From positions 1,879,659 to 1,943,658 of the forward strand of contig NZ_CP038033.1 in assembly GCF_004421105.1 (NCBI RefSeq): a DNA stretch of 64,000 bases, written 5' to 3'. Below, piece after piece: positions 1-64,000 of the stretch (positions within the stretch are counted from its first letter, which is position 1; every line of letters starts with the position of its first letter). This DNA comes from Nitrosococcus wardiae (GTDB lineage: Bacteria > Pseudomonadota > Gammaproteobacteria > Nitrosococcales > Nitrosococcaceae). The position numbers and the translations under genes were made by a program. The notes under the pieces were generated by a model, which was not told the DNA's origin, made no database searches, and saw nothing but the letters and a program-made list of their open reading frames with translations.

Positions 1-2849
1 AGTTTAATCGTCGCCTTGGGAGAGAGGATATTGTTGGCCTGGGGGTTCTATCAAAAGAGGATATTGTTGATGTCATAAAGACTTTAATTGATATCCGCAA
101 CGGTTATGGCAGTGTGGATGATGTTGACCACCTGGGCAACCGCCGAGTGCGCAGTGTTGGTGAGATGGCGGAGAACCAATTTCGGGTAGGCTTGGTTCGG
201 GTCGAGCGGGCGGTGCGGGAGCGCTTAAGCTTGGCTGAATCGGAAGGGTTGATGCCCCAGGAATTAATTAATGCGAAACCGGTATCGGCAGCGATTAAGG
301 AATTTTTTGGTTCTAGCCAACTGTCGCAATTTATGGACCAGAACAACCCTTTGTCGGAGGTAACCCATAAGCGACGGGTTTCTGCCCTAGGGCCAGGAGG
401 ACTCACCCGTGAGCGGGCGGGGTTTGAAGTGCGTGACGTACATCCTACCCATTATGGCCGGGTTTGTCCCATTGAGACACCAGAAGGTCCAAATATTGGT
501 TTGATCAATTCCTTAGCGGTTTATGCTAGAACTAATCGATATGGTTTTATTGAGACGCCTTACCGAAAAGTAGTTGAAAGCAAGGTGACCGGCGAAGTGG
601 AATATCTGTCGGCCATTGAGGAAGGACAGTATGTGATTGCCCAAGCAAATGCGACTGCTGATGAGGAAGGCCGCCTTGTGGATATGCTCGTTTCCTGTCG
701 CCACAAGAATGAATTCACGCTTTTGCCACCGGAAAAGGTGCAGTACATCGATGTGTCACCTAAACAGATTGTATCGGTAGCCGCATCTTTGATCCCCTTT
801 TTAGAACACGACGATGCTAATCGTGCATTAATGGGATCTAACATGCAACGCCAGGCAGTACCTACTTTGCGGGCGGAGACCCCCTTAGTGGGGACGGGTA
901 TTGAGAAGGTTGTGGCCCGCGATTCAGGGGTCATGGTGGTTGCCCGCCGTGGGGGTGTCGTGGATTCTGTGGATGCAGCCCGGGTGGTAGTGCGAGTCAA
1001 TGATGAGGAAACGGCTGCTGATGAGCCCGGGGTTGATATTTACAATCTCACTAAGTACGCCCGCTCAAATCAAAATACGTGTATTAACCAGCGGCCCTTG
1101 GTGAAACCAGGTGAGGTTGTGGCAGCGGGTGATGTCCTGGCAGATGGTCCGTCAACAGATATGGGTGAGTTGGCTTTGGGGCAGAATCTTCTCGTGGCCT
1201 TTATGCCCTGGAATGGCTATAACTTCGAGGACTCAATCCTTATCTCCGAGCGAGTGGTGGAAGAAGAACGTTTTACTTCCATCCATATTGAAGAGTTGAG
1301 TTGCTTTGCTCGGGACACCAAGCTAGGCCCAGAAGAGATCAGCAGCGATATTCCCAATGTAAGCGAAGCAGCTCTGTCCAAGCTGGACGAGGCGGGTATT
1401 GTTTATATCGGTGCGGAAGTCAAACCCGGTGATATTTTGGTAGGCAAGGTGACTCCCAAAGGGGAAACTCAATTGACACCGGAGGAGAAGCTGCTACGAG
1501 CCATTTTTGGGGAAAAGGCTTCTGATGTGAAGGACACTTCCCTACGGGTGCCTTCGGGTATGCATGGCACTGTCATTGATGTTCAGGTCTTTACCCGTGA
1601 TGGTGTGGAAAAAGACTCCCGGGCCTTGCAGATAGAAGAGATGGAATTAGCTAAAATCAAAAAGGATTTGCGCGATGAGTTTCGTATCGTAGAGGCAGAT
1701 ATCTACCAGCGCTTAGAGAAAGTATTGGTGGGTAAGATTGCCGAAGGAGGGCCGGCAGGATTAGGCGCGGGTAGCAAGATCACAATGAATTATCTTGCCG
1801 ATTTGCCTAAGGATCGATGGTTTGAGATTCGACTGCGTAGTGAGGAAGCTGATAAACAGCTGGAATGGGCTGCTGGGCAACTAAAGGAGCAACGGGCGGC
1901 AATGGACGAAAAGTTCCAGCAACAGCGGGCCAAGCTTACTTCTGGGCATGATCTGCCCCCCGGTGTCCAAAAAATGGTAAAGGTCTATTTGGCAGTAAAA
2001 CGCCGTATCCAGCCAGGCGATAAGATGGCTGGTCGGCATGGGAATAAGGGCGTGATTTCTACTATCGTGCCTCTTGAAGACATGCCTTATATGGAAGATG
2101 GGACCTCAGTGGATATCGTGCTTAACCCCCTAGGGGTGCCTTCTCGGATGAATATTGGCCAGATCCTGGAGACTCATTTGGGATGGGCGGCAAAAGGCCT
2201 AGGTCGAAGGATTGGCGCTCTCCTTGATTCAAGAAGTCAAGTTTCTGAATTGCGTGGTTTTCTGGAGCGGGTGTATAACACCAGTGGCAAAAAAGAAGAC
2301 CTAAATTCTCTGAGGGATGAGGAGATATTGGAACTGGCCACCAACCTGCGTAATGGTGTTCCTATGGCAACACCGGTATTTGATGGGGCTTCTGAGAAGG
2401 AAATCAAAGCGATGCTAGAGCTAGCTGATTTGCCTACTAATGGTCAAACAACGCTGTATGATGGAAGAACGGGAGAAGCTTTCGCCCGCCCGGTAACGGT
2501 AGGGTATATGCATATGCTTAAGCTCAATCACTTGATTGATGACAAAATGCATGCTCGGTCGACTGGCCCTTATAGCTTAGTCACTCAGCAGCCTCTGGGT
2601 GGAAAAGCCCAGTTTGGTGGACAGCGTTTTGGTGAGATGGAAGTATGGGCCCTGGAATCCTATGGCGCTGCCTATACTTTGCAGGAGATGCTCACTGTGA
2701 AATCTGATGATGTGAACGGGCGTACCAAGATGTATAAGAACATCGTGGATGGTGATTACCGAATGGAAGCGGGTATGCCTGAGTCGTTTAATGTATTGAC
2801 AAAGGAAATTCGTGCCCTCGGTATCGATATCGAACTGGAACAGGACTAA
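1..2849 (+). CDS. rpoB: RNA polymerase beta subunit (3' part; 5' end outside window)
   Basis: Beta subunit of RNA polymerase, which forms the catalytic centre with beta-prime. The frame is open from base 3 to the TAA at 2849, so the N-terminal part of the protein lies before the window. The rifampicin-pocket segment ([15 protein letters not shown], then HKRR and SALGPGG) begins near base 300 and carries the usual sensitive-type residues. Further on are [16 protein letters not shown], the [13 protein letters not shown] motif near 2020, and the C-terminal [20 protein letters not shown] near 2600, which are diagnostic of RpoB. rpoC follows after 77 bases, as in the usual rpoBC operon. Identification is certain; only the truncation by the window edge limits it. 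Confidence 0.98.
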
Positions 2850-2926
2850 ATGGCCACAGAAATGGGAAAACGAGCCGATGGTCACAATAGACATATCCGC
2901 CAGCCCTGGCTATGGAGGACCGCATA

Positions 2927-5900
2927 ATGAGAGATTTACTGAATTTGCTTAAGCAGCAAAACCAGATCGAGGAGTTCGATTCCATACGCATTGGTCTGGC
3001 ATCTCCCGATATGATCCGGGCTTGGTCATACGGAGAGGTCAAGAAGCCTGAAACCATCAATTATCGGACTTTTAAGCCGGAACGTGACGGGCTTTTTTGC
3101 GCTAAAATTTTTGGCCCAGTTAAAGACTACGAGTGTTTATGCGGCAAATATAAGCGCCTCAAACATCGCGGCGTGATTTGCGAGAAATGTGGGGTAGAGG
3201 TGACTCTGGCCAAAGTTCGCCGGGAGCGTATGGGACATATTGAGCTGGCGAGCCCAGTGGCTCATATTTGGTTCTTAAAATCGTTGCCTTCGCGGATCAG
3301 TTTACTTTTAGATATGACACTTCGCGATATTGAGCGGGTTCTCTACTTCGAGGCTTCCGTGGTTATTGAGCCAGGCATGACTCCTTTGGAGCGGGGGCAA
3401 CTCTTAGCGGATGAGGCCTACCTTCAAGCCATTGAGGAATATGGCGATGAGTTTGATGCCCGTATGGGAGCAGAAGCGGTCCAGGAGATGCTTAAAACCC
3501 TTGATCTCAAAGGAGAAGCCACAAAACTGCGGGAGGAAATTACCAGTACGAACTCTGACACCAAGATTAAGAAGCTTAGTAAACGGCTTAAGCTTATCGA
3601 AGCTTTTATCGATTCAGGCAACCGCTCCGAATGGATGATTTTAGAAGTTCTCCCGATTTTACCGCCCGATTTACGACCCCTGGTGCCTTTGGAAGGAGGG
3701 CGTTTTGCCACCTCTGATCTTAACGATCTATACCGGCGGGTGATTAATCGCAATAATCGTCTTAAACGGCTATTAGATTTGAATGCCCCTGATATCATCG
3801 TGCGCAATGAAAAACGCATGCTCCAGGAGTCAGTGGATGCTCTCTTGGATAATGGGCGTCGCGGCCGAGCGATTACGGGGACCAATAAGCTGCCTTTAAA
3901 ATCGTTAGCCGATATGATCAAAGGCAAACAGGGACGGTTTCGGCAAAATCTACTGGGTAAGCGGGTGGATTATTCTGGTCGTTCTGTCATTGTGGTGGGG
4001 CCAACCCTTAAGCTGCACCAGTGTGGTTTGCCCAAGAAAATGGCACTGGAACTTTTTAAACCTTTCATCTTTGGTAAGTTGGAACGGGCTGGACTTGCCA
4101 CCACGATTAAGGCAGCAAAGAAACTGGTAGAGCGGGAAGGTCCTGAGGTATGGGATGTGTTAGAGGAGGTGATCCGGGAGCACCCGGTTATGCTTAATCG
4201 GGCCCCTACCTTGCACCGCCTGGGCATCCAGGCTTTCGAGCCGGTGCTCATTGAAGGTAAGGCGATTCAGCTCCACCCTTTGGTTTGTGTGGCTTTTAAT
4301 GCTGACTTTGATGGCGACCAGATGGCAGTTCATGTACCGCTGTCTTTGGAGGCCCAGCTGGAAGCCCGGGCCCTTATGATGTCTACAAACAATATTCTGT
4401 CACCGGCTAATGGGGAGCCCATTATTGGTCCCACCCAGGATGTAGTTTTAGGGCTGTACTACATGACCTGTGAGCGGGTAAATGCCAAGGGTGAGGGAAT
4501 GCTCTTTGCTGATGTCAATGAAGTACGACGTGCCTATGAGACAGCGGTGGTTGATCTCCATGCGAAAGTTTCCGTGCGTATTACCGAAACGGACCTTTCT
4601 AAACCCGAAGATGAGCGTGAAACGACCCGTATCGTGAATACGACAGTGGGACGAGCTCTACTTTCAGAGCTATTGCCGCCAGGGCTGCCTTTCGAATTAG
4701 TCGATAGGAATATGACTAAAAAGGAGATTTCTAAATTAGTCAATACCTGTTATCGGCGCCTGGGTCTTAAAACCACAGTAGTATTTGCTGATCGCCTGAT
4801 GTACCTCGGATTCCGGCAAGCGACTCTGAGTGGTATCTCCATTGGTGTTGATGACATGGTCGTACCAGAGGAAAAGCAAGCCATTCTCGTTAGGGCGGAA
4901 GAAGAGGTGAAGGAAATTGAGGAACAATACGCCTCAGGCTTAGTTACCAATGGCGAGCGGTATAACAAAGTCGTGGATATTTGGTCCCATACCAATGACC
5001 AAGTGGCCAAGGCAATGATGGAACGGTTAGGGAGTGAAGAGGTGCAGGATGCAGAGGGTAAAGTCGTTAAACAACAAACCTTTAACTCCATCTATATGAT
5101 GGCCGATTCGGGGGCCCGGGGATCGGCTGCCCAGATCCGCCAGCTTGCAGGTATGCGGGGCTTGATGGCTAAGCCAGACGGCTCGATCATTGAAACGCCC
5201 ATTACGGCTAATTTCCGTGAAGGACTAGATGTATTGCAGTACTTTATTTCTACCCATGGAGCTCGTAAGGGGTTGGCTGACACAGCGCTAAAAACGGCTA
5301 ATTCTGGGTACTTGACTCGACGCTTAGTAGACGTAGCCCAGGACTTGGTGATTACAGAGGATGATTGTGGCACCACCCGCGGAATTAGCATGACTCCGCT
5401 GGTAGAGGGTGGTGATGTTGTAGAGCCGTTACGAGAGCGCGTTCTAGGCCGGGTATTGGCGCTTGAGGTTTATGTGCCCGGGAGCAATGAAGTGGCGATA
5501 CCTGCCGGCACGCTGCTAGATGAGTCATGGGTCGATCATCTTGAAACCCTCGGTATTGATGCGGTGAAAGTCCGTTCACCTATTACCTGTGAGACTCGTT
5601 ATGGGGTCTGTGCTGGTTGTTATGGTCGAGATCTGGGGCGGGGCCACCGCATCAATGTGGGTGAAGCCATTGGCGTCATCGCGGCTCAATCCATCGGTGA
5701 ACCAGGTACCCAGCTGACTATGCGCACTTTCCATATTGGAGGAGCAGCATCCCGAACGGTAACCACCAATAGTATTGAGATTAAGTACAAAGGCAGCATT
5801 CGGTTGCATAATGTTAAGATAGTTCAGCACGAAAGTGGTAAATATGTTGCTGTCTCTCGCTCCGGGGAAGTTCACGTAGTGGATGAGCAGGGGCGTGATC

Positions 5901-7138
5901 GGGAACGCTATAAGATTCCCTATGGTGCTGAGCTTTCGGTGGGAGATGGCGATGTGGTGGAACCGGGGCAAGTGGTTGCCACCTGGGATCCTCATACTCA
6001 CCCTGTGATTACAGAAGTGGCGGGCAAAGTCAGGCTTCAGGATTTTGTGGAAGGCACCACCGTGGAACGCCAGGTTGATGAGGTCACGGGTCTGACAAGC
6101 CTCACTGTGCTCGATCCTAAGCAACGAGGTGCCGCTGCTAGGGAATTGCGTCCGCTGGTCAAGTTAGTTGATGAAACAGGCAATGACTTATGCCTTGCAG
6201 GAACGGATATCCCTGCCCATTATTATTTGCCAGCGGGGGCCATCGTTTCGGTAGAGGATGCAACCATGGTTGGTGTGGGTGATGTGTTAGCGCGATTGCC
6301 CCAAGAATCTAGTAAGACACGTGATATCACGGGCGGTTTGCCGAGAGTAGCCGATCTATTCGAGGCACGCAAACCAAAAGATCCTGCTGTCCTTGCCGAA
6401 ATTTCGGGGACCGTAAGTTTTGGTAGGGAAACCAAGGGTAAACAGCGGCTTATTATTACGGGCAGTGATGGCGAACGGCATGAAGAGTTGATCCCCAAGT
6501 GGCGCCAAGTCAATGTGTTCGAGGGTGAACACGTTGAAAAAGGCGAAGTAATCGTCGATGGACCCCCGGCGCCTCATGACATTCTACGTCTAAGGGGGGT
6601 GGAGGAGTTAACTCAATATATCGTTAACGAGGTCCAGGATGTGTATCGCCTACAAGGAGTGAAAATTAATGACAAGCACATCGAAGTTATTGTTTGCCAA
6701 ATGCTTCGCAAGATAGAAGTAATAGAACCTGGAGATACCAGCTTTCTTAAGGGTGAGCAGGTTGATAAAGCGCGATTGTTGGAGGAAAATGAGAAGGTGG
6801 AGAAAGAGGGCAAATTATCTGCCCGTTTTGAACCGGTGCTCTTGGGTATCACCAAGGCCTCACTAGCGACCGAATCTTTCATTTCGGCCGCTTCCTTCCA
6901 GGAAACTACGCGTGTGCTTACAGAAGCAGCAGTGACGGGTAAGAGCGACGAGTTGCGCGGATTAAAGGAAAATGTGATTGTCGGCCGTTTAATTCCCGCA
7001 GGGACGGGATTAGCCTATCATTCTGAGCGGCGCCGCAAGCGGCATATATTAGAGCAATCAGAAGCTTTAACAGGGGAGGCGGGCTCCTCTCGTTATGGTG
7101 AGGGCGAAATTTCCGAGTCAGGTGCTGCGACTGCTTGA
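2927..7138 (+). CDS. rpoC: RNA polymerase beta-prime subunit
   Basis: Largest RNA polymerase subunit, 1403 residues (E. coli 1407). I chose ATG 2927 over an in-frame ATG at 2912 because GGAGGA at 2914-2919 lies 7 bases before 2927. With that start, the zinc-ribbon cysteines fall at C70, C72, C85 and C88, exactly as in E. coli. The Mg-binding loop NADFDGDQ has its first Asp at residue 460 (base 4304). A second cysteine set (CGTTRG, then [11 protein letters not shown] near 5590) matches the other zinc site. The C-terminus ([16 protein letters not shown]) is typical. It is cotranscribed with rpoB and followed by a strong hairpin before rpsL. Confidence 0.98.
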
Positions 7139-7180
7139 CAAAAACCCTCATCGAGCCTAAAATTCCCAGTTTCCTACGTA

Positions 7181-7213
7181 GGCGTCCTCCTTGAAAAGGT
7201 CAAGGAGGACGCC
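7181..7213 (+). promoter_or_regulatory. Perfect 13-bp stem-loop between rpoC and rpsL
   Basis: Thirteen bases (7181-7193) are perfectly complementary to 7201-7213, with a 7-base loop. The following bases (GTAAGTTTAG) are not a clear U-run, so this is either an imperfect terminator or attenuator for rpoBC or an RNA processing site that sets the ratio of rpoBC to str-operon transcripts. The stem is seen directly; the role is inferred. Confidence 0.6.
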
Positions 7214-7315
7214 GTAAGTTTAGAAACTAGAAACCCAAATCCTGAAGCGTTCACTCTCCGATCATAATCGGCGTTTGGACGCTTAACTTTATTTTGTCCG
7301 GAGTATTCAGAATTC

Positions 7316-7690
7316 ATGGCTACCATTAACCAGTTGGTTCGCAAGCCGCGGGTACGGCAGAGAAAGAAAAGTAATGTACCTGCATTGCAGGCCTGTCCCC
7401 AAAAGCGGGGAGTCTGTACTCGGGTCTACACGACTACGCCCAAGAAACCTAACTCAGCCTTGCGTAAGGTGGCCCGCGTACGCTTAACCAACAGCATGGA
7501 AGTTACCTCCTATATCGGGGGTGAAGGCCATAATTTACAGGAACACTCTGTGGTTTTGATTCGGGGTGGTCGTGTCAAGGACTTGCCCGGTGTGCGTTAC
7601 CACATCGTACGGGGTTCCTTAGATACAGCAGGGGTAGGGGATCGTCGGCAGGGTCGCTCTAAATATGGGGCCAAGCGCCCAAAGGGCTAG
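7316..7690 (+). CDS. rpsL: Ribosomal protein S12
   Basis: Small-subunit protein at the decoding centre, 124 residues, the usual length. The N-terminus [12 protein letters not shown] and the loop TTPKKPNS are universal S12 signatures. Lys43 (the E. coli K42 site) is unchanged, so the sequence predicts streptomycin sensitivity. ATG 7316 is preceded by GGAG at 7300-7303. It is the first gene of the str cluster rpsL-rpsG-fusA-tuf and follows the rpoC hairpin by about 100 bases, a stretch where an independent promoter could lie, though I cannot assign one with confidence. Confidence 0.98.
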
Positions 7691-7726
7691 TGATATCCCC
7701 TCATAAAATGAGGTTGGATGAAATAA

Positions 7727-8215
<489 letters not shown>

Positions 8216-8262
8216 GTATCTAAATGGTTCGGATTATTTCTTCAAATTAAGGATTTGCTGTC

Positions 8263-10356
8263 GTGGCCCGGAAGACCCCTATCGAACGCTATCGTAATAT
8301 CGGCATTATGGCCCATATCGATGCCGGTAAAACTACTACCACTGAACGTATCCTGTACTATACGGGTGTCTCCCATAAGATTGGTGAGGTGCATGATGGT
8401 GCTGCCGCTATGGACTGGATGGAGCAGGAACAGGAAAGGGGAATTACGATTACCTCTGCAGCGACCACCTGTTTCTGGAAAGGCATGGAGAGGCAATTTC
8501 CTGAGCACCGGATCAATATCATTGATACGCCAGGGCATGTGGACTTTACCATTGAGGTAGAACGTTCTCTGCGGGTGTTGGATGGTGCTGTTGCTGTATT
8601 CTGTGCCGTAGGGGGGGTTGAACCCCAATCAGAAACTGTATGGCGGCAGGCAAATAAATATGAAGTCCCCCGCCTGGCATTTGTTAATAAGATGGACCGC
8701 CAGGGGGCTGATTTCTTCCGAGTAGTCGGGCAAGTTCGTACTAGGTTAGCGGCTAACCCCATTCCTATTCAGGTGCCTATTGGGGCTGAGGAAAACTTTA
8801 AGGGGGTGGTTGATCTCATTAGGATGAAGGCCATCTATTGGGATGAAGCCAACATGGGTATGACTTTTGAAGAAAAGGATATACCGGGAGATCTACAAGC
8901 CACTTGCGATGAATATCGGGAAAAGATGGTGGAGGCTGCTGCCGAGGCCTCCGAATCATTAATGGAAAAGTATCTTGAAGAAGATGATCTGTCGGCGGAA
9001 GATATTACTAAGGGCCTTCGTACCCGAACCTTGAGCGGGGAGATCGTTCCGGCTTTGTGTGGCTCAGCCTTTAAAAATAAGGGGGTGCAGGCGGTATTGG
9101 ATGCGGTGATTTCTTATATGCCTTCTCCCGTTGAAGTTCCTCCTATCAAAGGTATCAAACAAGATGAAACCGAAGTTGAACGCCATGCTTCTGATGAAGA
9201 GCCGTTTGCTGCTCTAGCTTTTAAGATTGCCTCCGATCCCTATGTGGGAAATCTTACTTTTTTCCGAGTTTATTCTGGGATCTTAAGTTCAGGAGATACG
9301 GTTTATAACGCGGCTTCTGGAAACCGTGAGCGCATTGGCCGTTTGCTCCAGATGCATGCTAATAGTCGGGAAGAAATTAAAGATGTGGGAGCGGGCGACA
9401 TCGCTGCTGCGGTCGGTCTGAAGAATGTGACTACGGGTGACACCTTATGTGATATGGACCACATTGTTTTATTGGAGCGGATGGAGTTTCCCGAGCCCGT
9501 AATCTCCGTTGCCATTGAGCCTAAAACCAAGGCGGATCAAGAAAAGATGTCCCTTGCCCTTGGAAAACTGGCTAAGGAAGATCCCTCTTTTAGGGTGCGT
9601 ACGGACGAAGAATCGGGCCAGACTATCATCTCGGGGATGGGGGAGTTACACCTTGATATTATTGTTGATCGCATGAAGCGAGAGTTTAAGGTGGAGGCTA
9701 ATGTAGGCGCTCCCCAAGTGGCTTATCGGGAAACCATACGGCAAAGTGTGGAACAGGAAGGTAAGTTTGTACGCCAGAGCGGTGGCCGTGGTCAGTATGG
9801 CCATGTATGGCTTCGGATCGAACCCCAAGAGCGGGGTAAGGGATATGAGTTTATTAACAAAATTGTGGGCGGTGTTATCCCCAAGGAGTTTATTCCTGCC
9901 GTTGACAAGGGGATAAAAGAGCAGACCGAAAATGGAGTAATTGCCGGATATCCGGTAGTGGATGTCAAGATCACATTGTATGACGGCTCATACCATGATG
10001 TAGATTCTAGTGAAATGGCCTTCAAAATTGCGGGCTCTATGGCTTTCAAGGAAGGCATGCAAAAAGCAGATCCTGTGCTGCTTGAGCCTATTATGAAGGT
10101 GGAAGTAGTCACCCCGGAGGAATACATGGGTGACGTGATGGGTGATCTTAATCGGCGCCGTGGCATGGTGCAGGGAATGGATGACGCCCCTAGTGGCAAG
10201 ATCATTCGTGCGGAGGTGCCATTGGCAGAAATGTTCGGTTACGCTACTGATCTCCGTTCGGCTACTCAGGGACGGGCTAACTATACGATGGAGTTTTCAA
10301 AGTATAATGAGGCGCCCTCTAACATCGCTGGGGCAATTATTAAAAAGTCTCAATAA
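8263..10356 (+). CDS. fusA: Translation elongation factor G
   Basis: GTPase that drives ribosomal translocation and, with RRF, ribosome recycling; 697 residues. The start is GTG 8263 with AAGGA at 8249-8253. The G1 motif [11 protein letters not shown]3 DTPGHVDF and G4 NKMD appear in order in the first 150 residues. Domain IV carries [11 protein letters not shown] near residue 505, and the C-terminus has [10 protein letters not shown] and the [16 protein letters not shown] motif. This is the canonical translational EF-G by its place in the str operon between rpsG and tuf. Confidence 0.98.
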
Positions 10357-10388
10357 GATAGACAGTTATTTTTGTGAGGTGAGCGACT

Positions 10389-11579
10389 GTGTCCAAGGCG
10401 AAATTTGAGCGGAAGAAGCCGCATATCAACGTAGGCACGATTGGTCACGTAGACCATGGAAAGACGACGTTAACGGCGGCGTTGACGAGGGTGTTATCGG
10501 AGCAATATGGGGGGGAGTTTAGGGCCTACGACCAGATTGACAATGCGCCGGAGGAGCGGGAGCGAGGGATTACGATAGCGACAGCGCATGTGGAGTATGA
10601 GACGGAGGCGCGGCACTATGCGCACGTGGACTGTCCTGGGCATGCGGATTATGTGAAGAACATGATTACGGGTGCGGCGCAGATGGACGGAGCGATATTG
10701 GTGGTATCGGCGGCGGATGGACCGATGCCGCAGACGCGGGAGCATATTTTGTTGGCGCGTCAGGTGGGGGTGCCGTTCATACTAGTGTATTTGAACAAGG
10801 CGGACATGGTGGACGATGCGGAGCTGCTGGAGTTGGTGGAGATGGAAGTTCGGGAGCTGTTGGACAGCTACCAGTTTCCTGGGGATGACACACCGATAGT
10901 GGTGGGCAGTGCGTTGAAGGCCTTGGAGGGGGACACGAGCGAGATAGGGATCCCGTCGATATTGAAGTTAGTGGAGGCGATGGATGCGTACATACCGGAG
11001 CCTCAGCGTGCGGTGGACCAACCGTTTTTGATGCCGATAGAGGATGTGTTTTCGATTTCGGGCCGCGGGACGGTGGTGACGGGACGTGTGGAGCGAGGGA
11101 TTATCAAGGTTGGTGAGGAGATAGAGATCGTAGGGATGCGGGAGACGCAGAAGACGACCTGTACGGGAGTGGAGATGTTTCGCAAGCTCTTGGATGAGGG
11201 TCGAGCGGGTGACAACGTGGGGGTATTGTTGCGGGGGACCAAGCGCGAGGATGTGGAGCGAGGGCAGGTACTTGCGAAGCCGGGCTCGATTACGCCGCAC
11301 ACGAAGTTTAATGCGGAGGTGTATGTGCTTTCCAAGGAGGAGGGGGGCCGTCACACGCCGTTTTTTACGGGGTATCGTCCGCAGTTTTATTTTCGGACCA
11401 CGGATGTGACCGGTGCCATTGATTTGCCTGAGGGGGTGGAGATGGTGATGCCGGGGGATAATATTCAGATGACGGTCAGTTTGATTGCGCCTATTGCCAT
11501 GGAGGAGGGCTTGCGTTTTGCCGTCCGTGAAGGAGGGCGTACGGTAGGGGCCGGCGTCGTCAGTAAAGTTATCGAGTAG
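10389..11579 (+). CDS. tuf: Translation elongation factor Tu, with anomalous codon use
   Basis: GTPase that delivers aminoacyl-tRNA to the ribosome, 396 residues. The start is GTG 10389, after GAGGTGA at 10376-10382. G1 is GHVDHGKT at residues 19-26, followed by DCPGHADY and a G4 reading NKAD where most EF-Tu proteins have NKCD. The protein is a normal EF-Tu, but the DNA is not like its neighbours. From the start to about base 11400 it strongly prefers G-ending codons (GCG for 24 of 26 alanines by my hand count, ACG, GTG, GAG, CGG/AGG/CGA, ATA). The last 60 or so codons return to the mixed local style. This suggests gene conversion or transfer, perhaps with a second tuf copy elsewhere. rpsJ begins 4 bases later. 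Confidence 0.97.
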
Positions 11580-11583
11580 CGGC

Positions 11584-11898
11584 ATGGCCAAGCAACAAGT
11601 TATTAGGATTCGGTTAAAGGCATTTGATCACCGCCTGATTGACCAGTCCGCACGGGAAATTGTAGATACCGCCAAGCGCACAGGTGCGCACGTACGGGGG
11701 CCAATCCCTTTGCCCACCCGGAAGGAGCGGTTTACGATTTTGATATCGCCCCATGTTAACAAGGATGCTCGAGATCAGTATGAGATCCGTACCCACAAGC
11801 GGTTGATGGATATTGTTGATCCCACAGAAAAGACTGTCGACGCCTTGATGAAGCTAGACTTAGCTGCGGGTGTTGATGTCCAGATCAAGTTAACTTGA
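11584..11898 (+). CDS. rpsJ: Ribosomal protein S10 (NusE)
   Basis: 30S protein that also acts as NusE with NusB in antitermination; 104 residues against 103 in E. coli. The motifs [25 protein letters not shown] and [12 protein letters not shown] are characteristic. The start ATG is only 4 bases after the tuf stop, so the S10 cluster has no room here for its own promoter or the E. coli-type L4-regulated leader. It must be read through from the str operon. Its partner NusB is encoded at the far end of this window. Confidence 0.98.
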
Positions 11899-11933
11899 CA
11901 AAATAATGCGACGGTAGACACGAGGATAGGCGA

Positions 11934-12584
11934 ATGACAATCGGATTAGTCGGCCGGAAGTTGGGGATGACCCGGGTCTTTACGGAGGAGGGAACATCAA
12001 TACCGGTAACGGTCATTGAGGCAACTCCCAATCGGGTTTCCCAGATTAAGTCTCTGGAGCGGGATAGCTATCGGGCATTACAAGTGACGGTAGGGAAGAT
12101 GCGACCTTCCCGAGTCACCAAACCTTTAAAGGGGCACTTTGCAAAGGCTGGGGTAGAGCCTGGTCGAAAATTGCACGAGTTTCGCCTTGTAGAGGGGGAA
12201 GGAGCAAATATTGAGGCTGGCAACGAATTAAAGGTCAGCTTGTTCGAAGTTGGGCAGAAGGTTGATGTTACGGGTATCACCCGTGGGCGTGGCTTTGCTG
12301 GTGTGGTTCGCCGTTATCGTTTTGGTGGTGGAGATGCTAGCCATGGTAATTCATTATCCCACCGTGCCCCAGGTTCTATCGGCCAATGCCAGACTCCAGG
12401 TCGGGTATTTAAAGGAAAAAAAATGGCCGGGCAGATGGGAAATGTACAACGCACTGTTCAAAACCTTGAATTAGTGCGGGTTGACGAGGAGCGCCATTTG
12501 CTATTGGTGAAAGGGGCCATACCTGGTGCGCCAGGGGGGGATGTGGTAGTGAAGCCTGCAGCCAAGGTCGCGGTAAGTAAGTAG
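11934..12584 (+). CDS. rplC: Ribosomal protein L3
   Basis: 50S assembly-initiator protein, 216 residues. The N-terminus [13 protein letters not shown], the central [20 protein letters not shown] loop that reaches toward the peptidyltransferase centre, and [14 protein letters not shown] are typical. The glutamine in the loop segment [10 protein letters not shown] corresponds to the site methylated by PrmB in E. coli. It is the second gene of the S10 cluster, 35 bases after rpsJ. Confidence 0.98.
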
Positions 12585-12601
12585 ATAATAAGGAGGAAGC
12601 G

Positions 12602-13222
12602 GTGGAGCTCGCAGTGCAATCGCTCGCAGAAAACGCTGAAACGGGTATGATACAAGTATCCGATGTTGTGTTTGCTCAATACTTTAACGAGCCTCTTATC
12701 CATCAAGTGGTGACTGCTTATTTGGCGAAGGATCGAGCGGGCACGCGTGCTCAAAAAACACGCTCAGAAGTTCGAGGCGGTGGTGCTAAGCCTTTTCGCC
12801 AGAAAGGGACGGGGCGTGCTCGAGCAGGTACTATTCGGAGTCCCCTATGGCGGGGAGGCGGTAAGGTTTTTGCTGCTAAGCCGAGGGATTACTCGCAGAA
12901 GGTAAACAAAAAAATGTATCGAGCTGCTATGCGCTCGATCCTCTCGGAACTTGCGCGTCAAGATAGGTTGCGGGTGGTCAATGAAATTGTATTTCCTGAA
13001 CCTAAGACAAAGGAACTAGTTAAAATATTAAGGACTTATGATTGGCATAGCGTGTTGGTGGTGATTGCTGAAGATAATCCTAATCTTGAATTATCTGCTA
13101 GGAATATCCCGGCGGTTGCCGTGAATAACGCGAATAGTGTCAGTCCTGTTAACCTGATCCGGTTTGATGGGGTTCTAGCAACAGATGCTGCAATCCGTTG
13201 TTTTGAGGAGAGCCTCGCATGA
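12602..13222 (+). CDS. rplD: Ribosomal protein L4
   Basis: 50S protein lining the exit tunnel, 206 residues. The start is GTG 12602, supported by a strong AAGGAGG just upstream (about 12591-12597) and by alignment with the E. coli N-terminus MEL. The tunnel-loop motifs [15 protein letters not shown] and [15 protein letters not shown] are clear. The insert ENAETGM after residue 9 makes it slightly longer than E. coli L4 (201). In E. coli L4 represses the S10 operon through a leader upstream of rpsJ, which is absent here. The stop overlaps the rplW start by 4 bases. Confidence 0.97.
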
Positions 13223-13515
13223 ACGAGGAGCGTTTAACTAAAGTTATTTTGGCGCCAGTGATTTCAGAAAAAAGCACCCTGGTAGGGGAAAAACATAACC
13301 AGGTGGTGCTGAAAGTGTTGCCCGACGCTAACAAGCGAGAGGTTAAACAGGCAGTTGAGCTTTTGTTTGATGTCAAAGTCGCTAGGGTGCGCACAGCACG
13401 TATTAAGGGAAAGAACAAGCGTTTTGGCCGTTACACCGGTCGCCGTAGTGATTGGAAAAAGGCTTATGTGTCGCTACAGGCAGGCCATGAGATTGACTTT
13501 ATGGGTGCCGAGTAA
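13219..13515 (+). CDS. rplW: Ribosomal protein L23
   Basis: 50S protein at the tunnel exit and docking site for trigger factor and SRP; 98 residues. The N-terminal segment [15 protein letters not shown] and [19 protein letters not shown] are diagnostic. It starts inside the rplD stop (ATGA overlap), implying translational coupling. Confidence 0.97.
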
Positions 13516-13554
13516 ACGCGGGATTATTGCTTAAATAAATTAAGGAAAACGGCT

Positions 13555-14376
13555 ATGCCGATTGTAAAAGCTAAACCTACATCCGCTGGTCGCCGGTTTG
13601 TGATACAGATCACTTCTCCTGAATTATATAAGGGGAGGCCTTATCCGGCTTTGACTGAGAAGTTGAGCAAGAGCGGAGGCCGGAACAATCAGGGTAGAAT
13701 TACTGTTCGCCACTCCGGTGGTGGACATAAGCGGCTTTATCGAACTATTGATTTTAAACGCAATAAAATTGGTGTCCCCGGGCGTGTGGAAAGGATAGAG
13801 TACGATCCTAACCGTAGTGCTCATATTGCATTAATTAGTTATTCTGATGGCGAAAAGCGGTATATTATTGCACCCAAGGCAATCCAGGTTGGGACTTCAG
13901 TAATCTCTGGTCAGGATGCGCCAATTCGTGATGGGAATTGCCTTCCGCTACGAAATATTCCCGTGGGTACACTCGTGCATTGTGTCGAGCTAAAACCAGG
14001 TAAAGGAGCTCAATTGGCGCGGAGCGCTGGCGCCTCCTGCCAGTTGGTGGCTCGTGAAGGTCGTTATGCAATGTTGCGCCTACGCTCAGGTGAGATACGA
14101 AGAGTGCCGCTTGAATGTCGTGCAACGATTGGAGAAGTTGGCAATGATGGCCATGGCCTGGGTTCCCTAGGCAAAGCGGGAGCCAAGCGTTGGCGGGGGA
14201 AGCGCCCCACTGTGCGTGGAGTTGCAATGAATCCTGTGGACCATCCCCATGGAGGTGGCGAGGGTCGAACCTCAGGTGGCCGTCACCCGGTAAGCCCTTG
14301 GGGAGTCCCTACCAAAGGATATAAGACCCGCCGTAATAAGCGTACCGGGAAACTTATTGTGCGTCGACGTAAGTAA
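13555..14376 (+). CDS. rplB: Ribosomal protein L2
   Basis: 50S protein needed for subunit joining and peptidyltransferase activity, 273 residues, the usual length. It shows [20 protein letters not shown], the segment [13 protein letters not shown] in the variant [12 protein letters not shown], and the C-terminal [13 protein letters not shown] with the functionally important histidine. ATG 13555 is preceded by AAGGA. It stands in the normal S10 order between rplW and rpsS. Confidence 0.98.
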
Positions 14377-14397
14377 ATAACTCAGTGAGGATGAAGC

Positions 14398-14670
14398 ATG
14401 CCGCGTTCGATTAAAAAAGGCCCGTTTGTGGACCCCCACCTAATAAAGAAGGTGGCGGAGGCAAGCGCGACCCAGAGCCGACGTCCGATTAAGACGTGGT
14501 CACGTCGCTCAATGATCGTTCCGGAGATGATTGGATTGACAATTGCCGTGCATAATGGTCGGCAGCATGTCCCTATTTTTGTCACGGAGAACATGGTCGG
14601 TCATAAGTTGGGTGAATTTGCCCCGACTCGGACTTTTAAAGGCCATGTGGCTGACAAAAAGTCAAGGTAA
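14398..14670 (+). CDS. rpsS: Ribosomal protein S19
   Basis: 30S head protein, 90 residues. It begins [15 protein letters not shown] and contains [13 protein letters not shown] and the C-terminal [16 protein letters not shown], the full S19 signature. A GAGG ribosome-binding site lies before ATG 14398. Confidence 0.98.
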
Positions 14671-14687
14671 CGGAGCGGAAGAGAAAG

Positions 14688-15020
14688 ATGGCAACTACAG
14701 CAACACTAAAATATGCGCGGCTGTCGGCACAAAAAGGTCGGCTAGTTGCCGACCAAATTCGTGGGCTACCTGTGGATAAGGCGTTAGATATTTTAAACTT
14801 TAGCCCCAAGAAGGCAGCAGAGATCATTAAGAAGGTGTTGGAATCAGCAGTTGCGAATGCTGAACATAACGATGGGGCTGATATCGATGAGCTGCGGGTT
14901 GCTGCTATTATGGTCAACGAAGGGCCTACCATGAAGCGAATCCGTGCAAGGGCTAGAGGCCGTGCTAGTCGGATTTTTAAACGTTCTTGCCATATCAGGG
15001 TGATAGTTGCAGAGGATTAG
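14688..15020 (+). CDS. rplV: Ribosomal protein L22
   Basis: 50S exit-tunnel protein, 110 residues. It shows [17 protein letters not shown], the SAVANAEHN segment, and the tunnel-loop region [15 protein letters not shown] with the KR pair at the macrolide-relevant tip. It stands in standard order between rpsS and rpsC. Confidence 0.98.
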
Positions 15021-15032
15021 GAGAGCATAGGA

Positions 15033-15704
15033 ATGGGGCAGAAAGTACATCCTACCGGGATTCGCCTGGGTATCGTCAAGGACTGGAATTCTAAGTGGTA
15101 TGCAGATAGCAGCCAATTTAGTGATTTGCTCAATAATGATTTGGGGGTTCGCAGCCATCTTACCAAAAAGCTAGCCCATGCGTTAGTGAGTAATATTCAA
15201 ATTGACCGACCGGCACGTAATGCTCGGATTACTATACATACGGCGCGCCCAGGAATTGTCATTGGGAAAAAAGGCGAAGACATCAATAACTTGCGGCAAG
15301 AAGTCTCAGAGATGATGGGCATACCTGTTCATATTAACATCCAAGAGATCCGCAAGCCTGAGCTAGATGCTACGCTCGTTGCTGGAAATGTAGCGCAGCA
15401 GCTTGAGCGGCGAATCATGTTTCGTCGAGCCATGAAGCGTGCTGTTACTAATGCTATGCGTGTAGGTGCCCAAGGCATTCGAATAAAAGTCTCTGGACGC
15501 TTAAATGGGGCAGAGATTGCGCGTAATGAGTGGTATCGAGAGGGCCGAGTGCCATTGCATACGCTGCGCGCTAATATTGACTATGGTTTTGCTGAGGCGA
15601 AAACCACCTATGGAGTCCTTGGTGTCAAGGTGTGGATATTCAAGGGCGAAGTATTTGAACAGCCGGATCAGCAAGTTACCGCAGGGAACTCGGCGACAAG
15701 CTAA
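15033..15704 (+). CDS. rpsC: Ribosomal protein S3
   Basis: 30S protein with mRNA helicase activity at the entry tunnel, 223 residues. It begins [14 protein letters not shown]. The KH-type segment [13 protein letters not shown] and the C-terminal domain [17 protein letters not shown] are present. It starts 12 bases after rplV. Confidence 0.98.
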
Positions 15705-15715
15705 GGTAATAGATG

Positions 15716-16129
15716 ATGTTACAGCCGAAAAGAACCAAGTTCCGTAAGCAACAAAAAGGCAGAAACCGTGGGCAATCGCTCCGGGGTAGCCAAGTAGATT
15801 TTGGTGAGTATGGATTGAAAGCCATTGGCCGAGGGAAGATTACAGCACGCCAAATTGAGGCTGCGCGTCGTGCTATGACAAGGTACATTAAGCGGGGTGG
15901 AAAAATTTGGATCAGGATTTTCCCAGATAAACCCATTACTCAAAAGCCCCTTGAAGTACGCCAAGGAAAAGGAAAGGGTAATGTAGAGTATTGGGCTGCC
16001 AATGTACAGCCTGGACGTGTCCTTTATGAGATGGAGGGGGTGCCGGAAGAAGTAGCACGAAGGGCTTTCGAGTTGGCAGCAGCTAAGTTGCCTGTTAAAA
16101 CAGTATTTGTTACACGGGCGGTCATGTAA
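15716..16129 (+). CDS. rplP: Ribosomal protein L16
   Basis: 50S protein near the A-site tRNA elbow, 137 residues. Two adjacent ATG codons occur (15713 and 15716); the second gives [11 protein letters not shown], matching the E. coli N-terminus, so I prefer it. [16 protein letters not shown] appears in the variant [18 protein letters not shown]. The stop shares one base with the rpmC start (TAATG). Confidence 0.97.
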
Positions 16130-16323
16130 TGAAAGCTCAAGAGTTGCGAACAAAGACAGTGGATGAGTTGCAGAAGGAACTCCTGGAACTTTCTCGAGAG
16201 CAATTTAAACTGCGCATGCAAAAGGGTACCGGGCAATTGGCGCGAAATAGCGAGCTGAAACGAGTTCAACGCAGTATTGCTCGGGTTAAGACAGTACTAA
16301 CGGAAAGAGAGCGGGCGCAGTAG
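16129..16323 (+). CDS. rpmC: Ribosomal protein L29
   Basis: Small 50S protein at the tunnel exit beside L23, 64 residues, mostly helical. The segments [17 protein letters not shown] and [15 protein letters not shown] are characteristic. The start overlaps the rplP stop by one base, so coupled translation is likely. Confidence 0.97.
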
Positions 16324-16325
16324 AT

Positions 16326-16592
16326 ATGAGTGTGAGTGATCAGGAGAAATCTTTACGCACCGTTATTGGTCGTGTAGTGAGTGATAAAATGGATAAAACA
16401 ATCACGGTGCTGGTCGAACGTAGAGTTGCGCACCCTCTCTACAAAAAATATGTAAAGCGTTTCACAAAGTTACATGCTCATGATGAAAAGAATGAGTGCC
16501 GAGTGGGTGATGTGGTAGCAATCACAGCAACACGCCCGCTATCCAAGACTAAAACTTGGAAATTAGTTAATGTCCTTGAACGCACACGCTGA
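16326..16592 (+). CDS. rpsQ: Ribosomal protein S17
   Basis: Primary 16S rRNA-binding protein, 88 residues. It contains [28 protein letters not shown] and the C-terminal [11 protein letters not shown], all S17 signatures. It begins 3 bases after rpmC and is the last gene of the S10 group. Confidence 0.97.
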
Positions 16593-16633
16593 ATAATGGT
16601 CGTTTTCCCGATGATATTAGGTGGAGAGCAATA

Positions 16634-17002
16634 ATGATTCAAATGCAGACCAGCTTAGAGGCGGCAGATAACAGCGGTGCTCGACGACTTGTTTGTATCA
16701 AAGTATTAGGTGGATCGCAGCGTCGCTATGCAGGAATTGGTGACGTTATTAAGGTTGCAGTTAAGGAGGCCATTCCGCGGGGCAAGGTCAAGAAAGGTGA
16801 AGTTTATAACGCAGTAATTGTGCGGACCAAAAAAGGCGTCCGTCGTGCAGACGGATCACTTATCCGGTTTGATAATAATGCCGCGGTATTATTAAATAAC
16901 CAGCTACAACCTATAGGTACTCGAATTTTTGGTCCTGTAACGCGGGAACTGCGGGTTGAAAATTTCATGAGGATAGTTTCTTTGGCCCCGGAAGTGTTGT
17001 AG
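16634..17002 (+). CDS. rplN: Ribosomal protein L14
   Basis: 50S subunit-interface protein, 122 residues, first of the spc group. [31 protein letters not shown] and the C-terminal [14 protein letters not shown] are diagnostic. The 41-base gap from rpsQ is too short to hold an obvious terminator, so the S10 and spc groups are probably cotranscribed. Confidence 0.98.
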
Positions 17003-17013
17003 GGAGGGTGATG

Positions 17014-17334
17014 ATGCGCAGAGTACGGATAGGCGATGAGGTTGTCGTTACCGCTGGTAGAAGTAGAGGGAAGCGAGGAAAAGTTTTACGCGTATTGAGC
17101 GGTGACCGCGTGATTGTAGAAGAAGTCAATATGGTGAAGCGCCACACTCGGCCTAATCCGGCCGCTAATAAGCCAGGAGGAATTGTCGAGCAGGAAGCGC
17201 CGGTGCATATTTCCAATGTCATGCTTTACAACCCGGTTACCGAGAAAGGTGATCGAGTTGGTTTTAGGAGATTGGAAGATGGCCGTAAGGTACGCTATTT
17301 CAAGTCAAACGGTGAAGTTGTTGACGCTTCTTAG
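17014..17334 (+). CDS. rplX: Ribosomal protein L24
   Basis: 50S assembly-initiator protein with a KOW motif; 106 residues from ATG 17014. In-frame GTG 17008 and ATG 17011 are alternatives, but GGGAGG at 17002-17007 is best spaced for 17014. [20 protein letters not shown] is the KOW region, and [11 protein letters not shown] follows as in other L24 proteins. Confidence 0.95.
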
Positions 17335-17392
17335 TTTAGGCAGAATATCCGAAGTTACTCGGGCTTAATACAAGGCTCAGTGGTAGATTAGT

Positions 17393-17932
17393 ATGGTAAG
17401 GTTACAAGAATATTACCGGGACACCGTTATTAATCAGTTGCGGGAACAATTTGGTTATCAGTCAGTGATGGCAGTGCCTCGTATCGAAAAGATCACCTTG
17501 AATATGGGGGTGGGGGAAGCCGTTGGGGATAAAAAAATTCTAGAGCATGCGATGGATGACATGGCTAAAATATCTGGCCAAAAACCAGTAGCCACTCGTG
17601 CGCGGAATTCGGTAGCAGGGTTTAAGATCCGTAAGGGCTGGCCCATTGGGTGTAAAGTTACCTTGCGCCGCGATCGGATGTATGAATTTTTAGATCGCTT
17701 CATTAACATCGCGATTCCTCGCATCCGAGACTTCCGTGGACTGGGTCCCAAGTCTTTTGACGGAAGGGGTAATTATAATATGGGGATTCGTGAACAGATT
17801 ATCTTCCCGGAGATCGACTATGACCAGATCGATACTATACGGGGAATGAACATTACCATAGCGACCACAGCCAAGACGGATGAAGAAGGTCGTGTGTTGC
17901 TTAGGGCATTTAATTTTCCTTTTAGGACATAG
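17393..17932 (+). CDS. rplE: Ribosomal protein L5
   Basis: 5S rRNA-binding protein of the 50S central protuberance, 179 residues. [32 protein letters not shown] and [16 protein letters not shown] are L5 hallmarks. It stands in spc order between rplX and rpsN. No strong Shine-Dalgarno is visible before ATG 17393. Confidence 0.98.
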
Positions 17933-17956
17933 ACGTAGCAGGGCTAGAAGTTAGGG

Positions 17957-18262
17957 ATGTCAAAAAAGTGCATGATTAATCGAGAGTTGAAGCGGGTACG
18001 CACGGCGCGTAAATATGCGGCCAAGCGAGCAGAATTAAAAACACGGATGCAGGATGAAAGTCTCAGCCCAGAGGAGCGGGAAAAGGCAATGCTTAAATTC
18101 CATAGCCTGCCAAGGGATTCTTCGCCTGTGCGCCAACGGAGGCGTTGTCGTTTAACCGGAAGACCTCGTGGTTATGTACGCAAATTCGGTTTATCCCGTA
18201 ACAAACTGCGTGAAGTGGCGATGCGTGGGGATGTTCCAGGGCTGGTTAAGGCCAGTTGGTAA
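17957..18262 (+). CDS. rpsN: Ribosomal protein S14 (zinc-free type)
   Basis: 30S head protein, 101 residues, the long zinc-independent form. The two CxxC pairs of the short form are absent. C-terminal [19 protein letters not shown] and [18 protein letters not shown] match the E. coli-type protein. Confidence 0.97.
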
Positions 18263-18304
18263 CCATCTATAAAAGTGTAAGAGCGCAAAGGGGCTAGAAA
18301 TACC

Positions 18305-18697
18305 ATGAGTATGACCGATCCAATCTCGGACATGCTGACGCGGGTGCGTAACGGTCAAAGTGCGGGCAAGTTAGAAGTCAGTATGCCTTCGTCAAAATTG
18401 AAGGAAAGTATTGCTCGCGTGCTGAAAGAAGAAGGTTATATTGAGGATTATAGGGTGGAGGATGATACCAAGCCCGTCTTGGTCGTGCGCTTAAAGTATC
18501 ATGAAGGTAAGCCCGTGATCGACGAAATTCAACGGGTAAGCCGCCCCGGGCTGCGTATATATAAAGGCAAGGATAGGTTGCCTAGGATCCGTGGTGGGTT
18601 AGGTATTGCCATCGTCTCTACGTCTCGCGGTGTTATGACCGATAAAGCTGCACGATCTGCTGGTGAAGGCGGCGAAGTATTGTGCTACGTTGCCTAA
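18305..18697 (+). CDS. rpsH: Ribosomal protein S8
   Basis: 16S rRNA-binding protein, 130 residues. It begins [18 protein letters not shown] and carries [19 protein letters not shown] and the C-terminal [19 protein letters not shown]. In E. coli S8 represses spc translation at rplE. A comparable site before rplE was not evident by eye. Confidence 0.98.
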
Positions 18698-18711
18698 AGA
18701 GGTAGGGAAAG

Positions 18712-19245
18712 ATGTCAAGAATTGCGAATAACCCAGTGACGATCCCGAAGGGTGTCGAAGTCACATTTGCTGGCAACAATATTGAGGTAAAGGGAGCAAA
18801 GGGTTCTCTTGGACTTGCCATTCATCCCTTCGTACAAGTAACCCAGGAAGGGGAAGTCCTGTCTTTTGCGCCAAAGGGGGCAGAGAAACAGGCAGAAGCG
18901 CTTAGTGGAACTACCCGCGCTTTAGTAAATAATATGGTACAGGGCGTTAGCCAAGGGTTCGAGCGACGTTTGCAACTAGTGGGGGTAGGTTACCGAGCAC
19001 AGATGCAAGGGCAAAAGCTTGTGCTTAATTTAGGTTACTCTCATCCTATCGAATTTACCGCGCCAGCGAATCTGACTATTGAGGTGCCGAGTCCGACAGA
19101 AATAGTTATCAAAGGGGCTGATAAGCAGCAAGTTGGACAAGTTGCGGCAAATATTCGCGGATTTAGGCCGCCTGAACCTTATAAGGGAAAAGGTGTGCGC
19201 TATGCAGACGAGATAGTTGTGCGCAAGGAAGCGAAGAAGAAATAG
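18712..19245 (+). CDS. rplF: Ribosomal protein L6
   Basis: 50S protein near the sarcin-ricin loop, 177 residues, two related domains. IPKGVEVTFAGNNIEVKGAKG, GYRAQMQGQKLVLNLGYSHP and the C-terminal RPPEPYKGKGVRYADE are characteristic. It begins 14 bases after rpsH with a GAGG site. Confidence 0.98.
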   Translation: MSRIANNPVTIPKGVEVTFAGNNIEVKGAKGSLGLAIHPFVQVTQEGEVLSFAPKGAEKQAEALSGTTRALVNNMVQGVSQGFERRLQLVGVGYRAQMQGQKLVLNLGYSHPIEFTAPANLTIEVPSPTEIVIKGADKQQVGQVAANIRGFRPPEPYKGKGVRYADEIVVRKEAKKK

Positions 19246-19266
19246 CAAAGGTAGGAATGTAGTAGC

Positions 19267-19620
19267 GTGGATAAAAAAGTAGCAAGGTTACGACGTGCGA
19301 CTAAAGTGCGACACAAAATCCGTGAGCAGGGAGTAGCGCGATTAACAGTTCATCGCACTCCTAAGCATATTTATGTGCAGATAATCAAACCGATAGGCGG
19401 GGATGTCGTTGCCAGTGCCTCAACACTAGAGCCAGCGTTAAAGCAACAGTTGAAGAATACTGGTAATAAAGAAGCAGCCATCACTGTTGGCAAGGTAATT
19501 GCTGAACGGGCTAAGGCGCAGGGTATTGCGAAGGTTGCCTTTGACCGCTCTGGTTACAAATATCATGGCCGGGTAAAGGCATTAGCAGACGCGGCCCGTG
19601 AAGGTGGATTACAGTTTTAA
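19267..19620 (+). CDS. rplR: Ribosomal protein L18
   Basis: 5S rRNA-binding protein, 117 residues. GTG 19267 is the start, giving the N-terminus [15 protein letters not shown] like E. coli. [15 protein letters not shown] and the C-terminal [24 protein letters not shown] are diagnostic. Confidence 0.97.
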
Positions 19621-19632
19621 GGGTTGGAGTTG

Positions 19633-20142
19633 ATGTCACAGACAGATCGGCGGGTAACAGGAGATGCATTGCTGGAAAAATTGGTTGGCGTAAGACGCGT
19701 TGCCAAGGTGGTAAAGGGTGGGCGCCAATTTGGTTTTTCGGCTTTGACAGTGGTAGGTGATGGTAAGGGCCGTGTTGGATTTGGTCGAGGTAAGGCTCGC
19801 GAGGTTCCCGTTGCCATTCAGAAAGCTATGGAAAACGCGAGGAAAAATATGATTTTTGTTCCCCTAAAAGGGGATACGCTGCAACATCCTATTACCGTCC
19901 GCCATGGTGCTGCCAAGGTCCATATGCAGCCTGCCTCTGAGGGAACAGGGATCATTGCCGGAGGCGCGATGCGCGCTGTTTTTGAGGTTGTGGGTGTGCA
20001 TAATGTTTTAGCAAAATGCATAGGTTCGGCAAATCCTGTAAACGTGGTACGAGCTACGGTTAAGGGGCTTGTAGAGATGTCAAACCCAGAAGGCATTGCC
20101 GCTAAACGGGGCAAGACCCTCGAAGATATTATGGGTGAGTGA
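19633..20142 (+). CDS. rpsE: Ribosomal protein S5
   Basis: 30S protein involved in fidelity and mRNA unwinding, 169 residues from ATG 19633. An upstream in-frame TTG at 19624 would add only three residues; AAGGG at 19619-19623 fits ATG better. [31 protein letters not shown] is the RNA-binding fold segment (positions 19693-19785). [15 protein letters not shown] and the C-terminal KRGKTLEDI are typical. Confidence 0.97.
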
Positions 20143-20333
20143 TGGCAACGCAAAAGACAACACTCAAGGTTACATTGGTGAAAAGCACTATTGGACGGTT
20201 AGCGAAACATAAAGCATGTGTAGCTGGCTTAGGACTTCGTCGTATTGGGCAAACAGTTGAGGTCATTGACACTCCAGAGAATCGAGGGATGATTCAAAAA
20301 GTGTCTTACCTTCTAAGGTTAGAGGCAGGCTAG
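20142..20333 (+). CDS. rpmD: Ribosomal protein L30
   Basis: Small 50S protein, 63 residues. ATG 20142 shares one base with the rpsE stop (TGATG). [18 protein letters not shown] and [20 protein letters not shown] are L30 signatures. Confidence 0.97.
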
Positions 20334-20334
20334 A

Positions 20335-20769
20335 ATGCGATTAAATATGATCTCTTCAGCCCCTGGTGCTAAACAGACAGGAAAACGTGCTGGGCGCGGT
20401 ATTGGGTCTGGTTTGGGTAAAACTTGCGGTCGTGGCCACAAGGGTCAAAAATCCCGCTCAGGGGGATTCCATAAGGTTGGCTTTGAGGGTGGGCAGATGC
20501 CTTTGCAAAGGCGTGTCCCTAAAATTGGTTTCCATTCTCGCAAGGCCCGCTTTTCGGCCGAGGTACGCCTAGATCAGCTTGCGAAGCTGGAAGTTGATAC
20601 AATAGATCTGTCTGTCCTTATCGAGGCTGGTTTGGTTCCAAAGCGAGCCAAGCGCGTTAAAGTAATTGCCTCGGGTAAGATTGATAAACTAGTAAATCTG
20701 CAGGGCATTGGAGCATCTGCAGGCGCACGTAAAGCTATTGAAGCGGCAGGCGGCCGCATCGGAGAATAA
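20335..20769 (+). CDS. rplO: Ribosomal protein L15
   Basis: 50S late-assembly protein, 144 residues. The glycine-rich basic N-terminus ([21 protein letters not shown]) spans 20386-20448. [18 protein letters not shown] follows, and the C-terminal [12 protein letters not shown] is usual. It starts one base after the rpmD stop. Confidence 0.97.
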
Positions 20770-20771
20770 CT

Positions 20772-22133
20772 GTGGCGAAACGCGCCTCCAAAAAGTCATT
20801 AGACCAGGGCACTTTTGGTAAATTAACGGAGTTGCGCCAAAGGCTACTCTTTGTTCTGGGCGCCTTGTTGGTTTATCGGATCGGTACCTTTATCCCCGTT
20901 CCAGGGATTGATCCGGTGACTTTAGCTGCTTTGTTTGAGCAGCAGCGTGGTACCATTTTAGACATGTTTAACATGTTTTCTGGAGGTGCGTTAGAGCGCT
21001 TATCAGTCTTTGCATTGGGGATTATGCCGTATATCTCGGCCTCTATCATTATGCAATTACTAACGGTCGTCCACCCTAAGTTGGAGCAGCTAAGGAAAGA
21101 GGGTGCTTCGGGGCGGCGGAAAATTACCCAATATACGCGCTATGGTACGCTGGTACTAGCTACAATACAGGCGATCGGCGTAGCGATTGCTTTGGAGTCC
21201 CAACAGGTGGGGGGGGCGTCGGTGGTTATTGAAGCAGGCCTGGTTTTTAGGGTAACAGCCGTGGTGACATTGGTTACCGGGACTTTATTCCTAATGTGGT
21301 TAGGGGAGCAAATCACTGAGCGCGGTATAGGAAATGGAATTTCATTAATTATCTTTGCGGGTATTGTCGCTGGGTTGCCTTCGGCGCTAGGTGGAACGTT
21401 GGAACTAGCACGAACTGGCGAGCTGCATACTTTTACAGTATTGGTGCTTTTGACGCTGGCTGTGTTGGTGACTGCTTTTGTGGTGTTTATGGAGCGGGCC
21501 CAACGCCGTATCCCGGTACACTATGCTAAGCAGCAACATGGAAGAAGAGTCTATGGGGGCCAGGTGAGCCATCTGCCATTAAAAGTAAATATGGCGGGTG
21601 TTATTCCCCCTATTTTTGCATCAAGCATTATTTTATTTCCTGCAACGGTAGCAAGTTGGTTTGGCTCCAGTGAAGGCATGGGGTGGCTCCGGGATCTCGC
21701 AGCTACTCTTTCACCAGGGCAGCCTATTTACGTACTGCTATATGCCGTAGCTATTATTTTCTTTTGTTTTTTCTATACAGCATTGGTATTTAATCCGAAA
21801 GAGACAGCGGATAATCTGAAAAAATCAGGAGCATTTATTCCAGGAATACGGCCAGGAGCACAGACTACTCGGTATATCGATACAGTAATGGGACGGCTTA
21901 CCTTGGGTGGTGCGATTTATGTCACTGCGGTATGTCTTCTACCAGAGTTTTTAATTTTATATTGGAACGTTCCGTTTTATTTTGGAGGCACCTCATTACT
22001 GATCATTGTGGTTGTGGTTATGGATTTTGTTGCCCAGGTGCAGGCCCATCTAATGTCTCATCAGTACGAGAGTTTGTTGAAGAAATCGCAATTGAAGGGA
22101 AGTGGGGCGACCACTGGAAGTCTACTACATTGA
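20772..22133 (+). CDS. secY: SecY protein-translocase channel subunit
   Basis: Central pore of the SecYEG inner-membrane translocon, 453 residues (E. coli 443), ten predicted membrane segments. The start is GTG 20772, two bases after the rplO stop. [14 protein letters not shown] in TM1, [24 protein letters not shown] around the plug and TM2, and [22 protein letters not shown] in the C5 cytoplasmic loop are diagnostic. It is embedded in the spc operon as in other gammaproteobacteria. Confidence 0.98.
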
Positions 22134-22158
22134 TTGGTAAAGGGGCAGGAGTGGGTTA

Positions 22159-22272
22159 ATGAAAGTTCGTGCTTCAGTAAAGAAAGTTTGCCGCCATTGC
22201 AAGGTTGTGCGTCGGAAAGGCGTTGTGCGAATTATATGTAAAGATGCCCGCCATAAGCAGCGCCAGGGGTAA
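22159..22272 (+). CDS. rpmJ: Ribosomal protein L36
   Basis: Very small 50S protein, 37 residues. The frame reads [20 protein letters not shown] and ends [10 protein letters not shown] at TAA 22270-22272. Two cysteines in CRHC, a later cysteine, and a histidine (CKDARH) give the C4-type zinc-binding version. It ends the spc group, as in E. coli. Confidence 0.97.
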
Positions 22273-22300
22273 AAGTTTTTAGTTGGATTAACTAAGATGG

Positions 22301-22347
22301 TTGCCAGTGTGTTAACTGATAGAGTAAAATGCGCGGTTTCGCGAAAC
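22301..22347 (+). promoter_or_regulatory. Candidate alpha-operon promoter and leader palindrome
   Basis: TTGCCA (22301-22306) and TAAAAT (22325-22330) are separated by 18 bases, a plausible sigma-70 promoter. Immediately after it is a perfect 12-base palindrome at 22336-22347 (GTTTCGCGAAAC). The 105-base rpmJ-rpsM gap is the longest between secY and rpoA, and in E. coli this leader binds S4. Promoter and S4 control are inferred. Confidence 0.4.
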
Positions 22348-22377
22348 ACAATTGACAGCCTTATGGAGATGAGGTGA

Positions 22378-22734
22378 ATGGCCCGTATTGCTGGAATTAA
22401 TATCCCGGTGCACAAGCACACGGTAATTGCGCTTACTTCCATTTATGGAGTAGGCCCGACCCGGGCTAAGAAGATCTGTGAGGCAGCTGGTATCGCCTCT
22501 AATAAGAAAGTTAAAGATCTTTCTGAAAGTGAGCTAGAAGGGTTGCGCGCTGAGGTTGCGAAGTATCCTGTCGAAGGTGACTTGCGGCGTGAAATAAGCA
22601 TGGATATTAAACGATTGATGGACCTGGGTTGTTACCGTGGGCTTCGCCATCGTAGGGGGCTCCCAGTGCGGGGGCAGCGTACCCAGACGAATGCAAGGAC
22701 ACGTAAGGGCCCGCGGCGGTTAGTTAGGAAGTAA
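22378..22734 (+). CDS. rpsM: Ribosomal protein S13
   Basis: 30S head protein contacting tRNA and the 50S, 118 residues. It begins [20 protein letters not shown], then [12 protein letters not shown], and ends in [30 protein letters not shown] site precedes ATG 22378. It is the first gene of the alpha group. Confidence 0.98.
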
Positions 22735-22754
22735 GGCAAAGTCGAGTAGGATAG

Positions 22755-23138
22755 ATGGCGAAAGCGAGTGCAAAAAAACGGGTAAAACGGGTCGTCGTTG
22801 ACGGTATTGCCCATATTCATGCCTCTTTTAATAATACGATTGTGACGATTACTGACCGCCAGGGGAACACCCTCGCATGGGCGACATCCGGAGGTAGTGG
22901 TTTCCGAGGTTCACGTAAGAGTACGCCATTTGCTGCCCAGGTAGCTGCTGAGAGAGCTGGACGAGTAGTTCAAGAGATGGGCATGAAGAATTTGGAAGTG
23001 CATGTTAAAGGGCCAGGACCCGGGCGCGAATCCGCTGCCCGAGCTCTGAATAATGTAGGATTTAAGATTACCAATATCGCGGATGTTACACCCATCCCCC
23101 ATAATGGATGCCGTCCCCCTAAAAAGCGAAGAGTTTGA
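22755..23138 (+). CDS. rpsK: Ribosomal protein S11
   Basis: 30S platform protein, 127 residues. [35 protein letters not shown] and the C-terminal [16 protein letters not shown] are diagnostic. It lies between rpsM and rpsD in the conserved order. Confidence 0.98.
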
Positions 23139-23153
23139 GAAGGAGAATTAACG

Positions 23154-23780
23154 TTGGCTAAATATACAGGTCCTAAGCTTAAGCAGGCACGGCGTGAAGG
23201 CACGGATCTGTTTCTAAAAAGTGGTGTTCGCCCCATTGATTCCAAGTGCAAGATCGAACAAGTACCTGGACAGCATGGAGCTGGAGCTAGGCGTGCCCGC
23301 ATGTCGGATTATGCGCTGCAGCTACGGGAGAAGCAGAAGCTACGCCGTATGTATGGTGTATTAGAGAGGCAGTTTCGACGCTACTATAAGGAGGCTGCTC
23401 GGCGTAAGGGTTCTACGGGTGAGAATCTACTTAAGCTGCTTGAGTCACGTCTTGATAATGTGGTTTACAGGATGGGGTTTGGCAGTACCCGCGCTGAAGC
23501 ACGGCAGCTTATTAATCATAAGGGAATCCTGGTTAATGGAAAGGTGATTAATGTTCCTTCCTACCAGGTGCGAGTTGAAGATATGGTTGCTGTTAGGGAA
23601 AAGGCTAAGAAGCAAGATCGGATAAAATTTGCACTTGAGCTAGCCCAGGCTCGCCCTGAACTCGATTGGATAGAAATGAATGTGGGTAAGCTAGAGGGTA
23701 CCTATAAGAGGATGCCGGAGCGTAGCGAACTCGCCCCTGATATTCAGGAAAACTTAGTCGTCGAGCTTTATTCAAAGTAA
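23154..23780 (+). CDS. rpsD: Ribosomal protein S4, TTG start
   Basis: Primary 16S rRNA-binding protein and, in E. coli, translational repressor of the alpha operon; 208 residues. The start is TTG 23154 (TTGGCTAAATATACAGGTCC), aligning with the E. coli MARYLGP start and supported by AAGGAG at 23140-23145. No nearer ATG exists. The S4 domain reads [26 protein letters not shown] rare TTG start in an autoregulator could limit its translation. This is inference. Confidence 0.96.
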
Positions 23781-23864
23781 GGGAATAAAATACTTTGTTC
23801 CATAAAGGGTGCGCTCGTACCCTGACATACTTCCGGCGTAATATTAACTCTATAGAGGGGAAGT

Positions 23865-24872
23865 GTGCTGCCCATGTCAGTATCTAATTTTCTTAAGCCC
23901 AGGATAGTGGATGTCCAACGCATCAATGATTATACAGCTAAAGTTACGCTGGAACCGCTAGAGCGCGGCTTTGGGCATACCCTTGGAAATGCCCTGCGTC
24001 GAATTTTATTATCTTCAATGCCCGGTTGCGCTGTTGTGGAAGCACAAATTGACGGCGTATTACATGAGTACACCACCAAGGAAGGTGTGCAGGAGGATAT
24101 GACGGAAATCCTGCTGAATCTCAAAGGGGTTGCGATTCAGTTACATGGCCGTGATGAGGTGACCTTAACTCTGAACAGCAAAGGGCCGGGGGCAGTAACA
24201 GCAGGGGAGATACAGCTTGAACATGATGTGGAGATTATTAATCCAGAGCATGTGATAGCTCATCTCACCAAGTCTGGTGAACTCAATATTACGATGAAGG
24301 TGGCTCGTGGTCGCGGTTATCAGCCAGCGTCCGTGCGGATACCTAAAGAGGAGGAGGAGCGTCCTATTGGATATTTAATTCTGGATGCATCCTTTAGTCC
24401 TATTCGGCGGGTCACTTATGAAGTGGATAGTGCCCGGGTTGAACAGCGAACTGATTTAGATAAATTGATTATAGAGATCGAAACAAATGGTACTATAGCT
24501 TCAGATGAAGCGGTACGCAAAGCTGCGACGATTTTACAAGATCAACTCACAGCCTTTGTCGAATTAGAAGGTAAAATAGAAACTGCCAAGGAGAAAAAGG
24601 CAGCTGAGATCGATCCTGTACTGCTTCAACCTATAGATGATTTGGAATTGACGGTGCGATCAGCAAACTGCCTTAAGGCGGAGAATATTTATTATATCGG
24701 TGATCTTATTCAGAGGACGGAAGTTGAGTTGCTAAAGACTCCTAATCTAGGTAAGAAATCATTGACGGAAATAAAAGATGTATTAGCATCGCGGGGATTG
24801 TCCTTAGGTATGCGTTTGGAAAATTGGCCACCCGCGGGGCTACATGAGGAAGAAACTAAAGCTTCTGTTTGA
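23865..24872 (+). CDS. rpoA: RNA polymerase alpha subunit
   Basis: Assembly platform and activator-contact subunit of RNA polymerase, 335 residues from GTG 23865 or 332 from ATG 23874. AGAGGGGAAG just upstream fits GTG, while ATG gives a start closer to most homologues, so the start is not settled. The N-terminal domain has [23 protein letters not shown] and [14 protein letters not shown]. The C-terminal domain (about residues 250-320) has [17 protein letters not shown] and [24 protein letters not shown], which contact UP elements. Confidence 0.97.
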
Positions 24873-24908
24873 AGCAATTCGCTGGAAAACGAAGAGAAGG
24901 ATAATTCC

Positions 24909-25286
24909 ATGCGCCATCGCTATAGTGGGAGGAAGCTAAACCGGACTAGTTCCCATAGAAGGGCAATGTTCCGTAATATGGCTGTGTCTCTGATTGAACA
25001 TGAAATGATCAATACCACCTTACCAAAAGCAAAGGAGTTTCGTCGTATCGCGGAACCATTGATTACCTTGGCTAAAGAAGATTCTGTGGCTAATCGACGG
25101 CTAGCGTTTTCTCGTTTGAGAGATAGGGAGGCGGTAACTAAATTATTTAATGAATTAGGTCCTCGCTATCAAACACGTCCCGGTGGATACCTTCGGATAC
25201 TCAAGAGGGGGTTTCGGGCTGGAGACAATGCACCGATGGCAATCGTGGAATTGCTTGATCGTCCTCTCCCTGAAGCGCAGGAATAG
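24909..25286 (+). CDS. rplQ: Ribosomal protein L17
   Basis: 50S protein at the tunnel exit, 125 residues. [40 protein letters not shown] and the C-terminal [20 protein letters not shown] are typical. It is the last gene of the alpha group, and a terminator follows 90 bases later. Confidence 0.98.
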
Positions 25287-25376
25287 TAAAAATCTTCTTT
25301 AAGCTAACCTCGTTTTTGAGCGCTATTTTTCTGGATTAAATTCCGTCCTCTGCTATGGTGACGGGCGGTGAGAATT

Positions 25377-25420
25377 CCGCAAACTCTGAAATTTGCTATG
25401 AAGCAGGGGTTTGCGGTTTT
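25377..25420 (+). terminator. Intrinsic terminator ending the ribosomal superoperon
   Basis: CCGCAAACTCT (25377-25387) pairs with GGGGTTTGCGG (25406-25416), 11 pairs including two G-U, followed by TTTTCCTT. Its position after rplQ and before an unrelated gene fits a Rho-independent terminator. Confidence 0.7.
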
Positions 25421-25477
25421 CCTTGTAGGGACTGGCGTTGTGCTAGAAGTACCTAAATCTTGCTCCGTGTGCTTGAA

Positions 25478-26221
25478 ATGATTGCCCTTTTTACTGACTT
25501 CGGAGTGCAGGGTCCCTACCTTGGCCAAGTAGAGATTGTGCTGCGACAGCAGGCGCCGGGTATCCCAATTATTAATTTGATGGCGGATGCCCCCCCCTTT
25601 TCCCCTCTTGCATCGTCTCATTTGCTGGCAGCTTTAGGTCAGTATTTACTTCCCGGTACTGTAGTTTTTGCCGTCGTCGATCCTGGTGTAGGTTCCAGTG
25701 CTCGAGAGCCGGTCATGGTTTGTGCAGATGATCGCTGGTATGTCGGTCCAGGAAATGGATTATTCGATGTGGTGATGGGACGGGCTGTAAGCGCAATTCT
25801 GTGGCGTATCACTTGGCGGCCTTCTTCCCTTTCTGCAACTTTCCATGGGCGGGATTTGTTTGCACCGATTGTGGCCAAGCTGGCTCGAAGCAAAAATCTC
25901 CAAGACAAGGAATTACTAGGTAAGCGCTGGAATGAGGCATTGGTGACTAAAGATCCAGGGGATCTTGCAGAAATCATCTATATTGATCACTATGGAAACG
26001 CGATGGCAGGGATTCGAGCTATCAAGGCCGGGCAGTGTCAACGAATTCGATTGCCGAGCGGAGATTGGGTCTCCGGGGCGCGGACTTTTCATGACGTGGC
26101 TCCGGGGGAAGGTTTCTGGTATGTCAATTCCCTCGGTCTTATAGAGATTGCGATTAATCAGGGGTGTGCTGCCAAGCATTTCAAGCTAGAGGTGGGAACT
26201 CCCATTGAACTTAAAGGCTAA
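25478..26221 (+). CDS. SAM hydroxide adenosyltransferase (DUF62) family protein
   Basis: Members of this family cleave S-adenosylmethionine to adenosine and methionine using water, and are relatives of fluorinase/chlorinase. The protein has 247 residues from ATG 25478, giving MIALFTDFG; an upstream TTG 25460 is less likely. Family marks are LFTDFG at the start, VVDPGVGS, RWYVGPGNGL, FHGRDLFAP with the catalytic-type histidine, and IDHYGNAMAGI. The catalytic Asp-Arg pair reads DPGVGSSAR, one residue longer than the DPGVGxxR spacing I know, so activity should be checked. It stands alone after the rplQ terminator and converges on ubiG, itself a SAM-using methyltransferase. The substrate is inferred from family. 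Confidence 0.85.
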   Translation: MIALFTDFGVQGPYLGQVEIVLRQQAPGIPIINLMADAPPFSPLASSHLLAALGQYLLPGTVVFAVVDPGVGSSAREPVMVCADDRWYVGPGNGLFDVVMGRAVSAILWRITWRPSSLSATFHGRDLFAPIVAKLARSKNLQDKELLGKRWNEALVTKDPGDLAEIIYIDHYGNAMAGIRAIKAGQCQRIRLPSGDWVSGARTFHDVAPGEGFWYVNSLGLIEIAINQGCAAKHFKLEVGTPIELKG

Positions 26222-26243
26222 TTTGTTTGCTACACCAATACAG

Positions 26244-26954
26244 TTATTCCATTTTAATTCCATAGGCGAGGTAATTTACATTGATATCATGGCCGAGCCA
26301 ATAACGGTGAGTTAGAGGATTGTAGTGAAGGCCTGTTAAATCCTGGAGCTCCAAGCCCGCTGCTCGGCACCAAGCCTCTAGTTCAGCGGGCTGGATAAAC
26401 CGCTGGTAGTCGTGGGTGCCTTTAGGGAGCAACTGAAGCGTATACTCAGCGCCAATAATAGCGAATAAATAAGCTTTTAGGGTACGGTTAAGGGTAGAGA
26501 AAAAGACTTTCCCATGGGGCTTAAGCAGTCGCCCACAGGCGGCAATAATGCTAGCCGGATCAGGAACATGTTCCAGCATTTCCAGGTTGGTGACAACATC
26601 AAAGGATTCAGCTTCTGCTTCTGTAAGTTGCTCCACGCTTATCTGCCGGTAATCAATTTTTAAATTCCCTTCTAAGGCATGCAAGCGTGCCACTGTTAAA
26701 GGGGCTTCGCTGAGATCAATGCCTGTCACTTTGGCCCCGAGTCGAGCCAGCTCCTCTGTAAGGATACCGCCGCCGCAACCGACATCTAGCACCCGTTTGC
26801 CAGCCAGGGAACAGCGACTGCGAATGTACTCAAGGCGCAATGGATTGATGTCGTGGAGAGGTTTAAATTCACCTTTCTGGTCCCACCAGCGGTGCGCCAA
26901 CTGCTCAAACTTGGCGATTTCACCAGGGTCGACATTGATTTGTTTCTCGCTCAT
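26244..26954 (-). CDS. ubiG: Ubiquinone biosynthesis O-methyltransferase
   Basis: SAM-dependent enzyme for both O-methylation steps of ubiquinone synthesis; 236 residues. I chose the ATG at 26954, which overlaps the mtaD stop in an ATGA, and rejected a longer upstream start inside mtaD. FEQLAHRWWDQKGEFKPLH and INPLRLEYI near the N-terminus are UbiG signatures. VLDVGCGGG is the SAM-binding motif I, and EMLEHVPDP and FFSTLNRTLKAY follow. It is the second gene of the mtaD-ubiG operon. In Pseudomonas the order mtnA, mtaD, ubiG is also found near gyrA. Linking methylation with disposal of its by-product makes biochemical sense, since MtaD-type enzymes also act on S-adenosylhomocysteine. Confidence 0.95.
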   Translation of the reverse strand: MSEKQINVDPGEIAKFEQLAHRWWDQKGEFKPLHDINPLRLEYIRSRCSLAGKRVLDVGCGGGILTEELARLGAKVTGIDLSEAPLTVARLHALEGNLKIDYRQISVEQLTEAEAESFDVVTNLEMLEHVPDPASIIAACGRLLKPHGKVFFSTLNRTLKAYLFAIIGAEYTLQLLPKGTHDYQRFIQPAELEAWCRAAGLELQDLTGLHYNPLTHRYWLGHDINVNYLAYGIKME

Positions 26955-28279
26955 ATGGGTTTCCTTGCTTCTTGTATTCTTTCTGCCCATGCTTGGGTTT
27001 GGGACAGAATGAGTGATTCGTCCAAAGTTGTAAATTGGCGCTTCTTAAGTACCTGTTGACCTGCTATCCAAACATCGCTGACCCTATCCCGGCCTGCGGT
27101 ATAGACTAACTGGGAGGTGGGGTCATAAAGGGGTTGTGTTTCTAGTTCGCCAAGATTAACGGCAACAATGTCCGCCACCTTGCCAATTTCCAGAGAGCCA
27201 ATCTCTTGTTCCAAGCCCAGTGCCTTAGCACCATTTAGGGTGGCCATGCGGAGTGCCTGGTTTGCAGGAATGGCGCTGGCATCGCCGGCTAATGCTTTGG
27301 CTAACAAAGCTGCAAGACGCATTTCAACAAACATGTCTAAATCATTATTGCTTGCCGCGCCATCAGTGCCCAAAGCAATATTAACCCCCGCCTGATAGAG
27401 CTTTGCGACGGGACAAAAACCGCTAGCCAGTTTGAGGTTAGATTCTGGACAATGGATGACATGAGCACTGCTTGCTGCTAAGGTCTGAATTTCCTGATCG
27501 GTAAGCTGGGTCATATGGACAGCTAACAGTTGCGAAGAGAGCAATCCTAGGCGCTGCAACCGCTCTAAGGGCCTAACGCCGTATTGGGCCAAACCCCTAT
27601 TGACCTCCTCTGCTGTTTCATGAAGATGCATGTGAACTGGAATATTCAGTTCTTTAGCTAAAGTAGCAACTTGCTTTAAAGGTCCGTCGCTGACAGTATA
27701 GGGGGCATGGGGGGCAAAGGCTGTCTTGATAAGAGGATGAGCCCGATACTGATCATTTAACTCAAGCCCTTTGCGAATATAATCCTCAGATGTTTTTGCC
27801 CAACTGCTGGGGAAATCAATGACAATCATGCCGATAACAGCTCGCATGCCCACTTTGGCCGCTACCTGCGCCACTATTTCGGGAAAGAAATACATATCAT
27901 TAAAGCAGGTAATCCCTCCGCGGAGCATTTCAGCAATCGCCAGGAGTGCACCGTCGCGAACAAAAGTTTCACTGACCCACTTGGATTCTGCTGGCCAGAT
28001 ATATCCCTCAAGCCATTCCATAAGGGGGAGATCATCAGCAAGGCCACGCAGGAGAGACATAGGACTATGGGTGTGGGTATTGACAAGGCCGGGGATGAGC
28101 GCATGCTGTGTTAGCTCGATTAGGTGTGCATTCTGGTAACGGACTTCTGCGTGAGCCCTAGGGAGGCAATCCACGATACGGCCTTGGTGGATGGCAAGAC
28201 AATGATTTTCCAGTATTTGATTTTCTGGAATAACGGGAATGATCCAGGGGGCATAAATTAAAGTATTAAAGTTTTGCAT
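26951..28279 (-). CDS. mtaD: 5-methylthioadenosine/S-adenosylhomocysteine deaminase
   Basis: Amidohydrolase-superfamily enzyme that deaminates methylthioadenosine or S-adenosylhomocysteine, 442 residues from ATG 28279; an upstream in-frame start at 28306 is less likely. The metal ligands His69 and His71 lie in NTHTHSPM. HMHLHETAEEV supplies the next histidine, and GTDGAASNNDLDM carries the metal-bound aspartate. The C-terminus returns to the beta-sandwich subdomain (GKVADIVAVNL). It is translationally coupled to ubiG. mtnA, which uses a later methionine-salvage intermediate, lies close by on the opposite strand. No MTA phosphorylase or mtnP is visible in the window. Confidence 0.93.
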   Translation of the reverse strand: MQNFNTLIYAPWIIPVIPENQILENHCLAIHQGRIVDCLPRAHAEVRYQNAHLIELTQHALIPGLVNTHTHSPMSLLRGLADDLPLMEWLEGYIWPAESKWVSETFVRDGALLAIAEMLRGGITCFNDMYFFPEIVAQVAAKVGMRAVIGMIVIDFPSSWAKTSEDYIRKGLELNDQYRAHPLIKTAFAPHAPYTVSDGPLKQVATLAKELNIPVHMHLHETAEEVNRGLAQYGVRPLERLQRLGLLSSQLLAVHMTQLTDQEIQTLAASSAHVIHCPESNLKLASGFCPVAKLYQAGVNIALGTDGAASNNDLDMFVEMRLAALLAKALAGDASAIPANQALRMATLNGAKALGLEQEIGSLEIGKVADIVAVNLGELETQPLYDPTSQLVYTAGRDRVSDVWIAGQQVLKKRQFTTLDESLILSQTQAWAERIQEARKPI

Positions 28280-28339
28280 GGCGAAGATAATTATAACCTT
28301 TAACAAGAAAACAAGCGGTAATGGTGGTGTGGCTTAATC

Positions 28340-28825
28340 ATGTTTGATGCTGGAATAATAATCGTATTAGCAATGAGGCTGTTGGGACCGTTGATGATAT
28401 TTCAGTGGCCTCTTTTGGGCAGTATTGTCTCAGAATATATATTTGACGCCATCGATATTCTGATTTGGGCGGAGATGGGAGCAACAGATATAGATTATAC
28501 TTCTTATGACAAACCTCTCGATGTCTATCAGATTACTATTCAAGCCATAGTGGCGAGCCGATGGGAAAATAAAACTATCCGTAACATCGCATTATTCTTT
28601 TATGGGTATAGGTTATTAGGGTATGCGCTTTATTTATTTACTGAGTTAAGGGTCATGTTTTTCTTTTTCCCTAATATCTTTTTTTATTTTTTTATTGGCT
28701 ATTTGGCGGCGAAGAAATTGGGGTTGCCTGAGTTATTTGAAGATAAGCGGCAATTGGCGATTGTGATATTGGTGATCATTTTGCTAAAGCTACCTCAAGA
28801 ATATATTCTCCACTGGCCCCATTGA
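28340..28825 (+). CDS. Uncharacterised small integral membrane protein
   Basis: I do not recognise this 161-residue protein. ATG 28340 starts a frame with about four hydrophobic stretches: residues 5-30, roughly 80-105, 108-125 with a run of Phe residues (RVMFFFFPNIFFYFFIGYL), and a last one near 137-152 ending KLPQEYILHWPH. A hydrophilic loop with WAEMGATDIDYTSYDKPLD joins the first two. The DNA around 28660-28720 is markedly T-rich compared with neighbours, which partly reflects the Phe-rich helices. It lies divergent from mtaD and 68 bases ahead of mtnA, so it may share a transcript with mtnA. No function can be assigned. Confidence 0.7.
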   Translation: MFDAGIIIVLAMRLLGPLMIFQWPLLGSIVSEYIFDAIDILIWAEMGATDIDYTSYDKPLDVYQITIQAIVASRWENKTIRNIALFFYGYRLLGYALYLFTELRVMFFFFPNIFFYFFIGYLAAKKLGLPELFEDKRQLAIVILVIILLKLPQEYILHWPH

Positions 28826-28893
28826 TGGGGATAAAGATTAATGACTCAAAGCAGCTGTTTCCTTTGGCTTTTTAAGCTGGACGTGTCAATAGA

Positions 28894-29943
28894 ATGCTGA
28901 ACGATAAACACGATAGGATCCGGGCGGTGGTCTGGACTGGGGGGGGGATACGGTTGCTGGATCAGCGTCGCCTCCCCCAGGAAGAAACCTACTGGACTGC
29001 AACTTGTGCCTTTGAGATAGCTGAGGCCATTACCAAAATGGTGGTGCGGGGCGCACCTGCTATTGGAATCGCTGCCGCCTATGGGGTAGTGCTTGCCGCA
29101 AGAGCGCATTTTGCCGAGGCGAATTTTCGTTGGAAGGCACAGATTAAGGCTGATTTGCAAGTTTTAGAGGCTGCCCGACCTACTGCTGTCAATCTTGCTT
29201 GGGCGTTGCAACGGATGGGATCGCTGATTAATGCGCTTCCCAGTGATGTCAATCCAGAAACTGCTCTGCTTGCTGAAGCCCAGCGTATCCATGAAGAGGA
29301 TATTGCGGCTAATCGCCGTATGGGTGAGTTAGGCGCAGCCTTTATTGACGGGCCAGCAAAGGTATTGACCCATTGCAACACCGGCTCTTTGGCAACCGGG
29401 GGTTTTGGGACCGCTCTGGGGGTTATTCGCTATGCCTATAGTGAGGGACGAATTAATAAAGTGTTCGCTGATGAAACCCGGCCTTGGTTGCAGGGGGCAC
29501 GCCTTACCGCTTGGGAGCTGCTACAGGACAAAATACCTGTGGTGCTTATTGCCGATAGCGTGGCGCCTTATTTACTGGGGCAGGGGCAAATCCAGTGGGT
29601 GATTATTGGCGCCGATCGAATCGCGGCTAACGGTGACATTGCCAATAAGATTGGTTCCTACGGTTTGGCAGTGGCTGCCCGTTATCACGGCGTGCGTTTT
29701 ATGGTGGTGGCTCCTACTTCAACCATCGACTGGAGTTTACCTGATGGGATGGAGATTCCAATTGAGCAACGGCCTCCGGAAGAAGTTTTGACTCTGGCGG
29801 GCAAAGACATCGCCATGTCAGGCACTAAAGCTTATAACCCCGCTTTTGATGTTACCCCTGCTCATCTCATCGATGTGGTTGTGACGGAAAAGGGGGTAGT
29901 TCGCCAGCCTAACAGTGAGCGCATGAAAGTTCTTCAAGTTTAG
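28894..29943 (+). CDS. mtnA: 5-methylthioribose-1-phosphate isomerase
   Basis: Isomerase of the methionine-salvage pathway converting methylthioribose-1-phosphate to methylthioribulose-1-phosphate; 349 residues, related to eIF2B-alpha. [16 protein letters not shown] near residue 48, [31 protein letters not shown] with the catalytic-type cysteine, and [19 protein letters not shown] are diagnostic. The rest of the salvage pathway (mtnB, C, D, K) is not in this window. Its stop overlaps the convergent cysB stop by 4 bases. Confidence 0.95.
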
Positions 29944-30860
29944 GCATGGACAGCCGTATCGACCACGGGGCGGGTAAGCTGGGGAGCAAATAATTCTATG
30001 AAGGCGTAAATATACCTCCGCAGGTAAGTGCCACGGCGGATGCCGATGTGGGTCGTACTGGGCTCAAATAGATGACTGGCATCAATAGCTTTGAGAGGGG
30101 CGTCCTGTTCAGGATCAAAGGCCATGCTGGCGATAATTCCGATTCCCAATCCTAGATGGAGGTAGGTTTTGATAACATCGGCGTCGGTGGCTGTGAGAAT
30201 GACGTTAGGAACAAGTTCTTTACTGGCAAACGCCTTATCAAGTTTAGAACGGCCTGTAAAGCCGAAGACATAGGTGACGATAGGGTATTTGGCTACGGCC
30301 TCCAAGGTGAGGGGACGGCATGATAACAGGGGGTGATTGGGGGGAACGACCACGCTTCGGTTCCAATCATAGCAGGGTAGCATGGCTAGATCTTCAAATA
30401 ACTCAATGGCCTCGGTGGCAATGGCAAGGTCTACCGTGCCGGTAGCTGCCATTTCGGCAATTTGATGGGGGGTCCCCTGGAACATCCTCAGGCGCACATT
30501 GGGATAGCGATCCCTAAAAGCTTTGATTACCGGTGGCAGGATATAGCGGGCTTGAGTATGGGTTGTGGCAATGGAGAGCATTCCTCGATGCTCGTCGGTG
30601 GCCTCTGCACCGACTTGTTTGATATTTTCCACTTCGCCTAGGATGCGTTCAACCATCTCGAGGATAGCACTTCCGGCAGGAGTCATCCCGGTGAGTCGCT
30701 TACCGTGACGCTCAAAGATAGGTACCCCTAATTCCTGTTCCAATTGATGAATTTGGTTGCTAACTCCAGGTTGTGTGGCGTGAAGCGCCTCGGCGGCTGC
30801 GGACACGTTGTATCCTCGTCGTGTAACTTCACGGACGAATTGCAGTTGTTGTAGCTTCAT
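29940..30860 (-). CDS. cysB: LysR-type sulfur regulator CysB
   Basis: Transcriptional activator of sulfate-assimilation genes, responsive to N-acetylserine or O-acetylserine in the enterobacterial model; 306 residues (E. coli 324). The N-terminal helix-turn-helix is [37 protein letters not shown] (30750-30860). The effector-domain segments [32 protein letters not shown] and [19 protein letters not shown] match CysB rather than generic LysR proteins. It is divergent from the TauE-like permease and the cysHDN genes, its probable targets. Confidence 0.94.
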
Positions 30861-30869
30861 AATCGCTTA

Positions 30870-30918
30870 GATATAAAAAAATTTTATATCAATAAATAAT
30901 AATATATTTTGATATAAT
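30870..30918. promoter_or_regulatory. AT-rich cysB/tauE intergenic control region
   Basis: The 108-base gap holds an inverted repeat with 9-base arms (GATATAAAA and TTTTATATC) around AAA at 30870-30890, and a consensus TATAAT at 30913-30918 directed toward the permease gene. No good -35 sits upstream, as expected for an activated promoter. CysB binding is inferred from position only. Confidence 0.5.
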
Positions 30919-30968
30919 ATTCACCGAACGCTACAATTTCCATCTACTTCTATATAGGTTCGAAGCGG

Positions 30969-31769
30969 ATGGAGTTGGGATATATACTCGCCGGGCTGGG
31001 GGTCGGTTTTATGGTGGGGCTGACGGGGGTCGGTGGCGGCTCGCTAATGACGCCGCTTTTGATTTTTGGCTTTGGTATTCCTCCCCTAACAGCGGTAGGG
31101 ACTGATTTGCTCTTTGCGGCGCTCACCAAAGTAGGTGGCATTTGGGCCCACTGGCGTCACCATACTATCCAGTGGCGGGTGGTGGGCCTACTCGCTCTCG
31201 GGAGTATCCCTGCCACTGTGATTGCCCTACAAATATTAAAACTGCTTCAGATTCGTGGCGTACAACTAGAAGGTCTTATCAATACCGCTTTAGGAATTGC
31301 ATTAGTCTTAACGGCGCTGGCATTGCCCATGAAGAGTTGGCTACAGCGAGTGGTGGCAAGGGAGGGATTGCCTCGATTACTGCAGCCCATTTATTCCTTG
31401 CGCTGGGAGCGGCGTTTTACTACGGTAAGCACCGTTATAATGGGGGCGGTGCTAGGTTTCCTGGTGACGCTATCCTCCATTGGGGCGGGGGCTTTAGGAG
31501 CCATAGTGTTGTTATATCTTTATCCGGGCTTGCGGACGGTGCAGGTTGTGGCTACTGATATTGCGCATGCGGTGCCTTTGACCGCTATTGCAGGGGTTGG
31601 GCATTGGCACTTGGGCTCGGTGGATTTGGCCCTTTTGGGGAGCCTGCTTTTGGGGTCTTTACCTGGAATTTATGTGGGTAGCCATGTGGGGGTGAATATT
31701 CCGGAGCGGGCGATGCAGGCAGCCTTGGCAACCTTGCTGATGGTAGTGGGGATCAAGTTTATTTTCTAA
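30969..31769 (+). CDS. TauE/SafE-family membrane permease (probable sulfite or sulfate-related anion)
   Basis: Inner-membrane transporter of 266 residues with about eight hydrophobic segments. The family repeat begins near the N-terminus (GLGVGFMVGLTGVGGGSLMTP) and recurs in part in the second half (GFLVTLSSIGAGALGAI, then ATDIAHAVPLTAIAGVGH). Many members export sulfite or sulfonates. Its location between cysB and cysH points to sulfur oxyanion traffic, perhaps relieving sulfite build-up, but direction and substrate are inferred. The frame ends 18 bases before cysH, so both are probably cotranscribed. Confidence 0.85.
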   Translation: MELGYILAGLGVGFMVGLTGVGGGSLMTPLLIFGFGIPPLTAVGTDLLFAALTKVGGIWAHWRHHTIQWRVVGLLALGSIPATVIALQILKLLQIRGVQLEGLINTALGIALVLTALALPMKSWLQRVVAREGLPRLLQPIYSLRWERRFTTVSTVIMGAVLGFLVTLSSIGAGALGAIVLLYLYPGLRTVQVVATDIAHAVPLTAIAGVGHWHLGSVDLALLGSLLLGSLPGIYVGSHVGVNIPERAMQAALATLLMVVGIKFIF

Positions 31770-31787
31770 GCAGAAAGTGCAGAAAGT

Positions 31788-32507
31788 ATGGTAATGGATA
31801 CGTCGGTGAGAGAAGATTCATTGGCAGATAAAGTTGAGGCAACCTTTTCTTTATTGACCTCAATTGAGCGTAGCTATGCCCCTGCTTGTTTTGCTTGCAG
31901 CTTTGGGGTAGAGGATATGGTGCTGGTTGATCTTATTTGCAAGCATGCGCCGGGGATTGAGATATTTACCCTGGATACGGGCCGCCTGCCCCAGGAAACC
32001 TATGATGTGATGCAAAAAGTTAAGGAGCGCTATGCCTGTCAAGTGAAGATTTATTTTCCTGAAACTCAGGCAGTGGAGGCTTATGTGGGGGAGCATGGGC
32101 CAAATGGTTTTTATGAGGCCGTCGCGCTCCGTAAAGAATGTTGCAGAATTCGCAAGGTGGAGCCTTTGAAACGGGCTCTTACAGGGAAGAGAGCTTGGAT
32201 TACGGGGGTGCGTCGAGAACAATCCTTAACCCGCAAGAATTTGCCGCTTTCTGAATGGGATGCTGAACATGAGCTACAGAAGTTCAATCCGCTTATTGAC
32301 TGGAGTGAAGATGATATTTGGGATTACATCCGCCGGTTTGAGCTTCCCTATAATGCTTTACACGACCAAGGTTACGCCAGCATTGGCTGCGCCCCATGCA
32401 CTCGGGCGATCACTGTGGGTGAAGATATCCGTGCTGGAAGGTGGTGGTGGGAAGACGATAGTACCAAAGAATGCGGTTTGCATCTAAAGCGGTTATCTAC
32501 TGGGTAA
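31788..32507 (+). CDS. cysH: Adenylyl-sulfate reductase, iron-sulfur type
   Basis: Assimilatory reductase making sulfite from activated sulfate, 239 residues. Two cysteine pairs, C118-C119 (ECCRIRKVEPL) and C201/C204 (GCAPC), mark the [4Fe-4S] class, which uses APS and not PAPS. Catalytic C229 lies in KECGLH near the C-terminus. The nucleotide-binding SFGVEDMVL and LDTGRLPQETYD segments are present. ATG 31788 is followed by an in-frame ATG at 31794; either may start. The iron-sulfur type fits the absence of cysC (APS kinase) beside or fused to cysN here. Confidence 0.93.
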   Translation: MVMDTSVREDSLADKVEATFSLLTSIERSYAPACFACSFGVEDMVLVDLICKHAPGIEIFTLDTGRLPQETYDVMQKVKERYACQVKIYFPETQAVEAYVGEHGPNGFYEAVALRKECCRIRKVEPLKRALTGKRAWITGVRREQSLTRKNLPLSEWDAEHELQKFNPLIDWSEDDIWDYIRRFELPYNALHDQGYASIGCAPCTRAITVGEDIRAGRWWWEDDSTKECGLHLKRLSTG

Positions 32508-32574
32508 GTTTACCCATGACCGAATTGAGTTGGCCTATAGAGGCCCCCGATATTTGTTTAATGAGTAAGATATC

Positions 32575-33480
32575 ATGAAGTCGTACAGTCTGACTCATCT
32601 GAAACAGCTTGAGGCGGAATCCATCTTTATCATGCGTGAGGTTGCCGCCACTTTTGAGCGGCCTGCGCTGCTGTTTTCTGGGGGCAAGGATTCTATCGTT
32701 ATGGTGCGGCTAGCCCAGAAAGCTTTTTGGCCCGCCAAATTGCCGTTTCCTTTACTCCATATCGATACAGGACATAATTTCCCTGAAACCCTGGAGTTTA
32801 GGGACAGCCTTGTGGAACAGGTAGGGGCACGATTGATAATTCGGACAGTACAGGATTCTATTGACAAGGGGCGTGCCGTGGAAGAGAAAGGCCCTAATGC
32901 TAGCCGTAATATGCTACAAACCATCACCTTGCTTGATGCTATTGAGGAACTTAAAATCGATGCGGCCTTCGGGGGCGGCCGCCGTGATGAAGAAAAGGCC
33001 CGGGCCAAGGAAAGAATCTTCTCTCACCGGGATGAGTTTGGCCAATGGGATCCAAAAAATCAGCGCCCGGAGCTATGGAGTTTGTTCAATGGCCGCAAGC
33101 ATATGGGCGAGCACTTCCGGGTTTTTCCTCTGAGTAATTGGACAGAAATGGATGTTTGGCAATATATTGCCCGAGAGAATTTGGCTATTCCCAGTATCTA
33201 TTTTAGCCATGAACGGGAAGTTGTCCAACGGGATGGGATGTTATTAGCCAATTCCTCCTATATTAGCTTGATGGCTGGAGAAGCCACTGAGCGACGGCGG
33301 GTTCGTTGTCGGACGGTGGGGGATATGACCTGTACCGGGGTAGTGGAGTCTGAGGCTGCTACGATTGAGGACATCATTCAGGAAGTGGCTGCGGCTAGGG
33401 TAACTGAGCGCGGCGGTCGGGCTGATGACAGGCGGTCGGAAGCGGCGATGGAAGATCGTAAAAAGCAAGGTTATTTCTGA
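32575..33480 (+). CDS. cysD: Sulfate adenylyltransferase subunit 2
   Basis: Small subunit of ATP sulfurylase, which forms APS from sulfate and ATP; 301 residues. The PP-loop SGGKDSIVMVRLAQKAF, LLHIDTGHNFPETLEFRD, FGGGRRDEEKARAKERIFS and NWTEMDVWQYI are family hallmarks, and the C-terminus DRRSEAAMEDRKKQGYF is typical. It lies between cysH and cysN. Confidence 0.96.
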   Translation: MKSYSLTHLKQLEAESIFIMREVAATFERPALLFSGGKDSIVMVRLAQKAFWPAKLPFPLLHIDTGHNFPETLEFRDSLVEQVGARLIIRTVQDSIDKGRAVEEKGPNASRNMLQTITLLDAIEELKIDAAFGGGRRDEEKARAKERIFSHRDEFGQWDPKNQRPELWSLFNGRKHMGEHFRVFPLSNWTEMDVWQYIARENLAIPSIYFSHEREVVQRDGMLLANSSYISLMAGEATERRRVRCRTVGDMTCTGVVESEAATIEDIIQEVAAARVTERGGRADDRRSEAAMEDRKKQGYF

Positions 33481-33493
33481 TATTTTAAAAACT

Positions 33494-34768
33494 ATGAGTG
33501 GATCTTTGCAGTCACAATATTTAGAGATGGATTTGTTGCGGCTCACCACCGCTGGCAGCGTGGACGATGGGAAGAGCACCCTCATTGGTCGTTTGCTCTA
33601 TGATTCGAAATCTATCTTCGAAGATCAACTGGAGTCTATCCAAAGGAGTAGCCAGCAGCGTGGTGACGGTCAAATTAATTTAGCATTACTCACCGATGGC
33701 TTGCGGGCAGAGCGGGAGCAAGGCATTACTATCGATGTGGCTTACCGCTATTTTGCAACACCTAAACGCAAGTTCATTATTTCGGATACCCCCGGCCATG
33801 TGCAATATACCCGGAATATGGTCACCGGGGCTTCCACTGCTAATTTGGCCATTGTGCTGGTTGACGCCCGTCATGGGATTATTGAGCAGACTTGCCGCCA
33901 TGCCTCCATAGCCTCCCTCTTGGAGCTTCCCCATCTGGTGTTGTGTATTAACAAGATGGATCTGGTGGATTACCAAGAAGAGGTGTTTGAGAATATCAAG
34001 AAAGAATTTGAGAATTTTGCAGCCAAGTTAGATATTCCCGATATCCATTATATTCCCATTAGCGCCTTACGGGGAGATAATGTTGTAGAAAAGTCCGAAA
34101 ACATGCCTTGGTATCAGGGAGGGACCTTGCTCTATACCCTGGAAAATGTACACATTGGCAGCGATTACAACCACATCGATAGTCGCTTTCCTGTGCAGTA
34201 CGTGATTCGTCCCCAGTCGGATCAATACCCTGATTATCGTGGCTATGCTGGACGGGTAGAAGGGGGGATTTTTCGGCCAGGGGATGAAGTCATTGCTCTG
34301 CCTTCAGGGTTTTCTACTCGCATCAAGTCCATTGATGCCATGGATGGTCCCGTAGAGGAGGCCTTTGCGCCGATGTCAGTCACTTTTACCCTGGAAGACG
34401 ACATTGATATCAGCCGGGGGGATATGATTGTCAAACCCACTAACCAACCTCAGGTCGCTCAGGATATTGAATTGATGGTTTGCTGGCTCAATGAAACTCC
34501 GTTGGCTCCTGGCGCTAAGTATGCCCTTAAGCATACTACCAAGGAGGCCCGCTGCGTCGTCAAGGAAGTGCGTTATAAATTGGATATTACTTCTTTAAGT
34601 CGACTTGAGGATGGGGCGATGTTAGCACTCAATGATATTGGTCGAATCAAGATCAGGACCACGAGTCCGCTGTTTTTTGATAGCTACCGCAAGAATCGGG
34701 GGACGGGCAGCTTAATTCTTATCAACGAATTTACTAATGAAACCGTAGGTGCGGGAATGATTCTCTAA
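33494..34768 (+). CDS. cysN: Sulfate adenylyltransferase subunit 1 (GTPase)
   Basis: GTPase subunit that couples GTP hydrolysis to APS synthesis, 424 residues from ATG 33494. An upstream start at 33425 would overlap cysD and is rejected. G1 is AGSVDDGKSTLIGRLLYDSK, G3 SDTPGHVQYTRNMVTGAS, G4 NKMDLVD, followed by EF-Tu-like beta-barrel domains. No CysC kinase domain is fused at the C-terminus. It is the last gene of the sulfur cluster. Confidence 0.96.
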   Translation: MSGSLQSQYLEMDLLRLTTAGSVDDGKSTLIGRLLYDSKSIFEDQLESIQRSSQQRGDGQINLALLTDGLRAEREQGITIDVAYRYFATPKRKFIISDTPGHVQYTRNMVTGASTANLAIVLVDARHGIIEQTCRHASIASLLELPHLVLCINKMDLVDYQEEVFENIKKEFENFAAKLDIPDIHYIPISALRGDNVVEKSENMPWYQGGTLLYTLENVHIGSDYNHIDSRFPVQYVIRPQSDQYPDYRGYAGRVEGGIFRPGDEVIALPSGFSTRIKSIDAMDGPVEEAFAPMSVTFTLEDDIDISRGDMIVKPTNQPQVAQDIELMVCWLNETPLAPGAKYALKHTTKEARCVVKEVRYKLDITSLSRLEDGAMLALNDIGRIKIRTTSPLFFDSYRKNRGTGSLILINEFTNETVGAGMIL

Positions 34769-34785
34769 CCCTAGCTAAGGGTTAG
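34765..34785. terminator. Hairpin between convergent cysN and the M14 gene
   Basis: CTAACCCT (34765-34772) and AGGGTTAG (34778-34785) form an 8-bp stem with a 5-base loop that includes the cysN stop codon. Neither strand shows a convincing U-run, so it may serve as a weak bidirectional terminator or an mRNA end stabiliser. Confidence 0.45.
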
Positions 34786-34818
34786 CCCTTCAAGTCTCCT
34801 AAATTTGGCAAAGAGGGG

Positions 34819-35826
34819 TTAGGGAGTACCGGGCAGTTGCATCCGCTCCATTAGATAACAGAGGCAATCCTGGCGAATGACACGGACATCACGAGTCAGC
34901 ATTGAGGGCATTACGGGGCGGCGAGTCCGAAGCTCGTTGTCTTCAAGATAAAAATAACGCTCACTGATTTCCAGATCTTGCTCGTCAGTAACGGTAAGCA
35001 GAATATTGGGATCTGAGGGTTGCCAACCCAAGAGGGTGTTGGCGGGTAATTCTTGGAAATTGAGTTGATCAAGATCATCCACCAAGCGTAAGTCCAAGTC
35101 TTCCCCGTGGAAACCGACTCGCAGTTCGGAAGGGATTCGGACTACGGCTACCGTATGGAAGAGTTCAATATCCCGTTTTGCGATGGAATGGGAGGGAAAT
35201 TCAGCCAGGTGCAAACAAGCGGTGAGGTATTCGCGGGCGTGAGTTACGCCTTGGGGACAATCGGGCTGGCCACATTCAAGGGTAACCGCCGGCCCTAGTT
35301 CCGCAAAGGACAGGGACTGCACACCTTGGGGGCGCACAAAGTAAATCACGGTCCGGCTGAAGAGGGCTGCTAAGTGGAGAAAGGGGGAAGCTAGCTTGTT
35401 GACGCAGGCGTAGTGGGGATTAAGGCCGGTATTATTATGGATGTCGATACTGGCAAACAAGCCGGATTTAGACATCTCTTCGTAAACCTGGGCCGCCATG
35501 GCATGTTCCTGTGTGGGGCCTGGAGTCCAAATCCGGTTATGATCGGGTTGGCTATCGAGACGCCGGAGGCGATAGCGAGCGGCGGCAATATTGCCCACGA
35601 AAAGAGATAACGCCCGTGGTAATGGCCGATTCTGATATTGACCTAAGAGACTGCGTACCGCCTCCCAGCCGACAGGCTCATTGCCATGAAGTAGGACAGA
35701 GACAAATAGGGGCGGTTTACGCCGTCCTTCCAGGTGAAATAGCGTCGGTCCTTCTAATTTTTTATAAAGCTCATGGGCTTCCAAGTCCAGTAACCCTTTG
35801 GGCAGTTCATGTCGTATCGTTAACAT
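34819..35826 (-). CDS. Aspartoacylase/succinylglutamate desuccinylase-like M14 zinc hydrolase
   Basis: Probable zinc amidohydrolase or carboxypeptidase of the M14 superfamily, 335 residues from ATG 35826; a longer TTG start at 35874 would overlap the upstream gene by 13 bases. Metal ligands are visible as LLHGNEP (HxxE, near residue 47) and ASIDIHNNTG, and a catalytic-type glutamate lies in VTLECGQPDCP. A C-terminal domain after about residue 220 resembles that of aspartoacylases. It lies downstream of and on the same strand as the GCS2-type ligase gene, so the pair may make and unmake a gamma-glutamyl or similar amide bond. Substrate unknown. Confidence 0.75.
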   Translation of the reverse strand: MLTIRHELPKGLLDLEAHELYKKLEGPTLFHLEGRRKPPLFVSVLLHGNEPVGWEAVRSLLGQYQNRPLPRALSLFVGNIAAARYRLRRLDSQPDHNRIWTPGPTQEHAMAAQVYEEMSKSGLFASIDIHNNTGLNPHYACVNKLASPFLHLAALFSRTVIYFVRPQGVQSLSFAELGPAVTLECGQPDCPQGVTHAREYLTACLHLAEFPSHSIAKRDIELFHTVAVVRIPSELRVGFHGEDLDLRLVDDLDQLNFQELPANTLLGWQPSDPNILLTVTDEQDLEISERYFYLEDNELRTRRPVMPSMLTRDVRVIRQDCLCYLMERMQLPGTP

Positions 35827-35861
35827 AAGCAGGCTTTTAGCGCTTGGATTTGGCGCTGTCT

Positions 35862-37292
35862 TTAAACTGTCCAATCATGGACGGGATTTCCCCGGTGTTG
35901 CCATTCTGTATAGGCGGCAGTGAGGGCATCCATGTCATGGCCATGGGTGGCCACATAGCGTCGTTGCCAGCGGGCTCCTGTTTGGCCTGTGGCGATACGC
36001 TGTTGTATGATCCCCAGGAAATATTGAATATCATGCTGATTAAGCTCAAGATGTTCAAGCCCTGTTCGAGCCAGGGGAAGCAAGCGTTCCATGAACAGGA
36101 CAGAAGCTTTTCCCCGATTACCATCTAACCAGTAGAGTTCCGCCTCTAGACCCTGCCGCGCAGAGGCATAGAAATTGTGCCGTGCCAAGTGAAAGGGAAG
36201 ATTTTCTTCAGGGGGCTCTTCCTCCTCTATCAGGGCCTCCACCATCCCTATGAATAAGGCCGCGTTGGCAATGGTGTCTGTGATGCTGGGGCCTGCGGGG
36301 ATGACCCGGTGTTCAATTCGCAGGTGGGGTTCTCCCCGAGCATTAAATCCTATGAGCGGCCGATTCCAGCGCCAGATGGTCCCATTATGAAGGCGCAGGT
36401 GAGCGAGGTTTTCCGGAGGTTCGTCGAATAAAACGGGCAGGAGCACTGGGAAGTGGCTTTGGTTTTCCTGAAAACACTCTAGCAGGGACTCTTTAACATA
36501 CCCGGCACCGAAAGAGACTCTCTTGAGGTCTCCTTCCTTGGAGTTTTTGTGTCCCCCCACGGAGACAGACTGCTCAAATAGAGGAATTCGGGTCTCTTCC
36601 CAAAGATCTTTGCCAAATAAGAAAGGGGAATTACTGGAGACGGCAACCATGGGGCCTGAAAGAAGGATGGCAGCGTTGAAATAACGAGCAGCGCTGCGAG
36701 TGGGCACCTGGAGGTGCAGCTGGAAAGAAGTGGTTGCGGCCTCCAACATTACGTTATTATGGGTAGTGCGGAGATGTTCTTGTCCCTTAATATTGATGCG
36801 GAGTGGGCGGCCGTGTCGCAGGCGCAGGACCTGCTCATTGAGGGCCCGGTAGCGGGATAGGTTGGACATATGTTCAAGGGAAAGGTCTGCTTCTCTAAGG
36901 CTAGGTAGTATCCCGATGGTTACCAATTCACAGCCGAGTAAATGGGCTCGGGTGCGGCACTGACGGCAGGTTTGCTCTAAACCCTCTTCCATGCGTTTAA
37001 AAACATCTCCGGATAAATATTCAGGAGGGCTATTTAACTCTATATTGAAATTGGCTAACTCCGGCACGACCAAGGGGTTATCTAGTGCCTGTAGGAAACG
37101 TTCATTGATGGAAGCAGGCCGGAAGTTATTATCAACCAGCCAGGCCTCAAGCTCATATCCGACCCGCTTTTTATAGGCGAAATGGTCTTGCTTCAGCCAC
37201 TGACCGACAAGTTGTGTTTCTGCGTTGAGGCGCTTGGTGAATGCTTTAAAGTCCTCTGGACTAAAATGGCTGGAAGGGATTTCACGGCCCAT
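35862..37292 (-). CDS. GCS2-family carboxylate-amine ligase (glutamate-cysteine ligase-like)
   Basis: ATP-dependent ligase of the glutamine-synthetase fold, 476 residues. VGYELEAWLVDNNFRP near residue 43 and NFNIELNSPPEYL correspond to the metal- and ATP-binding acidic motifs of GCS2 enzymes. TTSFQLHLQVP, SSNSPFLFGKDLW and HLRIEHRVIPAGPS follow in order. It is longer than YbdK-type proteins (about 370 residues). It might make gamma-glutamylcysteine or an unrelated amide; no glutathione synthetase gene is nearby. The upstream region contains a mobile-type repeat (37431-37592), leaving about 140 bases for its promoter. Confidence 0.7.
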   Translation of the reverse strand: MGREIPSSHFSPEDFKAFTKRLNAETQLVGQWLKQDHFAYKKRVGYELEAWLVDNNFRPASINERFLQALDNPLVVPELANFNIELNSPPEYLSGDVFKRMEEGLEQTCRQCRTRAHLLGCELVTIGILPSLREADLSLEHMSNLSRYRALNEQVLRLRHGRPLRINIKGQEHLRTTHNNVMLEAATTSFQLHLQVPTRSAARYFNAAILLSGPMVAVSSNSPFLFGKDLWEETRIPLFEQSVSVGGHKNSKEGDLKRVSFGAGYVKESLLECFQENQSHFPVLLPVLFDEPPENLAHLRLHNGTIWRWNRPLIGFNARGEPHLRIEHRVIPAGPSITDTIANAALFIGMVEALIEEEEPPEENLPFHLARHNFYASARQGLEAELYWLDGNRGKASVLFMERLLPLARTGLEHLELNQHDIQYFLGIIQQRIATGQTGARWQRRYVATHGHDMDALTAAYTEWQHRGNPVHDWTV

Positions 37293-37430
37293 AATATATC
37301 GTTGCCCATGAGATAATTAAGAAGTAAGCTAACTCTAGCTTAAAGTTAACCGGGAATCATCCTAATAGACCTGGGTTTATGATGGGGTTGCTTGAGGGGG
37401 GATAAATATTGCCTTTTAGTTGGTTGGTTA

Positions 37431-37592
37431 AGTATCTCAGTAAAAGTTTTGAAGTATTCCTGGAGTGGGCCGGTGGCGTGGAGCCAGGGGACAGGGAAGT
37501 CCCCGTAAACCCTTTTTTCAGGGAGGAAAAACGGATTTACGGAACACCACCAGCTCGCTCCTAAAACACCTCATATTTTATTCATAGGTACT
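37431..37592 (+). mobile_element. MITE-like interspersed repeat, copy A (162 bp)
   Basis: This lies in the 376-base gap between the GCS2 gene and the DUF190 gene. It is bounded by AGTATCT (37431-37437) and AGGTACT (37586-37592), which with flanking TTA and TAA form 10-base terminal inverted repeats (TTAAGTAYCT). It matches the inverse complement of 46244-46486 along its whole length, for example CTGGAGYGRGCCGGTGGCGTG, GAGCCAGGGGACAGGGAA and CTAAAACACCTCATATTTTA. The two halves are also partly complementary, so transcripts could fold into one long hairpin. No coding capacity is seen. The remaining parts of the gap (37293-37430 and 37593-37668) hold nothing I recognise. Confidence 0.85.
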
Positions 37593-37668
37593 TAAAGTGC
37601 CTAACACCTACCGCAAATATCCCGGGAGAGGTAGTTTAACGGCACTAAGCTGACTGAGGAAATTGAGG

Positions 37669-37983
37669 TCACTCATCTTTCCGGTGGCGAACTGCGGACA
37701 GGGTGAGGATATGGCCTAGATCCATCTGCTGTACCAGTTTGTGGATCACGGCGTCCACTCGATCCGGTTCGTCGTAAAATTCCACCACGAGGGGCAAATC
37801 CAAAGATAGATCAACCAAAGAGGCGGTGTGGATTTTTCCATCCTTGCCGAACCCGCTCATACCCCGCAGCACGGTGACACCAGCCACTCTTTCCTCGTCG
37901 TGCAGGAACTTCATGAGCTTGGACAGAAGGTGTTCGCCTTCGCGGAGATAAATCCGCGCTACGGTAACTTGCTGATGCGCCAT
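37669..37983 (-). CDS. DUF190 family protein
   Basis: Small cytoplasmic protein of 104 residues from ATG 37983. The family is recognised by RIYLREGEHL at the start, VAGVTVLRGMSGFGKDGKIHTASLVDLSLDLPLVVEF in the middle (positions 37765-37875) and a C-terminal LGHILTLSAVR. It resembles PII-like folds by recall of the family. It overlaps the 3' end of crcB by 25 bases on the same strand, so it is co-translated with the fluoride channel. DUF190 genes often accompany crcB, which suggests a regulatory or accessory role in fluoride export. That is association, not proof. Confidence 0.85.
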   Translation of the reverse strand: MAHQQVTVARIYLREGEHLLSKLMKFLHDEERVAGVTVLRGMSGFGKDGKIHTASLVDLSLDLPLVVEFYDEPDRVDAVIHKLVQQMDLGHILTLSAVRHRKDE

Positions 37984-38669
37984 AACCAGTTTCCCATAAG
38001 TGTGCCCAACCAAACCGCCGCGACACCGAGTAGGGCATTCACGGCGAAGATGCTTAATAGACTCTGAAATTCCAGCCGGATTTCGGGTAAGAGGAGCGTG
38101 AGTCCCAAGGTCGCCGCTAGGGTTATGACACCGAGCAAACTGATCAAAATAAGCACCCGATCTACAGCAGGCAGATCAAAGTAATGAAAGAAGAATCCGG
38201 CCACTGTAGCCAAGGCGAAGGCAACCAGCGGGACAAGCGCCAAGCCACCGTATGGAAATCCGTACCCTAGCCACGGGTAAAGGTCGGCGGCAAAGATCTG
38301 CCGCCCCAATACCAGCCCGATCCAGACTGCTGCGAGACACAAAATGATGCTTAATAAAATATTCAATGCGGCTTTTGAGAGATTACCTTCTTCAAACAGG
38401 TACAGTGTTTCCAAGGCAAAGGTCGAAAAGGTGGTATAGGCACCTAAGAATCCCACCAGAATCGCCGCCCGGTATTCGGCATCCAGCGAAATTCGGTGCA
38501 GCATGAACTCGTTCAGAAATCCCATTAAAAACGAGCCGGACACGTTAACAAACAGGGTGCCGTGGGGAAAGGCTTGGCCTAACCAAGCGTAAATGCCGGT
38601 AGCAACCAAGTAACGCGACACAGCTCCGATCGAACCACCTAACGCAATAGCAAAGAGATTTCCCATCAT
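37959..38669 (-). CDS. crcB: CrcB/Fluc fluoride channel with an extra C-terminal membrane domain
   Basis: Fluoride-specific channel, 236 residues against about 125 in most bacteria. Residues 1-125 form a complete Fluc unit: GGSIGAVSRY, GTLFVNVSGSFLMGF with the pore asparagine, GAYTTFSTFALE with the phenylalanine box, and LCLAAVWIGLVLG in the last helix. After a linker (IFAADLYPWLGYGFPYGG) come about 110 residues with three more hydrophobic segments, ending LLGVAAVWLGTLMG, which resembles the end of the first unit but lacks the other Fluc motifs. The extra part may be a degenerate second half or an accessory domain. The start is ATG 38669 or 38666. It is followed by the overlapping DUF190 gene. 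Confidence 0.88.
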   Translation of the reverse strand: MMGNLFAIALGGSIGAVSRYLVATGIYAWLGQAFPHGTLFVNVSGSFLMGFLNEFMLHRISLDAEYRAAILVGFLGAYTTFSTFALETLYLFEEGNLSKAALNILLSIILCLAAVWIGLVLGRQIFAADLYPWLGYGFPYGGLALVPLVAFALATVAGFFFHYFDLPAVDRVLILISLLGVITLAATLGLTLLLPEIRLEFQSLLSIFAVNALLGVAAVWLGTLMGNWLWRISKLP

Positions 38670-38760
38670 AATTTAGCCCAGCGCTTGCATGGATGGTACC
38701 ATTGGGTAAATCCTCGAGCAAAACTCTTGTTTTGGTAACTTAGGGGAAATAGGGAAGAAA

Positions 38761-38788
38761 ATCGTACGCTAAGAGGCACACTTGTCAA
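38761..38788 (-). promoter_or_regulatory. Candidate sigma-70 promoter for crcB-DUF190
   Basis: On the minus strand TTGACA (38783-38788) and TACGAT (38761-38766) are spaced by 16 bases and point to crcB, whose start is about 90 bases downstream. I looked for a fluoride riboswitch in that leader and did not find its conserved core. Confidence 0.5.
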
Positions 38789-38823
38789 GTTGGAGGCATA
38801 TAAGTGAATATGCCCTATGTTAG

Positions 38824-39087
38824 GCAGTTATCGTAGAAGAAGCTCGCCGTCGCGGCCTGGCGGGTGCCACTGTCCTTCGTGGCACCTTAGGTTTTGGGGC
38901 CAACAGCCGCATTCATACAGCCAAGATCCTCCGCCTTTCAGAAGACTTGCCCATGGTGGTGGAAATCGTGGATCAGCCGGAGCGGATTGCTCAGTTTCTG
39001 CCTGAATTAGATACCCTGATTGGGGAAGGTCTGGTAACCCTAGAACGGGTGCGCGTGATTACCTATCGTCACAGCCACTCAAAATGA
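38824..39087 (+). pseudogene. 5'-truncated second DUF190 gene
   Basis: The frame AVIVEEARRRGLAGATVLRG, followed by LGFGANSRIHTAKI, LRLSEDLPMVVEIVD and the C-terminal GLVTLERVRVITYRHSH, is a clear DUF190 protein lacking about the first 25 residues. An in-frame TAG stands immediately before it at 38821-38823, and no ATG, GTG or TTG occurs in the next 40 codons before the conserved core. The rest is intact up to TGA 39085-39087, so decay looks recent. It lies on the opposite strand from the intact DUF190-crcB pair, and its 5' end falls beside the crcB promoter region. A rearrangement there may have cut it. Confidence 0.8.
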
Positions 39088-39282
39088 GGTAAGGTAACAA
39101 AGTCGCTGATTGTGATCCCTGGCCCACAGAAACTGAGTCTCATAAGACGCGTTGAGCCAGCGAGGAGAGTATCTGCCCTCTAGGGTAGATGAAGATTAAT
39201 AAACAACTTAACGTATCCCATTAGGATTCCTCTGTCTTTAGCGTTTCTCGTCTAGGGATAGGGGTACTTGCATGCAAAAAAT
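39088..39282. other. Intergenic stretch upstream of parE
   Basis: The stretch from the DUF190 remnant to parE has no recognisable gene or repeat. It must contain the parE promoter, but I cannot pick a convincing -35/-10 pair. Together with 38670-38823 and the remnant it makes a 613-base interval without an intact gene. Confidence 0.5.
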
Positions 39283-41169
39283 ATGAGTGGAAACTACAAC
39301 GCCGCCGCAATTGAAGTACTCACTGGTTTGGAACCGGTGCGTAAGCGGCCGGGTATGTATACCGACACCCAACGACCTAACCATTTGGCCCAGGAAGTTA
39401 TCGATAATAGTGTTGATGAGGCCATTGCTGGTTTTGCCACCCAGATCGAAGTTGTTCTCCATCCCGATGGCTCCTTGTCGGTGCGTGATGACGGAAGGGG
39501 GATGCCGGTTGATCTCCATCCAGAAGAACAGTTGCCAGGGGTAGAGGTGATCCTCACTCGGCTTCATGCAGGGGGTAAATTTTCCTCCAAAAGCTATCGC
39601 TTCGCGGGAGGATTGCATGGGGTGGGGGTTTCAGTAGTCAATGCCCTTTCTTCCCGCTTAGAGGTTTGGATTCGACGCGATGGCTGCGAATATCACATGG
39701 CTTTTGCCAGCGGCGAGCGAGTTTCCGCTTTAAGGGCGGTTAATAAGGTAGGAAAGCGCAATAGGGGCACTCTCCTGCATTTTTGGCCGGATCCGGTATT
39801 TTTCGATACCCCTAAGTTTTCCGTAGCACGGCTTAAGCATGTTTTGCGCGCGAAAGCGGTACTCTGTCCAGGTCTTAATGTGATCTTTAAGGATGCTGCC
39901 ACAGGTGAGACGGTCAATTGGTGCTATCAAGAAGGCCTCTTGGCTTATCTCAGGGATGAGTTAGGTGAGGTTCCGCGGTTGCCTGAACAACCCTTTACCG
40001 GGGAAATGCAGGGCAATACCGAAGAGGTCTGCTGGGCTCTAGCTTGGTTGCCAGAAGGTGGCGAGATGGTAACAGAGAGTTACGTTAACCTGATTCCGAC
40101 GCCCCAGGGTGGAACCCATGTCAATGGCTTGCGGGCGGGATTGCTGGAGGCTATTCGGGAGTTCTGTGAGTTTCGGAATCTATTGCCAAGGGGGGTCAAG
40201 TTGGCCCCGGATGATGTTTGGGATCGAGTGAGCTACGTGCTCTCGGTTAAACTCCTTGACCCTCAGTTTTCAGGGCAGACAAAAGAACGCTTATCCTCCC
40301 GGGAATGTGCGAGTTTTGTTTCGGGTGTTGTTAAAGACGCTTTTAGCCTTTGGCTTAACCAGCATGTGGTCACTGGGGAAGCGATTGCGGAGCTGGCGAT
40401 TGGCAACGCTCAACGGCGTTTGCGCCATGCTAAAAAGGTGGTGCGCAAGCGAATCCAGACGGGTCCCGCACTCCCTGGAAAGTTGGCTGACTGCACCAGT
40501 CAGGATGTGAACCTTACCGAGCTTTTCTTGGTGGAAGGAGACTCGGCCGGTGGTAGTGCCAAGCAGGGTCGGGACCGAGAATTCCAAGCTATCATGCCCC
40601 TCCGGGGCAAGATTCTAAATACTTGGGAGGTGGATCCGGCCCAGGTGTTAGGTTCTCAAGAAGTGCACAATATTGCGATTGCGGTAGGTGTGGACCCAGG
40701 CTCTGCTAATCTTGACGGCTTGCGCTACGGTAAAATCTGTATTCTTGCCGATGCTGATTCTGATGGCGCCCATATTGCTACCTTAATTTCGGGACTGTTT
40801 TTACGCCATTTCCGCCCCTTAGTTGAAGCCGGCCATGTCTATGTGGCCATGCCGCCCCTTTATCGCATCGATGTGGGCAAGCATGTTTTCTACGCTCTTG
40901 ATGAGGCTGAGCAACAAGGGCTTCTCGACCGGATTGCCGCGGAAAAGATTAAGGGAAAAATAAATATTCAGCGTTTTAAAGGTCTGGGGGAGATGAATCC
41001 CATGCAACTACGGGAGACGACCATGGCGCCAGAGACACGACGATTAGTGCGTTTGACGGTGGCTCCCAATGATGACACGGACCAGTTGCTGGATCGGCTT
41101 CTATCCAAGCGACGGGCCGCTGATCGGCGGCGCTGGCTGGAGGAAAAGGGTAATTTGGCCGAGCTATGA
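39283..41169 (+). CDS. parE: DNA topoisomerase IV subunit B
   Basis: ATPase subunit of topoisomerase IV, which decatenates daughter chromosomes; 628 residues (E. coli 630). I chose ATG 39283; a TTG at 39268 would add five residues. The GHKL ATPase domain shows [21 protein letters not shown] and [14 protein letters not shown]. The TOPRIM domain has [19 protein letters not shown] and DADSDGAHI, then [11 protein letters not shown]. The length and the lack of the GyrB insertion favour ParE over GyrB. The stop overlaps parC by 4 bases. Confidence 0.94.
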
Positions 41170-43409
41170 ACATATCCACGAATACCGATATTGAAGAGCG
41201 GTCCCTGGGGGATTTTGCGGAGAAGGCGTACCTGGATTATTCCATGTATGTCATTTTGGACCGGGCGCTTCCCCACCTGGCGGACGGGTTGAAGCCGGTG
41301 CAACGGCGTATTATTTACGCCATGTCTGAATTGGGGCTGTCGGCCAGCGCCAAATATAAAAAATCGGCCCGCACTGTCGGCGATGTCCTTGGAAAATATC
41401 ATCCCCATGGAGATAGTGCTTGCTATGAAGCCATGGTGCTCATGGCGCAGCAGTTCTCCTACCGTTATCCCTTAATTGAAGGGCAGGGAAATTGGGGATC
41501 CCCCGATGATCCCAAATCCTTTGCTGCCATGCGGTACACTGAGGCCCGTTTGGCGCCTTTTGCCGAGCTATTGCTATCGGAAATTGGGCAAGGGACTGTG
41601 GAATGGGTGCCGAATTTCGATGGTACCTTGCGGGAGGCGAGCCTGCTTCCGGCGCGGGTCCCCCATGTGCTGCTCAACGGGGCTACGGGGATTGCGGTGG
41701 GGATGGCCACGGATATTCCGCCCCACAACCTGAGGGAAGTGGTTGCCGCCTGTCTGCGATTGTTGGAACGGTCCAAGGCGACCGTGGCTGAACTCTGTGA
41801 TTGTCTTCCAGGGCCGGATTATCCCACCAAAGCTGAAATCATTACACCGTCGGCGGAGCTACTCAAGATCTATCAGACGGGACAAGGAACTGTGCGGATG
41901 CGCGCCTGCTATACCCTGGAGAAGGGTGATATCGTTATCAATGCCTTGCCTTATCAGGTCTCGGGAGCACGTATTCTGGAGCAAATTGCCCAGCAAATAC
42001 AGGCTAAAAAGCTACCTATGCTGGTGGACCTTCGGGACGAGTCTGATCATGAAAATCCCACTCGCTTGGTTTTAGTACCCCGTACCCGGCGAGTGGAGGT
42101 GGAGACGGTGATGTCCCACCTGTTTGCTACCACAGATCTAGAACGTAGTTACCGAATCAACCTCAATGTTATCGGTCTAGATGGGCGGCCCCAGGTAAAA
42201 AACCTTCGTGATCTGTTGGCGGAGTGGCTTCATTTTCGAGTCGAGATTATACGTAGCCGCCTCCAGTATCGCTTGGAGAAAGTGCGGGATCGTCTCCAAA
42301 TTTTAGCGGGTCTGTTGATTGCCTATTTAAACATTGATGAAGTGATTGCCATTATCCGCAAGGAAGAGGAGCCCAAGCCTGTTTTGATGGCACGATTTGA
42401 GCTTTCGGATCGTCAAGCTGAGGCTATTTTAGAGCTAAAATTACGCCACCTCATGCGCTTGGAGGAGACTAAGATTCGGGCTGAAGATAAGGCCCTGGCG
42501 GCGGAGCGGAAACGGCTTGAGAAGATCCTCAGTTCAGAGCGTCAGATCAAAGGTTTATTGCGTAAGGAATTGGTTGCAGATGCTGAGAAATTTGGCGATG
42601 CTCGCCGTTCACCAATAGTGGAACGGTCGCCAGCAACCGCGCTAGACGAGCAAACCCTACTGCCGGCGGAGCCCATTACCGTGGTTTTGTCTGAGAAAGG
42701 CTGGGTACGGGCAGCGAAAAGCCATGACGTGGATCCTGCAACGCTTAGCTACCGTACGGGTGATAGTTATCGGGCTTCCGCCCGTGGCCGCAGCAACCAG
42801 CCGGCAATATTCTTAGATTCCACTGGACGTAGCTATACTTTGCCAGCCTATAGTCTGCCTTCGGCCCGAGGACAGGGGGAACCCTTGAGTGGACACCTCC
42901 AAGTTGTTCCGGGGGCAGAATTTGTGGCCGTATTGCTGGCTGAGCCAGAGATTTTCTACCTGATGGTAAGTGACGCGGGTTATGGCTTCCTCTGCCAGGC
43001 AAGGCACTTATACGCCAAGAATCGAGCCGGTAAGGCAGTATTGAATTTATCTGTAGGGGCGAGGGCTCTTCCCCCAGTACCAGTGGCTGATAGAGAAGTG
43101 GAGCAGATAGCGATTGCGACCAATACCGGTCGGTTGCTACTGTTCCCTCTAAGTGAACTTCCTATTATGACCCGAGGCAAAGGGGTGAAACTTATTCATA
43201 TCTCTTCGCCCCGTTCTGCCCAGCGTCAAGAGGCGGTGCGTGCTGTGGCGGTCGTGCCGCCGGGGGGAGCACTGCAAATCTTTGCGGGGCGACGCCACCT
43301 AACGCTCAAGTCAGAGGATTTGGAGCTCTATCGGGGGGAGCGGGCCCGGCGCGGCCATACTTTGCCGCGAGGCTTTCAACAGGTGGAGCGAATAGTCCCA
43401 GTGGCGTAA
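41166..43409 (+). CDS. parC: DNA topoisomerase IV subunit A
   Basis: DNA-cleaving subunit of topoisomerase IV, 747 residues (E. coli 752). Catalytic Tyr124 lies in [10 protein letters not shown]. The quinolone region [14 protein letters not shown] has Ser84 and Glu88, the wild-type residues at the E. coli S80/E84 sites. A coiled-coil segment (about 430-480) and a short C-terminal beta-pinwheel follow, without the GyrA-box typical of gyrase. The start is ATG 41166 in the ATGA overlap with parE. Confidence 0.95.
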
Positions 43410-43443
43410 ATTTGCCGCGACGAAGGAGGTGAAAGACCAAGCC

Positions 43444-45345
43444 GTGCCAAAGAACGGAATCGGCCCTTTTTTGAGAGCCCAAAAGCGGCGGACGGTGGTA
43501 ATTGCCCACGATATCCTGACGGTCTGCTTAGCTTGGGTGCTTGGCTATCTTACCCGTTACAATCTGTCACCCTATGGGGTGGATTGGGAATCTTGCCTCA
43601 GTGCTTTGCCGGTGATCGTCGTGGTTCAGAGTGTAGTTTTGATCTGGACAGGGCTTTATCGAGGTTTGTGGCGTTTTGCCAGTATTCCCGATTTACTTAA
43701 TATTATTCGCGCAGTGGGCTATGGGGCCCTTTTAGTTGCGCTCACACTTTTTCTTATCAATCGTTTGCACGGGGTGCCCCGAAGCGTACTGCTGCTTTAT
43801 CCTATCTTTTCACTGCTGCTACTGGCAGGTCCCCGGCTTGCATATCGGATGTGGAAAGATCGCCGCCTTACCCTGGCTGCGGGTGCTCGTCGAAAACGAG
43901 TGCTGATCTTAGGGGCGGGACGGGCTGGTGACTTGCTGGCCCGCGATATGTTAGGTGAGGGGAACTACTTGCCGGTGGCGTTTCTGGATGACCGGCCTGA
44001 TCTGGTCGGACGGCAGGTGCGGCGGATCCCCGTGGTCGGGGTGTTGGAGCAGTTGCCTGCCAAGGTAGGTGAAATGGCTGCAGATGTGGCCGTCATTGCC
44101 ATGCCTTCCGCCAATAGCCGACAGATGCGCCGTGCTGTTTCCCTGTGCGAACAGGCCGGCATCCCCTACCGCACTTTACCCCGTTTGCAAGACTTGGTCT
44201 CGGGCCGGTCAAGTATTAAGGAACTTCGTGAAGTCGCCATTGATGATTTGCTCGGGCGGGACGAAATATTTTTAGATTGGGATAGCATTCGCCAAGATCT
44301 GGCGGGCAAATCCCTCCTGGTCAGTGGCGGGGGAGGATCAATTGGTTCCGAGCTTTGCCGGCAGTTGGCCCGCCTGGGGCCGGCTGCTCTAATTGTCATT
44401 GATAACAATGAGTATAGACTCTATCGTATTGAGCAGGAATTACGGCAGGGGTTTTTAGCGCTTAATCTCTATACTTATTTGTGTGATATCGGCGATAAAA
44501 GCAGTGTGAAGGAAATTCTCACCCGCCATCTTCCAGAGGTAGTGTTTCACGCGGCGGCTTATAAGCATGTGCCTCTCCTTGAACGGCAAGCACGGCAGGC
44601 GGTGGGAAACAATATTTTGGGAACTCGTTGCTTGGCGGAGGCAGCACAGCAAATAGGTTGTGGAGCTTTTATTTTAATTTCGACTGACAAAGCGGTTAAT
44701 CCGACCAGCGTTATGGGGGCAAGCAAACGGGTCGCTGAACTTCTTTGTCAGGACCTTAACCGGCACAGTCGCACCCGATTTATTGTGGTTCGTTTTGGCA
44801 ATGTACTCGGGTCGGCAGGGAGCGTGGTTCCATTATTTCAAGCCCAAATTGCCGCCGGCGGACCCGTCACAGTGACTCACCCTGACATGACCCGCTATTT
44901 TATGACCATTCCCGAGGCCTGTCATCTGATTACCCAAGCGGCCGTGATTGGCAAAGGGGGGGAGATATTTGTCCTGGATATGGGGGAGTCCATTAAGATT
45001 ACAGAGCTTGCTGAGCAAATGATCCGTCTCTCTGGCCAGGAGTCGGAGGTGGAGATCGTTTATACGGGGCTTCGGCCAGGGGAAAAACTCCATGAGGAAT
45101 TATTTTATGATCATGAAGCCCCTTTGCCTACTGAAACGCCCAAAATTTTGCTGGCACAGCATGGGGGGGTTGATTGGGAGCGTTTGGAGCGGGGGTTAGA
45201 GGAGTTAGAAGGGGTTTGGCGGTTAGGAGATGAGCTGCAGGTGAAGCAAGTATTAGGGCGCATATTGTCGAAAGTGGGCGCAGAAGCAGAAGTTGAATTT
45301 CAACCGGCGGATTCCAAGGTGATAGCAATCAACAGGAGTCAATGA
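43444..45345 (+). CDS. Membrane-anchored nucleotide-sugar 4,6-dehydratase (WbpM/CapD/PglF type)
   Basis: Enzyme of surface-polysaccharide synthesis acting on UDP-N-acetyl sugars, 633 residues from GTG 43444. AAGGAGGTGA at 43423-43432 is upstream, though spaced rather far; GTG 43429 lies within that site and is rejected. Four hydrophobic segments occupy about residues 15-130. A first Rossmann domain follows (VLILGAGRAGDLLARDML), then the catalytic short-chain dehydrogenase domain from about residue 280: LLVSGGGGSIGSELCRQ, HAAAYKHVPLLE, ISTDKAVNPTSVMGASKR. It overlaps galU by 4 bases; no glycosyltransferase or polysaccharide locus is next to it. Confidence 0.88.
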   Translation: MPKNGIGPFLRAQKRRTVVIAHDILTVCLAWVLGYLTRYNLSPYGVDWESCLSALPVIVVVQSVVLIWTGLYRGLWRFASIPDLLNIIRAVGYGALLVALTLFLINRLHGVPRSVLLLYPIFSLLLLAGPRLAYRMWKDRRLTLAAGARRKRVLILGAGRAGDLLARDMLGEGNYLPVAFLDDRPDLVGRQVRRIPVVGVLEQLPAKVGEMAADVAVIAMPSANSRQMRRAVSLCEQAGIPYRTLPRLQDLVSGRSSIKELREVAIDDLLGRDEIFLDWDSIRQDLAGKSLLVSGGGGSIGSELCRQLARLGPAALIVIDNNEYRLYRIEQELRQGFLALNLYTYLCDIGDKSSVKEILTRHLPEVVFHAAAYKHVPLLERQARQAVGNNILGTRCLAEAAQQIGCGAFILISTDKAVNPTSVMGASKRVAELLCQDLNRHSRTRFIVVRFGNVLGSAGSVVPLFQAQIAAGGPVTVTHPDMTRYFMTIPEACHLITQAAVIGKGGEIFVLDMGESIKITELAEQMIRLSGQESEVEIVYTGLRPGEKLHEELFYDHEAPLPTETPKILLAQHGGVDWERLERGLEELEGVWRLGDELQVKQVLGRILSKVGAEAEVEFQPADSKVIAINRSQ

Positions 45346-46232
45346 TGACACAACCAATTACTAAGGCCGTATTTCCTGTAGCGGGTCTAGGTACCCGTTT
45401 TCTTCCTGCGACCAAAGCAAGCCCGAAAGAGATGCTGCCCATTGTCGATAAGCCTTTGATTCAGTATGCAGTTGAAGAGGCTATTGAGGCAGGTATTAAA
45501 GTTATGGTTTTTGTCACCGGGCGAAATAAGCGGCCAATCCCTGATCATTTCGATAAGGCTTACGAGCTAGAAGTGGAATTGGAAAGGCGTGGCAAAAGCA
45601 AGCTACTCGAATTGGTACGGGGCATTGTTCCCAAGGGTGTGACCTGTGTCTATATCCGTCAAGAGGAAACCCTAGGGTTAGGGCACGCGGTTCTCTGTGC
45701 GGCGCCAGTCGTGGATGGACAACCCTTTGCAGTAATTCTTGCCGATGATTTGATTAATGCGGAAGAGGAAGGGTGCCTGTCCCAAATGACAAAGCAATTT
45801 AGTAAGCACCGCTGCAGCTTAGTAGGGGTAGAGGAAGTGGATCCGGAAAGTACCGATCAATATGGTATTATCCAGCCCGGTTTGGCTGAGGGGCGAGAGT
45901 ACAAGGTGGAAGGGATTGTGGAAAAACCTAAGCCGGTAGAGGCTCCTTCTTCACTGGCAGTCGTGGGTCGTTATATCTTGACGCCCCGTATCTTCAACCT
46001 ATTGGAGGCGACTCCCCGGGGGGTTGGCGGCGAGATTCAATTGACTGATGCACTGGCTACCTTGTTGAGCCAGGAATATATGTTCGCTTATCGCTTTAAA
46101 GGCAAGCGTTATGACTGCGGCAGTAAATTAGGTTATCTTCAGGCTACCGTGGAATATGGCCTTAAACACGCTGAGTTAGGGGACTCTTTTAGAGACTATT
46201 TGGGCCACCTGCTTGCTCATGGGGAACTTTAA
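45342..46232 (+). CDS. galU: UTP-glucose-1-phosphate uridylyltransferase
   Basis: Makes UDP-glucose for envelope polysaccharides, 296 residues. AVFPVAGLGTRFLPATKASPKEMLPIVDKPLIQY at the N-terminus (45366-45467) is the nucleotide-binding signature. FVTGRNKRPIPDHFD, ILADDLI and QYGIIQPG follow. Two adjacent ATG codons (45342 and 45345) are possible; AGGAG lies at 45334-45338. It is coupled to the dehydratase gene, so both probably feed the same polysaccharide. A mobile-type repeat begins 11 bases after the stop. Confidence 0.96.
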   Translation: MMTQPITKAVFPVAGLGTRFLPATKASPKEMLPIVDKPLIQYAVEEAIEAGIKVMVFVTGRNKRPIPDHFDKAYELEVELERRGKSKLLELVRGIVPKGVTCVYIRQEETLGLGHAVLCAAPVVDGQPFAVILADDLINAEEEGCLSQMTKQFSKHRCSLVGVEEVDPESTDQYGIIQPGLAEGREYKVEGIVEKPKPVEAPSSLAVVGRYILTPRIFNLLEATPRGVGGEIQLTDALATLLSQEYMFAYRFKGKRYDCGSKLGYLQATVEYGLKHAELGDSFRDYLGHLLAHGEL

Positions 46233-46243
46233 GCTTGCGTTAA

Positions 46244-46486
46244 AGTATCTATGAATAAAAAATAAAATATGAGGTGTTTTAGAAGCAAGCCGGTGGTGTT
46301 CCGCAAACCCGTTTTTCCTCACTGAAGAAAGGGTTTGATGCGCGCCCTCACTGGCGCGCCCCCCTGAAGGGCCTCCTGCGGATGTCCCGATTCGCTCCCG
46401 GCGAATCGGTGCGGGGATTTCCCTGTCCCCTGGCTCCACGCCACCGGCTCGCTCCAGGAATACTGCAAAACTTTCACTGAGGTACT
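46244..46486 (-). mobile_element. MITE-like interspersed repeat, copy B (243 bp, inverted relative to copy A)
   Basis: Bounded by AGTATCT (46244-46250) and AGGTACT (46480-46486), it is the inverse complement of copy A with few differences in the shared parts. It carries about 76 extra bases (46337-46412) that copy A lacks. These contain two hairpins: a GCGCGCC/GGCGCGC stem and CCGATTCG/CGAATCGG at 46388-46409. It fills most of the 344-base gap between galU and the formate dehydrogenase remnant; nothing else recognisable is there apart from the 90-base leader of the next gene. Confidence 0.85.
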
Positions 46487-46576
46487 AAGAAGCGGGAGTA
46501 GGCGAGTATTAGGAACATAACCCTAAAATGGTGAGTCTAAGGGGCAAAGGTTATCCTGTCCAAAGGGACATGGCCC

Positions 46577-47617
46577 ATGAGCAAAAAAAGTGTAAGCGTC
46601 CCCAGAAAAGGTCGAGCGCTTCGTAAAGCACGGCCTATCCCTAAGGGACGGCAGGTTAATTTTAAAACGCTTGAGGAAATAAGGGCTTTACTTGGCGAGA
46701 GCCCCCGTCAAGCCGATCTTTTAATTGAATTTCTCCATCAAATTCAAGATGCCTATCATCATATCTCTGCAGCTCATATTGCTGCTCTCGCCAGTGAATT
46801 AAAGCTTTCCCAAACTCAAGTCTATGAAGTGGCGACTTTTTATCACCATTTTGATGTGACTAAAGAAGATGAATCTCCACCTCCTCCCCTCACTGTTCGG
46901 GTTTGCGATTCTGTGACCTGTGAAATGTGGGGGGCCAAGACTTTGATTGCCGAACTGGAAGCAGTCTTGGGTGAAGGCGTGCGGGTCCAGAAAGTCCCTT
47001 GTGTGGGGCGTTGCGATCAAGCGCCTGTGGCCGTAGTCGGCATGCATTCCATCGGTCGCGCCAGTGTCGATAAGGTGACCGCTGCGGTAGCAGCCGATGA
47101 CCGAAGTCCCGATCAGTCCCCTTCTCTTAGCTATGCTGAGTATTGCCAGCAAGGGGGTTACCAACTGTGGCGAGATTGTATGGCCGGTCACCGGGATCCG
47201 GAATTCATTATTTCCATGCTGGAGGAGTCGGGGTTGCGGGGATTAGGCGGAGCCGGTTTTCCTGCGGGGCGCAAGTGGCGAATCGTCCGCCAGCAGCCGG
47301 CTCCCCGGTTGATGGCGGTGAATATTGATGAAGGCGAGCCAGGAACCTTTAAGGACCGTTACTATCTGGAGCGAGATCCCCACCGGTTCCTGGAAGGAAC
47401 CTTCATTGCGGCTTGGGCGGTAGGAATTGATGAAATTTTTCTTTATTTACGGGATGAGTACGCGGGATGTCGGCAATTGTTAGAGCGGGAGTTGGCCTTA
47501 GTGCGTGCCAATCCCCCCTGCCAACTCCCGCAGCTGCACCTTTTGGGCGGCGGGGGACTGGTCTGCACCCCCTGCGAGGTCAAAACAATGTTCAAGGAGC
47601 CTCTGATGCGGGTTTGA
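46577..47617 (+). pseudogene. NAD-linked formate dehydrogenase gamma/beta fusion, truncated by deletion
   Basis: The frame encodes a NuoE-like domain followed by the first part of a NuoF-like diaphorase. The NuoE-like part (to about residue 175) has [2Fe-2S] ligands C110, C115, C142 and C146. The NuoF-like part shows FMN-site GLRGLGGAGFPAGRKW and NADH-site NIDEGEPGTFKDRYY. After PPCQLPQLHL, where NuoF proteins continue RRGAGAYICGEE, the frame becomes LGGGGLVCTPCEVK and stops at 47617. The break coincides with a GC-rich run at 47545-47556, where formate dehydrogenase alpha sequence begins in the next frame. The [4Fe-4S] end of the beta subunit is lost, so the product cannot be a working diaphorase. 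Confidence 0.85.
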
Positions 47618-48693
47618 TCCCCATGGTGTTTCCGGATTATCAGCGAGTGGATAACGCCGAGGCCCAGGCTAAGTTTGAAGCTCTTTGGGGCTCGTCACTG
47701 GATACTCAGCCAGGTCTGACGGTAGTGGAAGTGATGCAGGCTATTGCAGAAGGAAAACTCCATGGGATGTATATAGAAGGTGAGAATCCGGCCATGTCCG
47801 ATCCCGATGCCCACCATGCCCGAGAAGCCTTGGCTAAGCTGGAGCACTTGGTGGTGCAGGATATTTTCCTTACCGAAACGGCTTACCTTGCCGATGTGGT
47901 GTTACCCGCTTCGGCCTATCCAGAAAAGACGGGAACTTTTACCAATACGGATCGATTGGTGCAGCTTGGGCGCCAGGCCATTACTCCTCCGGGAGAGGCG
48001 CGTCAGGATCTCTGGATTATCCAAGAGATAGCCCGTCGTCTAGGGCTTGAGTGGAATTATTCAGGTCCGGCTGCGGTATTTGCAGAAATGCGGCGGGCGA
48101 TGCCAAGCATTGCAGGCATCACCTGGGAGCGACTAGAAAGGGAAAGCGCTGTAGTCTATCCTTGCCGCCAAGAAGGCGATCCTGGCGAGCCGGTGGTTTT
48201 TATTGACAACTTCCCGACTCCCAGTGGACGGGGTAAATTTGTGCCTGCCGATATCTTACCCCCTGATGAGCGTCCTGATAAGGAATATCCTTGGGTCCTT
48301 ATTACCGGGCGGCAGTTGGAGCATTGGCATACGGGGAGTATGACTCGCCGGGCTGCGGTGCTTGATGCGATTGAACCGGAAGCGGTAGCCTCTCTTCATC
48401 CCCTGGATTTAGAAGAATTAAGGGTGAAGCCTGGGGAACGAGTGACGATTGCCTCCCGGCGGGGTCAGGTGACTCTTGAAGCTAGGGCCGATGATGCGGT
48501 ACCTAGGCACGCGGTCTTCATGGCCTTTTGTTACTATGAGGCAGCCGCCAACCTGCTTTCCAATCCTGCACTGGATCCCGTGGCTAAAATACCAGAGTTC
48601 AAATACTGTGCTATTAAGGTCTCTGCAGGTGGGCAAGCGCCCCGTCTTTGCAGTTACGGTGGCGGTCAGACAGGGCAAAGTATTCCTCTCTAG
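47545..48693 (+). pseudogene. C-terminal fragment of formate dehydrogenase alpha (molybdopterin) subunit
   Basis: The frame reads GRRGTGLHPLRGQNNVQGAS, then PMVFPDYQRVDNAEA, MYIEGENPAMSDPD, LVVQDIFLTETAYLADVVLP and ends with the molybdopterin-dinucleotide domain (WVLITGRQLEHWHTGSMTRR). These are the second half of NAD-linked formate dehydrogenase alpha subunits. The N-terminal [2Fe-2S], [4Fe-4S] and the first molybdopterin domains, several hundred residues, are missing. Upstream the frame runs only into antisense-frame sequence of the beta subunit. The ATG at 47467 that would extend it is therefore spurious. A microhomology-mediated deletion joining beta and alpha genes is the simplest explanation; an assembly artefact is possible. 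Confidence 0.85.
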
Positions 48694-48721
48694 AAGTGGT
48701 TAACAGGGGGAAATTGACGAT

Positions 48722-48750
48722 GAGGCGCCTGCAGGCGCCTCGCTTATTTT
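48722..48750 (+). terminator. Terminator after the formate dehydrogenase remnant
   Basis: A perfect 20-base palindrome (48722-48741, GAGGCGCCTG and its complement) is followed by GCTTATTTTC. The stem with T-rich tail fits an intrinsic terminator left over from the original operon. Confidence 0.65.
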
Positions 48751-48939
48751 CAATGTCTGCTAGTGCTGAATAGGGGGCAAGGGTAAGTCATTTCTCGACG
48801 CACCGCTTGGTCGCGGAGATATGGTGTCCTTGGTTAAGGAGAGATAAAATCCAGCTGTTTCGTTTGGGCCAGTATTATCTTGGGTGAGGTTCATCCGCCC
48901 ATGATTATAGCGGTTCCCGTTTAGATGGAACTTCATTGA

Positions 48940-49141
48940 GCTTGGGGTCGGCATGACTAGAGCGTCGGCGGCAGAGATAAGCCGGGACCGTGGGTCCGGT
49001 GGACCCACGCAGACCGGTGAACGCCCGTCCCAGGAAGGGGCGGGCAGGACTTGCCTGCCGGCAGGAAAGGCTGGGGTGGCAAGCCGACGTCGAACTTCCA
49101 GGAAGGAATTGACAGCGTGTCTGGTCACGCCTGCCCCAAGC
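48940..49141. mobile_element. Second MITE-like element, 202 bp with 22-bp terminal inverted repeats
   Basis: Ends 48940-48961 and 49120-49141 are inverted repeats matching at 18 of 22 positions (GCTTGGGG..GGC.TGAC.AGA). A second complementary pair (CGTCGGC at 48963 and GCCGACG near 49083) lies just inside. The centre holds three successive hairpins: GTGGGTCC/GGACCCAC, CCCGTCCC/GGGGCGGG and CCTGC/GCAGG. It is unrelated in sequence to copies A and B. The rest of the 539-base gap between the formate dehydrogenase remnant and surE (48751-48939 and 49142-49232) shows nothing recognisable. Confidence 0.7.
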
Positions 49142-49232
49142 GTCTTAGGTCTCATTTAAACGAGAAATGCTATAAAAGACTGGCAGTGAGTGCTTTAGTG
49201 GTTAACAACTAAAACATAATGTGCCTAATAAA

Positions 49233-49994
49233 ATGAGGATACTCGTTAGCAATGATGATGGTTACCTAGCTCCTGGAATCCGGGTACTTGCCGACAGTTT
49301 AGCCGAAATTGCAGAAGTTATCGTGGTGGCACCGGACCGGGATCGGAGTGGTGCGAGCAATTCCCTCACCTTAGATGCTCCGCTGCGTGCAACCCTTGGG
49401 GAGAACGGTTTTTATCGCGTGGAAGGAACTCCGACTGATTGTGTACATCTCGGGATTACAGGGTTATTAGAAGAAGAGCCTGACATGGTCGTTTCAGGTG
49501 TCAATGGGGGCGCTAACCTCGGTGATGATGTTATTTATTCGGGCACAGTGGCTGCGGCCATGGAAGGACGGTTCCTGGGGTTGCCGGCCATTGCGGTATC
49601 TTTGGCCGCTGCTGAGCCTGGGCATTTCGAGACTGCGGCTTGGGTGGCACGTCGTCTGGTCACAAGGCTCATGGAAGATCCATTACCTGCCGATACCATT
49701 TTAAATGTTAATGTGCCCAACTTGCCTAGAAGGCAAATTACCGGTTTTGAAGCGACACGCTTAGGCCATCGGCACCGGGCTGAGCCAGTGATTAAAGATG
49801 CCGACCCCCGGGGGCGCCCTATTTATTGGGTAGGGCCGGCAGGTGAGAGTCAGGATGCGGGACCGGGTACTGATTTTCATGCCATTGCTCGGGGTGCCGT
49901 TTCCATTACCCCTATTCAAGTGGATCTGACTCGTTATGAAGCCCTAGACAAGGTAGCCGGATGGCTACGGCGAATCCCAATCCCTAATCCATGA
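49233..49994 (+). CDS. surE: 5'/3'-nucleotidase, survival protein SurE
   Basis: Metal-dependent phosphatase acting on nucleoside monophosphates and polyphosphate, 253 residues from ATG 49233; a GTG at 49221 would add four residues. Metal ligands Asp8 and Asp9 are in [16 protein letters not shown]. The serine of [13 protein letters not shown] and the asparagine of [21 protein letters not shown] complete the site. It overlaps pcm by 4 bases, as in the conserved surE-pcm-nlpD block. Confidence 0.96.
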
Positions 49995-50650
49995 AAAAAA
50001 ATTTGCTTGGTACCGGGATGACTTCTCAGCGTAGCCGAGACCGGCTGGTCCAGCGGTTACGCGAGGAGGGTGTCCGGGATCCTGCCGTGCTCAAGGCAAT
50101 ACAAGAGACGCCTCGCCATATTTTTGTTGATGAGGCGCTTTCAAGCCGAGCCTATGAAGATACAGCCCTCCCGATTGGTTTTGGGCAAACGCTTTCCCAA
50201 CCCTATATTGTGGCGCGTATGACAGAGTCGCTCCTTGCCGGAGGACCGCTCCAGAAGGTATTAGAGGTGGGTACGGGTTCTGGCTATCAGACAGCTGTGC
50301 TAGCAAACTTAGCGGGGATCGTGTATACGGTAGAACGAATCAAGCCTCTACTGATGCAGGCTCAAAGGCGCTTTAATAGTCTTGGGATCACTAATATCCG
50401 ACTTAAATGTGCCGATGGTTTTTGGGGGTGGCCGGCCTGTGGGCCTTATCAAGGGATACTGGTGACCGCTGCGCCTATGGAGGTACCCAAGTCATTACTC
50501 AAACAATTGGCTATAGGGGGAAGAATGGTGATTCCGGTAGGGGCGCAGGGGGCCCAATCCTTAATATTAGTAACTAGAACCTCTGACGATTTCGAAATAG
50601 AAACCTTGGAGCGGGTCAGTTTTGTGCCTCTCGTAGGAGAGCAAATTTGA
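49991..50650 (+). CDS. pcm: Protein-L-isoaspartate O-methyltransferase
   Basis: Repairs isoaspartyl residues in aged proteins using SAM, 219 residues. [37 protein letters not shown] (50113-50223) and the SAM motif [16 protein letters not shown] are diagnostic. ATG 49991 overlaps the surE stop; the stop shares a base with the yqaA start. Confidence 0.96.
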
Positions 50651-51228
50651 TGCGATTTTTTTCTGTATTGTATGACAAGGCCATGGGATGGTCGCGGCAT
50701 CGCCATGCCTCTCGTTGGTTGGTTTTAGTCAGTTTTACCGAATCTTCCTTTTTCGTGGTCCCTCCCGATGTCATGTTGGCACCTATGTCTTTAGCGTGTC
50801 CCAATCGGGCTTGGCGTTATGCGCTGCTCACGACTGTGGCATCGGTGCTTGGGGGAGTGCTAGGGTATGGTATTGGGGCCTTAGCTTTTAGCCTAGTGGA
50901 GCCTTTATTGCATCAATTAGACTACTGGGATGCCTATTTGAAGGCTCGCCTATGGTTTGAAAATTGGGGGGGATGGGCCGTGCTTCTGGCCGGTTTTTCT
51001 CCTGTCCCTTACAAAGTATTCACGATTGCCGCTGGAGTAGTGGCTATGCCACTCCTTCCTTTTACTTTAGCTTCTCTCGCAGGTCGGGGAGCTCGGTTTT
51101 TTCTAGTGGCAGCCTTAATGCGCTGGGGAGGGGTCCGGATGGAAGCCGCACTTCAGAAATATGTTGATATTATGGGCTGGGTGGCCGTGGTGATTGCAAT
51201 TGTAGGTTATTTGCTTTGGTCGAGGTAA
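50650..51228 (+). CDS. yqaA: YqaA-family inner-membrane protein (VTT/DedA-like)
   Basis: Integral membrane protein of 192 residues from ATG 50650, which overlaps the pcm stop as TGATG. FTESSFFVVPPDVMLAPMSLACP near residue 30 and GGWAVLLAGFSPVPYKVFTIAAGV near residue 110 are the two re-entrant-type segments of the YqaA branch of the SNARE-associated (VTT) family, whose members move lipids. The substrate here is unknown. It sits between pcm and nlpD, where several gammaproteobacteria keep such a gene. Confidence 0.85.
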   Translation: MRFFSVLYDKAMGWSRHRHASRWLVLVSFTESSFFVVPPDVMLAPMSLACPNRAWRYALLTTVASVLGGVLGYGIGALAFSLVEPLLHQLDYWDAYLKARLWFENWGGWAVLLAGFSPVPYKVFTIAAGVVAMPLLPFTLASLAGRGARFFLVAALMRWGGVRMEAALQKYVDIMGWVAVVIAIVGYLLWSR

Positions 51229-51324
51229 TCTGTAGCCAATGAGATAAAAAGTAGTACGCTATTGTGCTGCAGAAGAGGTTTTCGCTTTTGTTCTTGAAAC
51301 CTTGACCACTGTGGGTCTGTTTCT

Positions 51325-52104
51325 GTGCGTTTTTTACTGGCCTTGATAATAACTATTTTTCTTGCGGCCTGTAGTAGTAATGGGAGAATGGCTCCTGTCC
51401 ATCATCTTGGCGCTGTTCCCCACTTGGGGCCTCGTCCATCCTATTATATTGTCAGGAAAGGAGATACGCTGTATTCCATTGGCTGGAGATATGGGGTGCA
51501 CTACCGTACATTAGCCCATTGGAATAAAATCCGTCCCCCCTACACTATCTATGTGGGACAGAAATTACGTTTGACCTCCCCTTCTAGGGGGGCTTCTAAG
51601 AGTCAATCCGCTGTTTCAACCTCTAAGTTGAAACAGCCAGTTGATGACAAAAAGGCCAAGGTTAAATTAGCAGCTTCGCCTCCATTGGTTGAGGCGAAGG
51701 CATCAACATCTGAGAGAATCGCGAAGACAGTTCAAGGTATTCGTTGGTATTGGCCTACTGAGGGGGAAGTCATTCGGCAGTTTTCCCATACCGAATCCGG
51801 GCGCAAGGGAGTGGATATTGGGGGCCAGTTAGGCCAGCCTATCGTTGCGGCGGCGGATGGCAAGGTGGTTTATAGCGGAATGGGGTTGCCACGTTATGGA
51901 AAGCTGATTATCGTTAAACACGATGCTAATTTCCTTAGCGCCTATGCCCATAATCAACTATTAATCAGCCAGGAGGGTGAGTTAGTAAAAGGTGGGCAGA
52001 AGATCGCTGAAATGGGACGTAGCGGGACTGACCGAGTTAAGCTCCATTTTGAGATTCGCCATCAAGGCCGGCCCGTAGATCCCTTGCGCTATTTGCCTAA
52101 ATAG
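51325..52104 (+). CDS. nlpD: NlpD-like LysM/M23 lipoprotein, degenerate peptidase
   Basis: Envelope lipoprotein that in E. coli activates the amidase AmiC during septum splitting; 259 residues from GTG 51325. The signal peptide ends in the lipobox LAAC near residue 15. A LysM domain follows (YYIVRKGDTLYSIGWRYGVHYRTLAHWN) at about 48-95 and the M23 domain occupies the last 110 residues. Catalytic residues are lost: RKGVDIGG has Arg where HxxxD peptidases have His, and VKLHFEI lacks the first His of HxH, as in NlpD proteins. It is followed by prfB; rpoS, the usual neighbour, is not here. Confidence 0.9.
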   Translation: MRFLLALIITIFLAACSSNGRMAPVHHLGAVPHLGPRPSYYIVRKGDTLYSIGWRYGVHYRTLAHWNKIRPPYTIYVGQKLRLTSPSRGASKSQSAVSTSKLKQPVDDKKAKVKLAASPPLVEAKASTSERIAKTVQGIRWYWPTEGEVIRQFSHTESGRKGVDIGGQLGQPIVAAADGKVVYSGMGLPRYGKLIIVKHDANFLSAYAHNQLLISQEGELVKGGQKIAEMGRSGTDRVKLHFEIRHQGRPVDPLRYLPK

Positions 52105-52228
52105 GCATTCTGAAATCTTACTTCATCTTGCTAGAAGCCCTATTCGGGCGAAGCTTCCTGTTTCAGGTATAATTTGAAAATAATGAGCGGCTTTTCTGTG
52201 TTTAATCCGTAATTAAAGGGTGTCAGCC

Positions 52229-53327
52229 ATGATAGAACAGGGTGCTGTAATGCAGCGGGCCAGTAACCTCAAAGGGCGTTTGGAGGCCCTAAGGGGGTAT
52301 CTTTGACTTCGCAGCAAAGCAAGAACGGTTAGTGGAAGTCGAGAGGGAGCTAGCCATCCCTTCCGTTTGGAATGACCCGGAGCGGGCCCAACGGCTTGGC
52401 CAAGAGCGTGCGCAGTTGCAGGCCGTGGTGGGTCCCTTAGCAGCGCTGGGTGAGGAAATTGGCCAGGTTAAGGAATTGTTTGAACTTGCGGTAGAAGAAG
52501 GGGATGAAGACACTGCCCAGGAAGTAATCGCCGAGCTAGAGACGATGGAGCAGCGTTTGGAAAAGTTGGAATTTCAGCGCATGTTTGCGGGTGAAATGGA
52601 CCCTAACGATGCTTACCTGGATATTCAAGCCGGCTCCGGAGGTACTGAGGCTCAAGATTGGGCCAATATGCTGCTAAGAATGTATCTGCGTTGGGGGGAA
52701 AAGCATGGCTTTAAAACTGAGCTTACCGAAGTCTCTGCGGGCGAGGTTGCCGGGATCAAAAGTGCCACTATTCGTTTTGAGGGAGAATACGCCTTTGGTT
52801 GGTTGCGAACCGAAACCGGGGTACACCGGTTAGTGCGCAAATCCCCCTTTGACTCTGGTAATCGCCGGCACACTTCGTTTGCCTCGGTGTTTGTTTATCC
52901 TGAAGTGGATGAAAGGATAGACATTGAGATCAATCCGGCGGATTTGCGCATTGATACCTACCGGGCTGCCGGTGCCGGTGGACAGCATGTTAACCGGACT
53001 GACTCGGCGGTGAGGATTACCCACTTACCCACCAATATTGTCGTTCAGTGTCAAAGCGAACGGTCCCAGCATCAGAATAAGGCCCATGGGATGGCTCAGC
53101 TTCGCGCCAAGCTATATGAGTTGGAAATGCGCAAGCGCCAAGCGGAGAAGCAAGCAGCGGAGGAAGCTAAGGCGGATATTGGTTGGGGTAGCCAGATTCG
53201 GAGCTATGTATTAGATCAGTCCCGAATCAAGGACCTACGCACCGGGGTTGAAATGGGGAATACTCAAGCGGTTTTGGATGGGGATTTGGATCTATTTATC
53301 GAGGCAAGTCTCAAAAGTGGGCTCTAG
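52229..53327 (+). CDS. prfB: Peptide chain release factor 2, with programmed +1 frameshift
   Basis: Terminates translation at UGA and UAA, 365 residues in total. ATG 52229 opens a 25-codon frame ending at the in-frame TGA 52304-52306. Synthesis continues in the +1 frame from GAC 52305, giving [13 protein letters not shown], equivalent to E. coli. The shifted frame contains SPFDSG (the tripeptide anticodon region, near 52852) and [16 protein letters not shown] with the catalytic GGQ. The pre-shift part is 25 residues, the same as in E. coli. It is followed by lysS, the usual partner. Confidence 0.97.
52292..52307 (+). promoter_or_regulatory. prfB programmed frameshift site
   Basis: AGGGGG acts as an internal Shine-Dalgarno three bases before CTT TGA C. 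Slow decoding of the UGA when RF2 is scarce lets the peptidyl-tRNA slip from CUU to UUU and continue in the +1 frame, giving autoregulation. The elements and spacing match the classical site. Confidence 0.95.
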
Positions 53328-53402
53328 TTGCTTGTCAAGATAATCGTCTAAATAGGGTGTTGAGCCGAGTTGAAACAAGAAAATATTCTGTACAGAGACA
53401 AG

Positions 53403-54905
53403 ATGGTTAAACAGGAAGAGAGCGAGCTGATTGCCCAGCGGCGGGCAAAATTGGCTGAACTTCGTGCGCGGGAGAATCCCTTTCCCAATAATTTTCGGCG
53501 CAATGTGATGGCCGGTGAACTGCAGGCGGAATATCACCATAGAAGTGCAGAGGAACTAGAGAAACGGCCCTTGCGAGTCAAAGTGGCTGGCCGCATGATG
53601 ACCCAGCGGATTATGGGGAAGGCAAGCTTTGCCCATATTCAGGACATGTCGGGGCGAATTCAGCTTTATATCCGTCGCGATCACCTACCGGAAGAAGGTT
53701 ATCGGGAATTCAAACGTTGGGATATTGGGGATATTGTGGGAGCCGAAGGTGTGCTCATGAAGACCAATAGCGGTGAGCTTTCCGTCCGGGTCGATGGGTT
53801 GCGGTTGTTAACCAAATCCTTACGTCCTTTGCCTGAGAAATTTCATGGCTTGGCGGACCAAGAAACCCGTTATCGACAGCGTTATCTTGATCTCATCATG
53901 AATGAGGTGACCCGAGAAACTTTTCGTCGGCGTAGTTATATTATCGATCGGATTCGGCGTTATTTAGGGGATAGGGGGTTTCTCGAAGTGGAAACGCCTA
54001 TGATGCAGGCTATTCCCGGTGGCGCTGTGGCTCGGCCTTTTATTACCTATCACAATACGCTGGATATGGAGCTGTTTTTACGGATCGCTCCAGAACTCTA
54101 TCTTAAGCGCCTCGTGGTAGGGGGCTTTGAAAAGGTGTTTGAGATTAATCGTAATTTTCGGAACGAGGGGCTTTCCGCCCGCCATAATCCGGAATTTACG
54201 ATGCTGGAGTTCTATCAGGCCTATGCCACCTATGAGGATCTGATGGATCTCACCGAGGCTATGATGAGGGATTTGGCGCAGACGGTACTCGGCTCGACCG
54301 AAATTACCTATCAGGGCGAAACCTATGATTTTGGCAGCCCTTTTACCCGGATGAGTCTCAAAGAGTCCATTCTCTATTTCAATCCCGATATTCCCCCCGC
54401 GGATTTGGAAACCCTTCCCCTGGCCCGTCGCATAGCCGAGCATCTTGACATTCCCCTTCGAGAAAGTTATGGCTTGGGCAAGATACAGCTTGAGATCTTT
54501 GAGAAGACCGTGGAGTCTAGACTTAAAAACCCAACTTTTATCACTGCTTATCCTACAGAGGTTTCGCCTTTGGCGCGGCGCAATGAAACGGATCCCTTGG
54601 TAGCCGATCGATTCGAATTTTTTGTTGGCGGGTGGGAAATCGCCAATGGCTTTTCTGAGTTGAATGATGCCGAAGACCAGGCCGAGCGTTTCCGGGCCCA
54701 ATTACAAGACCGGGAGGCCGGCGACCAGGAGGCGATGCATTTTGATATGGATTATATTCAGGCCTTGGAATATGGTATGCCGCCCACGGCGGGAGAGGGT
54801 ATTGGTATCGACCGCCTGGTGATGTTATTGACCGACTCTCCTTCTATCCGTGATGTCTTGTTATTTCCTCATATGCGGCCGCGGGAGAAGTTAGCAAAGT
54901 CCTAG
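53403..54905 (+). CDS. lysS: Lysyl-tRNA synthetase, class II
   Basis: Charges tRNA-Lys, 500 residues from ATG 53403; an upstream TTG at 53370 would give 511. The N-terminal OB-fold anticodon-binding domain contains [21 protein letters not shown]. Class II motif 1 is [16 protein letters not shown], motif 2 [18 protein letters not shown], motif 3 [16 protein letters not shown]. It lies downstream of prfB as in E. coli. Confidence 0.97.
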
Positions 54906-54912
54906 ATTGAGG

Positions 54913-55662
54913 ATGAGGGTTGACCTTCAGCCTGCTTATGTTCTTCATCTACGTCCTTATCGGGAGACCAGCGCCTTAGTCGAAATTTTCACTCAGGATT
55001 ATGGGCGGGTGGGCCTGGTTGCCAAGGGCGTGAGGCAACGGCGTTCCAAAGCCATTGGTTTATTACAACCATTTTGTCCTTTATTGCTTTCTTGGGTAGG
55101 TCGGAGTGACTTGGTGACTTTGACTGGCGCGGAAGCAATGGGGAGGGGATCCGCCTTGACGGGAGAAGGATTGGTCTGCGCCTTTTACCTTAACGAGCTG
55201 TTGTTGCGCCTGCTACCCTGCCATGATCCTATTGAAGCCCTATTCTCGGTGTATGCCCATTCACTACCGCCGTTGGCTAATCCCCAACAGCGGCAGCAAT
55301 CTTTGCGCTTGTTTGAACGAGACTTGCTGGCCTACTTGGGATATGGGCTAACCTTAACACATGAAGCCGATACCTATCGGCCGATAGAAGCGGAGCAATG
55401 GTATAGTTATCAACAAGAGAAAGGCCCCCAGCGACTTCAATCGGAAGATGGGGGGGGAATGAAGGTCCGAGGACGTACTTTGCAAGCTTTGGCCCGGGGA
55501 GAGTTGGCAGATCCTGTGAGTCTACGTGAGGCTAAGCAGTTATTACGGTGGTTGCTAGCCTTTCAGCTTGGGGATAAGCCCCTCAAAAGCCGGGACCTGT
55601 TGGAGGAATTACGGCAATTAGGTAAAGCAAGCAGAAAGATGAAAGCCCATGAGTGCAAGTAA
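54913..55662 (+). CDS. recO: DNA repair protein RecO
   Basis: RecFOR-pathway mediator that loads RecA on SSB-coated single-stranded DNA, 249 residues from ATG 54913; TTG 54907 is an alternative. The N-terminal OB-fold shows [21 protein letters not shown] and [24 protein letters not shown] in the variant [15 protein letters not shown], and [18 protein letters not shown], are RecO segments. It overlaps pdxJ by 14 bases. Confidence 0.93.
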
Positions 55663-56389
55663 CGCTATTTTGCTCGGGGTCAATATTGACCACGTGGCTA
55701 CCCTGCGCCAGGCTCGGGGAACCCGTTATCCCGATCCGATCCAGGCCGCCATCGAAGCTGAACAGGCGGGGGCGGAGGGGATTACCCTCCACCTGCGGGA
55801 GGATCGCCGCCATATTCAGGAGCGAGATGTGGCCTTGTTAAGGGATATTTTGCTTAGCAAGATGAATCTAGAGATGGCGGTTACCGAAGAGATGTTGGCG
55901 ATTGCTGAGAAATATGGCCCTAAAGACTGTTGTTTGGTCCCGGAACGGCGGGAGGAGTTGACCACGGAGGGGGGATTAGATGTGGCCGGCCAATTAGGGC
56001 GTATCGCCGAGGCCTGTGCCCGCTTGAAGGAGGCGGGAATCAGGGTCTCCTTGTTTATTGATGCCGATCCTCGTCAAGTGGAGGCTGCCGTCCAAGCTGC
56101 AGCGCCGGTCATTGAGATCCATACGGGGCATTTTGCTGATGCCGGGGATGAACGGAGTCGGCAAAAAGAATTTCAGCGGATTGCCGAGGTGGTGAGACAA
56201 GGGCAAGAAGCCGGTCTCCAGGTTAATGCGGGGCATGGACTGAACTACCAGAATGTGACTGCTATTGCGGCGATTCCGGAAATTGTCGAACTCAATATTG
56301 GTCATGCCATTATTGCTCGTGCTCTGTTTACAGGAATGCAGACGGCGGTCAGGGAGATGAAACACCTAATGAGAGAGGCCCGCGGGTGA
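55649..56389 (+). CDS. pdxJ: Pyridoxine 5'-phosphate synthase
   Basis: Condenses aminoacetone-phosphate with deoxyxylulose-5-phosphate in DXP-dependent vitamin B6 synthesis; 246 residues, TIM barrel. [34 protein letters not shown] and EIHTGHFAD near residue 150 are diagnostic. It overlaps recO upstream and acpS downstream, the standard recO-pdxJ-acpS order. Confidence 0.97.
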
Positions 56390-56805
56390 TTTTTGGGATT
56401 GGCACTGACATTGTGCAGGTTTCCCGGATAGTCGCCTTGCTTGAGCGCCATGGTGAGCGATTTCCCCAGCGTATCCTTACCGGGGATGAGTTTAAAGAAT
56501 TTGGTATAAGTAAGCAGCCTGTATATTTTCTGGCCAAGCATTTTGCGGCTAAGGAAGCCGCGGCCAAAGCCCTAGGCATTGGTTTTGGGAGTGGTTTGCG
56601 GCCTTGCCATATTGGGGTGGGCCATACTGAGCGGGGACAGCCCTTTTTAATATGGCAGGGCCGAGCTCATGAGCTGATTCAGATCTTAGGCATCGGTCGT
56701 GCGCTGCTCAGCCTTGCCGATGAAAAGGATTATGCGGTGGCCTTTGTCACATTGCTGGTAGCGGGAGGCAATGTGGAGCCGATTCCAAATCCGGGCAAAG
56801 ATTAA
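56386..56805 (+). CDS. acpS: Holo-[acyl-carrier-protein] synthase
   Basis: Transfers phosphopantetheine from CoA to apo-ACP, 139 residues. GTG 56386 overlaps the pdxJ stop. The Mg site is [12 protein letters not shown] (Asp8) and [17 protein letters not shown] (Glu near 58). The C-terminal tail [11 protein letters not shown] is longer than in many AcpS proteins (126 in E. coli). Confidence 0.95.
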
Positions 56806-56921
56806 ATCAAATGCTCGAGTAATCGTGATGTAGCTATGGGTGAGAGGAATAGGGATGAGCAATCCCCAGTCTCCCCTCTGGGCACCATTGGGGTTCGTCG
56901 CCAGCTTATATGGGAGTGCAT

Positions 56922-57830
56922 ATGGCGAGGATAAATTATCCTACTATTGAAGACTTTGTTGGGCGTACCCCCTTGGTAAGGTTGCAACGCCTACCAGGTA
57001 AGACAGGTAAGACCAGCAATACTCTTTTAGTGAAACTCGAAGGGAACAATCCTGCCGGCTCAGTGAAGGACCGACCAGCCCTGAGTATGATCCAGCATGC
57101 GGAAGAGCGGGGGGAAATTAAGCCAGGAGATACTCTGGTGGAAGCGACCAGCGGGAACACTGGTATTGCCCTTGCCATGATTGCTGCCACCAAGGACTAC
57201 CGGATGCGCTTGATTATGCCAGAGAACATGAGTGTAGAGCGGCGAGCAGTGATGAAGGCCTTTGGGGCCGAGATCATCTTGGTGTCGTCACAGGAAGGGA
57301 TGGAAGGAGCCCGGGACTTGGCTTTAGCTATGCAAGCTGAAGGGAAGGGCCGGGTGTTGGACCAATTTGCTAATCTCGATAATCCCCGCGCCCATTATGA
57401 GGGAACGGGTCCCGAGATTTGGGAAGAGACCGGCGGCACGGTCACCCACTTTGTCAGTTCCATGGGCACCACCGGCACCATTATGGGAGTTTCTAGTTAT
57501 CTCAAGGGCCAAAATCCGGCAATCCAAATTATTGGTGTCCAGCCTATGGAAGGGGCGAGTATTCCCGGGATCCGTCGTTGGCCAGAGGCTTACTTGCCTA
57601 AGATCTACGATCCCAAGGCAGTAGACCGGATTATTGATGTTTCTCAGCAGGAGGCAGAAGAAACCACTCGGCGGTTGGCCGAGAAGGAAGGGATTTTTGC
57701 TGGCATTTCTTCCGGGGGAGCCGTGGCAGCAGCCCTTCGTCTGGACCAAGAAGTCAGCCATAGTACGATTGTGGTGATTATTTGTGATCGGGGCGATCGA
57801 TATCTTTCTACCCCGGTGTTTCCTCACTAA
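56922..57830 (+). CDS. cysM: Cysteine synthase B
   Basis: PLP enzyme making cysteine from O-acetylserine and sulfide or thiosulfate, 302 residues. ATG 56922 is preferred over 56910 because GGGAG at 56912-56916 lies 5 bases before it. PLP lysine is Lys49 in NNPAGSVKDRPAL, and EATSGNTGIALAM and the C-terminal GISSGGAVAAAL bind PLP and substrate. MARINYPTIEDFVGRTPLV and the 302-residue length indicate CysM and not CysK. It uses sulfide from the cysHDN pathway upstream. Confidence 0.94.
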   Translation: MARINYPTIEDFVGRTPLVRLQRLPGKTGKTSNTLLVKLEGNNPAGSVKDRPALSMIQHAEERGEIKPGDTLVEATSGNTGIALAMIAATKDYRMRLIMPENMSVERRAVMKAFGAEIILVSSQEGMEGARDLALAMQAEGKGRVLDQFANLDNPRAHYEGTGPEIWEETGGTVTHFVSSMGTTGTIMGVSSYLKGQNPAIQIIGVQPMEGASIPGIRRWPEAYLPKIYDPKAVDRIIDVSQQEAEETTRRLAEKEGIFAGISSGGAVAAALRLDQEVSHSTIVVIICDRGDRYLSTPVFPH

Positions 57831-57864
57831 AGAGAGAGGTTAGCACTTCTTCGTATTTCCTAGT

Positions 57865-59955
57865 GTGCTTTTCTCCGCTAGGCTTGTAGGCCTCCACACC
57901 CCTTGGCGGTGGACTCTATTAGGTCTTGGTTTATTCTTCGCCGTGGGTGCTGTGGCGGTTGATAAACTGACAATCCCGATTGGCCATCTTGGCGAGACCG
58001 GCTGGTGGGCAGAACAGGTTGGGGCTAATTTTCAGTTCCAAGCGGCTACTGGGCGCTCGCTTCAGCTTCATATCGACTACCTGTTAGTTCCATCTCCCCT
58101 AGATATTCTGGACCAAGTGGACATCCGCTGTGGACGTATTGAATGGACCTCTTCCCATTTTCAGTGCCAAGAGGGAGTTGTCAGTTTCGTTAGTGAACAA
58201 TTCTCCGCTCGAAATAGCCCATTTAATTTGAGTTATTATTGGGGGACTGAGGCGCTTTCCTTTGAGTTGAAGGCACTGAGATTGGCCGGCGGATCTGCAG
58301 TTATCTCTGGACGCTTTAAGGAGGGACGGTGGCAGTTATCCCTTACTGGACAGTCTCTCAACCTAGCCCATGTGCTTGAGTTCATGGCTTCATTGGGATT
58401 GCAGCCTGGGGCCTGGCCCGCAGCATTCTCCCTAAGGGGGACATTGGGGTTAGAGATGAAACTAGCTGGGCAAGGCAAATTTCCACGGAGGGTCAATCTT
58501 GGAGTCCAATTTGATGGCTTTGGTTTTTCTGATGCAAAGGCCCTCCAGGTGGGGGAGGCGGTGGCCGGCGGAATCCAGCTTAGGGGGAAACATGCCGGAA
58601 GGGGTTGGGAGATTACCACCGAGGTGGTGCTCAATGGCGGTGAGGCCTATTTTCATCCCTTGTATTTCGCTTTTTCGGAAACCCCCCTCCATGTCGATAT
58701 GGCACTAGGGCAGGGAGAGGTTGACGGACATTGGGATATTCCCCGATTCAGTCTGAAGCAAGCCGGGGTCATGGAGGCCAAAGGATCCCTCCAGTTTGTC
58801 CAGCAAAGAGTTACTAAAGCTCGGGTTCAGGTAGAGCAGGCCCCCATGTTCGCTTTATATCAGCACTGGTTGGAACCTTTTTTAGTGGGGACGGCCTTGG
58901 GGAATCTGGAAAGCGATGGCAGCTTGGCTTTTGCTTTGGAATATCGCTTACCTGATCAGTGGCTGCTGAAGGTCTTTTTTCATGGGGTAGATATGGCTGA
59001 TCAACAGGGGCGGTTCAGCATTGAGGGCCTTGAAGGGCAATTTGGCTGGAGTACCCGCACCACTCCTTTAATGACAGAGCTGGGATGGCAGAAAGGTCAT
59101 CTCTACGCTTTGAAGCTGGGTAAGGCGCAGCTAATTGCCGAAAGCAAAAAGAACGAGTTAGGGCTAAAACAGCCGTTGAGGTTACCCGTGCTTGATGGCT
59201 ATTTGCTGATGGATGATTTTGTCCTAAAAAATCCGGGTACCTCCTTAGCCCATTGGGAGTTGGAGGGGGTTTTAAGCCCCCTCTCCATGAGAAAACTCAG
59301 CCAGGCCCTGGATTGGCCGGTCCTTGCCGGAAAATTATCTGGAGTCATTCCCCGAGTTCGTTACCGGAAGGGAGTCATCGAGGTGGAGGGTGCTTTGCTG
59401 GTGCGGCTATTTGACGGTACGGTTGTGGCTCAGAATCTGCGCTTAGAAGATCCCTTGGGAGTAGTGCCGCAGCTTGAAGCTGATATTGATATTAATCGCT
59501 TAGATTTGGAAACCATGACCCAAACTTTTGCCTTTGGTAAAATTGAAGGTCGGCTCAGCGGTCAGATACGAGGACTTCGCCTGGCGAACTGGCAGCCAGT
59601 CCAGTTCGACGCAAAATTTGCAACTCCGGAAAATGATCCCTCGCGACATCGTATCAGTCAGCAAGCGGTGGATAGCCTCTCGCGTCTAGGTGGAGGTGCC
59701 AGTGGTCTAGTTTCCCGAGGTTTTCTAAAGTTTTTTAAAGATTTTTCCTATGACAAGATTGGCCTGAGTTGCCGCCTGCTTCGCCAGATTTGTAGGATGG
59801 GAGGCCTGGGGCCTGCCAATGGGGGCTATTACATTGTACGCGGCGGCGGCCTTCCCCGTATTGATGTTATCGGTTATACCCGTCAGGTGGATTGGCCGGT
59901 GCTAGTCAAGCGGTTGAAAAGAGTGACTTCGGCAAGTGGTTCGGTTACGGAATAA
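57865..59955 (+). CDS. ydbH: YdbH-like AsmA-related envelope protein
   Basis: Large periplasmic protein with an N-terminal membrane anchor (residues 14-35), 696 residues; GTG 57865 start. The body is beta-rich with no catalytic motif. The C-terminal part, LEADIDINRLDLETMTQTFAFGKIEGRLSGQIRGLRL and then ISQQAVDSLSRLGGG and SRGFLKFFKDFSYDKIGLSC (59472-59775), matches the YdbH/DUF748-type AsmA-like family by recall. E. coli YdbH is a redundant intermembrane phospholipid-transport protein with TamB and YhdP. The next gene encodes a DUF1318 lipoprotein, a partner also linked to ydbH in E. coli (ydbL). E. coli YdbH is longer (about 880), so this is a shorter version. Confidence 0.75.
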   Translation: MLFSARLVGLHTPWRWTLLGLGLFFAVGAVAVDKLTIPIGHLGETGWWAEQVGANFQFQAATGRSLQLHIDYLLVPSPLDILDQVDIRCGRIEWTSSHFQCQEGVVSFVSEQFSARNSPFNLSYYWGTEALSFELKALRLAGGSAVISGRFKEGRWQLSLTGQSLNLAHVLEFMASLGLQPGAWPAAFSLRGTLGLEMKLAGQGKFPRRVNLGVQFDGFGFSDAKALQVGEAVAGGIQLRGKHAGRGWEITTEVVLNGGEAYFHPLYFAFSETPLHVDMALGQGEVDGHWDIPRFSLKQAGVMEAKGSLQFVQQRVTKARVQVEQAPMFALYQHWLEPFLVGTALGNLESDGSLAFALEYRLPDQWLLKVFFHGVDMADQQGRFSIEGLEGQFGWSTRTTPLMTELGWQKGHLYALKLGKAQLIAESKKNELGLKQPLRLPVLDGYLLMDDFVLKNPGTSLAHWELEGVLSPLSMRKLSQALDWPVLAGKLSGVIPRVRYRKGVIEVEGALLVRLFDGTVVAQNLRLEDPLGVVPQLEADIDINRLDLETMTQTFAFGKIEGRLSGQIRGLRLANWQPVQFDAKFATPENDPSRHRISQQAVDSLSRLGGGASGLVSRGFLKFFKDFSYDKIGLSCRLLRQICRMGGLGPANGGYYIVRGGGLPRIDVIGYTRQVDWPVLVKRLKRVTSASGSVTE

Positions 59956-59969
59956 AAAGTGAGAACGGA

Positions 59970-60578
59970 ATGATTAAACTGCTACGTTGGTGGAGTTTGG
60001 TGATGGTCGTTGAACTGGCTGCCTGCGTCACTATTAATATTTATTTTCCTGCAGCCGCGGCAGAAAAGGCAGCGGATAAGATCATTGAGGATGTGTGGGA
60101 GCAGGATGCCACCACGCCAGCAGCACCGTCTCCCCCTGCTGAGCAAGAGAGCACGATGTTCCCCCCACCTTTTGCCTGGAGCCAGATACTTGATTTTTTG
60201 TTAACTCCGGCGGCGGCGGCTGAACTGAATCTGGATATTTCAAGTCCCGCCATTGAACGCCTGACTGTTTCTATGGAGCGGCGCCACCATCAGCTTAGGC
60301 CTTATTTCCAAAGTGGTGTTATTGGGCTGACCCATGATGGTTTGGTGGCGATACGGGAAGCTCAAGGGATCCCCCTTAAAGACCGAACGAGAGTCAACCA
60401 ATTGATTGCCGCTGAAAACAACGATCGCAATGCCCTTTATCGAGAGATCGCCCGGGCTAATGGCCATCCTGAGTGGGAAGCCCAACTTCGAGGTACTTTT
60501 GCCCGTCGTTGGATTCAAAAAGCACCTCCAGGATGGTGGTATCAGAATGCCCAGGGACAATGGGTACAAAAGCGCTAG
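59970..60578 (+). CDS. DUF1318 (YdbL-like) lipoprotein
   Basis: Predicted envelope lipoprotein of 202 residues from ATG 59970; a longer start at 59892 would lie within ydbH. The signal sequence ends in the lipobox ELAAC near residue 20, followed by VTINIYFPAAAAEKAADKII, then a proline-rich linker. The DUF1318 domain fills the last 120 residues (IGLTHDGLVAIREAQGI, LKDRTRVNQLIAAENNDR, WWYQNAQGQWVQK). E. coli has a separate small lipoprotein, YnbE, and a periplasmic YdbL; here the lipid anchor is fused to the DUF1318 domain and no separate ynbE is seen. It probably acts with the YdbH-like protein. Confidence 0.8.
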   Translation: MIKLLRWWSLVMVVELAACVTINIYFPAAAAEKAADKIIEDVWEQDATTPAAPSPPAEQESTMFPPPFAWSQILDFLLTPAAAAELNLDISSPAIERLTVSMERRHHQLRPYFQSGVIGLTHDGLVAIREAQGIPLKDRTRVNQLIAAENNDRNALYREIARANGHPEWEAQLRGTFARRWIQKAPPGWWYQNAQGQWVQKR

Positions 60579-60589
60579 CAAGATAAGTG

Positions 60590-61360
60590 ATGAATGTTTT
60601 TGTTTTTGATATTGAGACAGTCCCAGATGTGGAAGGTGCACGCCGCCTCTATGCTCTAGAGGATCTAGATGCGGCTGCTGTGGCTGAAATCATGTTTTCT
60701 AAGCGCCGTCAGGAGACGGGGGGCGTGGATTTTTTGCGTTTACATCTGCACCGCATTGTCGCTATTTCCGTAGCACTCCGCTCCCAGGACAGGTTTAAGG
60801 TTTGGTCATTGGGTGATCCTTCTTCCCCTGAGGAAGAACTGGTACAGCGCTTCTTTGATGGCGTTGAAAAATTTGTGCCCACCTTGGTGTCTTGGAATGG
60901 GAGCGCTTTTGATCTCCCCGTGATACATTATCGCGCCCTATTCCATGGCATTGCGGGGCCTCGCTATTGGCAAATTGGTGATGAGGACCAAAGTTTTCGT
61001 TGGAATAACTATCTCAGCCGTTACCACCAGCGTCACTTGGATCTGATGGATGTGCTATCTGGCTATCAAAGCCGGGCTGCAGCCCCTTTGGATGAAATTG
61101 CAACGTTGCTTGGTTTTTCCGGCAAAATGGGGATGAGTGGTACGAAGGTATGGGATTTGTTTCAAAGGGGGGAGCTGGAAGCTATTCGTAACTATTGCGA
61201 AACTGATGTCCTGAATACTTATCTTATTTTCTTGCGTTTTGAACTCATACGAGGACGCCTTGACCCAGTTGCCTATCAGCAGGAATGTCAATTGGTACGG
61301 GATGTGATCGGGGCTGAGAGCAAAGCTCATTTCTCGGAATTTTTGCGCCTCTGGAACTAA
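60590..61360 (+). CDS. Predicted 3'-5' exonuclease, PolB-like (DEDD)
   Basis: Ribonuclease-H-fold exonuclease, 256 residues from ATG 60590 (GTG 60587 possible). Exo I is FDIETVPD near residue 6, Exo II LVSWNGSAFDLPVI near 103, and the third acidic motif is YCETDVLNTYLIFLR near 203, giving the Asp/Glu set. These match the stand-alone PolB-like exonuclease family; substrate and pathway are unknown. It lies between the DUF1318 gene and rlmD. Confidence 0.8.
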   Translation: MNVFVFDIETVPDVEGARRLYALEDLDAAAVAEIMFSKRRQETGGVDFLRLHLHRIVAISVALRSQDRFKVWSLGDPSSPEEELVQRFFDGVEKFVPTLVSWNGSAFDLPVIHYRALFHGIAGPRYWQIGDEDQSFRWNNYLSRYHQRHLDLMDVLSGYQSRAAAPLDEIATLLGFSGKMGMSGTKVWDLFQRGELEAIRNYCETDVLNTYLIFLRFELIRGRLDPVAYQQECQLVRDVIGAESKAHFSEFLRLWN

Positions 61361-61439
61361 ATCTCCTATAAACTGATAGGTGACCGGAAAACGGTTTCAT
61401 CCCCTAGGTCTCTGGATTTTTTCTTTTTCCATCTCTGCA

Positions 61440-62780
61440 ATGGTACAGCATCCTAAACGGAAAAGGCTCTCCCAAGAGCCCCAGGTTGGTTCCATCGAAG
61501 CTTTGACCCATGAAGGTCGCGGTGTCGCCCGCATCGGCGGTAAGACAGTTTTTATTGAGGGGGGGTTACCGGGTGAAGAAGTTCTGTTTCATTATGTGCG
61601 TCAGCGCAGTAAATTCGATGAAGGCCGCTTGCTAAAAGTATTGCAGCCGGCACCAACTCGGGCGGAACCGCGCTGTCGCCACTTTGGAGTTTGTGGTGGT
61701 TGTAGCTTGCAACATTTAAGCCCAGGGGCCCAGTTGCAGCTCAAGCAAGAGACCTTAAGAGCACAATTTCGCCACTTTGGGAGGGTTGAGCCCGAGCAGT
61801 GGCTAACTCCGTTGACGGGAACTGACTGGGGATATCGCCGGAAGGCACGGCTAGGGGTCAAGTTCGTCAAAAAGAAGGAGCGCGTGCTCGTTGGTTTTCG
61901 GGAAAAAGGGGGGCGTTTGATTGCCGCGCTTGAGTGTTGTGAAGTGTTGCACCCGTCGGTTGGATTGCTGTTGCCAGAATTGGGGGAACTCATCGCCTCT
62001 TTAAGTTGCTATGATCGTATTCCCCAGATCGAGGTAGCGGTGGGTGATAATGCTACAGCTTTGGTATTTCGCCATCTAGTGCCCCTGACAGCAGCGGATA
62101 CGGAGCAACTCGTGGGCTTTGGCCGGGCCCATGGCTTGCAGATCTATCTCCAAGGAGGAGGGGTAGAGACGCTGTACCTGCTATGGCCTGAAAGTGCGGA
62201 GCTAAATTACTCCCAGTGCGGGAATCTAGAAATGGTATTTTTGCCCACTGATTTTATGCAAGTGAACAGGGAGGTAAATATCAAAATGGTTCAGCAGGCC
62301 CTGAAGCTACTGGAGCTGGAGTCCCATGATCGAGTGTTAGACCTATTCTGTGGAGTGGGTAACTTTACCCTGCCATTGGCAAGTTCAGGGGCTGAGGTGG
62401 TGGGGATAGAGGGCAGCGCGGGGCTAGTTGCTCGGGCAGTGGCCAATGCAAAACGTAATCGGTTGGGAAATGTCCATTTTGAAGTGGCTGATCTCAATGA
62501 ACGGGATTGGCTTCATAATGTTTGGGCCCAAAACGGTTTTTCTAAAGCGGTGTTAGATCCGCCGCGAAGTGGAGCACTGACCGCAGTCCAGCAAATGTCG
62601 ACCCTAAAGGTGCAACGAATTGTCTATGTTTCCTGCAATCCTGCTACGCTTGCCCGGGATGCGGGTGAGTTGGTGAACCGGCAAGGCTATCACTTGCGCT
62701 GTGCGGGGGTGATGGAGATGTTCCCTCATACTCCCCATGTGGAAACCATTGCTCTGTTTGAACAGGCAAGGAAGAACTGA
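61440..62780 (+). CDS. rlmD: 23S rRNA (uracil-1939-C5)-methyltransferase
   Basis: SAM-dependent m5U1939 methylase, 446 residues from ATG 61440; a start at 61380 would add 20 unconserved residues. An N-terminal TRAM domain (VGSIEALTHEGRGVARIGGK) is followed by iron-sulfur cysteines in CRHFGVCGGCSLQHL. The SAM site is VLDLFCGVGNFTLPLA, and the catalytic nucleophile is Cys399 in YVSCNPATLARD. The cysM-rlmD neighbourhood is common in gammaproteobacteria. TrmA-like alternatives lack the TRAM and cluster combination. Confidence 0.94.
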   Translation: MVQHPKRKRLSQEPQVGSIEALTHEGRGVARIGGKTVFIEGGLPGEEVLFHYVRQRSKFDEGRLLKVLQPAPTRAEPRCRHFGVCGGCSLQHLSPGAQLQLKQETLRAQFRHFGRVEPEQWLTPLTGTDWGYRRKARLGVKFVKKKERVLVGFREKGGRLIAALECCEVLHPSVGLLLPELGELIASLSCYDRIPQIEVAVGDNATALVFRHLVPLTAADTEQLVGFGRAHGLQIYLQGGGVETLYLLWPESAELNYSQCGNLEMVFLPTDFMQVNREVNIKMVQQALKLLELESHDRVLDLFCGVGNFTLPLASSGAEVVGIEGSAGLVARAVANAKRNRLGNVHFEVADLNERDWLHNVWAQNGFSKAVLDPPRSGALTAVQQMSTLKVQRIVYVSCNPATLARDAGELVNRQGYHLRCAGVMEMFPHTPHVETIALFEQARKN

Positions 62781-62841
62781 GTAAATATGATGTCCTTAGA
62801 GAAAGTGACCAGTACAATAGTAGAGGGGAGCAGAGAACGGC

Positions 62842-63339
62842 ATGAAGAGTAACATTAAAACCATTACTGGAGATTATGCTACCCAGAATCTGCGGGTCGG
62901 TATTGCTGCTGCCCGATTTAATGAATTTATCGTTGCCAGTTTGCTGGAGGGAACCATAGATACCCTACTGCGACACGGGGTGACCTCTAAAGATATTGAA
63001 ATCGTTCGGGTTCCGGGAGCATTTGAGTTGCCGTTGGCCATACAGGCCATGGCCCAGCGAGGTGGATTTGATGCTTTAGTGGCTTTGGGGACAGTCATCC
63101 GAGGGGCGACCCCCCATTTTGACTATGTTGCGGGGGAGTGCAGCAAGGGGCTGGGATCGGTTTCACTGCAACATGGCTTACCTGTCGGCTTTGGCGTGTT
63201 AACTGTCGACACCATTGAGCAGGCCATCGAACGGGCAGGCACTAAAGCGGGGAACAAGGGGGTAGAGGCCGCACTTTCGGTGATTGAGATGGTCAATGTA
63301 TTGCGGCAAATTCATAGCTCGAAGGGCGAAATAGTGTGA
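62842..63339 (+). CDS. ribH: 6,7-dimethyl-8-ribityllumazine synthase
   Basis: Penultimate enzyme of riboflavin synthesis, 165 residues. [36 protein letters not shown] and [17 protein letters not shown] with catalytic His92 are diagnostic. No FMN riboswitch is visible in the short leader. It overlaps nusB by 4 bases. Confidence 0.97.
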
Positions 63340-63788
63340 GTAATAATCGTTCTAAGGCTCGGGCAGCGGCACTGCAGGGTCTTTATCAATGGCAGCTGAC
63401 GGGACAGGATGTGGACACGATCGATACTGAATTCATTATCCAGGGCATGCGGAGTATTGATCAAGTCTATTTCCAAGAGTTGCTCCAAGGAGTGCCCCAA
63501 CAGCAACAGGCGCTAGATGAGTGTCTCGGACCGTTTCTGGATCGACCTATTAACGAAGTGGATCCAGTAGAATGCGCTATTTTGAGAATAGGGGCTTTTG
63601 AATTACTTTTTCGCTCTGATATTCCCTATCGGGTTGTGTTAAATGAAGCTATTGAACTGGCTAAGCGCTTTGGGGCTGAGCATGGCCATCGTTATGTCAA
63701 CGGCATTCTTGATAAAGTAGCCCGCAAAGTCCGTGTGATTGAGTTTCAAACTCAAGCGTCTAGGCGACGGCTACAAACCCACCGATAA
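63336..63788 (+). CDS. nusB: Transcription antitermination protein NusB
   Basis: Binds boxA RNA with S10 (NusE) for rRNA antitermination, 150 residues. GTG 63336 overlaps the ribH stop. [30 protein letters not shown] and [18 protein letters not shown] are characteristic. The ribH-nusB-thiL order is conserved in gammaproteobacteria. Confidence 0.96.
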
Positions 63789-63837
63789 TTTGGATTGTGC
63801 CGATGCGCGCATTTAGATTTCCTGATAACCTCAGGCT

Positions 63838-64000
63838 GTGAATGAGTTTTCCCTAATCAAGGAATTCTTCGCCGATTGTACTCGGCAACGGGCGGATGTC
63901 ATTCTGGCGGTGGGTGACGATTGTGCCCTGTTGACTGTTCCGCCAGGCTATGAACTTGCGGTTTCTATAGATACTTTGGTGGCCGGGGTGCATTTTGCTG
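63838..64000 (+). CDS. thiL: Thiamine-monophosphate kinase (5' part; continues beyond window)
   Basis: Start GTG 63838 opens NEFSLIKEFFADCTRQ, then VGDDCALLTVPPGYELAVS and DTLVAGVHF, which match the N-terminus of ThiL, the enzyme making thiamine diphosphate. The GDDCA motif binds Mg-ATP. The gene is cut by the end of the window after 54 codons. Confidence 0.9.
   Translation, partial: MNEFSLIKEFFADCTRQRADVILAVGDDCALLTVPPGYELAVSIDTLVAGVHFA

Follow-up and report, generated by a model that had tools for sequence, protein, structure and literature searches.

A gene-less palindromic MITE inserted at a TA upstream of surE in Nitrosococcus wardiae, with a candidate IS630-type partner

Among the short dispersed repeats of bacteria, RUP of Streptococcus (107 bp) is gene-less, carries ends like those of an IS630 element of its own genome (IS630-Spn1), has a TA target and is proposed to move in trans, as described in the available portions of PMC2229807 and PMC3049150; all of these traits recur in the element reported below. 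The Correia or NEMIS elements of Neisseria, in the part of PMC2229807 at hand, share with it terminal inverted repeats (TIRs), a terminal TA and the formation of stem-loops once transcribed, and differ in occurring in forms of 107 and 155 bp and, for Correia, in a reported processing by RNase III. The ERIC sequences of enterobacteria likewise have a terminal TA, a TIR and a target duplication, and differ in length (127 bp; PMC2229807, in the same part). For such repeats, RUP excepted, this portion of PMC2229807 has insertion sequences (IS) with matching ends as either not sought or not found.

The present locus lies in a stretch of 64,000 nucleotides of the N. wardiae genome (NZ_CP038033.1, positions 1,879,659 to 1,943,658), hereafter the window, to which all positions refer unless a contig is given. 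A preliminary description, made from the letters alone, had pointed to a palindromic element between a formate dehydrogenase remnant and surE, which it took for either a small non-autonomous transposon or a structured RNA. The first of these is supported by the copy number, by a TA duplication, by empty sites and by an IS630-type element with similar ends, a candidate partner. The element is short and without a transposase gene, has inverted repeats, is flanked by a duplicated TA, occurs in dispersed copies and has an end-matched IS, and these are the properties of a MITE. Taken together, we regard it as very probably a gene-less MITE inserted at a TA upstream of surE, the partner being of IS630 type and the movement in trans.

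Extent of the element and empty sites in relatives

The palindromic element is 265 bp long, and the 202 bases originally noted (48940-49141) are its inner part; the inverted repeat extends about 32 bp beyond them on either side (Table 1). In the nearest relative (G001; the window's own genome is G000, and G002 and G003 are more distant members of the genus) the flanks upstream of surE align at 90% and 92.5% with nothing between them and one TA. Since this joint is exact and uninterrupted, the element is placed at 48908-49172 and the TA on its two sides (48906-48907 and 49173-49174) is a target-site duplication. An uninterrupted TA (AAT-TA-AAGC) is also present at surE in G002 and G003, as seen when the joined window flanks were aligned over the four genomes, but the flanks of these two are much more diverged and a pairwise alignment with G003 placed the gap elsewhere, so the exact joint is taken from G001 only. 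The comparison of the surE upstream region that had been proposed thus finds the element missing from all three relatives; the element inserted at this TA and duplicated it. The longest family matches span from about 48901-48906 to about 49175-49179.

Table 1. Features of the element and its surroundings (window positions)
Feature	Position	Strand	Basis or remark
Left TA of target-site duplication	48906..48907	.	GAT-TA-AAAGAC in G001 vs GAT-TA-[element]-TA-AAAGAC in window
Whole MITE, 265 bp	48908..49172	.	Alignment of family copies; empty sites
Left terminal inverted repeat, TAGCGGTTCCCGTTTAGATGG	48908..48928	+	16/21 vs reverse complement of right end
Inner stem, left arm	48940..48961	+	Fold; 18/22 vs 49120-49141
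Optional middle, ~100 bp	48978..49077	.	Absent from short copies; element positions ~71-170
GC-rich hairpin 1	48981..49018	.	Predicted fold
GC-rich hairpin 2, 9 pairs, loop of 5	49023..49045	.	Predicted fold
GC-rich hairpin 3	49047..49085	.	Predicted fold
Inner stem, right arm	49120..49141	-	Fold; pairs with 48940-48961
Right terminal inverted repeat, TAGCATTTCTCGTTTAAATGA read on - strand	49152..49172	-	Matched to left end
Right TA of target-site duplication	49173..49174	.	Empty-site comparison with G001
surE (earlier reader's name)	49221..49994	+	ORF from GTG; in-frame ATG at 49233

Three other properties had been claimed for the 202 bases. The 22-base inverted repeat is real: a terminal match as good as 18/22 was found in none of 300 random 202-mers (first-order), 25 of which had a match of at least 18 over 22 bases anywhere. 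The word terminal does not apply to it, the repeats being sub-terminal; the two ends of the whole element match each other over 55 aligned positions at 72.7% (BLAST). The statement that there is no coding signal is compatible with the open frames of at least 100 codons overlapping other copies, which vary from copy to copy; the ORFs at the element itself are of 68 aa (+) and 131 aa (-). Lastly, the dissimilarity in sequence from the palindromic family at 37.4 and 46.2 kb holds, the best BLAST piece being 20 bases with an E of 0.86.

Four insertions were tested for empty sites. Besides that at surE, copy L052 of G001 has an exact empty site in G000 and copy L012 of G000 an exact empty site in G001, the gap in both cases equalling the element plus 2; for the fourth, L013, no collinear site was found. 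Because each genome has an insertion absent from the other, the element moved in both lineages after their split, or some copies were lost precisely.

Copies of the family and neighbouring repeats

The first search of the own genome, with a 301-base query around the 202 bases, showed the repeat to be dispersed, with matches of nearly full length at 73-88% identity. At E<=1e-3 the family occupies no fewer than 34 aligned places in G000 and 30 in G001, both lower bounds in which pieces of one copy are counted separately and 38 candidates per genome were scored. The element is therefore not a single occurrence, which the preliminary description had named among the things that would refute it. The same search (E<=1e-3) gave no place in 18 other genomes, namely G002, G003 and 16 more distant ones, and plasmids were without a match to the family. 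Across the class, three of 369 genomes matched, the own one included and G001 not among the 369, with the best two candidates per genome scored; the other two matches are pieces of 34 and 41 bases of the query (E ~6e-4). The exact right-end pattern had no match in a genome contig collection from which the own and very near genomes are possibly absent. In the open-licence literature, judged from listings, no description of a Nitrosococcus MITE of this type was found.

Fifty-nine loci were compared by BLAST, with a usable match at 53. The left end is recognizable in 31 of these 53 and adjoined by TA in 27, a count that is favoured by the choice of some loci through an end pattern containing TA; the right end is recognizable in 28, with TA in 19. 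Both ends are found at 13 loci, eight of which have TA on both sides and five of which are without it on one or both sides. These two-ended copies range in length from 76 to 267 bp. Since seven of them (L028, L093, L026, L058, L086, L054 and L061; 76-163 bp) keep both ends without the three GC-rich hairpins, the hairpins are dispensable for the spread of the family, and these copies suggest that only the ends would be needed for movement. In the G001 copies L054, L058, L061, L079 and L081 the element position near 70 is joined straight to 168-192. A comparison of 13 long copies (78 pairs) gave 90.6% identity for the closest pair, the window copy and L052 of G001, and 66.5% for the most distant; the family is old, and a recent burst or movement is not seen.

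REP and BIME sequences are built from a unit of some 20-40 nt associated with the REP-associated tyrosine transposase. An element of this type spread by such an enzyme is exceedingly improbable here. The element is palindromic and repeated, and in the 37.4/46.2 kb family of the same genome the middle, some 78 bp long, is found by itself in several positions, but inverted-repeat ends, the duplicated TA and a candidate partner of DDE type are at odds with such an origin, as is the hairpin middle of the element (48980-49080), which was never found alone: all 23 of its places in four genomes (17 in G000, six in G001) fall inside family copies. These 23 places also leave a separately mobile middle unsupported. 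A further idea, to which we attach little probability, is that the palindromic MITEs of the genus serve as docking sites for smaller hairpin units. It draws on the 78-bp unit, which G001 also has outside the 37.4/46.2 kb family copies, and on pieces overlapping this unit in two copies of the surE-element family; the three-hairpin middle of the surE copy could then be an older insert of this kind. If the idea were true, MITEs would grow by collecting hairpins.

Several other repeats were encountered. The 37.4/46.2 kb palindromic family (37420-37620 and 46223-46500 in the window) occupies at least 57 places in G000, 58 in G001, six in G003 and two in G002. It is modular: several short copies join query positions 39-115 straight to 188-264, and in G001 its middle (~113-192) stands without the adjoining pieces at twelve places or more. 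In two members of the surE-element family, L022 and L085, the middle has close to its start a piece overlapping the middle of the 46.2 kb family, so that one MITE contains a hairpin unit from another, unrelated one; two more, L017 and L029, adjoin an almost entire 46.2 kb family copy or are fused to it, one terminal repeat being replaced. At L012:1034-1130 there is a repeat of about 97 bp with 95-98% identity at nine places in G001, 100% at one more in G000 and 83% at one in G002, which makes it less diverged than the surE-element family. Another type of end, TATAGCGTTTCCCGAATAAAT, is found with near variants at several places (L043; G000:C1 2360544-2360564 and 2362619-2362639), and a distantly similar inverted end pair, about 95 bp apart, is present at L043:427-521.

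The 1051-bp IS630-type element as candidate partner

A search with the end pattern revealed six end pairs 1051 bp apart in G000, and these are insertion sequences. All six copies are bounded by TATAGC...GCTATA and two are identical. The IS has two frames that overlap where nine A follow one another, which by its arrangement is likely to be a frameshift site; both frames are full-length in five of the six copies, and in L038 the second stops early. In L037, the single copy covered by the Pfam scan, the products contain HTH_Tnp_IS630 (PF01710, E 8e-10) and DDE_3 (PF13358, E 1.7e-31), both above the Pfam cut-off, and in the transposase 34 residues separate the second D from the E. The IS has two whole-length matches in G001 (91%), one in G002 (87%) and a half-length one in G003 (83%); G002 thus carries a whole-length IS match but no MITE.

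The likeness between MITE and IS is confined to some 16-21 end bases and is not exclusive. In the consensus MITE and in the IS copies L041 and L038 the left and right ends differ in the same manner, with G on the left and A on the right at position 5 and the reverse at position 12. This pattern is broken at left position 12 by the window copy and by IS copy L042, both with G, and at left position 5 by the two IS copies of G001, which have T. Over 21 end positions the IS and the MITE differ at five in the left-left, right-right and IS-left/MITE-right comparisons alike, and at seven in that of IS-right with MITE-left. Since these counts do not favour left-left, the assignment of the partner rests on the probable common target, on the general sequence of the ends and on the two positions.

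Beyond the ends MITE and IS have nothing significant in common (best BLAST piece 16 bases, E 0.29), so that the MITE is not evidently an internal-deletion product of the 1051-bp IS; it may have arisen from another IS630 element or from one that has been lost. As to movement, the DDE transposase of the 1051-bp IS, or that of a close relative, would probably bind the ends of the MITE and move it in trans. A second IS630-like element is present at L097 (G000:C1 3939300-3941100); it is 68% identical to part of the 1051-bp IS, and one of its ends, TACAGCATTTCCCGTTTAGGT, is partly similar to the MITE ends.

Predicted fold, the surE leader and comparison with described repeats

The predicted fold of the 202 bases has an energy of -113.8 kcal/mol (z = -6.34, 200 dinucleotide shuffles). 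In it a long stem closes over four hairpins, of which three are GC-rich, and this bears out the three such hairpins of the preliminary description; the full 265-bp element folds at -137.3 kcal/mol. Ten of the 13 long copies pair their own two ends by at least eight pairs in each copy's predicted fold.

This fold and this pairing, together with the position of the insertion, which has the surE start on one side and a block resembling that of relatives on the other, are what a structured RNA would have in its favour, be it a riboswitch, an sRNA or a regulator in the surE leader with stems kept by selection. We consider such an RNA very improbable: it would be missing upstream of surE in three relatives, and there are short copies of the family without the hairpins. 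There was no Rfam match at the gathering score in the window, and at E<=10 the 601 bases around the element gave seven matches, the best of which (E 0.32) fell well short of the gathering score. For 13 copies RNAalifold returned -23.0 kcal/mol; its covariation term was unfavourable (+1.48), and six of 42 pairs showed a double change. Standard pairs were kept in 83.5% of cells (13 copies), as against 83.3% with the 3' letters dealt anew. With the window's own fold imposed on the 13 gapped copies, there were 12 doubly changed pairs versus 10.0 +/- 2.3 in shuffles, and for the same copies a covariation score of 0.110 versus 0.104 +/- 0.006, a value reached by 87 of 500 column shuffles; with 13 copies and many gaps, a weak covariation effect would stay hidden at this level. 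Sliding the partners lowered all measures except the doubly changed pairs at +1 (still 12), and most of this drop is expected because the structure was taken from one alignment row. The structured-RNA alternative thus finds no support beyond the fold, neither an Rfam family nor covariation above shuffle level. We take the fold to have come down from an ancestor that was itself palindromic; it is no proof of selection at the RNA level. In one copy, L018 (G000:C1 2793195-2793440), hairpin 1 is unbroken over about 17 pairs, and in other copies it is interrupted; template-switch correction of a quasi-palindrome could account for this.

The surE ORF was matched once in each of the four genus genomes. 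The MITE might additionally have become a regulatory part of surE: transcribed with the leader, it would fold in the message or be cut there, RNase III being one candidate enzyme. The end of the insertion is 60 bp from the in-frame ATG, and upstream of the insertion G000, G001 and G003 have a similar block with TATTAT or TATAAT; a terminator-like hairpin (48721-48742), located behind the upstream gene, separates that gene from the block. If the block is the surE promoter, as we infer, the element lies in the surE leader, and the 5' part of the message may then contain it as a large insert able to fold. MITEs within transcripts are described as leading to RNase III cutting or altered stability in the available parts of PMC2229807, PMC3049150 and PMC10969869, and transcripts of Correia elements as being cut by RNase III in those of PMC10969869 and PMC2229807. 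By analogy an effect of the transcribed element on surE is plausible, and it would probably be modest. A regulatory role proper is nevertheless unlikely, given that the scan of 48650-49300 returned no sigma-70-type site at its threshold and that only one of the four genomes has the insertion.

As a MITE, the element is ordinary in kind, and it leaves the understanding of MITEs unchanged. For the genus it does provide a delimited family that has a probable partner and differs in its insertions from one species to another, which is of use in annotating and comparing genomes; it also offers one natural case of a large hairpin element inserted shortly before a start codon.

With IS630-family insertion sequences, here the 1051-bp IS, the MITE shares terminal sequence and, to judge by the TATAGC...GCTATA bounds of the IS, probably the TA target, and it differs from them in lacking a transposase. 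Among the described repeats it appears closest to the pneumococcal RUP in its way of working, a likeness by description, taken from the available portions of PMC2229807 and PMC3049150. The two differ in host and in build, the 107 bp of the streptococcal repeat standing against a long form of 265 bp with an optional hairpin middle.
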